Shown piece by piece: positions 1 through 52,137 of a stretch of DNA of 52,137 bases (position 1 is its first letter; each line of letters starts with the position of its first letter). The DNA is taken from assembly GCA_029860345.1 (NCBI GenBank), contig JAOUBJ010000021.1, positions 1-52,137 on the forward strand. Direction: 5' to 3'. The notes under the pieces are model-generated. The model made no database searches. It was given only the letters and a program-made list of their open reading frames with translations, and had not been told where the DNA came from. The stretch is from Candidatus Zixiibacteriota bacterium. Its GTDB lineage: Bacteria; Zixibacteria; MSB-5A5; GN15; FEB-12. Both the position numbers and the translations under genes were made by a program.

Positions 1-327
1 ATTCCGATGCGATCATTCAATAACAAAAGCAGTGCCGAGAGAATCATATATGGACTAATAGCTTACGTACTAAACAACCCAACGGATATGCCAAATACAG
101 AATTTACACAAAACCCTTGACAGTATGTCTTTCGTCCAACAAAGCAGTCAAGCTTGACAAGTTGCCGTCGATTCTATATCATAAGGATACAAGTATGCGC
201 GGAATATCGTGTCTGCATCGGCAACCGATTGCGACAGAAACAATTATCCGATGGGTGGGAAAGTGACCGAAACTTGGGACATTTGCAGTGTTCTATGGGT
301 AAAAGCAGCCTGACTGAGAGGACGAGG
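1..327. other. Left-edge noncoding stretch and leader of the first gene
   Basis: No gene is supported before position 328. An open frame runs from 154, but its first 58 residues are not signal-peptide-like and lack a ribosome binding site, so it is read as untranslated leader. The stretch holds a promoter-like sequence at 154-182 and, just before the gene, a purine-rich GAGAGGACGAGG ribosome binding site. Confidence 0.5.
154..182 (+). promoter_or_regulatory. Sigma70-like promoter, cohesin-like/dockerin gene
   Basis: TTGACA at 154-159 and TATCAT at 177-182 are separated by exactly 17 bases. The predicted transcription start near 189 would leave a leader of about 138 bases before the ATG at 328. 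The promoter is inferred from sequence alone. Confidence 0.5.
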
Positions 328-1266
328 ATGCCGGCATTTCACAAAGCCTCAGCCGCAAAAACGATACTGCTTTTGTTTATCGGCTCCCTCCTGCTGCCCG
401 GCGCATCGTCTGCCCAAACACCGCTGTTGGATCTTGAAGTAATCGATACGTTGGCCAGTTCCGGCGCCCAGAATGTACCCATCTCTGTCTACATGAATAA
501 CTATGAAGATACGGTGGCCGGGTACTCGTTTTGGCTCCTTCTCAGCCGACCTGATATTGCATCGTTCCAACTGACTTTCGATACAGTGGGGACTTTGTCT
601 TCAAGTTGGGAGCTGGTGCAGGTCAATCACCTGGGCGGACAACCGTTCAACATCAAAGTAGTAGCGGTGGCAAACTGGCCGCCTCCCCCCACCACGCCCG
701 GAATCGCTCCTCAGCAAGGCGGGCTTCCGCTTATCAAACTGCTCATTGACATTCAGGATATCCCGGATACGACCACCAACCGCACGGTGGACATTATTGT
801 CGCCCACGCCAACCTCTCGGAGTTTGCCTTCTCCGATCCGGGTGGTACGGTTATCGGAACGGTTCAGGATTCGGTGCTGGACACTGCCTATTTCGAGTGC
901 ACCTTTTGGCAGGATGAAACCACCTGCCTGGAATGGACAGAGGTAAACCCGGGGGCTCCCTATGATTCATCCGAGATATACTGGCGCACTTTCGCCGTCC
1001 TGGATACTACCCGGGTGCAGGTGCTCGACGGCTCCATAACCATCACCGGCGGCTATGCCTGCGGCAATATCAATAATGACCCCGAGGGAAACACTGACAT
1101 CTCCGACTTGGTTTACCTGGTCGACTGGATGTTCACCGGTGGACCTGAGCCGGTCGCTCTGATGTCGGCCGACTGTAACGGTGATGGTCTGAACGATATT
1201 TCTGATTTGGTCTGGCTGGTGGATTTCATGTTTACCGGTGGTCCAATGCCAATATGTGGAAAATGA
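328..1266 (+). CDS. Secreted cohesin-like protein with C-terminal dockerin-like repeats
   Basis: A 312-residue secreted protein. The ATG at 328 was chosen over upstream in-frame starts because it is followed at once by a signal peptide (hydrophobic core LLLFIGSLLL, cleavage near ASSA-Q) and preceded by GAGAGGACGAGG. Residues about 30-205 are beta-rich and read like a cohesin-type jelly-roll fold, with a motif of the 'nVPISVYMNN...AGYSFWLLL' kind. The last 65 residues carry two dockerin-type Ca-binding segments, each with D-I-S-D-L-V-x-L-V-D plus M-F-T-G-G-P. Such tails in related bacteria occur on exported proteins and probably bind calcium. The partner and substrate are unknown. The cohesin-like call is inference, while the signal peptide and dockerin-like tail are clear. 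Confidence 0.8.
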   Translation: MPAFHKASAAKTILLLFIGSLLLPGASSAQTPLLDLEVIDTLASSGAQNVPISVYMNNYEDTVAGYSFWLLLSRPDIASFQLTFDTVGTLSSSWELVQVNHLGGQPFNIKVVAVANWPPPPTTPGIAPQQGGLPLIKLLIDIQDIPDTTTNRTVDIIVAHANLSEFAFSDPGGTVIGTVQDSVLDTAYFECTFWQDETTCLEWTEVNPGAPYDSSEIYWRTFAVLDTTRVQVLDGSITITGGYACGNINNDPEGNTDISDLVYLVDWMFTGGPEPVALMSADCNGDGLNDISDLVWLVDFMFTGGPMPICGK

Positions 1267-1371
1267 ACGAACGGATTACGACATAGTTGTAAAGTGCCTG
1301 ACTTATTGGTGCAACCATTGCAAAAGACATGTTTGAACGCGGTGAAAGACGGCCTTTGAACCCGTTTTCGA

Positions 1372-1400
1372 TTGACAAATCCTATGCTGTTGAGTATCTT
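1372..1400 (+). promoter_or_regulatory. Sigma70-like promoter, SBBP propeller gene
   Basis: TTGACA at 1372-1377 and TATCTT at 1395-1400 have 17 bases between them. The predicted start near 1407 gives a 30-base leader with no obvious Shine-Dalgarno before the ATG at 1437. It is one of the best -35/-10 matches in the window. Confidence 0.6.
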
Positions 1401-1436
1401 AGCTATGTCTGCAAATAAGCCTGGCTACGAAATGCG

Positions 1437-4400
1437 ATGACACTGCTTCCGAGGAATCTGGTGAGGCGAGCAATTTATTTCGCGGCCGCCGGGCTGGCCA
1501 TTTTGGCTGTTTTTGGGGGAGTGGCCTTGGAGCATCCAAGCGCCATGGATCAACCCAACCCCGGTGACGTGGATATTCATAACCTATCGGACTGCGGATT
1601 ACAATTCACCGCGAATCATGGTCAGTATCATGACCAGGTGTTGTATCGTGCCGATGCCGGCGGGGCTGTTATCTGGCTGACGCAGAACGACGTGTTCTAC
1701 CATTTCACCAGGCTGGTTCCCACTGCCGACACGGCCGAACTACCTCTGGAATCCGGGCGCCAAAGTTCTGAACGATCCGACCGTCTCGCTTCTCTGGTAG
1801 TCAGAATGAGCTTGCTTGGTGCGCAGAGCGGCGGTAATGTCGGTGGTCAGGTGGCGCTTGGCTCGTTCACCAACTACTTTTTCGGCGATGATCCCCAAGG
1901 CTGGCGGACAAATGTACCCAACTACCGAGAGGTTGTCTACCAACAGGTTTATCCCGGGATTGACCTGAAATTCAAAGGTAGTTTTGCCCACCTTGAGTAC
2001 GACTTCATAGTGTCTCCATTGGCCGATCCCAGCCAGATCAAGGTGCAGTATCACGGAGTCGACTCGCTGAGTATCGACGGCTCGGGTGATTTGATTGTCA
2101 GCACCGCATTCGGTCAATTGCGGGAAACGAGACCGTTTACATACCAACTTGACGGTGAAGACCAGGCTAGTCTTGAGGTAGACTACGTCCTATTGAGCGA
2201 CAACAGTTTCGGGTTTGACCTGGGTCCCGGATATGACTCTACCCTCCCTTTGGTTATCGATCCTGTTTTGTCCTATTCCGGATTCGTAGGTGGTGGCGCC
2301 AACGACTATGGGCGCGGCACGGCCATCGACACTTTCGGTTGTGCCTATCTCGTAGGTTATACCAACTCGCTTGACTTTCCATTGGCCGCGGCTATAGACA
2401 GCACCTACAACGATACCACGCCGTCGGCTCATGACGTATTCGTTCTCAAACTGGCCACCACAGGAGACTCGCTGATTTACAGCACCTACCTCGGTGGCGC
2501 CGAAGCAGATGATCGCGGCTTTGGAATCGACGTGAACGGCCAGGGCGAGGCATACATTACCGGCGTGACTAAGTCCGGTGACTTCCCGACGGCCAACGCC
2601 GCTCAGGCTGCTAACGCCGGGGGGCAGGACGCATTTCTGGCAAAACTGTCCTCGACCGGCGATGCCTTGCTCTACTCCACTTTCCTGGGCGGAAGCCTGG
2701 ATGACGTCGGTTCCGGCGTGGCGGTCGACGAGTCCGACCGCGCTTTCATTGTCGGCAACACCGGGTCGGACGATTTCAACCTTTCCTCCACACCTCTTGA
2801 TGATGCTCTTGACGGCTTGCAGGACGCTTTCATGGCACGGTTCAACCCCACCGGCGCAATCGAAGTCAGCACCTATCTGGGCGGCACGGTCAGTGACTAC
2901 GGTGTCGGTGTGGCCATCAGCCCCGACTCGGCCGCCACGATCACCGGCTATACATCATCCGGTGACTTCCCGACGGTCAACGCCTATGACTCCGTTTATA
3001 ACAGCGGGACGACTTTTGGCGATGTCTTTGTCGCACGGTTTGACACCACCGGCAACAGTCTGATCTACAGCACCTACCTGGGCGGCACCAGCGACGATCT
3101 GGCCTTGGCCCTGGCCGTCGATCAACTTGGCAGCGCCTACATTACCGGCTACACATTGTCCTCCAACTTTCCCGTCCTCAATGCCTACGACTCAGTATTT
3201 CAAGGGTACTTGATGGTCTTCATCACCAAGCTGGGTCCTGCCGGTGATTCGATGGCCTTCAGCACCTTTTTGGGCGGATGGAATGCCGACTTCGGCACTT
3301 CGATTGCCGTGGATCAGAACGAGGAGGTCTATGTAACCGGCGCCACCAATTCTCAGAACTTCCCCACAGTGGAAGCTTTCGACCCCACCTACGGTGCCGG
3401 CTATGACGGCTTTATAGCCGCCTTGAGCGACGACGGCGACTCTTTGATATACTGCACTTTTCTTGGAGGCATTGGCGGGGATGATTTCCCTTATGGCATC
3501 CGTGTCGACACCGGACTGAATGCATACGTCGGCGGCTATACCGGGTCGGTGGACTTCCCCACCCTCGATCCGTTTCAAGACTCACTTTCCGGCGGCTTTG
3601 ATGCTTTCGTCACCAAACTGGCCCGGATCGAATATGTCTGCATCGATTCCGACGGCGATGAGTTCGGCGATCCAGGACATCCCGAGAACCATTGCCCCGA
3701 TGACAACTGTCCCAGTATCTTTAATCCCGACCAGGAGGACCTTGATGGGGACCTGGTAGGTGATTCGTGTGACAACTGTTTCGATATCTCCAACCCGGCC
3801 CAGACCGACACCGACCTGGATGGCATTGGCGATCCATGCGACACATGTACCGATTCCGACGGTGATGGTTTCGGAGATCTTGGTTTTCCGGGCAATACCT
3901 GCGCCGCTGACAACTGCCCGACCATCTATAATCCCGACCAAGAAGATGCCGACGGCGATGGTATCGGTGACAGTTGTGATGTGTGCACCGATATCGATGG
4001 CGACGGCGCAGGCGATCTCGGCTATCCGGCCAACACCTGCCCTCCGGACAACTGTCCGGACGTCTACAATCCCGCCCAGGTCGATTTCGATGGGGATGGA
4101 TTTGGCGATTCCTGCGACAACTGTCTGCCCATTTTTAATCCGGCGCAGGAGGACACGGACGAAGATTTGGTTGGAGACTCTTGTGATACCTGCACGGATA
4201 CCGACGATGACGGTTTCGGTGATCCGGGTTTCCCGGCCAACACCTGTGGTCTGGACAATTGCCCGCTGGTCTACAACCCCAGCCAGTCAGACGCCGACAG
4301 CAACGGCGTGGGCGATGCGTGCGATGCCGGATGCTGTGTGACACCGCTGAGGGGCAATATCGACTTCGACGTAGGAGATGTTATCGACATATCCGACCTG

Positions 4401-4571
4401 GTCTATCTGGTAGCTTATTTCTTCCAGGGTGGTCCCCAGCCGCCTTGTGCGGAAGAGGGAAATGTCGATGGTGATGTCGGTGAGACCCTTGATATTGCCG
4501 ACATGGTCCACCTGGTTGACTATATGTTCAATGGCGGACTTCCCCCCGGCAACTGTCCCGCCGCCCCTTGA
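1437..4571 (+). CDS. SBBP-repeat beta-propeller protein with TSP3-like and dockerin-like repeats
   Basis: A 1044-residue exported protein. A hydrophobic leader (RRAIYFAAAGLAILAVFGG) is followed by an N-terminal domain (about residues 50-275, 'FTANHGQYHDQVLYRAD...') that usually precedes SBBP propellers. Seven or more SBBP repeats follow to about residue 725, each with a Y-S-T-Y-L-G-G strand, a G-x-A-V-D segment and a T-G-Y-T-x-S-x-D-F-P turn. Residues about 730-960 hold thrombospondin type-3-like Ca loops (D-x-D-x-D-G-x-G-D plus D-N-C-P). The C-terminus has a dockerin-like doublet (DISDLVYLVAYFFQGG and DIADMVHLVDYMFNGG). Only this ATG fits, because an in-frame stop lies at 1416. No ribosome binding site is visible. 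It is probably a surface adhesion or structural protein. The domain calls are strong and the function is unknown. Confidence 0.9.
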   Translation: MTLLPRNLVRRAIYFAAAGLAILAVFGGVALEHPSAMDQPNPGDVDIHNLSDCGLQFTANHGQYHDQVLYRADAGGAVIWLTQNDVFYHFTRLVPTADTAELPLESGRQSSERSDRLASLVVRMSLLGAQSGGNVGGQVALGSFTNYFFGDDPQGWRTNVPNYREVVYQQVYPGIDLKFKGSFAHLEYDFIVSPLADPSQIKVQYHGVDSLSIDGSGDLIVSTAFGQLRETRPFTYQLDGEDQASLEVDYVLLSDNSFGFDLGPGYDSTLPLVIDPVLSYSGFVGGGANDYGRGTAIDTFGCAYLVGYTNSLDFPLAAAIDSTYNDTTPSAHDVFVLKLATTGDSLIYSTYLGGAEADDRGFGIDVNGQGEAYITGVTKSGDFPTANAAQAANAGGQDAFLAKLSSTGDALLYSTFLGGSLDDVGSGVAVDESDRAFIVGNTGSDDFNLSSTPLDDALDGLQDAFMARFNPTGAIEVSTYLGGTVSDYGVGVAISPDSAATITGYTSSGDFPTVNAYDSVYNSGTTFGDVFVARFDTTGNSLIYSTYLGGTSDDLALALAVDQLGSAYITGYTLSSNFPVLNAYDSVFQGYLMVFITKLGPAGDSMAFSTFLGGWNADFGTSIAVDQNEEVYVTGATNSQNFPTVEAFDPTYGAGYDGFIAALSDDGDSLIYCTFLGGIGGDDFPYGIRVDTGLNAYVGGYTGSVDFPTLDPFQDSLSGGFDAFVTKLARIEYVCIDSDGDEFGDPGHPENHCPDDNCPSIFNPDQEDLDGDLVGDSCDNCFDISNPAQTDTDLDGIGDPCDTCTDSDGDGFGDLGFPGNTCAADNCPTIYNPDQEDADGDGIGDSCDVCTDIDGDGAGDLGYPANTCPPDNCPDVYNPAQVDFDGDGFGDSCDNCLPIFNPAQEDTDEDLVGDSCDTCTDTDDDGFGDPGFPANTCGLDNCPLVYNPSQSDADSNGVGDACDAGCCVTPLRGNIDFDVGDVIDISDLVYLVAYFFQGGPQPPCAEEGNVDGDVGETLDIADMVHLVDYMFNGGLPPGNCPAAP

Positions 4572-4914
4572 GCGGCGGCGCCTTTCAACGCGAGCCTCTA
4601 CAAAAAACTCCCCATATTCGCAGGCCGGAGCCGCTTCTGGTTTTGCCGCCGGAACCGCAGGGTCACACCCACCTCTGGTGTGCAGGACCCTGCTGAACCT
4701 GCAAGGTGGAACCGCCAATCCGCCCGCGGTGAACACACTGCAAGACTGTTGACAAACGCCCGTATCTAATGTGGTGTAGGGCGACCCCGCCCGACACCTG
4801 CCGTTTCACCCACTGACTGTCAGGCGAGTCGCCTGACAGCACCGAACGCCCAACTCCGGGTGCAGGACCCTGCGAAACCTCTACAAAAAACAGATCCTTC
4901 CCGCCAGTGGGGAC
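4572..4914. other. Gene-free spacer with hairpin repeats
   Basis: This 343-base spacer shows no convincing gene. It contains a duplicated phrase (GTGCAGGACCCTGC-like at about 4680 and 4860), two A6 tracts in 'CTACAAAAAAC' contexts, and the composite hairpin pair at 4774-4839 that recurs at 11034-11098 and, inverted, at 33969-34105. No classical terminator with a T tract was found. Confidence 0.6.
4774..4839 (+). repeat. Composite intergenic hairpin pair, copy 1
   Basis: There are two adjacent palindromes. GTGTAGGGCG/CGCCCGACAC at 4774-4797 has one mismatch. CTGTCAGGCGA-G-TCGCCTGACAG at 4817-4839 is perfect, with 11-base arms. The same ordered pair occurs at 11034-11098 and inverted at 33969-34105, which marks it as a dispersed repeat and not a local terminator. 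Confidence 0.8.
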
Positions 4915-4944
4915 TTGTCGATCCAACCTGATCCGAGCTATATT
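4915..4944 (+). promoter_or_regulatory. Possible promoter giving a leaderless mRNA
   Basis: TTGTCG at 4915-4920 and TATATT at 4939-4944 are 18 bases apart. The expected transcription start falls at or next to the ATG at 4951, and no Shine-Dalgarno precedes that ATG, so a leaderless message is suggested. The alternative is a TTG start at 4915 inside this same element. Confidence 0.4.
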
Positions 4945-4950
4945 CCGGCT

Positions 4951-5460
4951 ATGACCGATGCTCCACCAACCAAAGAAAACTATGCGCTCTCAAAGTGCTG
5001 TTCGCCAAAGCCGGATTGCGAAATAGTCGGATACTACAGCCACGATGGAAAGTTGCTGAAAGTCCATCGGGCGGATTGCGACAATTTGCAAAAGGCCGAT
5101 CAAACGCGATTGGTCTCTCTGGCCTGGCCGGAAATCCTGGCCGAAAAACCGTTCACACCAGAAGACGACTACCGTGATCTGGACGAGCTGGACTTCCGCA
5201 TCCTGGCCCACCACGACCAATACGGGGTCGACTACTCGCTGGCCATGGCTCGTCTGGTGGGTGTCGACAAGCAAACGGTTTTCGAACGCCATCGCAAACT
5301 GCGCGGCATGAAACTGCTGAAACGAGTGGAGCCGGTGATGATCCAGTATCGCAAGGGCGTGGTCGACAATAAGTGGATCAAACACCGCAATCACACCTAC
5401 TACGATCTGACCGCCAAAGGGAATAAGTACCTCGGCTATTGGGGAAGACATCAAAGCTGA
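4951..5460 (+). CDS. RelA/SpoT-type CC (RIS) domain fused to a winged-helix DNA-binding domain
   Basis: A 169-residue cytoplasmic protein. Residues 14-60 match the cysteine-rich ribosome-intersubunit (RIS, also CC or zinc-finger) domain found near the C-terminus of RelA/SpoT: C16-C17-x-P-x-P, E-I-V-G-Y, V-H39-R-x-D-C43-x-N. Cys16, Cys17, His39 and Cys43 correspond to the conserved C-C-H-C set of that domain. No hydrolase, synthetase, TGS or ACT domain is present. Residues about 75-165 look like a winged helix: 'LDELDFRILAHHDQYG' as helix 1, 'LARLVGVDKQTVFERHRKLRG' style recognition helices, and a basic wing ending 'YYDLTAKGNKYL'. It could be a regulator that senses a ligand or the ribosome, but that is inference. 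The start may instead be the TTG at 4915, which would add 12 residues. Confidence 0.75.
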   Translation: MTDAPPTKENYALSKCCSPKPDCEIVGYYSHDGKLLKVHRADCDNLQKADQTRLVSLAWPEILAEKPFTPEDDYRDLDELDFRILAHHDQYGVDYSLAMARLVGVDKQTVFERHRKLRGMKLLKRVEPVMIQYRKGVVDNKWIKHRNHTYYDLTAKGNKYLGYWGRHQS

Positions 5461-5543
5461 TCAGGCCGACCTGTCCGGTGCCTCACCGACTGGCAGGGTG
5501 GGTCGGTCTTCGCCTGTGCGCCGCGGCGTGGACCCGCCGATTC

Positions 5544-5570
5544 GTCAGGACCACAATGGTTCTGACCTAC
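5544..5570. repeat. GTCAGGACC...GACCTAC hairpin repeat
   Basis: GTCAGGACC, a five-base loop (ACAAT) and GGTTCTGAC form a nine-base stem with one wobble, followed by CTAC. It is a single copy of the GTAGGTC/GACCTAC family that also occurs at 8724-8779, 13967-14189, 15841-15868, 17570-17597 and 51827-51898. Confidence 0.7.
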
Positions 5571-5734
5571 GAAGACTGACTTTTCAGTGAACAAAGAGTG
5601 GATTCCGACGTTTACTATCTCATGTGACCCGAATAGATTCGCTTGCGAATTCGCGGCGGGATCGGCTTATTGGGCGGATGTGAAATAGAGAGTAGTTTCG
5701 AGTATATGATACCTGGTCCTCTAAAGGAGAGTTT

Positions 5735-8434
5735 ATGCAGTTGAGGAGAATCTTCGAGATCACGCTGGTCGCAATTACGCTCCTGGCGTTCGTCGGCAAT
5801 GTCGATGCCAAGCGCCGCGTGCGAACTTTCGGTGACAAAGAGAAGTCATCGGAAACGACCAAGAATAAGAAAGACACCAAGAAGACAGACGAAAAACCGT
5901 TTGCCGAGATGATCAAAGACAAGGTGGCTATTGAGGGTCTGTTCACGTTCTATCATGACACGATCGACAACAGTTACCTGATGGCTGTCAAGCCGGAACA
6001 GTTTGGCCCCATCTATCTGCTGGGACTTACCCGTTCGGCATCGGAAGGCGCCTATTTTGACAATGGCACAATGTCGAGCACTTTTCCCTTTTTCTTCAAG
6101 CGCGTCGGCAAAAAAATCATGCTGATGGAAAAGAACCTTCGTTTTCGAGCCGATGAAAGTTCACCACTTAAACGAGCCCTGGACAGAGCCGTTTCCGACC
6201 ATCTGCGGTCATCGACCACGGTTGCTTCCAAACCGGATGACTCGACCGGCGCTATCTTAGTAAAACCGGCGGAGTTTTTCCTCAAAGACATCACCAATAT
6301 CGGGTATTACATGAATCGGGGACTTAAGACAGGTCTGAGTTTCGACAAAGGAAACAGCTATTTCGAGACAGTGAAGGGTTTCCCCGAGAATACCGAGATC
6401 GATGTGCGGTTGCACTTCAAGACCAGCAAACCGATCTCGGCGTCAACTATGCAGAATCCGTACAGCATGTTCCACGTCTATCATTATTCGCTGTCGTCAC
6501 TGCCGGAAACCGATTATATGCCTCGTCTGGCCGATGACCGCATCGGCCACTTCCAAACCATCTATCAGGACTACACCAACCTCGACGAAGAGACACCTTA
6601 CGTTCGCTATGTCGAGCGCTGGCACCTCAAGAAAAAAGACCCCACCGCCGCTCTCTCTGAGCCGGTGGAACCGATTGTATTTTGGGTAGAGAACACTGTT
6701 CCCGAAGAGTACCGACCGGCAGTGGTGGATGCGATTGAATTCTGGAATCCAGCCTTTGAAAAGATCGGTTTCAAGAACGCACTGGTGGCCAAACAGATGC
6801 CGGACACGGCCGACTGGGACCCCGCCGACACTCGCTATAATGTCGTTCGCTGGATGATCATTCCCGGTGGTTCCTATGCCGTCGGTCCCAGCCGCGCCAA
6901 TCCGTTTACCGGACAAATCTATGATGCCGACATCAGGTTCTCTTCGGACTGGGTGCGCTACATGTACAATCGGATGGAGTATTTCATCGATCCGGTTTCG
7001 TTTGATGGTTCCACACCCGGAGAGACCGGATTCGACGAGGTTGCACCGGAGCTTGAGGGTATTAACAACTATCGCATGTGCAACTACGGCGCCGAGGCGG
7101 CCAAAGAGGCGGCCTTTGCGTCTGCTTATCTCAGTGTAGCGACGGACGACCTGGCCGACAAGGATGAGGCGATCAAGAAGTACGTGCGCACCTACATCAC
7201 AGAGATTCTCGCCCATGAAGTAGGCCACACTCTGGGACTCAGGCACAATTTCAAAGCGTCCAGTGTCTACACCCTGGATCAGATCAACGATACGGAGTTT
7301 GCACGTGAGCACGGCACCATCTGTTCGATAATGGACTACGGTCCGCCCAACATCGCCGGGCCGGGTCGTGTACAGGGTGATTTCTACTCGACAATACCGG
7401 GCGCCTACGACGACTGGATGGTTGAATATGCTTATTCGGAATTCGATGCCGCCACGCCGAAGGAAGAACTTCCCATGCTGGCCGTGATAGCCGGTAAAGC
7501 CGCCAAACCGGAATTGGCCTATGGCACCGATGAAGATGCTTTTGGCTGGAGTACGCGTTCGGTGGACCCCTATTGTAACCTGCATGATGCCGGTAACGAC
7601 CCGCTTGGTTTCGCTCTGCACCGGATAAGTCTTACTCGTGAACTCTGGCACAACAGTATACCGACCTTTGAAAAACCCGGCGCGCGCTACCAAAAACTGT
7701 ACGGCGCCTTCCTGGCCGGATGGCGTTCCTACGGCGAGCTGGCCTTGATCGCACCCAAGTATGTGGGCGGCATAACGCGTAACAATCTCCACGTCGGCGA
7801 TGCACCCGGCAAGCCGCCGTTTGAAGTTGTCCCGGCTTCCGACCAGCGGCGAGCGGTGGCCGCGTTGCGCGATCATTTGTTTGCGGCCAATGTATTCGAT
7901 CTGCCCGATGGACTTTTGAACAAACTGCAGCCGGAGCGTTTCCCGGACTTTGCCTTCTCTGTGTATGGAAGATCGGTGGACTATCCTTTCCATCAGCGGG
8001 TGCTGGCGGCTCAGAACACAGCCCTGGCCAGATTGTACAGCTCGGCCGTCATCGGACGGCTGTTGAACAACGTCGACCGGTTCGGCGCCGACGAGGACAA
8101 GTACACCATGCATGACATGTTCACCGAGGTGCGTCGAGCTATCTGGAGTGAGGTCACGGGGCCTGCAAACGTCAACAGTTTCCGACGTCAGTTACAGCTT
8201 GCCCATCTCACCCGGATCATCGGTATATATTTGAGCCTGCCATCGCAGTATCCGTCGGATGCGCGCACCCTGGCCGCCAACGACCTGGATATTCTCAGTA
8301 GAGCGGCGCGAAGCGCGGCCGGTGCCGGCAACCTCAATGCTATGTCTCGGGCGCACTACAAAGAGGTGGTTCGCCAGATCGAAGCGGCCAGCAACGCCAG
8401 CCATTACTACGGTTCGAGTGTGATAAGGCGGTAG
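5735..8434 (+). CDS. Secreted zinc metalloprotease (DUF5117/DUF4953 family)
   Basis: An 899-residue exported protease. A signal peptide (ITLVAITLLAFVGNVDA) is followed by a Lys-rich linker. The catalytic motif is H494-E-V-G-H498-T-L-G-L-R-H504, a met-zincin HExxHxxGxxH. A met-turn-like C-S-I-M-D-Y follows about 47 residues later. The region before it ('NTVPEEYRPAVVDAIEFWNPAFEKIGF') and the long C-terminal helical part are typical of the family of large secreted zinc proteases annotated DUF5117 and DUF4953 in FCB bacteria. The start is well supported by AAAGGAG about seven bases before the ATG. A weak TTGGGC-N17-TAGTTT promoter lies at 5670-5698. It probably degrades peptides in the periplasm or outside the cell. 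The natural substrate cannot be read from the sequence. Confidence 0.92.
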   Translation: MQLRRIFEITLVAITLLAFVGNVDAKRRVRTFGDKEKSSETTKNKKDTKKTDEKPFAEMIKDKVAIEGLFTFYHDTIDNSYLMAVKPEQFGPIYLLGLTRSASEGAYFDNGTMSSTFPFFFKRVGKKIMLMEKNLRFRADESSPLKRALDRAVSDHLRSSTTVASKPDDSTGAILVKPAEFFLKDITNIGYYMNRGLKTGLSFDKGNSYFETVKGFPENTEIDVRLHFKTSKPISASTMQNPYSMFHVYHYSLSSLPETDYMPRLADDRIGHFQTIYQDYTNLDEETPYVRYVERWHLKKKDPTAALSEPVEPIVFWVENTVPEEYRPAVVDAIEFWNPAFEKIGFKNALVAKQMPDTADWDPADTRYNVVRWMIIPGGSYAVGPSRANPFTGQIYDADIRFSSDWVRYMYNRMEYFIDPVSFDGSTPGETGFDEVAPELEGINNYRMCNYGAEAAKEAAFASAYLSVATDDLADKDEAIKKYVRTYITEILAHEVGHTLGLRHNFKASSVYTLDQINDTEFAREHGTICSIMDYGPPNIAGPGRVQGDFYSTIPGAYDDWMVEYAYSEFDAATPKEELPMLAVIAGKAAKPELAYGTDEDAFGWSTRSVDPYCNLHDAGNDPLGFALHRISLTRELWHNSIPTFEKPGARYQKLYGAFLAGWRSYGELALIAPKYVGGITRNNLHVGDAPGKPPFEVVPASDQRRAVAALRDHLFAANVFDLPDGLLNKLQPERFPDFAFSVYGRSVDYPFHQRVLAAQNTALARLYSSAVIGRLLNNVDRFGADEDKYTMHDMFTEVRRAIWSEVTGPANVNSFRRQLQLAHLTRIIGIYLSLPSQYPSDARTLAANDLDILSRAARSAAGAGNLNAMSRAHYKEVVRQIEAASNASHYYGSSVIRR

Positions 8435-8503
8435 TGCTATGGTCGTGCATCAGTCAGTTCCGGCACGCTGCAGTTCGGTGGATTAGGCGCGCAAAGCGCG
8501 AGA

Positions 8504-8586
8504 GACACGGCTTGGCCGTGTCATGCCGGACCTGATCCGGCATCCAGTTCAGGTTTCGAAGACTGGATACTGGCCTTCGCCAGTAT
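8504..8586. repeat. Three consecutive perfect short hairpins
   Basis: GACACGGC-TTG-GCCGTGTC (8504-8522), ATGCCGGA-CCTGA-TCCGGCAT (8523-8543) and ATACTGGC-CTTC-GCCAGTAT (8567-8586) each have perfect eight-base arms. The third recurs in altered form near 14010-14040 (GGATACTGGTCTTCGCC). The second resembles the CCGGGTC-AGGCCCGG elements at 13921-13942 and 17705-17726. Confidence 0.75.
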
Positions 8587-8723
8587 GACAAAGGACGAAC
8601 AGTCTTGTGGTCTTGCAGGGCAGAACCGCTTCTGGTTCTGCCTTCTTTTATGGTGTTGCGCTGGGTCCTTTCCCGCTGAAGGCGGGATGAGACCCTGCGC
8701 GTTCTGTGGTCAGCATCCAGTAG

Positions 8724-8779
8724 GTCGGGACCTTTATGGTCCCGACATCAGCGTCAGGACCGCAAGGGTTCTGACCTAC
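8724..8779. repeat. Double GTAGGTC/GACCTAC hairpin element
   Basis: GTCGGGACC-TTTAT-GGTCCCGAC (8724-8746, perfect nine-base arms) is followed by GTCAGGACC-GCAAG-GGTTCTGAC (8753-8775, one wobble). The outer ends TAGGTC and GACCTAC are themselves complementary, so a nested cruciform is possible. Confidence 0.75.
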
Positions 8780-8803
8780 AATTGCAGCATCGTGATGTAG
8801 TTG

Positions 8804-9667
8804 TTACACGTCGCCGTTGGGGACGTTGTAGAAGGCTTTAATGTAGTTCCAGGCATCGACCGCTTTGTCGGCGTAGACAAATAGTTCGATATCCTCAGGC
8901 GCGATCGTACCCTGCCGCACCAGGAACTCGAAGTCGATCAACGAACGCCAGTATTCCTCGCCAAACAATACGATCGGCAACGGTGCCACCTTTTCTGTCT
9001 GCACCAAAGTCAGCGCTTCGAACAATTCATCCAGAGTGCCGTAGCCGCCGGGGAAAGCCACCAGCGCCTTGGCCCGCAGCATGAAATGCATCTTGCGAAT
9101 CGCAAAGTAGTGGAACTTAAAACATAGCTCCGGCGTGATGTAGGGATTCGGTTCCTGTTCTTCCGGTAAGGTGATGTTCATACCGACCGTCTTGGCGCCG
9201 ACATCGAAGGCGCCCCGGTTGGCCGCCTCCATGACACCGGGTCCGCCGCCGGTCACGATGACGTATTCATTCTCGTGGTTGGGCCGGTTTTCCTCAGACA
9301 CCAGGCGTCCGAACTCGCGCGCTTCATCATAGAATCGCGACTTGGCCAGAATATTCTTTGCGATGTGCAGTTTTCTTTTGAGAGTACCGTCGGAAGGCTT
9401 TCGGCGCAGTCTGGCTTCGGCTGTTTTGACCCCGGCTTTGGCATCTTTCGGCTCCACTATCCTGGTTCCGCCGAAGACTACCAAGGTGGATTTGATCTTC
9501 TGGTCCTGCAGCAGGATTTCCGGTTTCATCAACTCCATCTGTAGCCGAACCGGACGCGAATAATCTTCGGAGATGAAACCCTTATCGTAGTATGCTACCT
9601 TGTAGGCAGGTGAGCGTTCCAGGCGAGCTTGCAGTTTCTCTATATCAGGTGGTTTCTTTTTAGCCAT
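8804..9667 (-). CDS. LOG-family (TIGR00730-type) Rossmann-fold nucleotide hydrolase
   Basis: A 287-residue cytosolic protein of the lysine decarboxylase-like/LOG family. Characterised members are cytokinin-riboside or nucleotide 5'-monophosphate phosphoribohydrolases. Hallmarks are V-V-F-G-G-T-R at about 63-69, the glycine-rich T-G-G-G-P-G-V-M-E-A-A-N-R-G-A at about 139-153, R-K-M-H-F-M-L-R-A-K, and P-G-G-Y-G-T-L-D-E at 206-214, which carries the catalytic Glu. The extra N-terminal 55 residues and the basic segment around residues 80-110 fit the longer bacterial subgroup. It lies 60 bases after the phosphofructokinase gene on the same strand and could be co-transcribed with it. The true substrate in this organism is not known. 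Confidence 0.9.
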   Translation of the reverse strand: MAKKKPPDIEKLQARLERSPAYKVAYYDKGFISEDYSRPVRLQMELMKPEILLQDQKIKSTLVVFGGTRIVEPKDAKAGVKTAEARLRRKPSDGTLKRKLHIAKNILAKSRFYDEAREFGRLVSEENRPNHENEYVIVTGGGPGVMEAANRGAFDVGAKTVGMNITLPEEQEPNPYITPELCFKFHYFAIRKMHFMLRAKALVAFPGGYGTLDELFEALTLVQTEKVAPLPIVLFGEEYWRSLIDFEFLVRQGTIAPEDIELFVYADKAVDAWNYIKAFYNVPNGDV

Positions 9668-9727
9668 ACAATTGATTCATCCTGTGTGGACGAGCTACTG
9701 ATGCAATGTTGACGATCCGGCGGCGGT

Positions 9728-10870
9728 TCACGACGCGACCGGGTCCTTGAAATGTTCTTCCAGCGGTACCGACGATGACACGCCCAGGCAGATACCGAGT
9801 GATTGCGCCACTTTCAGAAGGGGATGGTCGGGCGCCACGGTGCGGACTTTTCCGGCCACATCTTCTATCGGCACCGATATCATCTGTTGGTTTTGCAGGC
9901 CGACCATCCGACCAACCTCGCCGCGAGCAACCAAGTGGACAGATTCCACACCATAGCGCGTAGCCAACAGTCGATCAAAAGCGCTGGGCGAACCACCCCG
10001 AAGCAGATGGCCCAGAATAGTAACCCGGCATTCGATATTGGTCAGACCTTCTACCTGGGCGGCGACACCGTGCGATACACCGCCGAGCCGCTTGGCATCC
10101 GGCGAGGTGGCAATGGTGCGCGCCACGGTCATCTCGCCGCCGACCGGTGAGGAACCTTCGCCGACCACCACGATCGAAAAATTCTTACCGCGTGCATTGC
10201 GTGTTCGCACGGCATCGCACACCGCCTCAATGTCATAAGGAAACTCCGGCAACAGGACAATGTCGCCGCCGCCGGCCAGGCCTGAGCAAAGCGCCAACCA
10301 GCCGGCATAACGCCCCATAACTTCGACGATCATGACCCGATGGTGGGATTGCGCCGTGGTGTGGATTTTGTCGATAGCATCGGTTGCGGTCACGCAGGCG
10401 GAATCGAATCCGAAGGTCACCTCGGTGCCAAAGAGATCATTGTCGATAGTCTTGGGGACACCGACTATAGGGAGCCCCAATTTCATCATACCGGCCGAGG
10501 CGGCCATAGTGCCATCGCCGCCGATAGCGATCAGGGCGTCAAGACCCAGTGATTCGAAATTGCGCACGGCCTGGCTGGATCGATCAAGGTAAATATACTC
10601 CTCCCCCTGGAGCACCGGAAAATTGAAGGGGTCGGCGCGGTTGGATGTCCCCAGAATAGTGCCCCCTTGGGCCAGGATTCCGGACGCATCACCCAGATCG
10701 ATCCGACGGTAGCGGTTCTCAATCAAGCCCTCGTAACCGTCGGAAAAGCCGATTACTTCGAGGTCGTAATCGTTGTGAGCCGTCTTGACAATAGCTCTGA
10801 TGACAGCATTCAGACCCGGGCAATCGCCTCCGCCGGTGAGAACGCCGATTCTTCTGATTTCCTTGTTCAT
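9728..10870 (-). CDS. pfkA: 6-phosphofructokinase, probably ATP-dependent
   Basis: A 380-residue glycolytic enzyme that phosphorylates fructose 6-phosphate. N-terminal G-V-L-T-G-G-G-D-C-P-G-L-N-A binds the nucleotide. A-I-G-G-D119-G120-T and V-P-K140-T-I-D143-N-D form the active site, and M-G-R-Y-A-G-W-L-A-L is the effector and substrate loop. At the position equivalent to E. coli Gly104 it has Gly120, the residue associated with ATP use. At the Gly124-equivalent position it has Lys140, as in the mixed group III that includes PPi enzymes. ATP dependence is therefore likely but not certain. It is divergent from glgP, suggesting a carbohydrate-use locus, with the LOG gene downstream. No clear promoter was found in the shared 345-base spacer. 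Confidence 0.93.
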   Translation of the reverse strand: MNKEIRRIGVLTGGGDCPGLNAVIRAIVKTAHNDYDLEVIGFSDGYEGLIENRYRRIDLGDASGILAQGGTILGTSNRADPFNFPVLQGEEYIYLDRSSQAVRNFESLGLDALIAIGGDGTMAASAGMMKLGLPIVGVPKTIDNDLFGTEVTFGFDSACVTATDAIDKIHTTAQSHHRVMIVEVMGRYAGWLALCSGLAGGGDIVLLPEFPYDIEAVCDAVRTRNARGKNFSIVVVGEGSSPVGGEMTVARTIATSPDAKRLGGVSHGVAAQVEGLTNIECRVTILGHLLRGGSPSAFDRLLATRYGVESVHLVARGEVGRMVGLQNQQMISVPIEDVAGKVRTVAPDHPLLKVAQSLGICLGVSSSVPLEEHFKDPVAS

Positions 10871-11215
10871 CGTGATAATTTACCAATTCGGTTCACGTTT
10901 GGAAACTAATAACTTCCCCCCATTTTGTCCCTTGGGGAGGTATATCTGAGTTTTCGGCATATCGATGCCCTGCTTTACCAATGACAGGCCCCGACCGTGC
11001 GCGGCCTGTTGAAACAGACCTGGTTGGATGGTGGTGTCGGGCGACCCCGCCCGACACCTCATCTTCCAGGTCTCCGGCCGTCAGGCGAGTCGCCTGACAG
11101 CACCTGCCCAGCCTCACCCGTACCTGCCGGCCATAAAATTCTTGTTGTTTTGGACGATATATGTTAGTAGCAAACGGGGTTATAGCGCCAAGCAATACGT
11201 CACAAAAGGAATTCG
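10871..11215. other. Divergent spacer between pfkA and glgP
   Basis: The 345 bases hold the second copy of the composite hairpin pair (11034-11098), a C6 tract near 10917-10922, and the glgP ribosome binding site AAAGGAA just before 11216. Short open frames on the minus strand here have no start-site or family support. No confident -35/-10 pair was seen for either gene. Confidence 0.5.
11034..11098 (+). repeat. Composite intergenic hairpin pair, copy 2
   Basis: GTGTCGGGCG-ACCC-CGCCCGACAC (11034-11057) has perfect ten-base arms, and GTCAGGCGA-G-TCGCCTGAC (11080-11098) has perfect nine-base arms. The order and orientation are the same as at 4774-4839. Confidence 0.85.
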
Positions 11216-13783
11216 ATGCGAGTAAAACAGTTCCTGGTCCTGCCGCGACTACCAAAACGAATCCATGCACTTCAGGAACTGGCTCAGAATCTCTGGTATT
11301 CCTGGAACTGGGACCTGGTCAAGCTGTTTATCCGACTTGACCCGGAAATGTGGGAGGCATGCTACCAAAACCCGGTCAAGATGCTGTCACGATTACCTCA
11401 GGAAAAGCTTGAAAAGGCGGCCAAGGATGATGGCTTCGTAGCCAGTCTGGATCGTGTCCACCAGAAATATCGCGAGTATCTCGATCGCAAAAAGTGGTTC
11501 GAAATCAACTATCCCGATAACAACGGCGGACGGCTGGCCTATTTTTCACTCGAATACGGCTTGGACACCGGGCTGCCGGTTTATTCCGGCGGATTGGGCG
11601 TGCTTTCCGGTGATACCCTGAAGTCTTCCTCGGACCTGGGATTACCGGTCGTGGCCGTGGGTCTGCTTTACCGCTACGGCTACTTCCGTCAATGGCTCTC
11701 CAGCGACGGCTGGCAGCAGGAACGGTATGAAGAAAACGACTGGTACCACATGCCGGTACAACTGGTCAAGGGACCGGATGAACAGCCGCTCCGAGTCGGC
11801 GTTGAAATCGATGGTACACCGGTGCAGATTCAAATATGGAAAGTCATGGTCGGTGTAACGCCGCTGTATCTCTTGGACACGAACATCGGAGAAAACCCCA
11901 CCAAGTGTCGCGAAATCACATCGGTACTTTACGGCGGCGACAAAGACACCCGTATGAGGCAGGAGATAGTTCTCGGTATCGGTGGCGTGCGGGCGCTACG
12001 GGCCATGGGGATACAGGCGGACGCCTATCATCTCAACGAAGGGCATTCCTGGTTTCTGACCCTGGAGCGCATCCGCATCCTGATGCAGGAGGAGCACCTC
12101 ACATTTGCTGAAGCCTCGCAGTATGTCTGGTCGAGCACAGTCTTCACGACCCACACGCCGGTCCCGGCCGGCAACGAGAGATTCGACCCGGTGCTGGTAC
12201 ACAGGTATCTGGGCAAGTTCGTTTCCGAGTTGGGGCTGGGCTGGAAAGATTTCCTGGCTTTGGGGCGCGTTTTCCCCAACGATGAAGCCGAACCGTTCTG
12301 CATGACGGTAGCCGCCCTCAAACTGGCTGCCTTTGCCAACGGTGTGTCCCAACTGCACGGTAGTGTTTCGCGCCACATGTGGCACAACATCTGGCCGGAC
12401 CTGCCCACCGAGGAGATACCTATCGGCGCCATTACCAACGGCGTGCATCCGGGGTCATGGATATCGCACGATCAAAACGAATTATACGAAAGTTATTTTG
12501 GCCCCGACTACGTTGAGAAGCCCGGACAATTGGATACCTGGAAACTGGTGCACCGCATCCCCGACGCTGAACTGTGGCGCATTCATAATCGCCGACGGGA
12601 ACGTCTGGTGTTTTTTGCGCGCAAGCGGCTCAAACAGCAGTTGATGCGCCGTGGCGCCTCGCAATTGGTTATCCAGCGCGCCGATCAATTGCTCGACCCG
12701 CAGATATTGACCATCGGTTTCGCCCGGCGCTTCTCGACCTATAAACGCGGTAACCTGATTTTCTCCGACCCTGAGCGTCTGGCCAAGATCGTTAACTCAG
12801 AAGACTGTCCGGTGCAGATTCTCGTGGCCGGCAAAGCGCATCCTTTGGACACGCCCGGCAAAGAAATCATCAAACAGATGGTCGAGTATACTTCCGAGGA
12901 ACGCTTCAGGCATCGCGTTATCTTCCTTGAGGACTACGACATTAACGTCGCCCGTTACCTTGTCCAGGGTGTCGATGTCTGGCTGAACAACCCCCGGCGT
13001 CCTTTGGAAGCTTCCGGCACCTCCGGCATGAAAGCAGCGTTGAACGGCGCCCTCAATCTGTCGATCCTCGACGGCTGGTGGGTCGAAGGATACGATGACA
13101 GCACCGGTTTCAAAATCGGCAACGGCGAGGAGTACGATAATATTGAAACGCAGGATCATTTCGACGCTGAGATGCTGTACAACACGCTGGAGCGCGAAGT
13201 GATTCCTATGTACTATGAGCGCAACGAAATCGGTCTCCCCACCCAGTGGCTGGCCAAGATGAAAGCCACCATCCAGATGGCTGGTGAACGCTTTTCCACC
13301 CAGCGGATGCTCGAAGATTACACGCAGCAGTTTTATCTGCCCGCTATCGAATCGGGACAACGGATGCGTGAGGATCAGTACCGACTCACCCGCGAAACCA
13401 CCGCCTGGATCAGCCGAGTCGGCAGCAACTGGAACAAGATCGGTATACGCAATGTCGATGTGCCCGAACTGGAATCGACCCTCTTTGTCGGACAGAAATT
13501 TCCGATCACCATCGAGGTCCTCCTGGGTGACATCAGTCCTGATGATGTCGAGGTGCAAATAATCTCCGGTCGACTGAATTCACACGAAAAGATTCAAGAC
13601 TTCCAGCCGGCCGCAGCCGTGCCGACCGATGCCGGTAGTCAGCCAGCCGAGGACGGCGTCTATGCTTTCACCGGCGAGGTGACCTGTTCAGAGTCGGGCC
13701 GATTTGGAATCACGGCGCGCATCATCCCCAAGAATCAAAACCTTCCCCACCCGTTCAAGCCCAAGCTAATAAGCTGGTGGTAG
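11216..13783 (+). CDS. glgP: Alpha-glucan (glycogen/maltodextrin) phosphorylase
   Basis: An 855-residue GT35 phosphorylase that releases glucose 1-phosphate from alpha-1,4-glucans. The N-terminal 110 residues ('LPKRIHALQELAQNLWYSWN') form the DUF3417 domain typical of the long bacterial/archaeal alpha-glucan phosphorylases. The catalytic core shows Y-F-S-L-E-Y-G, Y-S-G-G-L-G-V-L-S-G-D, H-L-N-E-G-H-S, T-T-H-T-P-V-P-A-G and R-F-S-T-Y-K-R. The PLP site is G-T-S-G-M-K606-A-A-L-N-G-A-L-N, with Lys606 expected to carry pyridoxal phosphate. An AAAGGAA ribosome binding site precedes the ATG. The head-to-head arrangement with pfkA links glycogen breakdown to glycolysis. The C-terminal 100 residues are an extra beta-rich region common in this subfamily. 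Confidence 0.96.
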   Translation: MRVKQFLVLPRLPKRIHALQELAQNLWYSWNWDLVKLFIRLDPEMWEACYQNPVKMLSRLPQEKLEKAAKDDGFVASLDRVHQKYREYLDRKKWFEINYPDNNGGRLAYFSLEYGLDTGLPVYSGGLGVLSGDTLKSSSDLGLPVVAVGLLYRYGYFRQWLSSDGWQQERYEENDWYHMPVQLVKGPDEQPLRVGVEIDGTPVQIQIWKVMVGVTPLYLLDTNIGENPTKCREITSVLYGGDKDTRMRQEIVLGIGGVRALRAMGIQADAYHLNEGHSWFLTLERIRILMQEEHLTFAEASQYVWSSTVFTTHTPVPAGNERFDPVLVHRYLGKFVSELGLGWKDFLALGRVFPNDEAEPFCMTVAALKLAAFANGVSQLHGSVSRHMWHNIWPDLPTEEIPIGAITNGVHPGSWISHDQNELYESYFGPDYVEKPGQLDTWKLVHRIPDAELWRIHNRRRERLVFFARKRLKQQLMRRGASQLVIQRADQLLDPQILTIGFARRFSTYKRGNLIFSDPERLAKIVNSEDCPVQILVAGKAHPLDTPGKEIIKQMVEYTSEERFRHRVIFLEDYDINVARYLVQGVDVWLNNPRRPLEASGTSGMKAALNGALNLSILDGWWVEGYDDSTGFKIGNGEEYDNIETQDHFDAEMLYNTLEREVIPMYYERNEIGLPTQWLAKMKATIQMAGERFSTQRMLEDYTQQFYLPAIESGQRMREDQYRLTRETTAWISRVGSNWNKIGIRNVDVPELESTLFVGQKFPITIEVLLGDISPDDVEVQIISGRLNSHEKIQDFQPAAAVPTDAGSQPAEDGVYAFTGEVTCSESGRFGITARIIPKNQNLPHPFKPKLISWW

Positions 13784-14209
13784 CGATAAATGGCCCATAA
13801 ATGGGTTCTTCGCGCTACGCGCGCTACAAGTGTCACCCTGAGCGCAGTCGAGGGGTGAATCTATCGTGCAAAAACCAGCCCCAAACAAGGTTTGAGACGG
13901 CCACCCGAGGAGCGGACTGGATTCCGGGTCAAGGCCCGGAATGACTGAGGGGCGGCCACCCGGTTTCGGACCAGGGGGTCCGACCTACTGTTACTGCCGC
14001 AATAAAAGACCGGATACTGGTCTTCGCCGTTATGACAGACATGGGTCAATCGGTGTTTGTGGAGCACGAGGCAGACCGAAGAGAAACCCGCGAAGCGCGA
14101 GTTGTCGGAACCCGCATGTGGCGGTCCTTCGGACCAGGGGTTCCGACCTACTGTTACTTCGGGACAGGTGTCCTGACCTACTGTTACTGAACTCACTGTA
14201 CAAGCCAAC
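13784..14209. repeat. Intergenic repeat cluster
   Basis: This 426-base gene-free stretch is a mosaic of the window's repeat families. It contains CCCATAAATGGG plus TTCTTCGCGCTACGCGCG at 13795-13825, CCCTGAGCGCAGTCGAGGG at about 13836-13854, the palindrome ATTCCGGGTC-AA-GGCCCGGAAT at 13921-13942, and CGGACC-AGGG-GGTCCG at 13967-13982. GACCTACTGTTACT appears three times, at about 13982, 14145 and 14175. A GGATACTGGTCTTCGCC element lies near 14012. Unrelated modules sit side by side, as in a preferred insertion or recombination zone. Confidence 0.7.
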
Positions 14210-15010
14210 TCATTCGGTATTCCATCGACTCTTCTGTTTGAGAGATAACTCCTCACCGAATTCCTTAGCCACCAGGTGGGCAAGCCCCTGTATTGCTTCA
14301 ACGATCTCTTTCTTGAATAAGTCACCGCCGCGGGACCTGAATTCACCTACAGTGTAACCCTTCCTATAAAAGTCATCTGATGAAATGGCCCTCCGCATCA
14401 GGAGCTTGTTCCCTTGAATGTCTATAACGGAGACATCAGCAGTTATCACAGCACTGGGGCTCACTCCGCCGCCGTAGGCCGCAAGTCCATATAGGAAGTT
14501 TAGTTCCAAAACCCAGTCGGCACCGAGCTTATCGTTGAGAACGGTATAGTCATTGATTTTCGTTTTTCTACCGACTTTCTTTCTTGGGTATTTGTCAACT
14601 CCCAAATTGTCTACATCCATAGGGCTGACAGTTTCAAAGCCCATAACAAAGGTCTTGGTGAAATCCTCGTCGAAAAGTTTTTTTATCGGAAGATCCGAGA
14701 CGGCCATTCTAAGCATGTCCGGGTCGCCGCCTAACGACGATCTCAAGTTTGCATCGATGACACCACCAATGATCAGTGTCCCCAGAATGCCGGTGTTAGC
14801 ATATCGACCCTCCTTCAGACTCTTAATCATACCGCTGTGGTCAATTACCTGCAACTCTTCGTCCTTCATTGATGTGACAATGGCCAGTTTTTTGATCTGT
14901 TGTGTATCCTCCGGTTTCAGCAGGTTGAACTGTTTGGCCGGTACGCCGCATCCTGTGATCATGTAAGTTGCAAAGAGCCCCAGGATCGTTATGGTCAAAT
15001 TGTATTTCAT
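14210..15010 (-). CDS. Putative lipoprotein of unknown function
   Basis: A 266-residue exported protein. The hydrophobic leader ends in a lipobox-like I-T-G-C21, so it is predicted to be lipid-anchored. Residues 35-60 ('IKKLAIVTSMKDEELQVID') and 165-215 ('LGADWVLELNFLYGLAAYGG...VITADVSVIDIQGNKLL') resemble beta-alpha segments of lipoproteins that carry an envelope-related CsgG/GNA1162-like or DUF4136-like fold, but I could not assign a family. It follows the 15053-15700 lipoprotein by 42 bases on the same strand, so both probably form one transcript from the promoter at 15723-15750. The last residues run into repeat sequence near 14210. Confidence 0.7.
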   Translation of the reverse strand: MKYNLTITILGLFATYMITGCGVPAKQFNLLKPEDTQQIKKLAIVTSMKDEELQVIDHSGMIKSLKEGRYANTGILGTLIIGGVIDANLRSSLGGDPDMLRMAVSDLPIKKLFDEDFTKTFVMGFETVSPMDVDNLGVDKYPRKKVGRKTKINDYTVLNDKLGADWVLELNFLYGLAAYGGGVSPSAVITADVSVIDIQGNKLLMRRAISSDDFYRKGYTVGEFRSRGGDLFKKEIVEAIQGLAHLVAKEFGEELSLKQKSRWNTE

Positions 15011-15052
15011 CTTCTTACTCTCTGCCTACTTGTGCACCGAAGTCGGCAGATG

Positions 15053-15700
15053 TCATTTGTTTTGCTCAACAAACTTACCCACAGCCACAGCCAGTTGGTC
15101 ATCTTTAAGAACGGATGCGATCACATCGTAGAGCGCTCTATTAATGATCTGCTCGTTTTGAACCGTTACATCCATCCCGTCGAGTATCGATTCAACATGA
15201 CTTTTCTTGACATCATACCATAAGTTCACATCATGAATCCTATCGATCAAAACAACATCGAATTCTATGTCTGCTTCCGAATGCTGAGGAACCAAACCTG
15301 GCGTAAATTCCTGCACCCAGAAGACGTTTATTCTGCCCTTGAATACCAAATCGGCTTCGGCTTCGTCGAAAACCACGTTGAATCCCGACTCGGCGAATGC
15401 CCCACGGAAGGCCAGCGCGGATAGCTCGACGAGACTATCGTCAATAATGATGGGCGACTTTTTGTCGGCAATGCCGGTTTTCGCCTCACCGATTACATTA
15501 TGGGCAACGCCGGTTCTCAGATCAGTGAATCTCTCAACGAAAACACTTACCTGCGCAGCATTGGGGATTGATGAACTGGGCGGGGTCCGCAGATAGTAAT
15601 CCAGTCTGACTTTGCTGTATTGAGAACCACAGCCGGCCAACAAGTGAAAGGTGCAGATAACAACGACGTAGAAGACCGGTGATTTCACTTTTCTTTTCAT
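15053..15700 (-). CDS. YajG-like putative lipoprotein
   Basis: A 215-residue lipoprotein. The leader 'SPVFYVVVICTFHLLAGC' ends in a textbook L-L-A-G-C lipobox. The mature part has the layout of YajG-like or related outer-membrane lipoproteins: 'AAQVSVFVERFTDLR' as a first strand, 'LVELSALAFRGAFAESGFNVVFDEAEADLVFKGRI' as helix-strand, then 'EADIEFDVVLIDRIHDVNLWYD'. I chose the ATG at 15700 because GAGAGG lies eleven bases upstream. An in-frame GTG four codons earlier is possible. A TTGAAC-N16-TATCTT promoter lies just upstream. Together with the next gene it forms a two-lipoprotein unit, maybe subunits of one envelope complex (inference). Confidence 0.75.
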   Translation of the reverse strand: MKRKVKSPVFYVVVICTFHLLAGCGSQYSKVRLDYYLRTPPSSSIPNAAQVSVFVERFTDLRTGVAHNVIGEAKTGIADKKSPIIIDDSLVELSALAFRGAFAESGFNVVFDEAEADLVFKGRINVFWVQEFTPGLVPQHSEADIEFDVVLIDRIHDVNLWYDVKKSHVESILDGMDVTVQNEQIINRALYDVIASVLKDDQLAVAVGKFVEQNK

Positions 15701-15722
15701 CCTCTGTAACACCTCTCAATGA

Positions 15723-15750
15723 AAGATAGAGTTTGACCTTATCCGTTCAA
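15723..15750 (-). promoter_or_regulatory. Promoter for the lipoprotein pair
   Basis: On the minus strand, TTGAAC (15750-15745) and TATCTT (15728-15723) are 16 bases apart. The predicted start near 15716 leaves about 16 bases before the ATG at 15700. Confidence 0.5.
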
Positions 15751-15840
15751 AATCCGAATCTGCAGGGCGTCCTGGGCGGGGATCATGGCTAACCAACTCA
15801 ATGTACGTATCGCCCACGGACAGGTCAATGGTTTAGTATA

Positions 15841-15868
15841 GTAGGTCAGGAGCACCAAAGGCTCCTGC
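15841..15868. repeat. GTAGGTC hairpin repeat
   Basis: GTAGGT is followed by CAGGAGC-ACCAAAG-GCTCCTG (15848-15868, perfect seven-base arms). It shares the GTAGGTCAGGA head with the element at 51827-51898. Confidence 0.7.
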
Positions 15869-15945
15869 AGGTTCTGGGCCACCCTGCCTTTACCTCTGAC
15901 ATACAAGGTCCTAATCGATGAGGGATGTATTGCACCATTTTATTC

Positions 15946-15974
15946 TTGACACCCGCGTGAATCCCCAGCTTATT
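15946..15974 (+). promoter_or_regulatory. Promoter upstream of the small protein and radical SAM gene
   Basis: TTGACA at 15946-15951 and CTTATT at 15969-15974 have 17 bases between them (or TTATTG with 18). The predicted start near 15981 gives a leader of about 85 bases. Confidence 0.5.
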
Positions 15975-16015
15975 GTTGATGAATTAGGGATAACCCCGTA
16001 TTTGATTGAGACTCA

Positions 16016-16059
16016 ACCTCCGGGGTCCGTTTCCCGGTAGGCAAAGCCTGAGAGGAGGT
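16016..16059 (+). promoter_or_regulatory. Possible SD-sequestering leader structure
   Basis: ACCTCC at 16016-16021 is the exact complement of the Shine-Dalgarno GGAGGT at 16054-16059. Between them, CCGGG at 16020-16024 can pair with CCCGG at 16033-16037, and GGC-AAA-GCC lies at 16040-16048. Upstream, CCCCG (16004-16008) can pair with CGGGG (16021-16025), which competes with the first pairing. This is the arrangement expected of a translational switch. No known riboswitch class was recognised, so this is inference. Confidence 0.35.
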
Positions 16060-16065
16060 GTTGGA

Positions 16066-16368
16066 GTGGCGCAAAGGATGAAAGTCCAGATGAGGTTTCA
16101 CCCTGAACACATCATGTACTTGGTCATCGTTGACAAGATGCTGAAGAAGTGGGCCAACGTGATGAAGGTCAGGCCCACCGACAAGTTCTTTGACATGGTG
16201 CATGGGCATGTTGTGGATCATGCGGTCAGAGGTGTCGAGCCCCCGAAGCAGATTGCGGCGGCGATCCTGAATATCGCCGATGACATGATGTCTGGGCGCG
16301 ATGTGGTGCTCAGGGCCGGTGACTATATCAGCCTGATGGACTACGCGAGGAAGACGAGAAAGCTCTAA
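16066..16368 (+). CDS. Small His/Met-rich protein next to a radical SAM enzyme
   Basis: A 100-residue protein without signal peptide or membrane segment. I chose the GTG at 16066 because AGGAGG lies seven bases upstream. The ATG four codons later is the alternative. The sequence is mostly helical and unusually rich in Met and His (H-P-E-H-I-M-Y, M-V-H-G-H-V-V-D-H), with a basic C-terminus Y-A-R-K-T-R-K-L and no Cys at all. I do not recognise the family. It precedes the radical SAM/SPASM gene by 92 bases on the same strand and shares its promoter, so it may be the substrate, a binding partner or an unrelated cotranscribed protein. Absence of Cys argues against a thioether (sactipeptide-type) substrate. 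Confidence 0.7.
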   Translation: MAQRMKVQMRFHPEHIMYLVIVDKMLKKWANVMKVRPTDKFFDMVHGHVVDHAVRGVEPPKQIAAAILNIADDMMSGRDVVLRAGDYISLMDYARKTRKL

Positions 16369-16460
16369 CAATGTTCATCAGCCCGGGAGGAAGAGACAAA
16401 TCCTTTCTCCCGGAATCTTACCCATAGTGATTTCGGTTTATGTGAGGAGTTTTTGTCGTA

Positions 16461-17495
16461 ATGACGTTTGAAGGTTTTCCGCTCGTTATCGGTTTGGAGT
16501 TGACGCTTGAGTGCAACCTGAAATGCAAACACTGTGCGTCGTCAGCCGGGCAACCTCGCCCTAAAGAGCTAAAACTGGATGAGATACTGAATATCTGCGA
16601 CGACCTCCCGGATCTCCTTGTTCAAGAGGTTGATTTCACCGGAGGCGAGCCGTTGCTACGCACCGACTGGCCGATTATCGCCGCGCGTCTCGGCGAGTTG
16701 GGTATATCGGTCCGGATGGTCACCAATGGCGTACTCTTGGAGAAGAATATCCCGCCTCTTTTGGATTCCGGGATTGCCACCGTTGGTGTCAGCCTGGATG
16801 GTTTGGAATCCACTCACGATCTTATCCGCGAACGGCCGGGACTATTCAAACGCCTTATCTCGGGCATAGAAGCGTCACTGGCTGCAGGCATCCCGACGGC
16901 CGTACTCACGGCTGTTAATGATCTGAATGTTTCGGAACTGCCGACGCTGCTGGCCTTCCTCCAACGCCTGGGCGTTCGGCATTGGCAGGTCCAGCCCACG
17001 TTTTCGCTAGGTCGTGCTCACGAGGGAAGAGTGAGTCTATCGGAGTCCTCGTTCCTGGAAATGGCCCGGTTCATAAAACGCAACTCCAACGGGGGCAAAA
17101 ATGATACTGTCAGCCTGATGCCCGCGGACGGCGTTGGTTACTATACCGATCTCGACACTCGGGATCGCCCATGGGCCGGCTGTTCTGCCGGCAGGGCGTC
17201 GTGTGGCATTACGAGCGACGGTAAGGTCAAAGGATGCCTTTCGCTTCCGGACGACATGATCGAGGGCGATCTGCGAACCCGGGACTTGTGGAGTATTTGG
17301 TTTGACGATACCGCCTTCAGTTACAATCGGTGTTTTTCGCCGAAGGACCTTGGCAAGAACTGCTCAGGCTGCGAGTTTGGCGAGCAGTGTATGGGAGGTT
17401 GCCTGGTCATGTCGCACTCAGCCACCCAGCAGTTTCACAATGATCCATACTGTTTTCACAGTATAGCCGCCCGTCACAGGTCCCTTGCCATCTGA
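16461..17495 (+). CDS. Radical SAM/SPASM domain protein
   Basis: A 344-residue iron-sulfur enzyme. The radical SAM cluster motif is C18-N-L-K-C22-K-H-C25. F-T-G-G-E-P-L and V-T-N-G-V complete the SAM site, and V-G-V-S-L-D-G the barrel. The C-terminal SPASM domain has C241, C248 and C259 in the G-x-C loop, then C301-x2-C304-x5-C310-x3-C314 and C331, enough for two auxiliary [4Fe-4S] clusters as in PqqE- and AlbA-like peptide or protein modifying enzymes. GAGGAG about ten bases upstream supports the ATG. Length is normal for compact SPASM proteins. The target is unknown. The neighbouring 100-residue protein is the obvious candidate. Heme d1-type and mycofactocin-type roles cannot be excluded, but no partner genes for those are in the window. 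Confidence 0.9.
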   Translation: MTFEGFPLVIGLELTLECNLKCKHCASSAGQPRPKELKLDEILNICDDLPDLLVQEVDFTGGEPLLRTDWPIIAARLGELGISVRMVTNGVLLEKNIPPLLDSGIATVGVSLDGLESTHDLIRERPGLFKRLISGIEASLAAGIPTAVLTAVNDLNVSELPTLLAFLQRLGVRHWQVQPTFSLGRAHEGRVSLSESSFLEMARFIKRNSNGGKNDTVSLMPADGVGYYTDLDTRDRPWAGCSAGRASCGITSDGKVKGCLSLPDDMIEGDLRTRDLWSIWFDDTAFSYNRCFSPKDLGKNCSGCEFGEQCMGGCLVMSHSATQQFHNDPYCFHSIAARHRSLAI

Positions 17496-17704
17496 CAAAT
17501 AACCATCCAAACCTACTATAGCTGTCCCTGAAACCCGGAGAGGAAGATTGTCGAAACCTCGCTTCGCGAACCCTTCGGGTCAGGGGTTCCGACCTACGAA
17601 GAGAGGCCTTCGCGGACCCTCGGCTGCGCTCGGGGTGACATGAATTGGCGGGTTCACGCCACGGCGCGCAGGCGAAGACGGACCCGCCCTACAGGAAAAG
17701 ATGG

Positions 17705-17760
17705 ATTCCGGGTCTAGGCCCGGAATGACACCCATAAATGGGCTCTTCGCGCTTCGCGCG
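17705..17760. repeat. CCGGGTC palindrome plus CCCATAAATGGG module
   Basis: ATTCCGGGTC-TA-GGCCCGGAAT is followed after four bases by CCCATAAATGGG and then TCTTCGCGCTTCGCGCG. The same two modules occur at 13795-13825 and 13921-13942 in the opposite order, and the second also at 28594-28660. Confidence 0.75.
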
Positions 17761-17796
17761 AGATTCGAGCGAACAGCCGAATTACCCATATTTCCT

Positions 17797-17825
17797 TTGA
17801 CTTTCTCACGGTTTAAGTCCATATT
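17797..17825 (+). promoter_or_regulatory. rpsU operon promoter
   Basis: TTGACT at 17797-17802 and CATATT at 17820-17825 are 17 bases apart. The predicted start is near 17832, about 50 bases before the TTG start of rpsU. Confidence 0.5.
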
Positions 17826-17883
17826 GCCGATAGAGATAAATTGTGTGCGTGAATTCAAACCGCCGTGAAGGAGGTGGAACTGG

Positions 17884-18084
17884 TTGACCGGAGTTAAAGT
17901 ACGGGACGATGAGTCCTTCGAGAGAGCACTTCGCCGCTTTAACAAATTCTGCGAAAAAGCAGGGATTCTTACAGATATCAAGAAGCATCAGCATTTTGAG
18001 AAGCCGTCCGAGGCGCGCAAGCGCAAGATGGCGGCTGCCAAAAGGAAATCCAGGCGCTCTAAATTCAAAGATGATCGCTACTAA
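17884..18084 (+). CDS. rpsU: 30S ribosomal protein bS21
   Basis: A 66-residue basic protein of the small ribosomal subunit that aids mRNA base-pairing during initiation. It has the family signature V-R-D-D-E-S-F-E-R-A-L-R-R-F-N-K-F-C-E-K-A-G-I, then H-F-E-K-P-S-E-A-R-K-R-K and a Lys/Arg-rich tail. The start is a TTG, chosen because AAGGAGG ends nine bases upstream and the translated N-terminus (M-T-G-V-K-V) matches the family. The stop overlaps the start of yqeY by one base (TAATG), so the two are translationally coupled. A rare start codon on a ribosomal protein gene is unusual. Confidence 0.95.
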   Translation: MTGVKVRDDESFERALRRFNKFCEKAGILTDIKKHQHFEKPSEARKRKMAAAKRKSRRSKFKDDRY

Positions 18085-18530
18085 TGTCACTCTTTGAAAG
18101 AATAGATAAAGACACGATTGAGGCCCTGAAAGCAGGGGAGAAAGACCTTCTCACCCTGCTTCGGGGCCTCAAGTCTGACCTCAAGTACGCTCGGCTTGAC
18201 AAAGGTGACGACCTGACCGATCAGGACGTCATCGGTGTGCTCGCTTCCCAGGCCAAAAAACGCCGTGACTCTATCGAACAGTTTGAGAAAGGCGGACGTG
18301 ACGATCTGGTTGCAAAAGAGCGGGCCGAACTTGAGATCATTACCACCTACCTGCCTAAGCAACTAACCGAAGGCGAGTTACGCGAAATAATCACCAAGGC
18401 GATCAGCGAGACCGGGGCCGAGTCACCCGCCCAACTCGGCGCTGTTATGAAGATCGTTGTGCCGCAGACCAAGGGACTGGCCGACGGTAAACTGGTCAGT
18501 AAATTGGCCCTGGAAATCCTTGCCAACTGA
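18084..18530 (+). CDS. yqeY: GatB/YqeY domain protein
   Basis: A 148-residue YqeY protein, related to the tail domain of GatB that binds tRNA in the amidotransferase. It has the family pattern: N-terminal 'LKAGEKDLLTLLRGLKSDLKYARLDKGDDL', central 'RRDSIEQFEKGGRDDLVAKERAELEIITTYLPKQL' and C-terminal 'PAQLGAVMKIVVPQTKGLADGKLVSKL'. It starts within the rpsU stop codon. rpsU-yqeY is a widely conserved pair in front of dnaG. Its role is only loosely defined in any species. Confidence 0.95.
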   Translation: MSLFERIDKDTIEALKAGEKDLLTLLRGLKSDLKYARLDKGDDLTDQDVIGVLASQAKKRRDSIEQFEKGGRDDLVAKERAELEIITTYLPKQLTEGELREIITKAISETGAESPAQLGAVMKIVVPQTKGLADGKLVSKLALEILAN

Positions 18531-18549
18531 TTAAAAAACTCCCTATATT
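18520..18549 (+). promoter_or_regulatory. Promoter-like element before cvpA
   Basis: TTGCCA at 18520-18525 and TATATT at 18544-18549 are separated by 18 bases, overlapping the end of yqeY. The start of transcription would be near 18556, giving a 24-base leader that includes GGGAG. Confidence 0.45.
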
Positions 18550-18579
18550 TCGCCGATTACGTAACCCCGAAGTGGGAGT

Positions 18580-19227
18580 ATGTCTATGAATTGGGTTGAT
18601 GCCGTTTTGATTATACTACTTTTGACCGCCGTGGTGGTTGGTTCCAAGAAGGGGCTTATTCGCGAACTGATGGCTTTTGTGATCTTTTTTGCTGCCGTAA
18701 TCGTGTCGGTGACCTACATCGATCACTTTGCCGTTTGGGTCTACGATCAGGTGGGCGGGTCGCCGGTAATCTCAGCCTTTTTGGCCTTTGCAGTTCTGCT
18801 GGCTCTGTGCTACGCCGCTTTCAAACTCCTGGGAATGCTGTTCTATCGGATAGCCAACCTTAAACAGTCGGGCCGCAAGGACCAAATGGGCGGTGCGCTG
18901 ATTGGCTTCTTGCGCGGCTGGGTGGCGGTTGGGTTTTTGACTTTCATGGCGTTTCTGTTGCCGATGCCGGATGGGTTCTACCTGGCCTTTGAGTCCTCTA
19001 TGTTCGGACCGGTGATGGCCAAGACGATACCGCTGATGTACGAAGGGACTTCTCCCCTGCATCCGGGCAACCCCAGTTTCATGGGACAGCTGGAGAGGAC
19101 TCTGTTGGTGGCGCCGGTCGAAGGTAAGCGCAGCAACAAAGCACTGGACGAACATCGCATACAGGTGCATCGTGTGCTTTACCAAATGGAGAGATTCTTC
19201 ACACCCTCATTGGATGATGAGACCTGA
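18580..19227 (+). CDS. cvpA: CvpA family membrane protein
   Basis: A 215-residue inner-membrane protein with four hydrophobic segments (about 5-22, 28-48, 63-88 and 103-125). It shows CvpA family signs: N-W-V-D-A-V-L-I near the N-terminus, G-S-K-K-G-L-I-R-E-L early on, and G-G-A-L-I-G-F-L-R-G before the last segment. Residues after 130 are soluble and not conserved. In E. coli CvpA affects purF expression, colicin V production and bile salt tolerance, but the molecular role is unclear. A ribosome binding site GGGAG precedes the ATG. It sits between yqeY and mutS2, as in many genomes. Confidence 0.9.
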   Translation: MSMNWVDAVLIILLLTAVVVGSKKGLIRELMAFVIFFAAVIVSVTYIDHFAVWVYDQVGGSPVISAFLAFAVLLALCYAAFKLLGMLFYRIANLKQSGRKDQMGGALIGFLRGWVAVGFLTFMAFLLPMPDGFYLAFESSMFGPVMAKTIPLMYEGTSPLHPGNPSFMGQLERTLLVAPVEGKRSNKALDEHRIQVHRVLYQMERFFTPSLDDET

Positions 19228-19232
19228 TTTGG

Positions 19233-19261
19233 CTTTGATTTCTTCGACGGATTTCTATATT
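19233..19261 (+). promoter_or_regulatory. Weak promoter-like element for mutS2
   Basis: CTTTGA at 19233-19238 and TATATT at 19256-19261 are 17 bases apart. The expected start near 19268 falls inside the hairpin of the terminator that follows, so the two signals overlap. Confidence 0.3.
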
Positions 19262-19264
19262 AGA

Positions 19265-19287
19265 GCCGACCCTGGGTCGGCTTTTTT
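19265..19287 (+). terminator. Rho-independent terminator between cvpA and mutS2
   Basis: A GCCGACC-CTG-GGTCGGC hairpin (perfect seven-base stem, 19265-19281) is followed by six T (19282-19287). It should end or attenuate transcripts from rpsU-yqeY-cvpA before mutS2, which starts only 18 bases later. Confidence 0.85.
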
Positions 19288-19304
19288 AATGGCATCTGGA
19301 AACC

Positions 19305-21665
19305 ATGATTGATGAACACACGACAGAGACATTAGAGTTCTCCAAAGTTATCGCCCTTGTCTCAGGCAAATGCCTGACGCGCTTCGGACACGAAGAAGTG
19401 GCTCAGATCGCTCCTTTGCGTGGTCGAGAATTGATCGAACGACGCTTGGCCGAGATCAGCGAGATGAAAGATGTCATCCAGTTCGGAGATGCCTTCCCGC
19501 TCTACCGTATGGAAACCGACTGCCGCGAACTTCTCAAAAGATCAGAGGTGGAAGGGAACGCGCTCGACGGGAAAGAGATTCTGGAAGTACTCGAACTGGT
19601 GATCGTGTCGATCGGCCTCAACGAATACGCTGCCGATGACCGTGAGAAGTATCCTCTGCTCAGCGAATACCTGGAGGGTACGCGCGCATTCCCTGAGATG
19701 CGAACCCTGATCAACAAGGCTATCGACGAGGAAGGCTATGTCCGCGACAACGCCTCACCCAAACTGCGGACGATCCGCCTGGACTTGGCCGACAGCCGGC
19801 GCAAGATAGTGGCCAAGCTGGAGACGATACTGACCAGGCGGGCCAAGCAGGCGGGCTGGCAGGATGATGTCGTCACGCAGCGCAACGACCGCTATGTAAT
19901 CCCGGTACCCTCCAGCCTCTACCAATCGGATCGGGGAATCTTGCATGACCGCAGCCAGTCGGGTGCGACGTTGTATGTGGAACCGAAAGAGACGGTGGAA
20001 CTGAACAACCGGATCAATCTGCTGATGCAGGAAGAGTACGCAGAAGTTCAACGTATCCTGCGTGAATTGACAGCCGAGATCGGTCGCCGTAGTGCATCGT
20101 TAATCGAAAACACTCGCATGATAGGTCGTCTGGACCGGATTCATGCCTGCGGACTGGTATCCCACGAGATCAAAGGTCACGGGCCGGAGATCGTGGATGA
20201 AGCTGAGATATCATTGGTCGAGGCACGTCACCCCCTGCTGATCGTACAACTTGCCGACATCAAGAAAGTGGTGCCGACCGATTTTTCACTCGGCAACGGA
20301 CGACAGGTGGTCCTGGTAACCGGTCCCAATACCGGCGGCAAGACAATTGCTCTCAAGACTATCGGCTTGTCGCTGTTGATGACACTCTCCGGGCTGCACA
20401 TTTCAGCCGGTGAAAAGTCGCGCATCGGTCTGTTTGACAATTTGCATGCCGACATAGGTGATGAGCAATCGATTGAACTGTCGCTGTCCACTTTTGCATC
20501 GCATGTCAGGAACATCATCAGCGGCTTGCAGGCGGCCTCATCCCGAACGCTTTTGTTGTTCGACGAAATAGGCGCCGGTACCGATCCCAAAGAAGGCGCC
20601 GCCCTGGCCGAGGCCATCATTCTCTACGCTGTCCAAAAGGGCGCCTGCCTGGTGGCAACGACCCATTATTCACAACTGAAGACTCTGGCCATGGATCATC
20701 CCGAAATCGAAAACGCATCGCTTGAGTTTGATCGCGAGACGCTTGCTCCCACCTACCGCTTGCATCTGGGCCTGCCGGGGTCCTCCTACGCTATCGAGAT
20801 CGCCGGTCGCCTGGGCATGCCGAGGTCGATCTGTGAACGAGCAGCCGAATTCTGCGGAACTTCCGAGAGGTCCCTGGCCGACCTTATCGCAACTATCGAA
20901 AAAGAACTGGCTACCATAAAACAGGATCGAAAAGAACTAACGGAGAGACTTAAAGAAGCCCGGGCTCTTGAAATCTCAAACCGTGCCCGCTCGGAACAGT
21001 TGCAAGAATCGGGCGACTCTGCTATCGATGATTACCTCATTGAGACCGAACAGTTTCTCAACGACACGCGGCGCGAAGTCGAACGACTGGTGGCCGATAT
21101 TCGAGGCAGTCAGGCATCCAAAGAATCCGTGCAGGAGTTCCACCGCAATCTGAAAAAGAAACAGAAACAACTCCTGCAAAGACAGCGGGGCCCAAAAGAA
21201 AAACCGACTCCGAAAGCTATGGTAGCTGTGGGTGATGCCGTGCAGGTGCTCTCACTGGACAAGAATGGTGAGGTGGTGCAGCTGATCGGTAACGATAAAG
21301 CCAAAGTTCGGCTGGGTAATGTAACAACCACCGTGCCGCTCAGGAACCTGGCTTTGCTCGACAGTTCCGGTGAGCGTACACTTGAGTCCAAGCATGTTGG
21401 TCACGCCCCCAATGAAGATGTCAGCCCGGAGATCCATTTGCGAGGAATGACGGTCGACGAAGCGATGGAGGCGCTCAACCGTTTCCTGGATCGTGCCGTG
21501 GTGGCCGGGTTGCAACAGGTCTACGTGATCCACGGCAAAGGAACCGGCGCCCTGCGCAAGGGATTGACCACGTTTCTGAAGAACCATCCCGAAGTGGCCT
21601 CGCTCAGGCTGGGTGACTGGAATGAAGGTGGCTCGGGAGTCACCGTCGTAAAACTGAACACATAG
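19305..21665 (+). CDS. mutS2: MutS2 ATPase with Smr nuclease domain
   Basis: A 786-residue MutS2. Members act on branched DNA and on collided or stalled ribosomes. The N-terminal helical clamp and core run to about residue 290. The ATPase has Walker A G340-P-N-T-G-G-K346-T, Walker B L-L-L-F-D-E-I-G-A-G-T-D and the T-T-H-Y-S-Q-L-K switch. A coiled coil at about 520-630 ('EKELATIKQDRKELTERLKEA') precedes a KOW-like segment (about 645-690). The C-terminal Smr domain has I-H-L-R-G-M-T-V-D-E-A (the usual D-L-H/D-L-R core is I-H-L-R-G here), V-I-H-G-K-G-T-G-A-L-R and G-G-S-G-V-T-V-V. The mismatch-recognition domain of MutS1 is absent, as expected. It ends one base before dnaG. Confidence 0.96.
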   Translation: MIDEHTTETLEFSKVIALVSGKCLTRFGHEEVAQIAPLRGRELIERRLAEISEMKDVIQFGDAFPLYRMETDCRELLKRSEVEGNALDGKEILEVLELVIVSIGLNEYAADDREKYPLLSEYLEGTRAFPEMRTLINKAIDEEGYVRDNASPKLRTIRLDLADSRRKIVAKLETILTRRAKQAGWQDDVVTQRNDRYVIPVPSSLYQSDRGILHDRSQSGATLYVEPKETVELNNRINLLMQEEYAEVQRILRELTAEIGRRSASLIENTRMIGRLDRIHACGLVSHEIKGHGPEIVDEAEISLVEARHPLLIVQLADIKKVVPTDFSLGNGRQVVLVTGPNTGGKTIALKTIGLSLLMTLSGLHISAGEKSRIGLFDNLHADIGDEQSIELSLSTFASHVRNIISGLQAASSRTLLLFDEIGAGTDPKEGAALAEAIILYAVQKGACLVATTHYSQLKTLAMDHPEIENASLEFDRETLAPTYRLHLGLPGSSYAIEIAGRLGMPRSICERAAEFCGTSERSLADLIATIEKELATIKQDRKELTERLKEARALEISNRARSEQLQESGDSAIDDYLIETEQFLNDTRREVERLVADIRGSQASKESVQEFHRNLKKKQKQLLQRQRGPKEKPTPKAMVAVGDAVQVLSLDKNGEVVQLIGNDKAKVRLGNVTTTVPLRNLALLDSSGERTLESKHVGHAPNEDVSPEIHLRGMTVDEAMEALNRFLDRAVVAGLQQVYVIHGKGTGALRKGLTTFLKNHPEVASLRLGDWNEGGSGVTVVKLNT

Positions 21666-21666
21666 T

Positions 21667-23397
21667 ATGATCCCTCCGGAAACTATCGAGCAGGTTCGTC
21701 AAGCCAACGATATCGTTCAGATCATCGGTGAGTATGTCAGGCTGAAAAAACGGGGAAAGAACTTCCTGGCCCTGTGTCCTTTTCACACCGAGAAGACACC
21801 GTCGTTTTCTGTCTCTGAAGACAAGCAGATATACTACTGTTTCGGCTGTGGCAAGGGCGGTAATCTCTATACATTCTTGATAGAGCATGAACACATGTCC
21901 TTCGTCGAGGCCGTTCGCCACCTGGCCGGGCGGGCCAATATTATCATTCGCGAAGAACGTGCTTCCGACGGCCGACGTGAGGTGCTGGAACGAATTGGAT
22001 ATGCCAACCAGGTGGCCGTCGAGTATTATCAAAGGGTCCTCCGGCTTGCAAAGTATCACAACGTTCTTGAGGACTACCTCAAGGGGAAACGCAACATCAC
22101 AGACGAAGCCATTGAGCACTTTCAAATGGGACTGGCCGGGGATAGCTGGGACGGTTTGATAAAGCATGCCGCATCAAAAGACCTGAACGCCGAAGAATTG
22201 TCCAAGGCCGGGTTGACTTTGTTGTCTGAAAAAACGAAGAACTACTTTGATCGATTCCGCAAGCGTCTGATGATTCCGATCCACAGTCTCAGCCGCAAGC
22301 CGATTGCCTTTGGCGGACGCACGCTGGAAAAGGGTGAACCGGCCAAGTATATGAATTCGCCCGAAACTCCGCTGTACCAAAAGAGCCAGGTTCTGTATGG
22401 ACTCAATCTGGCCCGCGACGACATACGCAACTCCGGCGCGGCCATTGTTGTCGAGGGTTACTTCGATGTCATCGCTCTGTGGCAAGTTGGCTTTAAGAAT
22501 GTTGTAGCTTCATCGGGAACCGCCTTCAGCGCCCAGCAGGCCCGGTTGCTGGCCAGGTTCGCCGAGGAGGTCTACCTCTTTTTCGATGCCGACTCGGCCG
22601 GTCGACAGGCGGCGCTGAGATCGGTGGACCTGCTTTACGATGCCGGTATGGAAGTGAAGGTGATGACACCACCGACCGGTGAGGACCCTGATTCGGTGGC
22701 CAGGCAGTATGGTCGCGATCGTCTTGAGGAATTGCAGGCGGATGCAATAGGATACATCGAATTCCGGGTACGAGGACTGGACATCAGCGAGGTCGGCATT
22801 ATCGGCAAGGAAAAACTGGTCAAGGAACTCGCAGCGGTGGCCGGTAAGATAGCCGACCCCACTCGTCGTTCACTGTTCTTGGCCGAGGCGGCCGACCAAC
22901 TTCAGGTCGACATACAATTGTTGCGACAGGGTCTAACGCCTTCCCGGACGGAACAGAATACGGAACGGCCAAAGCGAATTTACAACCCGGACGAGTTTGA
23001 ATTCCTGTCACTCTTGCTCAACAACCCGGGTGCTATTGATGACATAGCGGAAAAAGTCGCCCCGGATGATTTTGACTCCAAACAACTATCACGCCTTTAC
23101 ATGGCCGTGATTGAACAGTACCGCTCAGGTGGTGTAGTCGATGCACGCCGGTTGATTGATCAGGCCGGCGACGCCGAGTTCGCCTCACTTATCACTCAGC
23201 TGGCCGCACGCGACTGGCCGCCCGACGACCTGGAAGGACAGGCCCATAAAGCGTTGGCCGCTCTCATGTCATCGAAGAGAAAACGCATTCGCAAACAACT
23301 GCGGGATGAACTGTCGGCGGCGGAAGCGGCTGGTGACAATACGAGAGCCGATCAGTTGTTGCGCGAAATCCGGAGTTTCGATCAGGATGCTGACTAA
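21667..23397 (+). CDS. dnaG: DNA primase
   Basis: A 576-residue primase that makes RNA primers at the replication fork. The CHC2 zinc finger has C37-P-F-H40 and C58-F-G-C61. The TOPRIM catalytic domain shows V-V-E263-G-Y-F-D and F-F-D-A-D-S-A-G-R. The C-terminal part from about residue 435 is the helicase-binding domain. Length is slightly below the common 580-630. It starts one base after the mutS2 stop and its last 11 bases overlap recN, so the three genes are probably co-transcribed and coupled. No rpoD follows. Confidence 0.97.
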   Translation: MIPPETIEQVRQANDIVQIIGEYVRLKKRGKNFLALCPFHTEKTPSFSVSEDKQIYYCFGCGKGGNLYTFLIEHEHMSFVEAVRHLAGRANIIIREERASDGRREVLERIGYANQVAVEYYQRVLRLAKYHNVLEDYLKGKRNITDEAIEHFQMGLAGDSWDGLIKHAASKDLNAEELSKAGLTLLSEKTKNYFDRFRKRLMIPIHSLSRKPIAFGGRTLEKGEPAKYMNSPETPLYQKSQVLYGLNLARDDIRNSGAAIVVEGYFDVIALWQVGFKNVVASSGTAFSAQQARLLARFAEEVYLFFDADSAGRQAALRSVDLLYDAGMEVKVMTPPTGEDPDSVARQYGRDRLEELQADAIGYIEFRVRGLDISEVGIIGKEKLVKELAAVAGKIADPTRRSLFLAEAADQLQVDIQLLRQGLTPSRTEQNTERPKRIYNPDEFEFLSLLLNNPGAIDDIAEKVAPDDFDSKQLSRLYMAVIEQYRSGGVVDARRLIDQAGDAEFASLITQLAARDWPPDDLEGQAHKALAALMSSKRKRIRKQLRDELSAAEAAGDNTRADQLLREIRSFDQDAD

Positions 23398-25042
23398 ACT
23401 CTGCATAGAGAACATCGCTCTGGCTCAAAAGCTGGAACTGTCGTTCGACATGGGGATGTCGGCCCTGACCGGCGAGACCGGCGCCGGAAAATCGGTCATC
23501 GTGACGGCGCTGTCGTTGGCCATGGGAGGACGCGCCGACAAGGAGTTTCTCAGGCACGGCGCGCAATCGGCTGAGGTCACGGCTACTTTTGACCTGTCCG
23601 GTCAACCTCCGAAGTTCAAAAAGACCTACGCTGAGTTTGTCCGGAACGATCATCTCACTTTGCGTCGGTCCATCTCTCATGACGGCGGAGCTAAATCCTG
23701 GGTCAATGGGAAACGGATTGGTCTGGCTCGGTTGAAGCCGCTGGCCGCCGACCTTGGCGAAATCCTCAGTCAGCACGCCAACCAATCGCTCATGAACGAA
23801 GACAATCATCTTGGCTTTCTTGACGGACACGCCGGGCTGACCGAACTGGCTGAGACTACGGGCTTGGCCTTTACCGAGTGGCGAACGGTCAATGATGAGC
23901 TTTCAAGACTGAAGAATCGTCGTGACCAACTGATTCAACAGCGAGAGCTTCTGTTGTTTCAAAGGGACGAGATTGAAAAAGCATCCTTGTCGGTGGGTGA
24001 AGAAGAGGCACTGCTGGCCGAGCGAAAAATCCTCGACTCGGCAAGAACTCTGATGACCTCGGCGGCCTTGATTGGCGATCTCATGGACGGCGAAAGTGGA
24101 TCGATCAAGAGTCACATGACCGCTCTGCGTTCGGAGTTGGACAAGATGACGCAGATTGACCCGAAATTGGACGATCAGGTTTCCGAATTGTACGATCTCG
24201 ACGTTCGGCTCGAAGAGCTCCGCCGGGCTATTGAACAATACGGTGGGTCTATCGCCGACGATCCGGTCCGCCTGGAGGAGATCAACACCCGGCTGGATGA
24301 GATTTATCATCTCAAGAAGAAGTACGGCGGCTCAGAAGAAGCAACGCTGATGACCCTTCAGAAGATTGTCGAACAACTTTCCAACCGACCGGACACCGAC
24401 AGTCTGATCGCTCAACTTGAAACCGAGAACGAACAACTTCGGTGCAAGTTCAGCGATCTGGCCGTCTCCCTTTCAAAGAAACGCCGCCGTGCGGCCCGGA
24501 TACTGGAACGTCAATGTGTCAAGGAACTGAAAGAACTGGCCGTCACCGACGCCCTGTTTGTGATCGAGTTCGTCGTGCAGGATGACCCCGAAGGTGTGAT
24601 CCTGGGAGACCGATGCCTGCGCCCGTCCGAATGTGGATTGGAACAGGCTCGCTTCATGTTCAGTGCCAATCCGGCCGAGCCGCCGCGACCGCTGGTTAAA
24701 ACCGCCTCCGGCGGTGAGGTGTCGCGCGTGTTACTGGCTCTGAAATCGGCCGAGCAGACCAAGAGTAGAGTGGGACCTTCGCTGTTGGTGTTTGACGAAG
24801 TCGACTCGGGGATCGGTGGTCAGGTGGCTAACGAGGTTGGCAAGAAGCTCAAGAAGCTGGCCCGTGGGCGTCAGTTGATAGTGATTACGCACTTGCATCA
24901 GATAGCGCGTCAGGCCGACCATCACTATGTCGTAGAAAAGACTCTTTCTGACGATCGCAATGTTATCGGTGTGAAACGACTCGATGAACGAGGTGTCGAA
25001 GCGGAGCTTGAGCGAATGGTTGCGCTTCCATCGGTAGAGTAG
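23387..25042 (+). CDS. recN: DNA repair ATPase RecN
   Basis: A 551-residue SMC-like protein for double-strand break repair. I chose the ATG at 23387, inside the end of dnaG, because the protein then begins M-L-T-K-L-C-I-E-N-I as the family does. A longer in-frame extension to 23156 would be a dnaG shadow. Walker A is G29-E-T-G-A-G-K35-S. The middle is coiled coil with 'EIEKASLSVGEEEALLAERKIL' and 'RLEEINTRLDEIYHLKKKYGG'. The C-terminal head has the signature T-A-S-G-G-E-V-S-R-V and Walker B L-L-V-F-D-E-V-D-S-G-I-G-G, then V-I-T-H-L-H-Q-I-A. It takes the place that rpoD often has after dnaG. Confidence 0.96.
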   Translation: MLTKLCIENIALAQKLELSFDMGMSALTGETGAGKSVIVTALSLAMGGRADKEFLRHGAQSAEVTATFDLSGQPPKFKKTYAEFVRNDHLTLRRSISHDGGAKSWVNGKRIGLARLKPLAADLGEILSQHANQSLMNEDNHLGFLDGHAGLTELAETTGLAFTEWRTVNDELSRLKNRRDQLIQQRELLLFQRDEIEKASLSVGEEEALLAERKILDSARTLMTSAALIGDLMDGESGSIKSHMTALRSELDKMTQIDPKLDDQVSELYDLDVRLEELRRAIEQYGGSIADDPVRLEEINTRLDEIYHLKKKYGGSEEATLMTLQKIVEQLSNRPDTDSLIAQLETENEQLRCKFSDLAVSLSKKRRRAARILERQCVKELKELAVTDALFVIEFVVQDDPEGVILGDRCLRPSECGLEQARFMFSANPAEPPRPLVKTASGGEVSRVLLALKSAEQTKSRVGPSLLVFDEVDSGIGGQVANEVGKKLKKLARGRQLIVITHLHQIARQADHHYVVEKTLSDDRNVIGVKRLDERGVEAELERMVALPSVE

Positions 25043-25064
25043 GCTGGTTCGACTGTATCACCTG

Positions 25065-27116
25065 TCAAAACCTGGTTTCGTCGGGGCTATCTGCAGTCGA
25101 TGCGGGAGGGGCCGTTTCCACCTGCGACAGCTGTTCGGCAAGCTGCATGTAAGCCCTGGTGCGCTTTTGTAGTTTGGCGAACAGCTCCCGTTTGACTTGG
25201 CTGATATCTGCCGTGTTGTCACCAAGCGAGTCGTACATATAAAGGGAGGTCTGCCTGCCCAACCACTCGAGATAGAAGTAATCCCGCGTGACGCATCCGA
25301 TCCTATCCCCCGCGTTGATCATAGCAAAGCCCGGATCATCGTCGGCCAGACTAAGTACGTCTCGCCCCCAACTTCGGTGTGTATACTTACCGCCAAGCAG
25401 GTCGAGTATGGTCGGCAATATGTCAACCTGCGATCCTGCGGCGTCAATCACGCGACCGGGCTGAATCATCCCCTGCGGGCCGAGAATCAGCAGCGGAATG
25501 CGAAAGGTCTCCGGGTCCAGCACCAAACGACTGACGTCGTAACGAGCGTGGTCGGCGGTTAGAACAACGATAGCGCTGTCGAACACTCTCTTCTCTTCAA
25601 GGCTCTTTAGGAACAGGCCCAACGCTTTGTCGGCGTAGAGTTGCGCATTAAACAGCTTGGAACTATCGGCGTCGTCGAAGAACATCTGCACCGATGAATC
25701 GGGGAGATCAAACGGTTCGTGATTCGATGACGTTAAGACAGTCATCTGAAATGGACGCGGCAAGGAATCTATCAGGGCCGCTGCTCGCTCGAACAGAACG
25801 TGATCCGGCACACCCCACTTGGAGAAAGTCTGCTGCCCTGCAAAATTCTTCTCCCCAACGAATCTATCATACTGCTTATTGGTGAAGAAGCCCTCGATGT
25901 TGTCAAAAGCCAGATCACCACCATATACGAAGGCGTTGAAGTACCCACGTTGGTGAAGAATCTCCGAAACTGTGCTGAACGGGTGCGGTGCATCGTAACG
26001 TCCCATGATACTTCGTCCCGGCAACGATGGATATGAACCGAGCACGGCGGGTAACCCAAAACTGGTGCGGATACCGTTGGCAAAAAAGTGTGTGAAGAGC
26101 GTGCCGCGTCCGGCCGCTGAATCAAAATGCGGCGTCAGATCGTGTTTTGAACCAAGAACACCTGTGTTCCTGGCCGCCCAGCTTTCGAGCAACACGATAA
26201 TCACGTTGACTCGGGGTGCGGGTGTGACACGCGCGGATATTGTCGACCGACTGAATTCCCGTCGGCGGTCGGTCCATACCTCGTTAGGTCGCCTCATCAT
26301 TTCCGTCAACGTGTTGCCTGCCTCAGCCGTCTCCACAAAGGGGAACCGCTCCTGCTCGGTCATAGTGGAGAGCCTTAGATCACCATCGCGCTCGGTGTAG
26401 TTGCGGGCCAGGGTATAGACACCGTTCAGCGCCAACTGGTTCAGAAAAGCGTTATGGCTGAAATACGCCTCACCCCAATCGATGGGCGCCAACCCGGTAC
26501 GCCCTCTGATGCCCAGGAAGAACAGGGCGAGAAAGACAACTGTCCAACCAACCTGACCGACCCACGAACGGCGGTTGGGCATACCATCTGTCTTGCGCAT
26601 CAAGAGCATAATTAGATATGCGAACAGCACCGTTAGAACTATCCAGATCAAAATCGATGCAGTAAAGCCGGAGTCTGAAAACACCATGGACCAAAAGATC
26701 CCGCCCTCATCAATGTACTCGTAGAAGAGAAAATTCAGATGAGAGCCGAAGTTCGCGTAGAAGCGAATGTCGGATAGCAGCAGTATGAATACAACGCCGA
26801 AAACGACACAGAGGTAACTACCGATGGTCAAGCGGAACCATCGCCTGGATGAATTTAGCCACGGTGTCACCAGTAGCAGTGGCAAGAGACAATACAGGAT
26901 GATTATCTGGTCGAAGCGGAGACCAACCATAAAAGCGGCCAGAATTTCCCCCAACGACTCCCCGGCTACTTGCCCGCTGAAGTGAAGCAGAAAAATCAGG
27001 CGCAGAATAGCAAAGAAAACCAGCGTTAACAGGTAACACAGGGTAATCTGAACGAATGATCGCGAGGGAAGCAGCGCCGCCAGGGCGCCGGTCGTTCTGT
27101 CGCCGGCTCTATTCAC
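25065..27116 (-). CDS. LTA synthase-like phosphoglycerol transferase (sulfatase superfamily)
   Basis: A 683-residue inner-membrane enzyme. Five membrane segments (about 22-48, 66-88, 98-118, 150-173 and 188-204) precede a periplasmic alkaline-phosphatase-fold domain. V-I-I-V-L-L-E311-S-W gives the first metal ligand. N-G-I-R-T351-S-F-G-L-P supplies the presumed nucleophile Thr351. T-A-D-H-A-R-Y carries later metal ligands. The layout is that of LtaS/MdoB-type enzymes that move phosphoglycerol onto glycans or lipids. In a Gram-negative cell this points to periplasmic glucan or polar lipid decoration. The start codon is GTG with no ribosome binding site, and a good promoter (27122-27150) places the transcript start on it, so the message may be leaderless. 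It converges with recN, 22 bases apart. Confidence 0.92.
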   Translation of the reverse strand: MNRAGDRTTGALAALLPSRSFVQITLCYLLTLVFFAILRLIFLLHFSGQVAGESLGEILAAFMVGLRFDQIIILYCLLPLLLVTPWLNSSRRWFRLTIGSYLCVVFGVVFILLLSDIRFYANFGSHLNFLFYEYIDEGGIFWSMVFSDSGFTASILIWIVLTVLFAYLIMLLMRKTDGMPNRRSWVGQVGWTVVFLALFFLGIRGRTGLAPIDWGEAYFSHNAFLNQLALNGVYTLARNYTERDGDLRLSTMTEQERFPFVETAEAGNTLTEMMRRPNEVWTDRRREFSRSTISARVTPAPRVNVIIVLLESWAARNTGVLGSKHDLTPHFDSAAGRGTLFTHFFANGIRTSFGLPAVLGSYPSLPGRSIMGRYDAPHPFSTVSEILHQRGYFNAFVYGGDLAFDNIEGFFTNKQYDRFVGEKNFAGQQTFSKWGVPDHVLFERAAALIDSLPRPFQMTVLTSSNHEPFDLPDSSVQMFFDDADSSKLFNAQLYADKALGLFLKSLEEKRVFDSAIVVLTADHARYDVSRLVLDPETFRIPLLILGPQGMIQPGRVIDAAGSQVDILPTILDLLGGKYTHRSWGRDVLSLADDDPGFAMINAGDRIGCVTRDYFYLEWLGRQTSLYMYDSLGDNTADISQVKRELFAKLQKRTRAYMQLAEQLSQVETAPPASTADSPDETRF

Positions 27117-27121
27117 ACAGG

Positions 27122-27150
27122 GAATTAACGGCGTGAGGATCGCAAGTCAA
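27122..27150 (-). promoter_or_regulatory. Promoter for the LTA synthase-like gene, probably leaderless
   Basis: On the minus strand, TTGACT (27150-27145) and TAATTC (27127-27122) are 17 bases apart. The predicted start at 27116-27115 coincides with the GTG start codon. Confidence 0.5.
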
Positions 27151-27211
27151 GTGACGGCTGTATCAACGATCAGGAGTTGCGTGGCTGTTTGCTCCCGCAT
27201 TGAACTGCAGG

Positions 27212-27532
27212 TTATTCGTCTTCGACCACTACAGCCGTGCCGTAGGCGAGCAACTCGGCGGCTCCCTGCATCACGGCTGAGGTCGAGTATCGGACCATGA
27301 TTATGGCGTTAGCCCCTTTCGCTTTGGCATCATCGATCATCCGATCATAAGCCTGCTCTCTGGATTCAGCCATCAGTTTGGTGTACTCTGTGACCTCTCC
27401 CCCCACGATAGTGCGGAACATCGCACCGATGTCGCGACCGATGTGGCGTGCCCGAATCGTATTACCTCTGCACAAGCCGATAGTTTTGACAACTCTCTTG
27501 CCGGCGACATTTTCACAACTGGTGACAATCAT
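27212..27532 (-). CDS. YbjQ/UPF0145 family protein
   Basis: A 106-residue cytoplasmic protein of the YbjQ family (a presumed oligomeric, possibly metal-binding fold of unknown role). It shows the family pattern: M-I-V-T-S-C-E-N-V-A-G-K-R-V, G-L-C-R-G-N-T-I-R-A-R, D-I-G-A-M-F-R-T-I-V-G-G-E-V-T-E-Y-T, A-Y-D-R-M-I and G-A-N-A-I-I-M-V-R-Y. I chose the ATG at 27532 rather than the longer frame because AGAGG sits seven bases upstream and the family begins here. The start overlaps the stop of the anti-sigma gene by four bases (ATGA), so it is the third gene of the sigma operon. Confidence 0.9.
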   Translation of the reverse strand: MIVTSCENVAGKRVVKTIGLCRGNTIRARHIGRDIGAMFRTIVGGEVTEYTKLMAESREQAYDRMIDDAKAKGANAIIMVRYSTSAVMQGAAELLAYGTAVVVEDE

Positions 27533-27972
27533 TTGGTTACCTCTTTGTAGCGGTCTCGATTGTAGGCAAATAACCGTTCGCGCGCATAGGACACAAGTAG
27601 AAATATGAACCCGACCCCGCCGGCCGTCAGCCCGACCTTCAGCCAAAGTGGCGCTTCCGGATCAGTGTATAGTTCGCCCATGGCTTCATACAGCCCAAAA
27701 CAGAGCAGAACAATTGCGCCCAGTGACAAAAGAATCCAACCGAATCCACGCTCTGTCTTCCGATAGATCGAGTGCCAGTAGTTATCCCATACTTCGTCGG
27801 GAAGATCAGCATATTGCACCATGCCGGTAACCTCCTGCAGTTTTCTGAATTCCTCCAACTCCTCGCGGAGTTCGGCATCAGCCGCCAGTTCGGCCTCGAA
27901 CGCCTGTTTGTCTTCGTCTGATAATTCGCCGTCGACATACCCGGCGAGCAGTTCCCGTCTATTCTTCACCAT
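27529..27972 (-). CDS. Putative anti-sigma factor, two membrane segments
   Basis: A 147-residue protein. The N-terminal 50 residues ('LLAGYVDGELSDEDKQAFEAELAADAELREEL') have the acidic helical pattern of anti-sigma N-terminal domains, though the zinc ligands H-x3-C-x2-C are absent. Membrane segments lie at about 77-95 and 110-129. It overlaps the ECF sigma gene by 14 bases, which is the usual arrangement of a sigma factor with its inhibitor. The assignment rests on context and shape, with no clear family match. The signal it would respond to is unknown. Confidence 0.75.
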   Translation of the reverse strand: MVKNRRELLAGYVDGELSDEDKQAFEAELAADAELREELEEFRKLQEVTGMVQYADLPDEVWDNYWHSIYRKTERGFGWILLSLGAIVLLCFGLYEAMGELYTDPEAPLWLKVGLTAGGVGFIFLLVSYARERLFAYNRDRYKEVTK

Positions 27973-28513
27973 TTTTCTGCCTCATCAGACCAGCCAGTTT
28001 TTTTCGTGCATAATACAGCCGCGACATCACCGTCCCCTTTGGGATTGACAACAGGTCGGAAATCTCTTCATACGACATGCAGCGAAAATGCTGTAGTGTG
28101 ATAATCTCTCTATCATCGAATGACAACTCCTTCAGCGCCTGGCGAAGGTTTGCCACTGTTTCATTTTTGATAACGGCCTGCTCGGGCGTCCGATTATCCA
28201 CCAGCAACCAGGAGACGTCATCGACATCGACCATTCGGTTCTCGCGGCGTGACCGACGACGCAGCCAGGTGCGACTGAGATTGGCGATTATGGTGTAGAA
28301 CCAGGGTTGGAACGGCTGCTTGGTATCGAAGGTCTTGGCCGACTTGTAGACGCGGAGAAACGCCTCCTGTGAGATATCGAAGGCGTCATCTTTGTTGCCG
28401 ACCAGTCCAAGGGCGATTCGAAAGGCGGATTTTTTGTGCCGTTCGACCAGTTTGCCGAGGGCTTGTTTATCACCTTTTCTGATGTCCATCACCAGGGCCA
28501 TGTCGGTATCCAT
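27959..28513 (-). CDS. ECF-type RNA polymerase sigma factor
   Basis: A 184-residue sigma factor of the extracytoplasmic-function group. Region 2 runs about 5-75 ('LGKLVERHKKSAFRIALGLVGNKDDAFDISQEAFLRVYKSAKTF' and 'PWFYTIIANLSRTWLRRR') and recognises the -10. Region 4 runs about 120-175 ('ALKELSFDDREIITLQHFRCMSYEEISDLLSIPKGTVMSRLYYARKKL') and reads the -35. I chose the ATG at 28513, which is preceded by GAAGGGA. Upstream in-frame starts at 28540 and 28549 (TTG) lack such a site. Overlaps with the anti-sigma gene and then YbjQ make a three-gene operon. Confidence 0.93.
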   Translation of the reverse strand: MDTDMALVMDIRKGDKQALGKLVERHKKSAFRIALGLVGNKDDAFDISQEAFLRVYKSAKTFDTKQPFQPWFYTIIANLSRTWLRRRSRRENRMVDVDDVSWLLVDNRTPEQAVIKNETVANLRQALKELSFDDREIITLQHFRCMSYEEISDLLSIPKGTVMSRLYYARKKLAGLMRQKNGEE

Positions 28514-28593
28514 CGTTTTATCTTTCCCTTCAGTGGTCATACCGGACAATTTGGGGAATATTCAGACATTTCTGCAAGTTTTTTTGCGGGGGC

Positions 28594-28735
28594 GATAAAT
28601 GGGTCTTTTGGCTTCGCCACGGGGCGGCAGGCCACTTTTTCGCGCTTCGCGCGGCGCTCGTCACCCAGAGCGGAGTCGCAGGCGATAAATCGCATCTTTG
28701 CGCTTCGCGCGGCACTCGTCACCCAGAGCGGAGTC
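28594..28735. repeat. Tandem direct repeat of the CGCGCTTCGCGCG module
   Basis: A 36-base unit at 28642-28677 is repeated at 28700-28735 with one mismatch. It begins GCGCTTCGCGCGGC and ends CACCCAGAGCGGAGTC. Both copies are preceded by a GCGATAAAT phrase. It belongs to the family at 13795-13825 and 17731-17760. Confidence 0.85.
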
Positions 28736-28795
28736 AATGGGCGGGCGCGGCCTCGCCTCTGTCAGTCCCGAGAAGGCGGGAAACCGGTCGGGTGA

Positions 28796-29440
28796 TCAAT
28801 CGCCGCCCACAAATCTGTCCGGGTTGCAGTAGTAGCAGGATTCCAGATTCCCACCGCGCGCATCTTCAATGGTCAATCGTTTCTTGTTCTGACTCTCCCC
28901 ACCTTGTGAGCAGCTTATTAAATGGTATGCCTTGCTATTCGGGGTTGCATAGACAAAGAACCGGCTACACTTTTGATCACACTCTATGGCAAACCCGCTG
29001 TCGACCAGCATCCCTCCGAGATCTTCGCCGTCCACTAAAACCTTGGCGACCACCCGAAAGGATTCTCCTCGCTGGGTTTCCTTCAGCGAAATCACCTTCG
29101 CCCTATCAAGCACTTTTTGGGTCAAGGCTTTGGCTTGCTTCCCAGGGTGTGTGGAATCCTGCGAGGGTGCAGTTTTCAAGCAGTTTATGTCGAGCACCCT
29201 GATCTTGATACTGTCGCCAATTATCTTCGTCCAACCCGGAATTGTGGCATAGAACGTGTCACCATCCCAGACGCCCTTAAAAACGACACTATCGGCATCC
29301 TCGTAGGTGCGCAGATCGGAGCCACTCGCACCTGTCAACAAAGCCAGTATTACCACAATACAGACTAATGGTGTACGGGCAATAACGTGACCGCTCGACC
29401 GGCGAGTCGACGTGCACCGTGAATTCAGAGAACCTGTCAT
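28796..29440 (-). CDS. Exported SNase-like protein with Ada-like metal-binding tail
   Basis: A 214-residue exported protein. I chose the ATG at 29440 (GGAGG five bases upstream) over a frame reaching 29554. A basic N-terminus and a hydrophobic core (TPLVCIVVILALLTGASG) form a signal sequence. Residues 50-155 follow the staphylococcal nuclease (OB) fold: V-W-D-G-D-T-F, I-K-I-R-V-L-D-I-N, then 'LVDGEDLGGMLVDSGFA'. The usual catalytic Glu (in D-T-P-E) is replaced by N-C-L-K-T, and the R-Y-G-R motif is not evident, so nuclease activity is doubtful. The tail 'VYATPNSKAYHLISC' plus C-Y-Y-C-N-P looks like an Ada-type Cys/His metal site. It may bind nucleic acid or metal at the envelope. Confidence 0.75.
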   Translation of the reverse strand: MTGSLNSRCTSTRRSSGHVIARTPLVCIVVILALLTGASGSDLRTYEDADSVVFKGVWDGDTFYATIPGWTKIIGDSIKIRVLDINCLKTAPSQDSTHPGKQAKALTQKVLDRAKVISLKETQRGESFRVVAKVLVDGEDLGGMLVDSGFAIECDQKCSRFFVYATPNSKAYHLISCSQGGESQNKKRLTIEDARGGNLESCYYCNPDRFVGGD

Positions 29441-29572
29441 ATACACCTCCGGTTGGCGGCAACCTATACTAAGCGGCCCACGTTTGCAACTGGATTCTGT
29501 GAGTACTGGCGGCGCGTGAGGACATACACCATCCACTTGGCAGGCTCCACACACCGCCCACAGATTGTCGAT

Positions 29573-29605
29573 ACCTCGCCCTTCGACTGCGCTCAGGACG
29601 ACATA
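29573..29605. repeat. CCTTCGACTGCGCTCAGG repeat
   Basis: CCCTTCGACTGCGCTCAGGA is nearly the reverse complement of the CCCTGAGCGCAGTCGAGGG element at about 13836-13854. It lies in the 237-base spacer 29441-29677, which has no gene. A weak TTGCAA-N17-TAGGTT pair at 29461-29489 (minus strand) may serve the SNase-like gene. Confidence 0.6.
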
Positions 29606-29677
29606 GTCAAGCTGTGGCTCTCGCCATTCGGGGCAGGGGTATCGACCTGCGAACCTGTCTCAACCAAAAGGTGTCGA

Positions 29678-30895
29678 CTAAAACGCCAGCGAGAAACGCA
29701 GACCGGCCGCCAGCGCGTTGTCTATCGACGGATCGGAGTTGGGATTGACTATGTACTGCACATCCGGTTGAAGCGTCAGGTACTGGTTAAGCTCGAACCG
29801 ACCTGTTAATTCCAGGGCCAGCTCGTAGTCGTTAACCGGAGAACCGTTGTCTTCCGAGACACGTTTGTAATCGTTGCCGTTGACGGCGGCAGCATATCCA
29901 AGACCGACTGTGTTGCCAATGCGGCTGGTCAGCAAGTTATTCAAGGTTACGCCGCCTCCGGCGTACCAACCAAGTCTGTTAACCTCGGGCAAAGCCATAC
30001 CCACGCGTGAGAAGGCGACGATTGACTGCGAGTCACCGCCGGACCAAACCGGAAACTGACCGAGCAGATATCCGCCACGACTGCGACTGCGGGGAACTTC
30101 TCCATGGTCCACTTCGACGTGCAGGTGCGCCGTGCGGCTCGTATATAACCAGGTTCCAGCGGCAAGTTTGAACATATCATCGGACTGCCGATAAAACTGA
30201 ATTTCTCCGGCGAGAAACAGACCGTCTCCCGACTCAAACGTTATGTGGGTTCCATCGTGCTCATCCGGATCGCCCGGAACACCGTCAAGGGCAGTCAACA
30301 AAACGGTAACAGAACTGACCGGCCGTGTCTTCAGGCGAAGACCGACAGAAGTCGTGGGAAACACCGACGGACCGTTCTCACCGGACTGCGCCAGGTCCGG
30401 ACCTATCCCAAAAGAGGCATGTACAAACAGGCCGGCCTCGTCCACCAGATCGAACTCAGAGTTTAGATCATAAAGCCCAAGCAGCCATGAAAACCCGCCA
30501 TCCAACATCTCCTGCTGCACCCACGCTTCATACAGTTTCCAGGTATCATGTGCGTCTAAGCTGCTAACCGCCTGCATATCACCGGCGAACTCGGAGGGAC
30601 TGCCTCCGCTGGTCCAGTGGCTTGAGACAAAGAAAGCCCCCCCCGGCACACCGATTAGCTGATGCAAGTCGGATGAAAACTCGGTCCTTACCAAATGGAG
30701 ATAGGGGGTGCCCCGCTCCACGCCGCCATCTACAATCGATAGCAGATCAGCGGTATAGTCAAATCCGATTTCAAACGCCGGCAGTTCGGCCGAGTCAGAG
30801 CCGTCAGCCGCAGAAACTGACGACGATAGCGGCGTAATCAGGCTGACACACACACAGGCTAGTAAATTGACTGACAACAACTTACTTCTGGTCAT
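29678..30895 (-). CDS. OprB-family carbohydrate-selective porin
   Basis: A 405-residue outer-membrane protein. A signal peptide (leader ending S-V-S-A-A) is followed by an 18-strand-type barrel region. Family signs are the early strand 'LPAFEIGFDYTADLLSIVDGG', K-L-Y-E-A-W-V-Q-Q-E and S-W-L-L-G-L-Y-D-L-N-S-E-F-D, and the C-terminal D-Y-E-L-A-L-E-L-T-G-R, L-Q-P-D-V-Q-Y-I-V-N-P-N and terminal Phe after L-R-F-S-L-A-F. OprB-type porins pass sugars, and related members in other bacteria carry metals or other small solutes. A strong promoter and a Fur-box-like palindrome in its leader suggest metal control, so metal-limited nutrient uptake is possible. Length fits the family. Confidence 0.88.
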   Translation of the reverse strand: MTRSKLLSVNLLACVCVSLITPLSSSVSAADGSDSAELPAFEIGFDYTADLLSIVDGGVERGTPYLHLVRTEFSSDLHQLIGVPGGAFFVSSHWTSGGSPSEFAGDMQAVSSLDAHDTWKLYEAWVQQEMLDGGFSWLLGLYDLNSEFDLVDEAGLFVHASFGIGPDLAQSGENGPSVFPTTSVGLRLKTRPVSSVTVLLTALDGVPGDPDEHDGTHITFESGDGLFLAGEIQFYRQSDDMFKLAAGTWLYTSRTAHLHVEVDHGEVPRSRSRGGYLLGQFPVWSGGDSQSIVAFSRVGMALPEVNRLGWYAGGGVTLNNLLTSRIGNTVGLGYAAAVNGNDYKRVSEDNGSPVNDYELALELTGRFELNQYLTLQPDVQYIVNPNSDPSIDNALAAGLRFSLAF

Positions 30896-30916
30896 AACGT
30901 AATGCTCTCTCTTTGG

Positions 30917-30937
30917 TGAAAATGAGATTCATTTTCA
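30917..30937 (-). promoter_or_regulatory. Fur-box-like operator in the porin leader
   Basis: TGAAAATGA-GAT-TCATTTTCA is a perfect inverted repeat with nine-base arms. Its inner 19 bases match the classical E. coli Fur box (GATAATGATAATCATTATC) at 15 of 19 positions. It lies about 11-31 bases downstream of the predicted transcription start, where a bound repressor would block RNA polymerase. Whether the protein is Fur, Zur or another regulator is inference. No fur gene is in the window. Confidence 0.65.
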
Positions 30938-30954
30938 ATTAGGTCTTCGGCCCG

Positions 30955-30983
30955 AGAATAGTGGATTAAAACCTTCATGTCAA
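30955..30983 (-). promoter_or_regulatory. Strong sigma70-like promoter of the porin
   Basis: On the minus strand, TTGACA (30983-30978) and TATTCT (30960-30955) have 17 bases between them. The predicted start near 30948 leaves a 53-base leader that contains the Fur-box-like site. Confidence 0.65.
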
Positions 30984-31008
30984 TACCCTTTTTTATGGTT
31001 TTCGCGAG

Positions 31009-31485
31009 TCAGCAGTTGATATAGCCCTGCTTGTAACAACGTTTAGGGTCCGTCGTGCGAAGATCGATACCGTGCTCAAGGTAGCATTTCAGATTGGCCA
31101 GAAAGAATGTCCAGCCGTCGCGACAACCCATGTGCATGCTCCACTTCATCTCTTCTGTGGTCTTCATGTCGTACTGGCGCAGTTCGCAGATCGAGCCGCG
31201 ACCCAGTTTGTTGATCTTAACCTCTACCTTCTCACCCTTGCTGCCGAAAGGAAACCTAACCAGGCTGTTTTTTCTGACGGCCAAAACCGTGGTGTCCAGT
31301 TTGTCATCACCAAGCCACTCAAAGTAGACTCTCCCCCCTTTGCGTGCTTCAAACTCTGCTTTCACCGGGAACCATTTCGCCAGCTCTTTGCCCTCCGTCC
31401 AGGCTTTGTACACTCTTGAGGGCGCGGCTTTGATAACCACCCTCATGCTGAATTGGCTCCAGTCGTGTTTTTTCTTGGCGGCCAT
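31009..31485 (-). CDS. SRPBCC (AHSA1/START-like) domain protein
   Basis: A 158-residue cytosolic protein with the helix-grip fold. It has 'MRVVIKAAPSRVYKAWTEGKELAKWFP' as the opening strand-helix, then 'GGRVYFEWLGDD' and 'WSMHMGCRDGWTFFLANLKCYLEHG' as the closing long helix. AHSA1-like members bind small hydrophobic ligands or act as chaperone partners. The ligand cannot be told here. AAAGGAG eight bases before the ATG supports the start. It is upstream of the porin on the same strand, but the porin's own promoter lies between them. Confidence 0.88.
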   Translation of the reverse strand: MAAKKKHDWSQFSMRVVIKAAPSRVYKAWTEGKELAKWFPVKAEFEARKGGRVYFEWLGDDKLDTTVLAVRKNSLVRFPFGSKGEKVEVKINKLGRGSICELRQYDMKTTEEMKWSMHMGCRDGWTFFLANLKCYLEHGIDLRTTDPKRCYKQGYINC

Positions 31486-31669
31486 TTCTGGGACTCCTTT
31501 ATGAGTTGTCCTACAGGTACAGGATTCGTTATTGCTGATAACAAAAGAGCCGGGGCCAGGGTTGCAGGTTTTCTTCGGTTAGGAGTTTTCACGCAATCAT
31601 GACAGCCTGCGGAACCTGGCCCTCTGGTCGGTTGTTAATAGCCTCATAATCGATCAATGAGGATAGTTT

Positions 31670-33913
31670 ATGAATTCAGATGATAATAAGCCCAAGCCCA
31701 CTATCGAATGTAAGAAGAACGGTCCGCTGTTTGTCTCCAATCTCGAGACGTTAGTCGGCGTGGACGGCCGGCCGGTTGAAGCCAAACCAAAAATGGCAAT
31801 CTGTCGTTGTGGCGGTACAGGGAATCGTCCTTATTGCGATGGAACTCACAAGCGGATTGGCTGGACCGATGAAAAGAAGGATGATCGTCAGCCCGATCGG
31901 CGGGAAAGTTACGTCGGTAAGAAGATCACTATCCATGACAATCGCGGTATCTGCTCGCACGCCGGTTTTTGTACCGATGGTCTTCCCTCGGTCTGGCGGA
32001 TGCGCACCGAACCATGGATCGATCCGGACGGAGCCGAAGTTGCCAAGATTATTGAGACGATAGAGAAGTGTCCGTCGGGCGCTCTCAGTTATACTATCGA
32101 TGAAGTCGAACACCGTGATCTTGATCGACAACCGGCCGCTCGGGTTACACCGCATGGTCCGCTCAGGATTGAGGGCGGTGTCGAGCTTAAAGATGTCGAT
32201 ACGCTTGAGGGGGTTTCGTGCGAACACCGGGCGCTGTGTCGCTGCGGACAGTCCAAGAACAAGCCGTTTTGTGACGGTTCCCACTGGTACGCGAGCTTTC
32301 GGGATGACGGTCGGATTCGTGTAGCCGTGTTCAGCGAGTTGAAGGATCGGTCGCCGGTGAAAGCAGAGGTCGATGGCGTCGAATTGGTCGTGGTCCGACT
32401 TGACGACGAAGTCTCAGTCCTGCACGGCCTGTGCGCTCATCATGGAGCGAGCATGGCCGATGGCAGCGTGATCGAAAAGACATTAGCCTGCGCCTTGCAC
32501 GGCTGGCAATACGATTGTATCAGCGGCGCCAACAAGGATCCAAACAGCGGCGGCCTGCACCGGTTCACAGCATCGGTTGAAAAGGACGAAGTGTTGGTGT
32601 CGCTCGATGAGATCGCCTCGTTCAAAAAGCAGCAAGAGAACAGCAGTGAAGATACCACAGCAACCGGCGCTCCCGCTCTCAAAAACCCGGAGGAGCCATA
32701 CAACGAGTACATTCATCACCTGGCCGAACATGGCTTGACCAAGACCGGCTCGCACGGACCGATGGCAGCGATGGGCGTACCGCGATATCAACTGCCGACC
32801 TGGGACGATCTGCAATTCGTTACGGCTCAGTTAGCCTGGTTGCCACAACTTGAGGATGTTACCGTGGGGACGGAGTTGGTTATCGGGCCCAGGGCGCAAA
32901 AGCCGCTTCGATTGAAGATACCTATCTTTGTTTCCGACATGAGCTACGGCGCCCTTTCTTATGAAGCCAAGGTCGCCCTGGCTACCGGCGCCGAACTGGC
33001 CGGTACTGGTATCTGTTCGGGCGAGGGTGGGATGCTGCCGGAGGAACAGGCGGCCAACAGTCGATATTTCTATGAGTTGGCCTCGGCCAGATTCGGTTTT
33101 TCGTTCGAGCAACTGGACAAAGTGCAGGCCTTTCACTTCAAGGGCGGCCAGGCGGCCAAAACCGGTACCGGCGGACATTTGCCGGGCAACAAAGTCACCG
33201 GAAAAATCGCCCAGGTGCGCGGGCTGAAGACGGGTGAAGATGCTATCTCGCCGGCCCGTTTTCCGGAATGGGAATCACTTGACGATTTCAAGAAGTTCGC
33301 CGAGCAGGTGCGCGAACGAACCGGTGGGATACCGGTTGGATTCAAACTTTCGGCCCAGCACATCGAGGAGGATGTTGATGCCGCCATCGAGGCAGGCGCG
33401 GACTACATCATTCTGGACGGTCGCGGCGGCGGCACCGGCGCGGCGCCGCTCCTGTTCCGTGACAACATCTCCGTGCCAACCATGCCGGCTCTGGCGCGGG
33501 CACGCAGACATCTGAATGAAACAGGCAACGACCACGTTACGCTGATCATCACCGGCGGTTTGCGGACACCGGCCGACTTTGCCAAAGCGTTGGCCCTCGG
33601 CGCCGATGGTGTGGCTGTTTCCAACGCGGCCATTCAGGCCATCGGCTGTGTTGGTGCTCGCATCTGCAACAGCAATAAGTGCCCGGCCGGGATTGCCACG
33701 CAGGACCCGAAGTTGCGAGATCGGTTGCAGGTCGATCAGGCTGCACCCCGTCTCGCCCGTTTTCTTGATGCATCGGTGCACCTGATGAGTGCTTTGGCCC
33801 GAGCCTGTGGCCACACCCATTTGAGCCAGTTCGTCCCAACTGACCTTACGACCTTCAATCGCGACGTTGCCTCGTTGACCGGCATTAAGTATGCCGGTGT
33901 ACTCCCCCCGTGA
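31670..33913 (+). CDS. Five-module Fe-S/FMN fusion: CDGSH, Fer4_19, CDGSH, Rieske, glutamate synthase domain
   Basis: A 747-residue soluble protein. In order, CDGSH site 1 is C45-x-C47-x2-T-x3-P-x-C56-D-G-T-H60. A divergent ferredoxin (Fer4_19-like) has I-C95-S-H-A-G-F-C101 and K-C134-P-S-G-A-L. CDGSH site 2 is C190-x-C192-x2-S-x3-P-x-C201-D-G-S-H205. The Rieske domain has C255-A-H257 and C274-A-L-H277. A glutamate synthase FMN-binding domain spans about 345-745, with 'FVSDMSYGALS' and 'GRGGGTGAAP'. C660, C666 and C671 mark its 3Fe-4S loop. It lacks the glutaminase and GXGXG domains and any reductase subunit, so it is not a normal glutamate synthase. It may be a flavin oxidoreductase fed through its own Fe-S chain. 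GAGGAT seven bases upstream supports the start. Confidence 0.9.
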   Translation: MNSDDNKPKPTIECKKNGPLFVSNLETLVGVDGRPVEAKPKMAICRCGGTGNRPYCDGTHKRIGWTDEKKDDRQPDRRESYVGKKITIHDNRGICSHAGFCTDGLPSVWRMRTEPWIDPDGAEVAKIIETIEKCPSGALSYTIDEVEHRDLDRQPAARVTPHGPLRIEGGVELKDVDTLEGVSCEHRALCRCGQSKNKPFCDGSHWYASFRDDGRIRVAVFSELKDRSPVKAEVDGVELVVVRLDDEVSVLHGLCAHHGASMADGSVIEKTLACALHGWQYDCISGANKDPNSGGLHRFTASVEKDEVLVSLDEIASFKKQQENSSEDTTATGAPALKNPEEPYNEYIHHLAEHGLTKTGSHGPMAAMGVPRYQLPTWDDLQFVTAQLAWLPQLEDVTVGTELVIGPRAQKPLRLKIPIFVSDMSYGALSYEAKVALATGAELAGTGICSGEGGMLPEEQAANSRYFYELASARFGFSFEQLDKVQAFHFKGGQAAKTGTGGHLPGNKVTGKIAQVRGLKTGEDAISPARFPEWESLDDFKKFAEQVRERTGGIPVGFKLSAQHIEEDVDAAIEAGADYIILDGRGGGTGAAPLLFRDNISVPTMPALARARRHLNETGNDHVTLIITGGLRTPADFAKALALGADGVAVSNAAIQAIGCVGARICNSNKCPAGIATQDPKLRDRLQVDQAAPRLARFLDASVHLMSALARACGHTHLSQFVPTDLTTFNRDVASLTGIKYAGVLPP

Positions 33914-34165
33914 GGGCTAGTTGAAAGACCGCCTGAGCCGCCAGTTGACGTGCGCTACACTGCCGGTGCCGTCGGGCGACTCGCCTGACGGTCACGAACC
34001 TGGAACCGAGGATTTCATAGCGAAGCGTGATCTTGAATGACACCGCGCCAAGCGCAAGGAAGCGACTTGTAGCCTTGCCTGTGTCGGGCGGGGTCACCCA
34101 GCACCAATACGTACCAGAGCTTTGGCAACACGCCCGTAGTTGACCGCGGCGAATTGTTGATCGAC
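33914..34165. other. Spacer with inverted composite repeat
   Basis: The 252 bases between convergent genes hold the third composite hairpin copy (33969-34105, inverted) and no supported gene. Confidence 0.6.
33969..34105 (-). repeat. Composite intergenic hairpin pair, copy 3 (inverted)
   Basis: CCGTCGGGCGA-C-TCGCCTGACGG (33969-33991, one mismatched pair) and GTGTCGGGCGGGGTCACCCAGCACC (34081-34105) are the two halves of the element at 4774-4839 and 11034-11098, read in the opposite direction and about 90 bases apart instead of about 20. Confidence 0.7.
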
Positions 34166-35026
34166 TCAGTGACGATCAACCAATTGGCGCTTGGAGGCTG
34201 CCCCGTCTTCTTTTGCATTGTCGAGGCTTATGGCTATTTGATCGATTGAGCCGGCCAGGTCTCCGATTTCATCGCCGGCTACGATGTTGGTTCTGGCGCT
34301 GTAGTTGCCTTCGGCGATTTCGATGGCCGTCTTCCGCAGTCGGTTGAGCGGTCGGATTATCGACCGTCCAATGACTGTGCCAATCACAACTGCGGCGACT
34401 GAGAGTACACCCATAAGTATCCATATCGAGCGCAAGCTGGATTCCACGCCGGATCGCGCCAGAGCCGTGGCTGCCTCGACTGTTCTTGTGGATACATCGT
34501 GGGCCTGATGGTCTCGAACCTCCACTCTGTCAAAGAAACTTTTGAGGCCGTTCCAGTAGAATTGCTTTTGAGCCCAATACTCATCACTCTCCAGAATGGA
34601 CACGGCTTCTGATGCCCGACCCTGGTCGACCAGAGAGATGGCACGGTACTCCATCTCCACTAAAGCCAGATTGGCGCTGTCCACCTGGGCAAAAAACTGC
34701 CGGTCGGTTTCATCACCCACGCCTATGGCACGCTTTATTGACTGATCCAGAAGCGGCTCCATGTCGCCGTAGCGGTCGGCCCACTTTTCTTCCTGGGTAA
34801 ATGCGAAATTCCTCGCCGATTGTGTGAGAACTTCGTCGTAGTATCGGATTAACTGCGCTTCATTGAATAGGTGTGAGGCGTGCTCCAACTCTGCGGCCGC
34901 AGCCGGAATCTCGCGGCTTAGAGGCTTGGCGAGTTCTTTGACCTTATTGATGGACTGGTAACCGACAAAACCGGACATTAAAGCCGCCAATCCAAAGCCA
35001 AGAAGTAGTTTTGAACGTATGCTCAT
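34166..35026 (-). CDS. Membrane sensor with HAMP domain and no output domain
   Basis: A 286-residue membrane protein. I chose the ATG at 35026 because it begins the typical M-S-I-R-S-K-L-L-L-G-F signal anchor. The longer frame to 35095 has no such start. A first membrane segment (about 5-23), an extracytoplasmic helical-bundle domain (about 30-200), a second membrane segment (about 208-230) and a HAMP domain ('PLNRLRKTAIEIAEGNYSARTNIVAGDEIGDLAGSIDQIA', about 229-275) are visible. Chemoreceptors, kinases and cyclases all use this front end, but here the protein stops a few residues after HAMP. It may be a truncated receptor or a stand-alone sensor that works with a partner. Confidence 0.8.
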   Translation of the reverse strand: MSIRSKLLLGFGLAALMSGFVGYQSINKVKELAKPLSREIPAAAAELEHASHLFNEAQLIRYYDEVLTQSARNFAFTQEEKWADRYGDMEPLLDQSIKRAIGVGDETDRQFFAQVDSANLALVEMEYRAISLVDQGRASEAVSILESDEYWAQKQFYWNGLKSFFDRVEVRDHQAHDVSTRTVEAATALARSGVESSLRSIWILMGVLSVAAVVIGTVIGRSIIRPLNRLRKTAIEIAEGNYSARTNIVAGDEIGDLAGSIDQIAISLDNAKEDGAASKRQLVDRH

Positions 35027-35393
35027 AGTGTATCGCGTCTCTCCAGGTATTCTCCAGACACCCCCGCCCTGACTCCACAACCACGGTTTAGGCACCGGAT
35101 GTGTTAGTCTTAAATATATCGGCCTTCGACCGGGCGAGGTTGAACGGTTCGTGTACCCAGGATGTCCGGCTGGATACGTACTCCAGGGGGCTTACAGCGT
35201 AATTGGCCGGATCAGGCCATGTTTCCTGAATTGTGCCGGGCTTGGCCTGGTCTCTGCTGCCTTCCATCTTTAGACTCCGAGATCAGGAGAGCCGGGACGA
35301 ACAAAGTCCCGGCTTTGTATCGACTAAAGGCTATTCAGAGCAATGCACAGTCACAATGTTGGCTCCAATGAACCGGGAATAGTCGCCGGCAGT
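35027..35393. other. Gene-free spacer before the HAMP gene
   Basis: This 367-base spacer separates two minus-strand genes. It contains a perfect hairpin AGCCGGGAC-GAACAAA-GTCCCGGCT (35290-35314) followed on the plus strand by TTGTAT. No reliable -35/-10 pair was seen for the HAMP gene. A 69-residue plus-strand frame (35162-35371) has no coding support. Confidence 0.5.
35290..35316. terminator. Possible terminator hairpin
   Basis: A nine-base perfect stem with a seven-base loop lies downstream of the minus-strand gene ending at 35394. The T run is short (three on the plus strand, none on the minus strand), so termination efficiency is doubtful. Confidence 0.4.
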
Positions 35394-36236
35394 TTATTGT
35401 CTTCCCAGCGCTGTTCTGACCGCAGCCAGACTGTCAATAGAAATCACATTGACTGAGCGACGCGCCAGAAAAGCATCCACCTCGCCACCGGCCAACATAG
35501 CTTTGGGCAGGCCGGTTTCCACGTCCCTTTGCAACAGGAAAATACCTGTCTGGTCCACCTCGAACTTGGGTGCTCCAAAGAACTGCACATCCTGCGAACC
35601 CGGGAAGCGAACAACCAACTGCGCAACGCCGGCCGTTCCCTTAAACAGGGAATCGACTCGAATAATAGCCTCCTGCCAGTTTGGATCGTGCTCCGTTATT
35701 CTCGGACGTTGGGTGGTGGCCGTCAGGGCTTTCCGAATCTGGACAACCTCTCCAAGAGCAACCGTTTCAGCATCGTCGAGCCGTTTCCTCAGACGGGCCT
35801 GCTGTAATCGCTGTTTCATAGGTCCGACCGAGGCAGCCACAAGGGCAGCCTGCATCGGCTCGTGTCCAAGTTCCTTGACCGCTACTGACTTGCTCATAAC
35901 CCAGGTCTCGGCATAAAAAGTGGCGCGGCTGCCGATCCTGAATTGGGTAGGATCAATTAATTCGATTGTGATCTCATCCCCTTCGGCTATCGAAACACCC
36001 TGTGTTGTTGACAGCAGCGCATCGACTTTCACCACCGCAGTGTTCTGAGAAGCCTTGACTCCTGCCACGGAAGATTCGCCGAGCCTCAGAACGGTCCCGA
36101 CAAATACCGGGTTTGACTCCTTCAGCCATTCCGGCTTGATATCCTGGCCATACGCCACGAAGACGACGCACACATTGAGAGCCAGGAGCGCAAACCAGGC
36201 TATAGCCGTGACTTTTGGCAAAATTGGTATTCGCAT
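35394..36236 (-). CDS. Exported protein of unknown function with two similar beta domains
   Basis: A 280-residue exported protein. A signal peptide (leader ending FVAYGQ) is followed by two halves that look alike: 'NPVFVGTVLRLGESS...NTAVVKVDALLSTTQG...IGSRATFYAETW' (about 42-112) and 'ETVALGEVVQIRKA...QEAIIRVDSLFKGTAG...VDQTGIFLLQRD' (about 157-240). The shape is that of OB-fold (TIMP/netrin-like) domains, but I do not assign a family. AAGGAG seven bases before the ATG supports the start. It lies 11 bases after the Asp-box lipoprotein gene, so both form an operon and are probably used together at the cell surface. Confidence 0.75.
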   Translation of the reverse strand: MRIPILPKVTAIAWFALLALNVCVVFVAYGQDIKPEWLKESNPVFVGTVLRLGESSVAGVKASQNTAVVKVDALLSTTQGVSIAEGDEITIELIDPTQFRIGSRATFYAETWVMSKSVAVKELGHEPMQAALVAASVGPMKQRLQQARLRKRLDDAETVALGEVVQIRKALTATTQRPRITEHDPNWQEAIIRVDSLFKGTAGVAQLVVRFPGSQDVQFFGAPKFEVDQTGIFLLQRDVETGLPKAMLAGGEVDAFLARRSVNVISIDSLAAVRTALGRQ

Positions 36237-36247
36237 TATCAGTCTCC

Positions 36248-38362
36248 TTATCTCATGGTCGGGACACTGAAGTAAAAGGGATCAATGGAAATAGCCACGG
36301 GATTCCCACCGCCGTCTTTCAGTGTTTTGGTTGAAAAGTCATGGTACCGCTGGTACGTGACCCCGCTGGGGAAATTGTTCGGGTCGGGAGTGTTATTCGC
36401 AGAGAAGATGCCGCGGAATTGCTGACCCACACTAAGCAGGAAATTGTAATCCCCTATGTAAGGCAGGAACTGCGGGGCCGGTTGGTTCCCGGGAACATTA
36501 GCCAACCTGGTGGTCTCCATATTGGTGAATCCATCCCGTGTCTGCTCAAGATTGGTGATCCAGCGGCTGCTGGAGCCGCTCCCTGTGTATTGCTGGTACA
36601 AGAGGCCGACGGTTCCGTTGTTGGCAATTGCCACGGCACAGCAAGTGGCATTGGTTATCGTTCTCAGGTCCCCCGTCCAATTGACGCCTCGATCGGTCGA
36701 TCGGCGCACATGTACCGTGTAGATATCGCCGGTACCGACCCGATCGCACCATGCCACGTAGACTATATCACTGTTTGTGGGATGGACAGCCGCCGATAGC
36801 GTGGAACCGATCCGTTCGAATCCCAATGTCTGCGCATTCGACCAGGGGATGGTCACGCCCGCGGCCATTCTTACTCCCGACAGGCCGTCTGACCCTAGGA
36901 GGTCTTGGAAGGGAGTGGCACCGGTAGCGCCGTTATCGTCGCGGACAACCACCACATCGGAAGTGATCAAATTGCCTGCTGCGACACTTCGCCATCCAAA
37001 ATAGGCAACATACACGGTGCCATCGCCGGAGATTGTTGGTCGCACCGAGGGACCATCCTGCCCAAGGGTGGCTCGCGACTCAATCACAAACGAATTGAAG
37101 GTGGCTCCTCCATCGAGTGAAACATCGACAGTCGCTGTCCGCCCCCCGGGCTGACTGAAATCGTTGTTCCCAACGTACACACGATCGTTAAGAGATACCT
37201 TCTTTGCCTGGAGAAAAGGCTGATCGACATCTGGCCGGGTGCTGAGCACAGCCATCGGAGTAGCGCCGGTAAAATCATTGGTCCGCAGTATGTCCATCAG
37301 CAGATCAGCTGACCGGCGGAGAATGCCGGCATAGAGTCGCCTCGGCACATCGACAGTTCCTAATGTGATATCACCCGTCACTCCGTCACTTGGAATGATG
37401 TTGTTAAGCCACCAGGTGTCGCCGCCATCGGTCGTAATGAAGACCGGAGCCAACCCGGTGCCGAAGCCGTTCGGATTAACGGTAAAGGCCGAGCCGACCA
37501 TTCTATCGGTCGCCGTCGGATCGACGGTGAGAAAGGGCTCGCTGTCCTGGTTTGTTTCGCTACTGAAGGTCTCTGGAATCATGTTGATAACCTTAACCAC
37601 AGCCGGCGTGCCCTGCGGCGGCTTCGTGCATTTCTTCGTCGGAAACACCGGCTCAGGCTGGCGATAGCCAAGGCAGCGGTCACAAATACTACCGCCCGTC
37701 ATCGTTGGGTCCCATCCACCGAGCGGGATACTATCAAAGTCGAGTTCGTCACGAAACTGCTCCAGGTCCGGAAACTCCGTATATAAGTCTTTACCCAAAA
37801 ACTGGTCCGGCGCACAAAGAATTCTCAAACAAATCGGGTCAAGAAAACCGGGGTCGACTCGTGAGGGCGCTGCTCGGAGTTGATTCAGTTGACACAATAC
37901 ATAGTAGATGTTTGGCCAAAAGTCGGTAGGCAACGCGAAAACCAAATACGTCCGCCCCACCACAAACGACGCGGATAATCGGGCGCCATCGGGAAGGCGA
38001 GCCAGCTCAGTGAGGGAATCCGGTGTGTATTGTAACAGGAGCACGGTGTCCATGTTGTCGACCCGGTTTCTTAGTTCGGAGATGTCCAGTTCCGCATCGA
38101 ACCTGGCACCCTCTTCCCCGTGCGCCTCAAAAGCCAGAACTTCATCGCGGAGAGTAAAGACATTGCTGGGCACTTCTGTTGCCCGCATTTCCTGCTTCGG
38201 CTCCTCATCGTCCTCGTGACGGCAGGCTGCTAACCAGATCGTTGCGCACATCAGAAGAGCCAGCAGTATCCAGATGAAAGCTTTTCTCACACTCCCCCGT
38301 TCGAATCTTGGGACCGACGGTGGTTTCCACTTTGTCTGTCGGTTGTCGCGACTTGTTGACAC
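36248..38362 (-). CDS. Exported lipoprotein with Asp-box (BNR/sialidase-like) propeller
   Basis: A 704-residue lipoprotein. A hydrophobic stretch ends in W-L-A-A-C47, a good lipobox, after an unusually long 30-residue N-terminus. The start is a GTG with AGGAGG about six bases upstream. From about residue 270 on it has repeated Asp-box motifs of sialidase-like propellers (T-T-D-G-G-D-T-W, S-L-D-G-G-A-T-F, S-T-D-R-G-V-N-W). The region 45-260 is not recognised and has paired Cys residues (C157, C165, C170, C217, C220 approximately). Catalytic sialidase residues cannot be confirmed, so it may only bind glycans. It leads the two-gene operon with the 35394-36236 gene, from the promoter at 38537-38565. 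Confidence 0.8.
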   Translation of the reverse strand: MSTSRDNRQTKWKPPSVPRFERGSVRKAFIWILLALLMCATIWLAACRHEDDEEPKQEMRATEVPSNVFTLRDEVLAFEAHGEEGARFDAELDISELRNRVDNMDTVLLLQYTPDSLTELARLPDGARLSASFVVGRTYLVFALPTDFWPNIYYVLCQLNQLRAAPSRVDPGFLDPICLRILCAPDQFLGKDLYTEFPDLEQFRDELDFDSIPLGGWDPTMTGGSICDRCLGYRQPEPVFPTKKCTKPPQGTPAVVKVINMIPETFSSETNQDSEPFLTVDPTATDRMVGSAFTVNPNGFGTGLAPVFITTDGGDTWWLNNIIPSDGVTGDITLGTVDVPRRLYAGILRRSADLLMDILRTNDFTGATPMAVLSTRPDVDQPFLQAKKVSLNDRVYVGNNDFSQPGGRTATVDVSLDGGATFNSFVIESRATLGQDGPSVRPTISGDGTVYVAYFGWRSVAAGNLITSDVVVVRDDNGATGATPFQDLLGSDGLSGVRMAAGVTIPWSNAQTLGFERIGSTLSAAVHPTNSDIVYVAWCDRVGTGDIYTVHVRRSTDRGVNWTGDLRTITNATCCAVAIANNGTVGLLYQQYTGSGSSSRWITNLEQTRDGFTNMETTRLANVPGNQPAPQFLPYIGDYNFLLSVGQQFRGIFSANNTPDPNNFPSGVTYQRYHDFSTKTLKDGGGNPVAISIDPFYFSVPTMR

Positions 38363-38536
38363 TTGGGACCTCCTTTGCTTTTGCCCATTTTTCGATCTGT
38401 GTCCGACAGTGAGTATTCGACCCCCAACACAACTATGGGTCGAGCAGACTATCGTCCCAGAACATCACATGGTTCATGCACAGGTTCCAGATCAAAGGAG
38501 GGATTAACGTGGAGGAAAGTCACCCATGCTGCGATC

Positions 38537-38565
38537 AGCATATATCCACGAAATCACGTTGTCAA
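38537..38565 (-). promoter_or_regulatory. Promoter of the Asp-box lipoprotein operon
   Basis: On the minus strand, TTGACA (38565-38560) and TATGCT (38542-38537) are 17 bases apart. The leader would be about 170 bases. Confidence 0.5.
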
Positions 38566-38616
38566 GCGATTTCTTCCGTCGGACGGATTGATCAAAAATG
38601 CGATGTGATCGGCCTG

Positions 38617-41475
38617 CTACTCGCAGACTGGGGCGGGACCGCCGTTGAACATGTAGTCGACGATGTAAACCAGATCGGCTATGTTGATCCCGTTCAAGCC
38701 ATCTACGTTGGCCGCCTGGAGCACGGGGGGTTCAGGACCACCATTGAACATATAGTCAACCAGGTAGACCAAATCGGCAATGTTTGGATCGGAGCCGTCT
38801 CCGTCGATATCTGCGCAAACAAACAAGAGCGCATCCAGGCCACCCGAATAACAGGTAAGACTTCCGTCGCGACCACCGACCACCATCTCCATCGATCCAT
38901 CGCCAACGATGTCAGGGATAGCTGCGATACCATCGACCGGCGTGAAGAAGTCGCGTGAGTGCAAAACCTCACCATCGACGCCGTCAAGAAAGTAGCAGTA
39001 GTTACTCGTGTACAACGTGCCAATGAGAACATCATCGATCCCATCACCGCTGACATCTGTGATCTTCGCCGTCGTGGCCGGTTTGTCGGCCACCACCTGT
39101 GACCAGATTACGGCGCCGGTGAGGCCGTCAACGGCCTGGGCGATTGAACCGAAATGGGCCGGGACAACATCGGGGTAGCCGTCGCCGTTCACATCGTCAA
39201 GACTGGCAAAGCCGGTGATTCCTCCGAAACCACTGGTCGTAAACACAGCCGAGCCTTCTTTGGTCTCCACTCCGATGACGTGACCGGCTGAGAAACTGAA
39301 GTCACCCACCAAAACGTCGGGTGCGCCGTCTTCACTGATATCACCAGTCTGAGCCAGCGCCCACACCGAGCTTCCCGGCGCCACGAACTCCCACTTGATA
39401 GTGCCCGTAACGCCGTCGATACCGAACGCTTTACCGATGCTCTCATCGGCATTGGAAGCTCCGGCCACGACGTCCGGTCGGTTGTCGCCGGTGTAATCCT
39501 CGACTCCGATCACGGCGAACCCGGTGCCGCCCAACGGGCATTCCCATATAGGCACACCTGATAGTCCGTTGAGACAGTATACCCTTTTGGGGCCGGTGTT
39601 GGCGCCGTCGTTGCCGACGGCTGCCAGGACGTCAACGGAACCGTCGTTGTTGTAGTCATAACTACAGTCGACCTGGTACACCCATCCGCCGTCACCATAC
39701 TCATGGGTGTCGTGCGTCCAGATCTCGGTGCCGGTTTTGCCGGATATCGCTCGGATGAGCCTTCCCCCCCAGGCTGATCCAACCACAACGTCGCTGTAAC
39801 CGTCTTCATCGATATCATCCATGGTGCCGACACCTTTTTGCGAGTATACCGAGCCACCATAGATCTCATGCTCCCACATGAGATCGGGGACGCCGTGAGA
39901 ATTGCCGTTGAAGCAACGCACGTAATAGTCCTCGGAGCATACTATCACATCCGGCACAGCGTCGCCGGTGACGTCCGGTATAGACACTATTGCTTTGGGT
40001 GTGTTGTCCGTACCGCCGGTGATTTGGTGAGCCCAAAGAGACTCGCCGATTGGCCAATCCTGTATCAATCCACTACCTGATAGCGATACGAAGACAGTAT
40101 CCTCGTCCAGGTCATCGCTGACAACAGCCAAGGTTGCACTGTAGGGGATAGCCATGACCGGATGGAACCATATCCCAACCTCTGTGGAAGACAGAACCGG
40201 CAAAACAACCGGCCATCCTACCTGATCATCAACGGCAAAACTGCCGTCGTCGGAAACAATGTTACTGATAGTTAGGGGTTCATCGCCCAGATTCAGTATT
40301 GTCATGTCCCAGCGCGTAAAGGCATTGCCGCGCACCGTACTGTATACATGAGAGGTCGACGGCAAGCTGATGTCGGGACCGGGGTTCACGGAGTTGGCGG
40401 TGAGAGTGATGTCGACGGTCGGATTGACCGGATCGGTTGATTCAATGGTCGCCACCGCGTCCAGGTCACCGTTGGACTGAGGAGCGTATATTAGATCGAT
40501 AAGCGTTTGACTTGATGGACCCACCACGATCGGCAGAGCGGTGGGGCAGTAAACGTCACCGCTGCCAGAAAAAGTGATATCGTCTATTGTGAGATCGGCC
40601 GTTCCGATGTTTTCGATGGTAGCGATCCAGCCCACCGTGTCACCAACCGTGACCACTCCGTAATCGTGCGCGTCCAGCGGCAGATTTATCACGGGCGTCC
40701 CGGCGCCGGAGAGATCGATCTTATACAAGTAGTCTTCAGACGAACCCACGCCGTTATCGCAATACCATAGGAACTGACCATCGAATACTATCCCGGCCGG
40801 ATCGACCCCTTCGGAGGGGTTGCTTTCCAACACGGCGCCGGTGGCGGTGTCGATTTTGTACAAAGCATCGCCCCAGTAGTCGGCCATCCAGAGGTTCCCG
40901 TTTTCCATACAGAGGTCCCAGGGCTGGTTGTCGGGCGCTGTGAATTGCTTGATCACGCTACCGGCACCATCCAGATGGTAGATCGTGGCCGGGTCGGGAT
41001 AGTATGTGGACGCCCAAAAACTTCCGGCATTTTCTGCAATGCCGGACATGTAGTGATCGGGCAGATTGAACTGCGACACCAGCCCGCCACTGCCGTCCAG
41101 TTGCAGAGCAATGGCCGGATTGGAGCTGGAGCCGGGATGGTGGGTTGTCCACCAGTATGTCCCATCGAAGGTTAGTCCAAAAGCATCATCCTGCGGGCCG
41201 GTGAAAGCCAGGGTGTAGCTGCCGTCGGCAGGATCGATCTGATATACGTTACCGCCATTGGACCCATAGATGCCGCAATACAGCCAGGTCCCATCCCATG
41301 CCAAACCTGAGGCTCCCTCCGGAACCGGATAGGTAGCTACAATTGACCAGGCGCGAGAACTGCCTCGAAGAACTTGATCTCTTCGACCGGCGTCGGCAAC
41401 ATCCGATTGAGCAATTGTCAGGATTGTCAGGCAACAGAGGATAATGAGTGATTTTGATATTCGTGCAACTTTCAC
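38617..41475 (-). CDS. Secreted beta-propeller/FG-GAP protein with dockerin-like tail
   Basis: A 952-residue exported protein. The start is a GTG with AAGGAG seven bases upstream, and the leader 'SLIILCCLTILTIAQSDVADA' is a signal peptide. Residues about 40-255 are a propeller of the SMP-30/NHL type (repeats such as 'GLAWDGTWLYCGIYGS' and 'GLTFDGTYWWTTHHPG'). About 260-460 are two ASH-like (choice-of-anchor D) beta domains. About 475-880 are FG-GAP/PQQ-like repeats ('DVTGDAVPDVIVCSEDYYVRCFNG', 'DVNGDGYPDVVPAHFG'). The last 60 residues hold two dockerin-like segments, N-I-A-D-L-V-Y-L-V-D-Y-M-F-N-G-G and N-I-A-D-L-V-Y-I-V-D-Y-M-F-N-G-G. It is likely an exported surface protein. Confidence 0.88.
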   Translation of the reverse strand: MKVARISKSLIILCCLTILTIAQSDVADAGRRDQVLRGSSRAWSIVATYPVPEGASGLAWDGTWLYCGIYGSNGGNVYQIDPADGSYTLAFTGPQDDAFGLTFDGTYWWTTHHPGSSSNPAIALQLDGSGGLVSQFNLPDHYMSGIAENAGSFWASTYYPDPATIYHLDGAGSVIKQFTAPDNQPWDLCMENGNLWMADYWGDALYKIDTATGAVLESNPSEGVDPAGIVFDGQFLWYCDNGVGSSEDYLYKIDLSGAGTPVINLPLDAHDYGVVTVGDTVGWIATIENIGTADLTIDDITFSGSGDVYCPTALPIVVGPSSQTLIDLIYAPQSNGDLDAVATIESTDPVNPTVDITLTANSVNPGPDISLPSTSHVYSTVRGNAFTRWDMTILNLGDEPLTISNIVSDDGSFAVDDQVGWPVVLPVLSSTEVGIWFHPVMAIPYSATLAVVSDDLDEDTVFVSLSGSGLIQDWPIGESLWAHQITGGTDNTPKAIVSIPDVTGDAVPDVIVCSEDYYVRCFNGNSHGVPDLMWEHEIYGGSVYSQKGVGTMDDIDEDGYSDVVVGSAWGGRLIRAISGKTGTEIWTHDTHEYGDGGWVYQVDCSYDYNNDGSVDVLAAVGNDGANTGPKRVYCLNGLSGVPIWECPLGGTGFAVIGVEDYTGDNRPDVVAGASNADESIGKAFGIDGVTGTIKWEFVAPGSSVWALAQTGDISEDGAPDVLVGDFSFSAGHVIGVETKEGSAVFTTSGFGGITGFASLDDVNGDGYPDVVPAHFGSIAQAVDGLTGAVIWSQVVADKPATTAKITDVSGDGIDDVLIGTLYTSNYCYFLDGVDGEVLHSRDFFTPVDGIAAIPDIVGDGSMEMVVGGRDGSLTCYSGGLDALLFVCADIDGDGSDPNIADLVYLVDYMFNGGPEPPVLQAANVDGLNGINIADLVYIVDYMFNGGPAPVCE

Positions 41476-41552
41476 CGGGACACTCCTTATTACAGTTTGT
41501 AGACACGAGAAGTTCGGGAACAGTCGGTTGGTACGGCGTTCCCATCATTACC

Positions 41553-41580
41553 AATATACAAACAAAGTCGGTGTCGTCAA
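41553..41580 (-). promoter_or_regulatory. Promoter of the 952-residue secreted protein gene
   Basis: On the minus strand, TTGACG (41580-41575) and TATATT (41558-41553) are 16 bases apart. The leader is about 70 bases. Confidence 0.5.
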
Positions 41581-41672
41581 TGTTTGGATTGGATTAGTGT
41601 TGCCCGACGTTTGCCGAACTAATGAACTCTTACAGTCGTGCGCAAAACATGCCCTGTTGGCCCACTTTTCGC

Positions 41673-41701
41673 TTGACAGGAGCGCACTTGTGGGCTGATA
41701 T
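41673..41701 (+). promoter_or_regulatory. Promoter of the transglutaminase-like gene
   Basis: TTGACA at 41673-41678 and TGATAT at 41696-41701 are 17 bases apart (GATATT with 18). The leader is about 87 bases. Confidence 0.5.
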
Positions 41702-41794
41702 TCCGTCAATCTTGAAACACAATTCGACCAGCTAAGTGTGGACGACCGTTGATGCCAAACAGAGTAACTATCACCGATTACTTCAGGAGGATCT

Positions 41795-44700
41795 ATGTCT
41801 AAGCGAAAACCGTCAGCAGCAGCTAAGTGGGTGGTTACGCTCATCATGTGTGCTCTTCTTTGCCCCATCTTGCATGCCGATGATGGCGATTGGGGCGGTC
41901 GATCGCTACCGCCTGTCGGTCCACCTGACTCTGTCGATGTCTACGACTCTGACCGAAGCTACTGCCCATCGTATGGGGGCAGCCATCAATATGAATCTAT
42001 CGCCAGTGTTACGACCATTCAAACTGATCAGACGATGACCATCACTGTCAACATCTGGATTGCGAACCCGACCGGCTGCACATCCGGGTCTCCTTGTCCC
42101 GAGTACGATAACAGCCCGGAATACGTCAATGCCTGGATCGATTGGGATGGTGATGAGGTTTGGGAGAGCCACGAACGGGTCATGGATGTGGCCCTGTCCG
42201 GCTATGTCGGGATTAACTATCAGGGTACCATGACGGCCGTGGCGCAGGTTACCGTTCCCCCCGGGGCGGTGGCAACAACTATGCTTCGTGCCAACCTGGG
42301 TTGGGATTATGATCCCAATGATCCGTGCGCATATAGCTGGACCTGGGGCGATGCGCACACTCAGTCGGTGACGGTGGAGTCGAGTACGATTAAGGTCCGA
42401 GAGATCAGCATATCACAGGATGTCGGAATCACGTCTGTTGGCAACCCGGTCTGGCAACAAGCATACGACGGCGACGGTAACCCGATGGGAAACACCACAG
42501 AGAAGCCGATCGCCGACGCCATCAATAGTTCGCAGAATCCGCGTGAATTCGATCTTCACGTAATCCTCGGATCATATCCGGATGTACCTCCGGCCGACCT
42601 GCGAACGGAGTGCCTGTGGAAAATCGACGGGCAAACCGGAGGCCTGGGGCCGATGGGTATTGAGGGGTTTGATGGACTGACCGGCACGGTTGATTTGTTG
42701 GTCCCCTCGACGGTTGGGAAATACAGCGTCAACCTGGAGTTTACTTTCAAGAACGGCTTTGATATTATTGGAACACAGGTTGTGGACCTGAGCGAGTTCT
42801 ATGTCATCTTGCGCGGTGGCCCGAGTGATAACAAGGGGCAAATCTTCCTTGAAAAGGCCTGCTCCTGGGGCGCAGGTGCATCTGACGACGCTACGGCATG
42901 TTTTATAATGGCCGAGGGCATTTACTCTCAGAGCGGTTGGCTGTACCGGGACAATGGGTCGGCAACGCGCTGGGTTGAGTTGGTCAATGATCAGTCATCC
43001 GAGGGAAACTGTGTGGATTTTGCCAATGTGTGGGATTTCCTTTGCAAAGTTTTGGGGGTTAACGGTACGCAGCCCAGTGATCGACATTACGGTGCGAACA
43101 ACACCGGCTTCGTGACCCACAGTGGTAACAGCTCGATGGATGGTTTACCCGGCAACGCTTACGAACTAGGGAGCTCGTATGGCACTCGCGACCGTTGGTC
43201 CTTTGGGATGCATCAGGTCGGTCGCCGTGGGTCCTATTTATACGATCCGACGTTTGGAAAACGGTACCAGCAACATTCGACTTATGTGGCGTGGAATAAG
43301 ACCGTATGCGTAGACAATCCAAGCTCGGGAGTAGTCCAGGTCTGTTCAGCGGAGGCACCGGGCGGCACGTTCTATTATCTTTATCTAACATACCTCAATT
43401 ACGTTCAGTGGGCGGCGGGTAATCACCCCTGGCTCACCGATATTTATGACGGACCTTATACATCTCCACCGCAGGAGATATGCGGCGAGGGGGGACCAAT
43501 GCTGGCCGATCTCAGCGGCTTGGCAACGGGCGGGGCCGGCGGTGATGGTGCGGCTTGGTTCGTGGGGAACTGTGCCGATTCAGCCATCGATACCGACGGC
43601 GATGGTGTCGCCAATGTCCTCGTTGTGTGGACCGATGTCGAACTGACGGTGGACGATTCTGTTCTCGTGATTGCCACCCTCTACGACGGCGATGAGATGG
43701 TCAGTGCCCGCTCGTCGATGAACCTGTCGACGTTTGCCAACGGTAGTTTTGTGGCGGAGGCTGGAACAAACACGGTCATGTTCGAATTTAGCGGAGAGGA
43801 TATCTGGAGACATGCCTATGATGGGCCCTTACAGATCAAGCTGCTTCTGATGGATTCCTCCTCCTCTCTACTTGACACACTGACCTGCGAGACACAACCC
43901 CTCAACCACCTTAACTTCGGCGAGATACCGGCGCGAAGTTTCGCCTGCTCCGACGCCGCTGTTGACACCAACGCCAACGACTTGTATGATTATCTGGCGG
44001 TAGAAGTATCGATAAACTCATCCAAAGCTATGAGCTGTCAAATCGGGGGATTCATCGCCTCGGATACAACCTTCATCGCCGAGTCGACGGGCAGCGCAAC
44101 TCTCGCTCCTGGTGTCAACTTTGTCACATTGTGGTTCAGCGGGCAAGAAATCAACAGCGCCCAACTGGACGGACCCTTTCAGATCAACACCATCATTTAC
44201 GATAGCCTTGGAACGCCACTTTTTGGCAATGAGTGCATGACGTCAACCTACAACTACCTCGACTTCGAGCCTAAGAAGGGCAAGATGGACGGCTATTTCG
44301 ACAGTGGGCAGGATATAGACGGCAACGGATTGTACGACCTGCTTAGGGTAGGCTGTATTGTCACGGTTGAAGATGCGGGAGATTATAGTCTGTCGGCCTG
44401 GCTGGCCGACGGTGACGGCAACGAGATTGGCTTCACCGAAAGCGCGTTTGCTATGGCCAAAGGCTCCGACACCATCAACCTGGATTTCGAGGGCACACAG
44501 ATTTACGAGAATGGAAATGATGGCCCCTTCGTGCTGAGCTACATTGTGCTGGAAAAAGCTGATGGGTCGGTACTGAATGACTACAGGGATGCCTACACCA
44601 CCAATCCCTACAGCTATATGTCATTCGAGCGGCCAGAAGCGCCGCTTATCGCATTGACCGGTAGCTACTCCGACTACGGGGTGGATACCGACGGTAACGG

Positions 44701-46402
44701 TCTGTACAACCTGCTCACTGTCGATGTGGAGGTAACGTGCGCCGATGGCGGCGTGGCCGTGGCCAACGCCCAGCTTGTGGCGCCGGATGGCGAAACCATA
44801 CTGTGGGCGTCGGCGTGGGCCCCGGTTGAAGCCGGAGTACCGACATCGGTTTCCCTGGATTTCGATGGTCGCTACATCTTCGGAACCTTGCTGGATGGCC
44901 CCTACCAGTTACAGGACCTGATGGTATATCACACCGGAGACCCCAGCCAGGCGGCCTTGATTCCCCAGGCGCATACCACCACTGCCTATGAGTATACCGC
45001 ATTTGAAGGAGCCGTAGTTTTGTGCGGATACGTTGCCGAGGGAGTTACGCCGTTGCCCGGGCTTCTGGTATCGATTAGCGGCGGCGATTATGATTACTCG
45101 AACGCCGAGGGCTATTACTCTTTGGTGGCCCTGACTGCCGGTACGTACACCGTTTCGATGGAGTCTCCCCCAGGATACGATCCGGATTCCTGGATGATCT
45201 ACGTCAATGATGTAAATGTAGGCACCGGCACCTGGCTGACCTTGCAGGCGAACGTCGGCGAAATAACGCAGATCGATTTCAGATATATTGTTTATGGAAG
45301 CCTTGTCGTGTCGGACAACGGAGCCGGTTTGGAGGGAATATCAATCGATCTGTACGATGGTCTGGATTCACTGGTGCATCTCGGTTGTACTGACTCCGAA
45401 GGAATGTGCTCGTTCGACAGTGTGAAAACAGGCAGCTACACCGTTGCGGTGATTCCACCCCTGGGATACATCCCGGACTTGGAGGAGTTCGAGTGTATCA
45501 TCACTCCGGGTGAAGCGGACACCGCCGTGTTCAATCTGGAGCCGATGGTAATCGTACCAACTCAGCGGTCGTCCGCATATTGGAAACGCGCCGTTTCACG
45601 TGTCAAGTACGGGAACGGACCTGACAGTTTGACCATGCGCTATCGGTTTCCTCTCATGGTTGATTTGATGTACGGGCATTTCCAGAACAATCGTGCCTAT
45701 CCCATCCCGATCTTCGGTGAACATTATCCGGGCAATTCATCAGGCAAAGTAGCCGCTCTCTTGAGACTTCTCGGGGGCAGCCGGCCGAAAGTACACGATG
45801 ATTCCATAATGATGTACAATCGTGAGCCCGAAAGCCAGACACTCGGAAACGTGATACTCGATCCCCGAGCGGCAGCTATTCGAGAACTCACCGCAACGCT
45901 TCTGAATATAGTATCAAACAAACTGGCGACCTTCAACGAGATCGCTGATGATGGCGCCATAGTCGGTCAGGTCTTGGTTTACACAAGCGGCTTGATTTAC
46001 GATTCTGAAGAAGACAACGATTTGGAAGCGTATGAACTGCTGCGCGATGTGAATTACGGTCGTTCTTTGGCCTCCGGATCGATACCGCCCGGCACTCCCG
46101 GTATTTCCTACCGGCCATCGGAGCCAGGCGTAATGCCATCTGCAACCAGCCTGGCTCAAAACTATCCCAATCCATTCAATCCCAGCACCGAGATTCGCTT
46201 CGGCTTGCCGGTAGCATCATCGGTGCGTCTGGATGTGTACAACCTTCTGGGGCAACGGGTGTCGACACTGGTCGACGGTGATTATACAGCCGGGGATCAC
46301 TCTGTCACCTGGGATGCATCTTCTTTCAGTAGTGGAATCTACTTTTATCGTCTGACATCCGAAGGTTTCACTGAGTCTCGAAAGATGTTACTGCTGAAAT
46401 GA
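41795..46402 (+). CDS. Giant secreted transglutaminase-like protein with repeats and sorting domain
   Basis: A 1535-residue exported protein. A signal peptide (VVTLIMCALLCPILHA) is followed by a GEVED-like beta domain at about 50-195 ('VNAWIDWDGDEVWE'). A transglutaminase-like cysteine fold at about 340-490 has a triad that can be read as C406 (G-N-C-V-D-F-A-N), H473 (M-H-Q-V-G) and D484 (L-Y-D-P-T-F). Four tandem repeats of about 115 residues span roughly 590-1071, each with D-x-D-G-N-G-L-Y-D or a variant and D-G-P-F/Y. Two carboxypeptidase-regulatory-like domains follow (about 1072-1150 and 1160-1255). The last 90 residues are a Y-P-N-P-F-N-P-S-T-E-I sorting domain ending S-R-K-M-L-L-L-K. 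AGGAGG five bases upstream supports the ATG. It may cross-link or cleave surface proteins. The substrate is unknown. Confidence 0.88.
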   Translation: MSKRKPSAAAKWVVTLIMCALLCPILHADDGDWGGRSLPPVGPPDSVDVYDSDRSYCPSYGGSHQYESIASVTTIQTDQTMTITVNIWIANPTGCTSGSPCPEYDNSPEYVNAWIDWDGDEVWESHERVMDVALSGYVGINYQGTMTAVAQVTVPPGAVATTMLRANLGWDYDPNDPCAYSWTWGDAHTQSVTVESSTIKVREISISQDVGITSVGNPVWQQAYDGDGNPMGNTTEKPIADAINSSQNPREFDLHVILGSYPDVPPADLRTECLWKIDGQTGGLGPMGIEGFDGLTGTVDLLVPSTVGKYSVNLEFTFKNGFDIIGTQVVDLSEFYVILRGGPSDNKGQIFLEKACSWGAGASDDATACFIMAEGIYSQSGWLYRDNGSATRWVELVNDQSSEGNCVDFANVWDFLCKVLGVNGTQPSDRHYGANNTGFVTHSGNSSMDGLPGNAYELGSSYGTRDRWSFGMHQVGRRGSYLYDPTFGKRYQQHSTYVAWNKTVCVDNPSSGVVQVCSAEAPGGTFYYLYLTYLNYVQWAAGNHPWLTDIYDGPYTSPPQEICGEGGPMLADLSGLATGGAGGDGAAWFVGNCADSAIDTDGDGVANVLVVWTDVELTVDDSVLVIATLYDGDEMVSARSSMNLSTFANGSFVAEAGTNTVMFEFSGEDIWRHAYDGPLQIKLLLMDSSSSLLDTLTCETQPLNHLNFGEIPARSFACSDAAVDTNANDLYDYLAVEVSINSSKAMSCQIGGFIASDTTFIAESTGSATLAPGVNFVTLWFSGQEINSAQLDGPFQINTIIYDSLGTPLFGNECMTSTYNYLDFEPKKGKMDGYFDSGQDIDGNGLYDLLRVGCIVTVEDAGDYSLSAWLADGDGNEIGFTESAFAMAKGSDTINLDFEGTQIYENGNDGPFVLSYIVLEKADGSVLNDYRDAYTTNPYSYMSFERPEAPLIALTGSYSDYGVDTDGNGLYNLLTVDVEVTCADGGVAVANAQLVAPDGETILWASAWAPVEAGVPTSVSLDFDGRYIFGTLLDGPYQLQDLMVYHTGDPSQAALIPQAHTTTAYEYTAFEGAVVLCGYVAEGVTPLPGLLVSISGGDYDYSNAEGYYSLVALTAGTYTVSMESPPGYDPDSWMIYVNDVNVGTGTWLTLQANVGEITQIDFRYIVYGSLVVSDNGAGLEGISIDLYDGLDSLVHLGCTDSEGMCSFDSVKTGSYTVAVIPPLGYIPDLEEFECIITPGEADTAVFNLEPMVIVPTQRSSAYWKRAVSRVKYGNGPDSLTMRYRFPLMVDLMYGHFQNNRAYPIPIFGEHYPGNSSGKVAALLRLLGGSRPKVHDDSIMMYNREPESQTLGNVILDPRAAAIRELTATLLNIVSNKLATFNEIADDGAIVGQVLVYTSGLIYDSEEDNDLEAYELLRDVNYGRSLASGSIPPGTPGISYRPSEPGVMPSATSLAQNYPNPFNPSTEIRFGLPVASSVRLDVYNLLGQRVSTLVDGDYTAGDHSVTWDASSFSSGIYFYRLTSEGFTESRKMLLLK

Positions 46403-46426
46403 CATCTTTTACGCAACACGAACGCG

Positions 46427-46458
46427 AAAGGACAGCATGCAAGTGCTGTCCTTTTCTT
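46427..46458 (+). terminator. Rho-independent terminator after the giant gene
   Basis: AAAGGACAGCA-TGCAAG-TGCTGTCCTTT is a perfect 11-base stem (46427-46454) with a six-base loop, ending in TTTTCTT. It separates the giant gene from the amidohydrolase operon. Confidence 0.85.
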
Positions 46459-46528
46459 CATGCGTCAAATGTCGACAGCGAGTTTCTCACCGTTATTTCC
46501 TGCGGGCCGACAAACGCTCAAAAACCCG

Positions 46529-46557
46529 TTGATTGATCCGGTTTTCTGACTTATCTA
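46529..46557 (+). promoter_or_regulatory. Promoter of the amidohydrolase operon
   Basis: TTGATT at 46529-46534 and TATCTA at 46552-46557 are 17 bases apart. The predicted start near 46564 gives a leader of about 48 bases. Confidence 0.5.
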
Positions 46558-46611
46558 TAGGGCTAATGTTTAGCGCCAAACTGGGCCTGCGCAACTTCAG
46601 AGAGGATTTCC

Positions 46612-49600
46612 ATGTTGACCAAAAGAGCGTCGTCAGTTTTCCGATTCACAAGTGTGTACGAACTGTTCCTCGCGGCGGTGGTATGTCTGTGTTCTATCGC
46701 CGTTGCAGCCGACTCATTCGCCCAAACTACTCCCGAGTACGGCATCCGAGACAAGACCCCCAACAAGGTTTTACTTGTCAATGCTCGGATTGTAGTGTCA
46801 CCCCGGCAATCATTTGATTCCGGCTCGCTTTACATTGTGGACGGGCGGGTGGCCGCTGTCGGCAGTGATATACAGGACACGGCCGGCGCGACCGTAATCG
46901 ATTTGCGCGGTCGCACTATTTACCCAGGTTTCATCGATGCCTTCACCGACTACGGCCTGCCGACAAAGAAGAAGGCGAAGAAGAAATCAAAGGCATCACC
47001 AGAGTATACCCGAGATCGAGTTGGCGGCTCAGCCTGGAACGCGGCGATTCATGCCGAGAATAACTGCGTTGACGAGTTTCGTCCGGACGACAAAGCGGCC
47101 AAGGAACTGCGTGAACAGGGATTCACGGCCGTTCTGTCGACGAAGCACGACGGAATCCTGAGAGGGCGGTCATTCGTGGCCAGTCTGGGCGAGGGACTGC
47201 CCAATGACTTGATTCTACGGCCGCATCATTGGCATGGCGCATCGTTTGACAAGGGCAATTCTCAGCAAGAGGTCCCTGGCTCTCTGATGGGCAGTATTGC
47301 TCTGTTGCGACAAGTGTTCCTTGACGTCGACTGGTATACTGACGCGCACGCCGCATACAGCCTGAACCCGAACCAGATCAAACCGGAGTTCAACGCCGCC
47401 CTGGAAGCGTTGGCTGCTGTCAAGGACAGGACACTGATTTTCGAAACGAACGACGAACTATCTCTGGTGCGTGCCGACCGTGTGGCGCGAGAGTTCGGCC
47501 TTCCAATCGTACATGTCGGCAGCGGTCGTGAGTACATCGCTCTGAAGCAGATCAAGCAAACCGGCGCATCTCTGATTCTGCCCCTCAATTTTCCCAAGCA
47601 GCCCAAGGTGCGGACCATCGAAGATGAACTCGATCTCAGCCTGGCGGAGTTGCGTCACTGGGAAACAGCGCCGAGCAATGCCGCGATGGTCAACGACGCT
47701 CAGATCACTTTCGCACTCAGTACCCACAGGCTGAAGAAAACATCCGAGTTTCTCACCAATGTCCGCAAGGCGATCGACCGTGGCCTACCTAAAGAAAAGG
47801 CACTGGCCGCGCTGACCACGGTACCGGCGGAGCTGTGTGGTATTGGAGAAATGGCCGGCAGCCTGGAACCGGGTAAGCTGGCCAATTTCTTGATTTGTGA
47901 TGGAGACGTCTTTGATAAAGATGCTACCATCCACTCGGTTTGGATAGAGGGAAAAGAGCACGAACTAAAACCGATTCCGGCCGCAGACATGCGAGGCGAA
48001 TATGCGCTCAGGCTGGACACCATGTCGATCAGGCTGAAGTTCACGGGGACCGAGTCAAAGCTCAAAGGTGAATACGGCCGGGGCGATGAGTCCTTCAAAC
48101 TGGAACACGTTTCCTCCGAAGACAACAAGCTTAATTTCTCAATCAGGCTCGACACCCTGGGTTCCGGCGGCTTGCTGCGGTTCACTGGGAGGTTTGAGGA
48201 CGGAACGCTGGTTGGTTGGATGAATTCTGAAGATGGGACGAGACAGAAGTGGACGGCCAACCGAACAAACGAGTACGTGGCGGAGCGGGACACATCCAAA
48301 AGCGTCGACCCCGAACAACTCTTGTCGAAGCTCACCTTTCCAAACAAAGCGTATGCACCAGTTGAGGCGCCCGAACAACAAGATGTTCTTGTAAAGAACG
48401 CCACGGTGTGGACAGCCGAGAGCGATGGCGTGCTCGAGGGAACTGATCTCCTGGTACGCGGCGGCACAATTGCAGAAATCGGGGTCGACTTGAAAGCAGC
48501 CGACGACGTGCCGGTGATCGACGCCACCGGCATGCACGTAACCCCCGGTATAATCGATGCCCACTCGCATATTGCCATTTCCGGAGACGTCAACGAGGGG
48601 ACCGAGGCGATCACCAGTGAAGTGCGGATTGCCGACGTAGTCAATCCATACGACATAGCCATATACCAGCAATTGGCCGGTGGTGTGACGGCGTCACATC
48701 TGTTGCATGGGTCGGCAAATCCTATCGGCGGACAGCTTCAATTGATCAAACTGCGCTGGGGCGGCACCGACGAAGAACTGAAGTATCGAAACGTGCCGAG
48801 CCATATCAAGTTCGCCCTCGGAGAGAATGTCAAGCAAAGCAACTGGGGTGAACGCTACCGCACAAGGTATCCCCAAACACGCATGGGTGCCGAGGCGATC
48901 ATTCGCGATGCTTTTCAAGCCGCACGCGAGTACGAAGCATCGCTTTCAGAATATGATGCACTCGGGAAAAAGGACCGGTCACGGACCGTCCCGCCCCGGC
49001 GCGACCTTGAACTGGAGGCGCTGGTTGAGGTTTTGAACTCGCGCATGCCGGTGGCCTGCCATGCCTACGTTCAATCGGAAATGTTGATGCTAATCCGACT
49101 GGCCGCAGAGTACGGTTTTCAGGTCCGGAGTTTCGAACACGGGCTGGAGGCTTACAAGATTGCAAGCGAACTGGCCGAAGCGGGCGTGGGTGTGTGCACC
49201 TTCTCAGACTGGTGGGCTTACAAATTTGAAGTCTACGAAGCTATCCCCTACGGCGCGGCGCTGCTCCATGAAGGGGGCGCACTGACTGTAATCAAATCCG
49301 ACAGTCGTGAGATGGCGCGGCGTTTGAACCAGGAGGCCGGCAAGACGATCCGGTATGGCGACATTGATCCGGTCGAGGCGCTCAAGATGGTCACGATCAA
49401 TGCGGCCAGGGTCCTGGGCGTTGATGATCGGATCGGGAGTATCAAGGCGGGCAAGGATGCCGATTTTGTCATCTGGAACGGTCCTCCCCTTTCGATGTAC
49501 AGTAAACCACATCAGACGTGGATTGACGGTAAGAAGTATTTTGATATCGAAGTCGACCGGCTGCTACGCGCCCGGATTCGTGAAGAAAAGAACGGTTTGA

Positions 49601-49707
49601 TTCAGAAGATCACCAAGTTGTCGGACAGGGAATCCAAGTACTCACCGGAAAGCAAAGGGGACGATCACCCCGAAGGAGCATATAGCCTGGAAAGCGAGGT
49701 CAACTGA
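46612..49707 (+). CDS. Exported double amidohydrolase-superfamily protein, second domain active
   Basis: A 1031-residue exported protein. A signal peptide (LFLAAVVCLCSIAVAADSFAQ) is followed by two amidohydrolase-like units. The first (about 40-450) keeps the sheet and barrel ('VLLVNARIVVSPRQSF', 'TIYPGFIDAFTDYG') but lacks the metal motif H-x-H. A beta-rich insert follows (about 460-560, 'GSGGLLRFTGRFEDG'). The second (about 590-1000) has D-A-H651-S-H653, C-H817-A-Y, F-E-H843-G and S-D897-S, the set of the imidazolonepropionase-like mononuclear group. It ends with I-G-S-I-K-A-G-K-D-A-D-F-V-I-W. GAGAGGA five bases upstream supports the start. The stop overlaps the next gene by one base (TGATG). 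The substrate is unknown. Confidence 0.9.
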   Translation: MLTKRASSVFRFTSVYELFLAAVVCLCSIAVAADSFAQTTPEYGIRDKTPNKVLLVNARIVVSPRQSFDSGSLYIVDGRVAAVGSDIQDTAGATVIDLRGRTIYPGFIDAFTDYGLPTKKKAKKKSKASPEYTRDRVGGSAWNAAIHAENNCVDEFRPDDKAAKELREQGFTAVLSTKHDGILRGRSFVASLGEGLPNDLILRPHHWHGASFDKGNSQQEVPGSLMGSIALLRQVFLDVDWYTDAHAAYSLNPNQIKPEFNAALEALAAVKDRTLIFETNDELSLVRADRVAREFGLPIVHVGSGREYIALKQIKQTGASLILPLNFPKQPKVRTIEDELDLSLAELRHWETAPSNAAMVNDAQITFALSTHRLKKTSEFLTNVRKAIDRGLPKEKALAALTTVPAELCGIGEMAGSLEPGKLANFLICDGDVFDKDATIHSVWIEGKEHELKPIPAADMRGEYALRLDTMSIRLKFTGTESKLKGEYGRGDESFKLEHVSSEDNKLNFSIRLDTLGSGGLLRFTGRFEDGTLVGWMNSEDGTRQKWTANRTNEYVAERDTSKSVDPEQLLSKLTFPNKAYAPVEAPEQQDVLVKNATVWTAESDGVLEGTDLLVRGGTIAEIGVDLKAADDVPVIDATGMHVTPGIIDAHSHIAISGDVNEGTEAITSEVRIADVVNPYDIAIYQQLAGGVTASHLLHGSANPIGGQLQLIKLRWGGTDEELKYRNVPSHIKFALGENVKQSNWGERYRTRYPQTRMGAEAIIRDAFQAAREYEASLSEYDALGKKDRSRTVPPRRDLELEALVEVLNSRMPVACHAYVQSEMLMLIRLAAEYGFQVRSFEHGLEAYKIASELAEAGVGVCTFSDWWAYKFEVYEAIPYGAALLHEGGALTVIKSDSREMARRLNQEAGKTIRYGDIDPVEALKMVTINAARVLGVDDRIGSIKAGKDADFVIWNGPPLSMYSKPHQTWIDGKKYFDIEVDRLLRARIREEKNGLIQKITKLSDRESKYSPESKGDDHPEGAYSLESEVN

Positions 49708-50999
49708 TGCGGACCCTATTTGTTGTTTTGTTTCTGACGCTGTTGTCCACGGCTTCCGCCCACGACTATGTGCCGGGCCGTCCGCAGTCGCAGCCGATAC
49801 TATTGAAGGGAGGCGACCTCAATACAGTTAGTCACGGCGTTCTGGAAGCGACTGACTTGTTGTTTGCCGCCGGCCGTATTACGGAAATAGGCAAGGACCT
49901 GGCTCTCCCGCCGGGCGGTCGTGTGATCGATGTGTCCGGTCAGCAGGTCTACCCCGGCCTGATCGCACCCTGGTCCGGTTTGGGGCTGGTGGAGATCGGA
50001 GCGGTTCGGGCAACAGTCGACTTGCGAGAAGTAGGCCAGGTCCATCCCGAAGTGATGGCCCATATTGCCTACAACACCGATTCTGAGATTATCCCCACGG
50101 TGCGCGCCAATGGTATCACCACAGCCCTGGTTGTGCCGCAGGGGGGGATCATAAGCGGACGATCCAGTCTGATGAACCTGGACGGCTGGAACTCAGAGGA
50201 TGCCTCGGAAAAACTCAATGTCGGCCTGCATGTAAACTGGCCGCGCCAACGAATCGTCAATGCCTGGTGGATGGAGAAAACAGCCGACGAACAGAAGAAG
50301 GAAAACGCCAAAAACCGAAAACGTCTTGGCGATACTTTTGACGCTGCCCGATCTTACTATCTGGCCAAACAGGCAAACCCGGACATTGAGGTGGACACAC
50401 GCTGGGAAGCCATGTTGCCGGTGTTCTCAAAATCGATGCCGGTGTTCATCCATGCCGGTGAATACAGACAGATCGAACAGGCAGTAGCTTTCGCCAAGAA
50501 ACAGGACATTCGCGTGGTGTTAGTCGGCGGTAGCGAGGCTTACCGCCTGGCCGACCTGCTGGTTGAGAACGATATACCTGTTATCCTCTCCAACCTTCAC
50601 TCGACGCCGATGCGCGAAGATGATGACTATGACCTACCGTATCGTCTGCCCAGCCTGCTGGCAGACGCAGGCGTTGAATTCTGTATCTCCAGCGGCTCCG
50701 GCGCCACCGGCACGATGAACCTTCCCTTCCAGGGCGGACAGGCCGTCGGGTACGGCCTGGACCCGGACGTTGCCCTTCGTGCTCTGACATTGAGCCCGGC
50801 TGAGATTCTGGGCGTGGAGGGCGATCTCGGTTCACTGGAAGTCGGCAAGAAAGCCACGCTGGTGGTATCGCGTGGCGATATCATGGATGTGTTGACTAAT
50901 GCCGTAACGCACGAGTTTATAGAAGGCAAAGAGGTCGACTTGAACTCGCGGCACGTCGAGCTGTACCAAAAATACCGCGCCCGACAGTCGCAGCATTGA
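49707..50999 (+). CDS. Exported amidohydrolase-like protein without metal ligands
   Basis: A 430-residue exported protein. It has a signal peptide (MRTLFVVLFLTLLSTASA) and the amidohydrolase scaffold: 'GVLEATDLLFAAGRITEIGKDLALPPGGRVIDVSGQQVYPGLI', then P-V-F-I-H-A-G-E and 'ALTLSPAEILGVEGDLGSLEVGKKATLVV'. Where active enzymes have D-x-H-x-H it reads G-L-I-A-P-W-S-G-L, and the metal Asp is not evident (C-I-S-S-G-S-G). It is therefore probably a pseudoenzyme or scaffold partner of the protein encoded just before it. The genes overlap by one base, so they are co-translated. Confidence 0.87.
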   Translation: MRTLFVVLFLTLLSTASAHDYVPGRPQSQPILLKGGDLNTVSHGVLEATDLLFAAGRITEIGKDLALPPGGRVIDVSGQQVYPGLIAPWSGLGLVEIGAVRATVDLREVGQVHPEVMAHIAYNTDSEIIPTVRANGITTALVVPQGGIISGRSSLMNLDGWNSEDASEKLNVGLHVNWPRQRIVNAWWMEKTADEQKKENAKNRKRLGDTFDAARSYYLAKQANPDIEVDTRWEAMLPVFSKSMPVFIHAGEYRQIEQAVAFAKKQDIRVVLVGGSEAYRLADLLVENDIPVILSNLHSTPMREDDDYDLPYRLPSLLADAGVEFCISSGSGATGTMNLPFQGGQAVGYGLDPDVALRALTLSPAEILGVEGDLGSLEVGKKATLVVSRGDIMDVLTNAVTHEFIEGKEVDLNSRHVELYQKYRARQSQH

Positions 51000-51101
51000 C
51001 TTTGCGCCGGGCTAGCCATCAGGGAATCAGCAGCTTCATTAGTGATGTAAGCGAGGTAATCAGGACGGCGCTTCGAGTACGTTAGCATAGGAGGTGATGT
51101 T

Positions 51102-51617
51102 GTGGGCGGGTATCTAGCATGGTTTGCAGGGCTCTTTTGGGGTACAAACGAAGGGAATCCCAGATTCCACGGTGACCCGGTTGAACAGATCAATGAGTTG
51201 TCGAGGATCATCGTATCCTCTTGTGAAGAAAACTTGAGCGAAAAAGAGCAACTCGGAGTGTTGACCGAGGCCGTCGAGGCGGACTTTCTCATTCGGAACG
51301 CCGTGGATCGGTTCGAAGACACATTTAAGAGTGGGAAGATCTATGGCGAATCACAAAGCCAACAGCGCGCGGCAAGCACTATGAACGAGTCCAACGTGTA
51401 TCGTCGGAAGGGGAAGGAGACACTTAACTCGATTCATACTCACACCGTCGCAATTGGCGATGCGATATTGCACTTGTTAGGGTTCGATACTAGTCCCTTA
51501 TTGAGTTTCGATCTCCATCAAGGCACAGGGAAATCATATGGTCATGTAGAGCCCAGAAGGCCAAGATTCACTACCCAAGTATTAATATGGAAAACCTGCA
51601 GATGGCTCTGCAACTGA
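51102..51617 (+). CDS. Unrecognised small protein
   Basis: A 171-residue frame with a GTG start and an excellent AGGAGG seven bases upstream. The N-terminal half ('DPVEQINELSRIIVSSCEENLSEKEQLGVLTEAVEADFLIRNAVDRFEDTFK') is helical and looks coding. The C-terminal 40 residues are basic and less convincing. No family is recognised, no membrane segment is clear, and base use differs from neighbouring genes. The C-terminus could result from a frameshift or a decayed gene. Confidence 0.45.
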   Translation: MGGYLAWFAGLFWGTNEGNPRFHGDPVEQINELSRIIVSSCEENLSEKEQLGVLTEAVEADFLIRNAVDRFEDTFKSGKIYGESQSQQRAASTMNESNVYRRKGKETLNSIHTHTVAIGDAILHLLGFDTSPLLSFDLHQGTGKSYGHVEPRRPRFTTQVLIWKTCRWLCN

Positions 51618-52137
51618 CTGGGTCCATCAAACTTGTGTGGCAATCCATGCTTGATCCCAGGATTGATAGTTGCACACTGGTGACGGACCTAGAAGCGCTG
51701 GCCGCTGAGGGCCAACTCTGCAAACATCCCGATTTCTGTTGACCTGTGTCGTAAGATCAGGGCTTAGGCACACCAAAGGTTGCGGCGGGAACAGGCCCCG
51801 ACTCGTCGTTTCGTCAACCGGGAGGAGTAGGTCAGGAGGATTGCGCTCCTGTCACGGCAGGTCTCTAAGGGCAGGCTTGCCCTACGGGACTGACCTACAA
51901 GTCTACATCTGATGGCGCATAGCTGTGATGTGGGCGACCATGGAGCAACAATACCCTTCGGGCGAACCTCGTATTGCCGCTCTCAGCAGGCGTTTAGGCG
52001 AATATTCTTACAGGGTAGTGCAAGGATTATTGTGTAAATTGTGAATTAGGGTTTGGTTTGAGTTTTCGGTTAAGTTCCTTGACTTGAGTAAAGATTATTC
52101 TTTCACAGCTTTTTTCATCTCTAAATGAGTCAATCAG
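51618..52137. other. Right-edge noncoding stretch
   Basis: The last 520 bases show no supported gene. They contain one GTAGGTC/GACCTAC element (51827-51898) and an AT-rich end (about 52020-52137) that might hold the promoter of a gene beyond the window. I see no definite -35/-10 pair. Confidence 0.5.
51827..51898. repeat. Long GTAGGTC/GACCTAC element
   Basis: GTAGGTC at 51827-51833 and GACCTAC at 51892-51898 enclose CAGGAG-GATTGCG-CTCCTG and GGGCA-GGCT-TGCCC (51869-51882). This is the longest copy and shows that the outer arms can enclose more than one inner hairpin. Confidence 0.75.

Follow-up and report, generated by a model that had tools for sequence, protein, structure and literature searches.

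SPASM enzymes make cofactors such as PQQ and mycofactocin, together with unusual peptide crosslinks. Mycofactocin clusters place the gene of an RRE protein of ~100 aa ahead of the SPASM enzyme gene. Another SPASM enzyme, QhpD, acts on QhpC, a subunit of quinohemoprotein amine dehydrogenase of ~100 aa that works as a whole protein. In some RiPP operons, hairpins between the precursor and enzyme genes raise the ratio of precursor to enzyme. The mycofactocin precursor combines a diverse upstream part with an invariant C-terminus and is sporadically distributed (PMC3023750).

The locus described here lies in a 52,137-nucleotide contig of a Candidatus Zixiibacteriota bacterium, analysed at its full length and referred to as the window. 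The original prediction placed a 100-residue, cysteine-free protein ahead of a SPASM enzyme on one strand, and this arrangement is confirmed by the open reading frames, the Shine-Dalgarno sequence and the cysteine motifs (Table 1), and by a relative of the pair in a second bacterium (locus L002). Like mycofactocin (MftA/MftB/MftC), the locus brings a SPASM enzyme and a small partner together in one cluster and is sporadically distributed, and the small protein resembles MftA in its divergent N-terminus and invariant C-terminus (PMC3023750). The small protein has 100 aa and is also conserved in its middle, whereas MftA is 34-78 aa long and conserved in its last 23 residues only; mycofactocin also needs a separate RRE protein, MftB, unlike the pair, and the enzyme scores 98.5 bits against the mycofactocin maturase family, for which the cut-off is 265. 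The QhpD/QhpC system likewise matches a SPASM enzyme with a protein of ~100 aa, but QhpC is crosslinked through cysteines, which the small protein lacks, and dehydrogenase subunits are not found near the pair.

Table 1. Positions of the features of the gene pair in the window and of the corresponding hairpin in L002
Feature	Position	Strand	Description
Shine-Dalgarno sequence of small-protein gene	16053..16059	+	AGGAGGT; direct sequence reading
Small-protein gene	16066..16368	+	GTG start at 16066, stop at 16368; 100 aa, Cys-free
Intergenic hairpin	16383..16413	+	-20.5 kcal/mol; no T-run; just past the small-protein stop
Radical SAM/SPASM enzyme gene	16461..17495	+	344 aa; complete radical SAM and SPASM Cys sets
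Equivalent hairpin in L002	5314-5350		between small-protein and enzyme genes

A gene pair shared by two distant bacteria

Stretches of the small protein were scanned across 84,980 species genomes under a required exact 8-residue match, which remote relatives would escape, and one other carrier was recovered, the Candidatus Aegiribacteria GLR63 MAG. Its locus, L002, holds the same two genes in the same order as the window. The small proteins are identical at 51/96 residues (53%) with no gaps and the same start position, and the enzymes at 226/340 (66%); when the two loci were compared in six frames, these two proteins alone rose above chance. The pair is thus conserved in two distantly related uncultured bacteria, and the two genes were not found apart. 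Co-occurrence in other genomes, which the original prediction had put forward as a check, was borne out in the single further genome recovered, and the small protein was not seen to be widespread without the enzyme in the genomes searched. This conservation lends support to the idea that an unclassified small protein encoded next to a SPASM enzyme is its partner or substrate.

Within sampled genome sets that overlap and are non-random, profile and sequence searches found the small protein in the carrier only, both among 132 phylum members of the window genome (two weak matches rejected) and among 386 of its relatives (one weak match rejected). The same result was obtained for the Aegiribacteria genome, whose 42 phylum members and 385 relatives yielded the carrier alone, and no copy was detected in viral contigs, plasmids or phages. 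Orthologues of the enzyme were seen only in the two carriers across the same sets of relatives. Weak profile matches to the small protein were discarded in G064, where the match lies inside a secreted-type repeat protein, in G310, where it sits beside an acetyltransferase and an aminotransferase and without a SPASM enzyme, and in G130, where it covers 48 residues at 35% within a longer frame.

In four genomes of the same genus the order rpsU-yqeY-cvpA-mutS2 is conserved, and the pair was not found in the sequence readable upstream of rpsU, which amounts to ~8.5 kb (L049), 2.7 kb (L050), 1.2 kb (L051) and 1.5 kb (L053). This pattern indicates that the two genes are gained and lost as a unit, which is consistent with horizontal transfer.

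The small protein is under selection and falls outside known families

The L002 small-protein gene carries GGAGGTG at the place equivalent to the Shine-Dalgarno sequence of the window. Differences between the two genes amount to 42/24/60 at codon positions 1/2/3, different codons are used at 28 of 50 residues identical between the proteins, and synonymous sites look saturated. The excess at the third codon position, together with identical residues encoded by different codons, indicates selection at the protein level; with the gap-free L002 relative that starts at the same position, it marks the small ORF as a true gene.

Identity between the two small proteins climbs from 1/10 at residues 1-10 to 9/10 at residues 81-90. 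The segment RAGDYISLMDY is identical in both and residues 81-93 are nearly invariant, while conservation spans residues 41-93 and therefore includes the middle of the protein as well as the C-terminus. As regards a leader/core organisation with a cleavage site, a double-Gly motif is not visible; the N-terminus is divergent and the C-terminus conserved. Cysteine is absent from the protein of both genomes, which excludes a thioether to a cysteine of its own. The description of the protein as His/Met-rich holds for the window, where these residues make up 14/100, and is not supported as a functional feature, given 9/100 in the L002 relative and a single His there versus five in the window; by this comparison, His-richness is not conserved.

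Searches of Pfam, NCBIfam, PHROGs and PDB sequences gave chance-level matches only, in keeping with the earlier proposal that the protein matches no familiar RiPP precursor class. Profile comparison, with two sequences on each side, revealed no similarity to PqqD. Structure models built from two sequences are helical throughout at low confidence (mean pLDDT 58 and 46), and Foldseek searches with these models returned nothing at E <= 0.001, a result that is uninformative because the models are poor.

The enzyme resembles peptide maturases

The CxxxCxxC radical SAM motif of the enzyme corresponds to C18/C22/C25. Its seven-cysteine SPASM motif, C241-x12-G-x4-C259, C301-x2-C304-x5-C310-x3-C314 and C331, follows the pattern Cx9-15Gx4C ... 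Cx2Cx5Cx3C ... C, and all motif cysteines are shared with the L002 enzyme. PF04055 (Radical_SAM) matches from residue 14 with an E value of 5.3e-25, and PF13186 (SPASM) is above cut-off, as is PF13353 (Fer4_12) on the same residues as the radical SAM domain. Besides the radical SAM and SPASM domains, no further Pfam domain was detected in the enzyme, including an RRE, and PqqD was not detected in the window genome.

Among NCBIfam families, the best match is TIGR04103 (nif11-class maturase 3), which covers nearly the whole length (E 2.6e-60) at 204 bits, where the cut-off requires 725; Pfam and NCBIfam searches with the small protein gave no match to Nif11. The second-best match, TIGR03913 (GDL-motif), reaches 183 bits, below a cut-off of 591.75, and matches to NirJ/AhbD are weaker than those to peptide maturases. 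The L002 enzyme likewise falls far below every equivalog cut-off, and its nearest families are again peptide maturases. By motifs and profile scores, the enzyme belongs to the SPASM superfamily and is not a member of any named equivalog. Enzymes of this kind usually modify peptides, and the one here is a putative peptide or protein maturase.

Paralogues of the GDL type occur in the window genome and its relatives. These next-best matches to the enzyme are 32-38% identical and, unlike the pair, come from loci in which tandem SPASM genes accompany ABC transporters or B12-radical SAM enzymes; these loci lack the small protein.

Leader and intergenic spacer

The two genes of the window are separated by 92 nt. 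Upstream, the genes at 15053-15712 and 14210-15010 lie on the opposite (-) strand, and downstream rpsU starts only at 17884, so that the pair forms its own unit. A promoter and a switch-like leader had been proposed ahead of the small-protein gene, and neither was supported. TTGACA is present at 15946, and a -10 box is missing at the accepted spacing of 16-18 nt; the closest sequence picked out by eye is TATTGT, 19 nt away. Rfam searches of the leader gave nothing credible at gathering or relaxed thresholds, folding was at or near the shuffled mean in both genomes (z of -0.84 and -0.59), and the leaders of the window and L002 do not resemble each other. These results do not support a riboswitch-type leader.

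The intergenic hairpin is better supported than the leader feature. None of 300 shuffles was as stable as the local hairpin in the window, and 11/300 were in L002; folding of the whole spacer gave z of only -1.5 (window) and -1.3 (L002), so the hairpin signal is modest on that test.

Proposed function and alternatives

The small protein is probably the substrate or partner of the enzyme, and the comparison of two genomes suggests, with moderate confidence, that it is the substrate. We consider it marginally probable that modification by the enzyme takes place in the invariant C-terminal segment. The pair would then act as a two-gene maturation unit: the small protein would be produced ahead of the enzyme and, by virtue of the intergenic hairpin, in excess, and the SPASM enzyme encoded downstream would modify it. 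The modification site would most likely fall within VxRAGDYISLMDYxR, with Tyr87, Tyr93 and the neighbouring Asp, Ser and Met as candidates. Because the small protein contains no Cys, the bond formed would be something other than a Cys thioether. Recognition would probably proceed through the small protein itself, as searches detected neither an RRE in the enzyme nor a PqqD encoded by the window genome. Once modified, the protein may function intact or give rise to a conserved small product.

Evidence for such a unit includes the synteny in L002 with both proteins conserved and nothing further in common at the loci, the exclusive co-occurrence of the two genes, their joint absence ahead of rpsU in the four same-genus genomes as far as the sequence could be read, the full SPASM cysteine set, best family matches to peptide maturases, the divergent N-terminus joined to an invariant C-terminus, and a hairpin in both spacers. 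Against it stand a count of two independent examples, a length of 100 aa with predicted helical structure (low confidence) unlike that of short unstructured precursors, the modest whole-spacer hairpin signal, the lack of a visible protease, exporter or RRE at the window locus, and the genes downstream of the pair in L002. There, the stretch directly after the pair (6572-8274) encodes PqqD and a B12-binding radical SAM enzyme. A PqqD of this kind was found in none of the other Aegiribacteria phylum members (42 searched), and may have been acquired there in one cassette with the pair; the system in L002 may be larger than two genes, while the window species manages without PqqD. As in RiPP precursors, a small ORF is conserved beside a modifying-type enzyme in the same order in two distant bacteria. 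An RRE, in the enzyme or separate, is a common, not universal, companion of such precursors and was not detected in the pair, although PqqD lies near it in L002.

These same observations bear on other roles for the small protein. It could serve as an accessory partner, a recognition or chaperone protein that resembles an RRE in role and presents a different substrate to the enzyme. The mycofactocin RRE protein, of similar size, precedes its SPASM enzyme in just this way, and a substitute would be useful to an enzyme without a detected RRE in a genome without PqqD. We nevertheless regard this as rather unlikely, since the small protein has neither PqqD profile similarity nor predicted beta strands (at low confidence), a separate true PqqD is encoded next door in L002, and six-frame comparison revealed no third conserved short peptide near the pair common to both genomes. 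Conservation across residues 41-93, rather than at the end alone, and a window locus without protease or exporter would also suit a protein with a function of its own (an enzyme subunit or a metal or cofactor protein, for example) that requires one radical modification and is not cut, like QhpC. This overlaps with the maturation unit in chemistry and differs in the fate of the protein; we judge it unlikely, as no partner subunit neighbours the pair in either genome and no fold match was found, though the model is poor.

The two genes might instead be neighbours by co-transfer only, with an unrelated small protein, for example a regulator, and an enzyme whose substrate is a small molecule, for instance a tetrapyrrole. 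The weaker NirJ/AhbD matches and the variability of the junction upstream of rpsU within the genus would accommodate this, but exclusive co-occurrence and kept order in distant bacteria that share nothing else at the locus, together with best matches to peptide maturases rather than heme enzymes, make it very improbable.

Returning to the maturation unit, a more specific and doubtful proposal makes the small protein the first member of a new class of SPASM substrates that work without an RRE: folded, Cys-free, of ~100 aa, and bearing an invariant C-terminal DY-rich segment that would receive a radical carbon-carbon or similar modification to give a conserved cofactor or an active protein. On the strength of sequence comparison, the two-gene pair counts as a solid lead and not as an established system, and its RiPP status is putative. 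It would offer a tractable case for new radical chemistry and for substrate recognition without an RRE, and as two genes only, readily expressed, it suits use as a test system.

Genomic surroundings

Elsewhere in the window genome (contig C7), locus L057 encodes tandem SPASM enzymes, a B12-radical-SAM-like protein and an ABC transporter at 5549-11243, and loci of this type are present in many members of the phylum. In the Aegiribacteria genome, positions 925-2719 of locus L040 encode a second PqqD followed by two radical SAM enzymes. Within the window, the - strand at 14210-15712 carries two lipoprotein-like genes of unassigned family with a GC content of 47%, versus 54% for the window. Short repeats at 13794-14188 and 17574-17760 form families of 28-31 nt that are 71-97% alike, including TGGATTCCGGGTC..GGCCCGGAATGAC. 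These blocks lie on either side of a segment that contains the pair and both lipoprotein genes, and may be the mark of an inserted or mosaic region.
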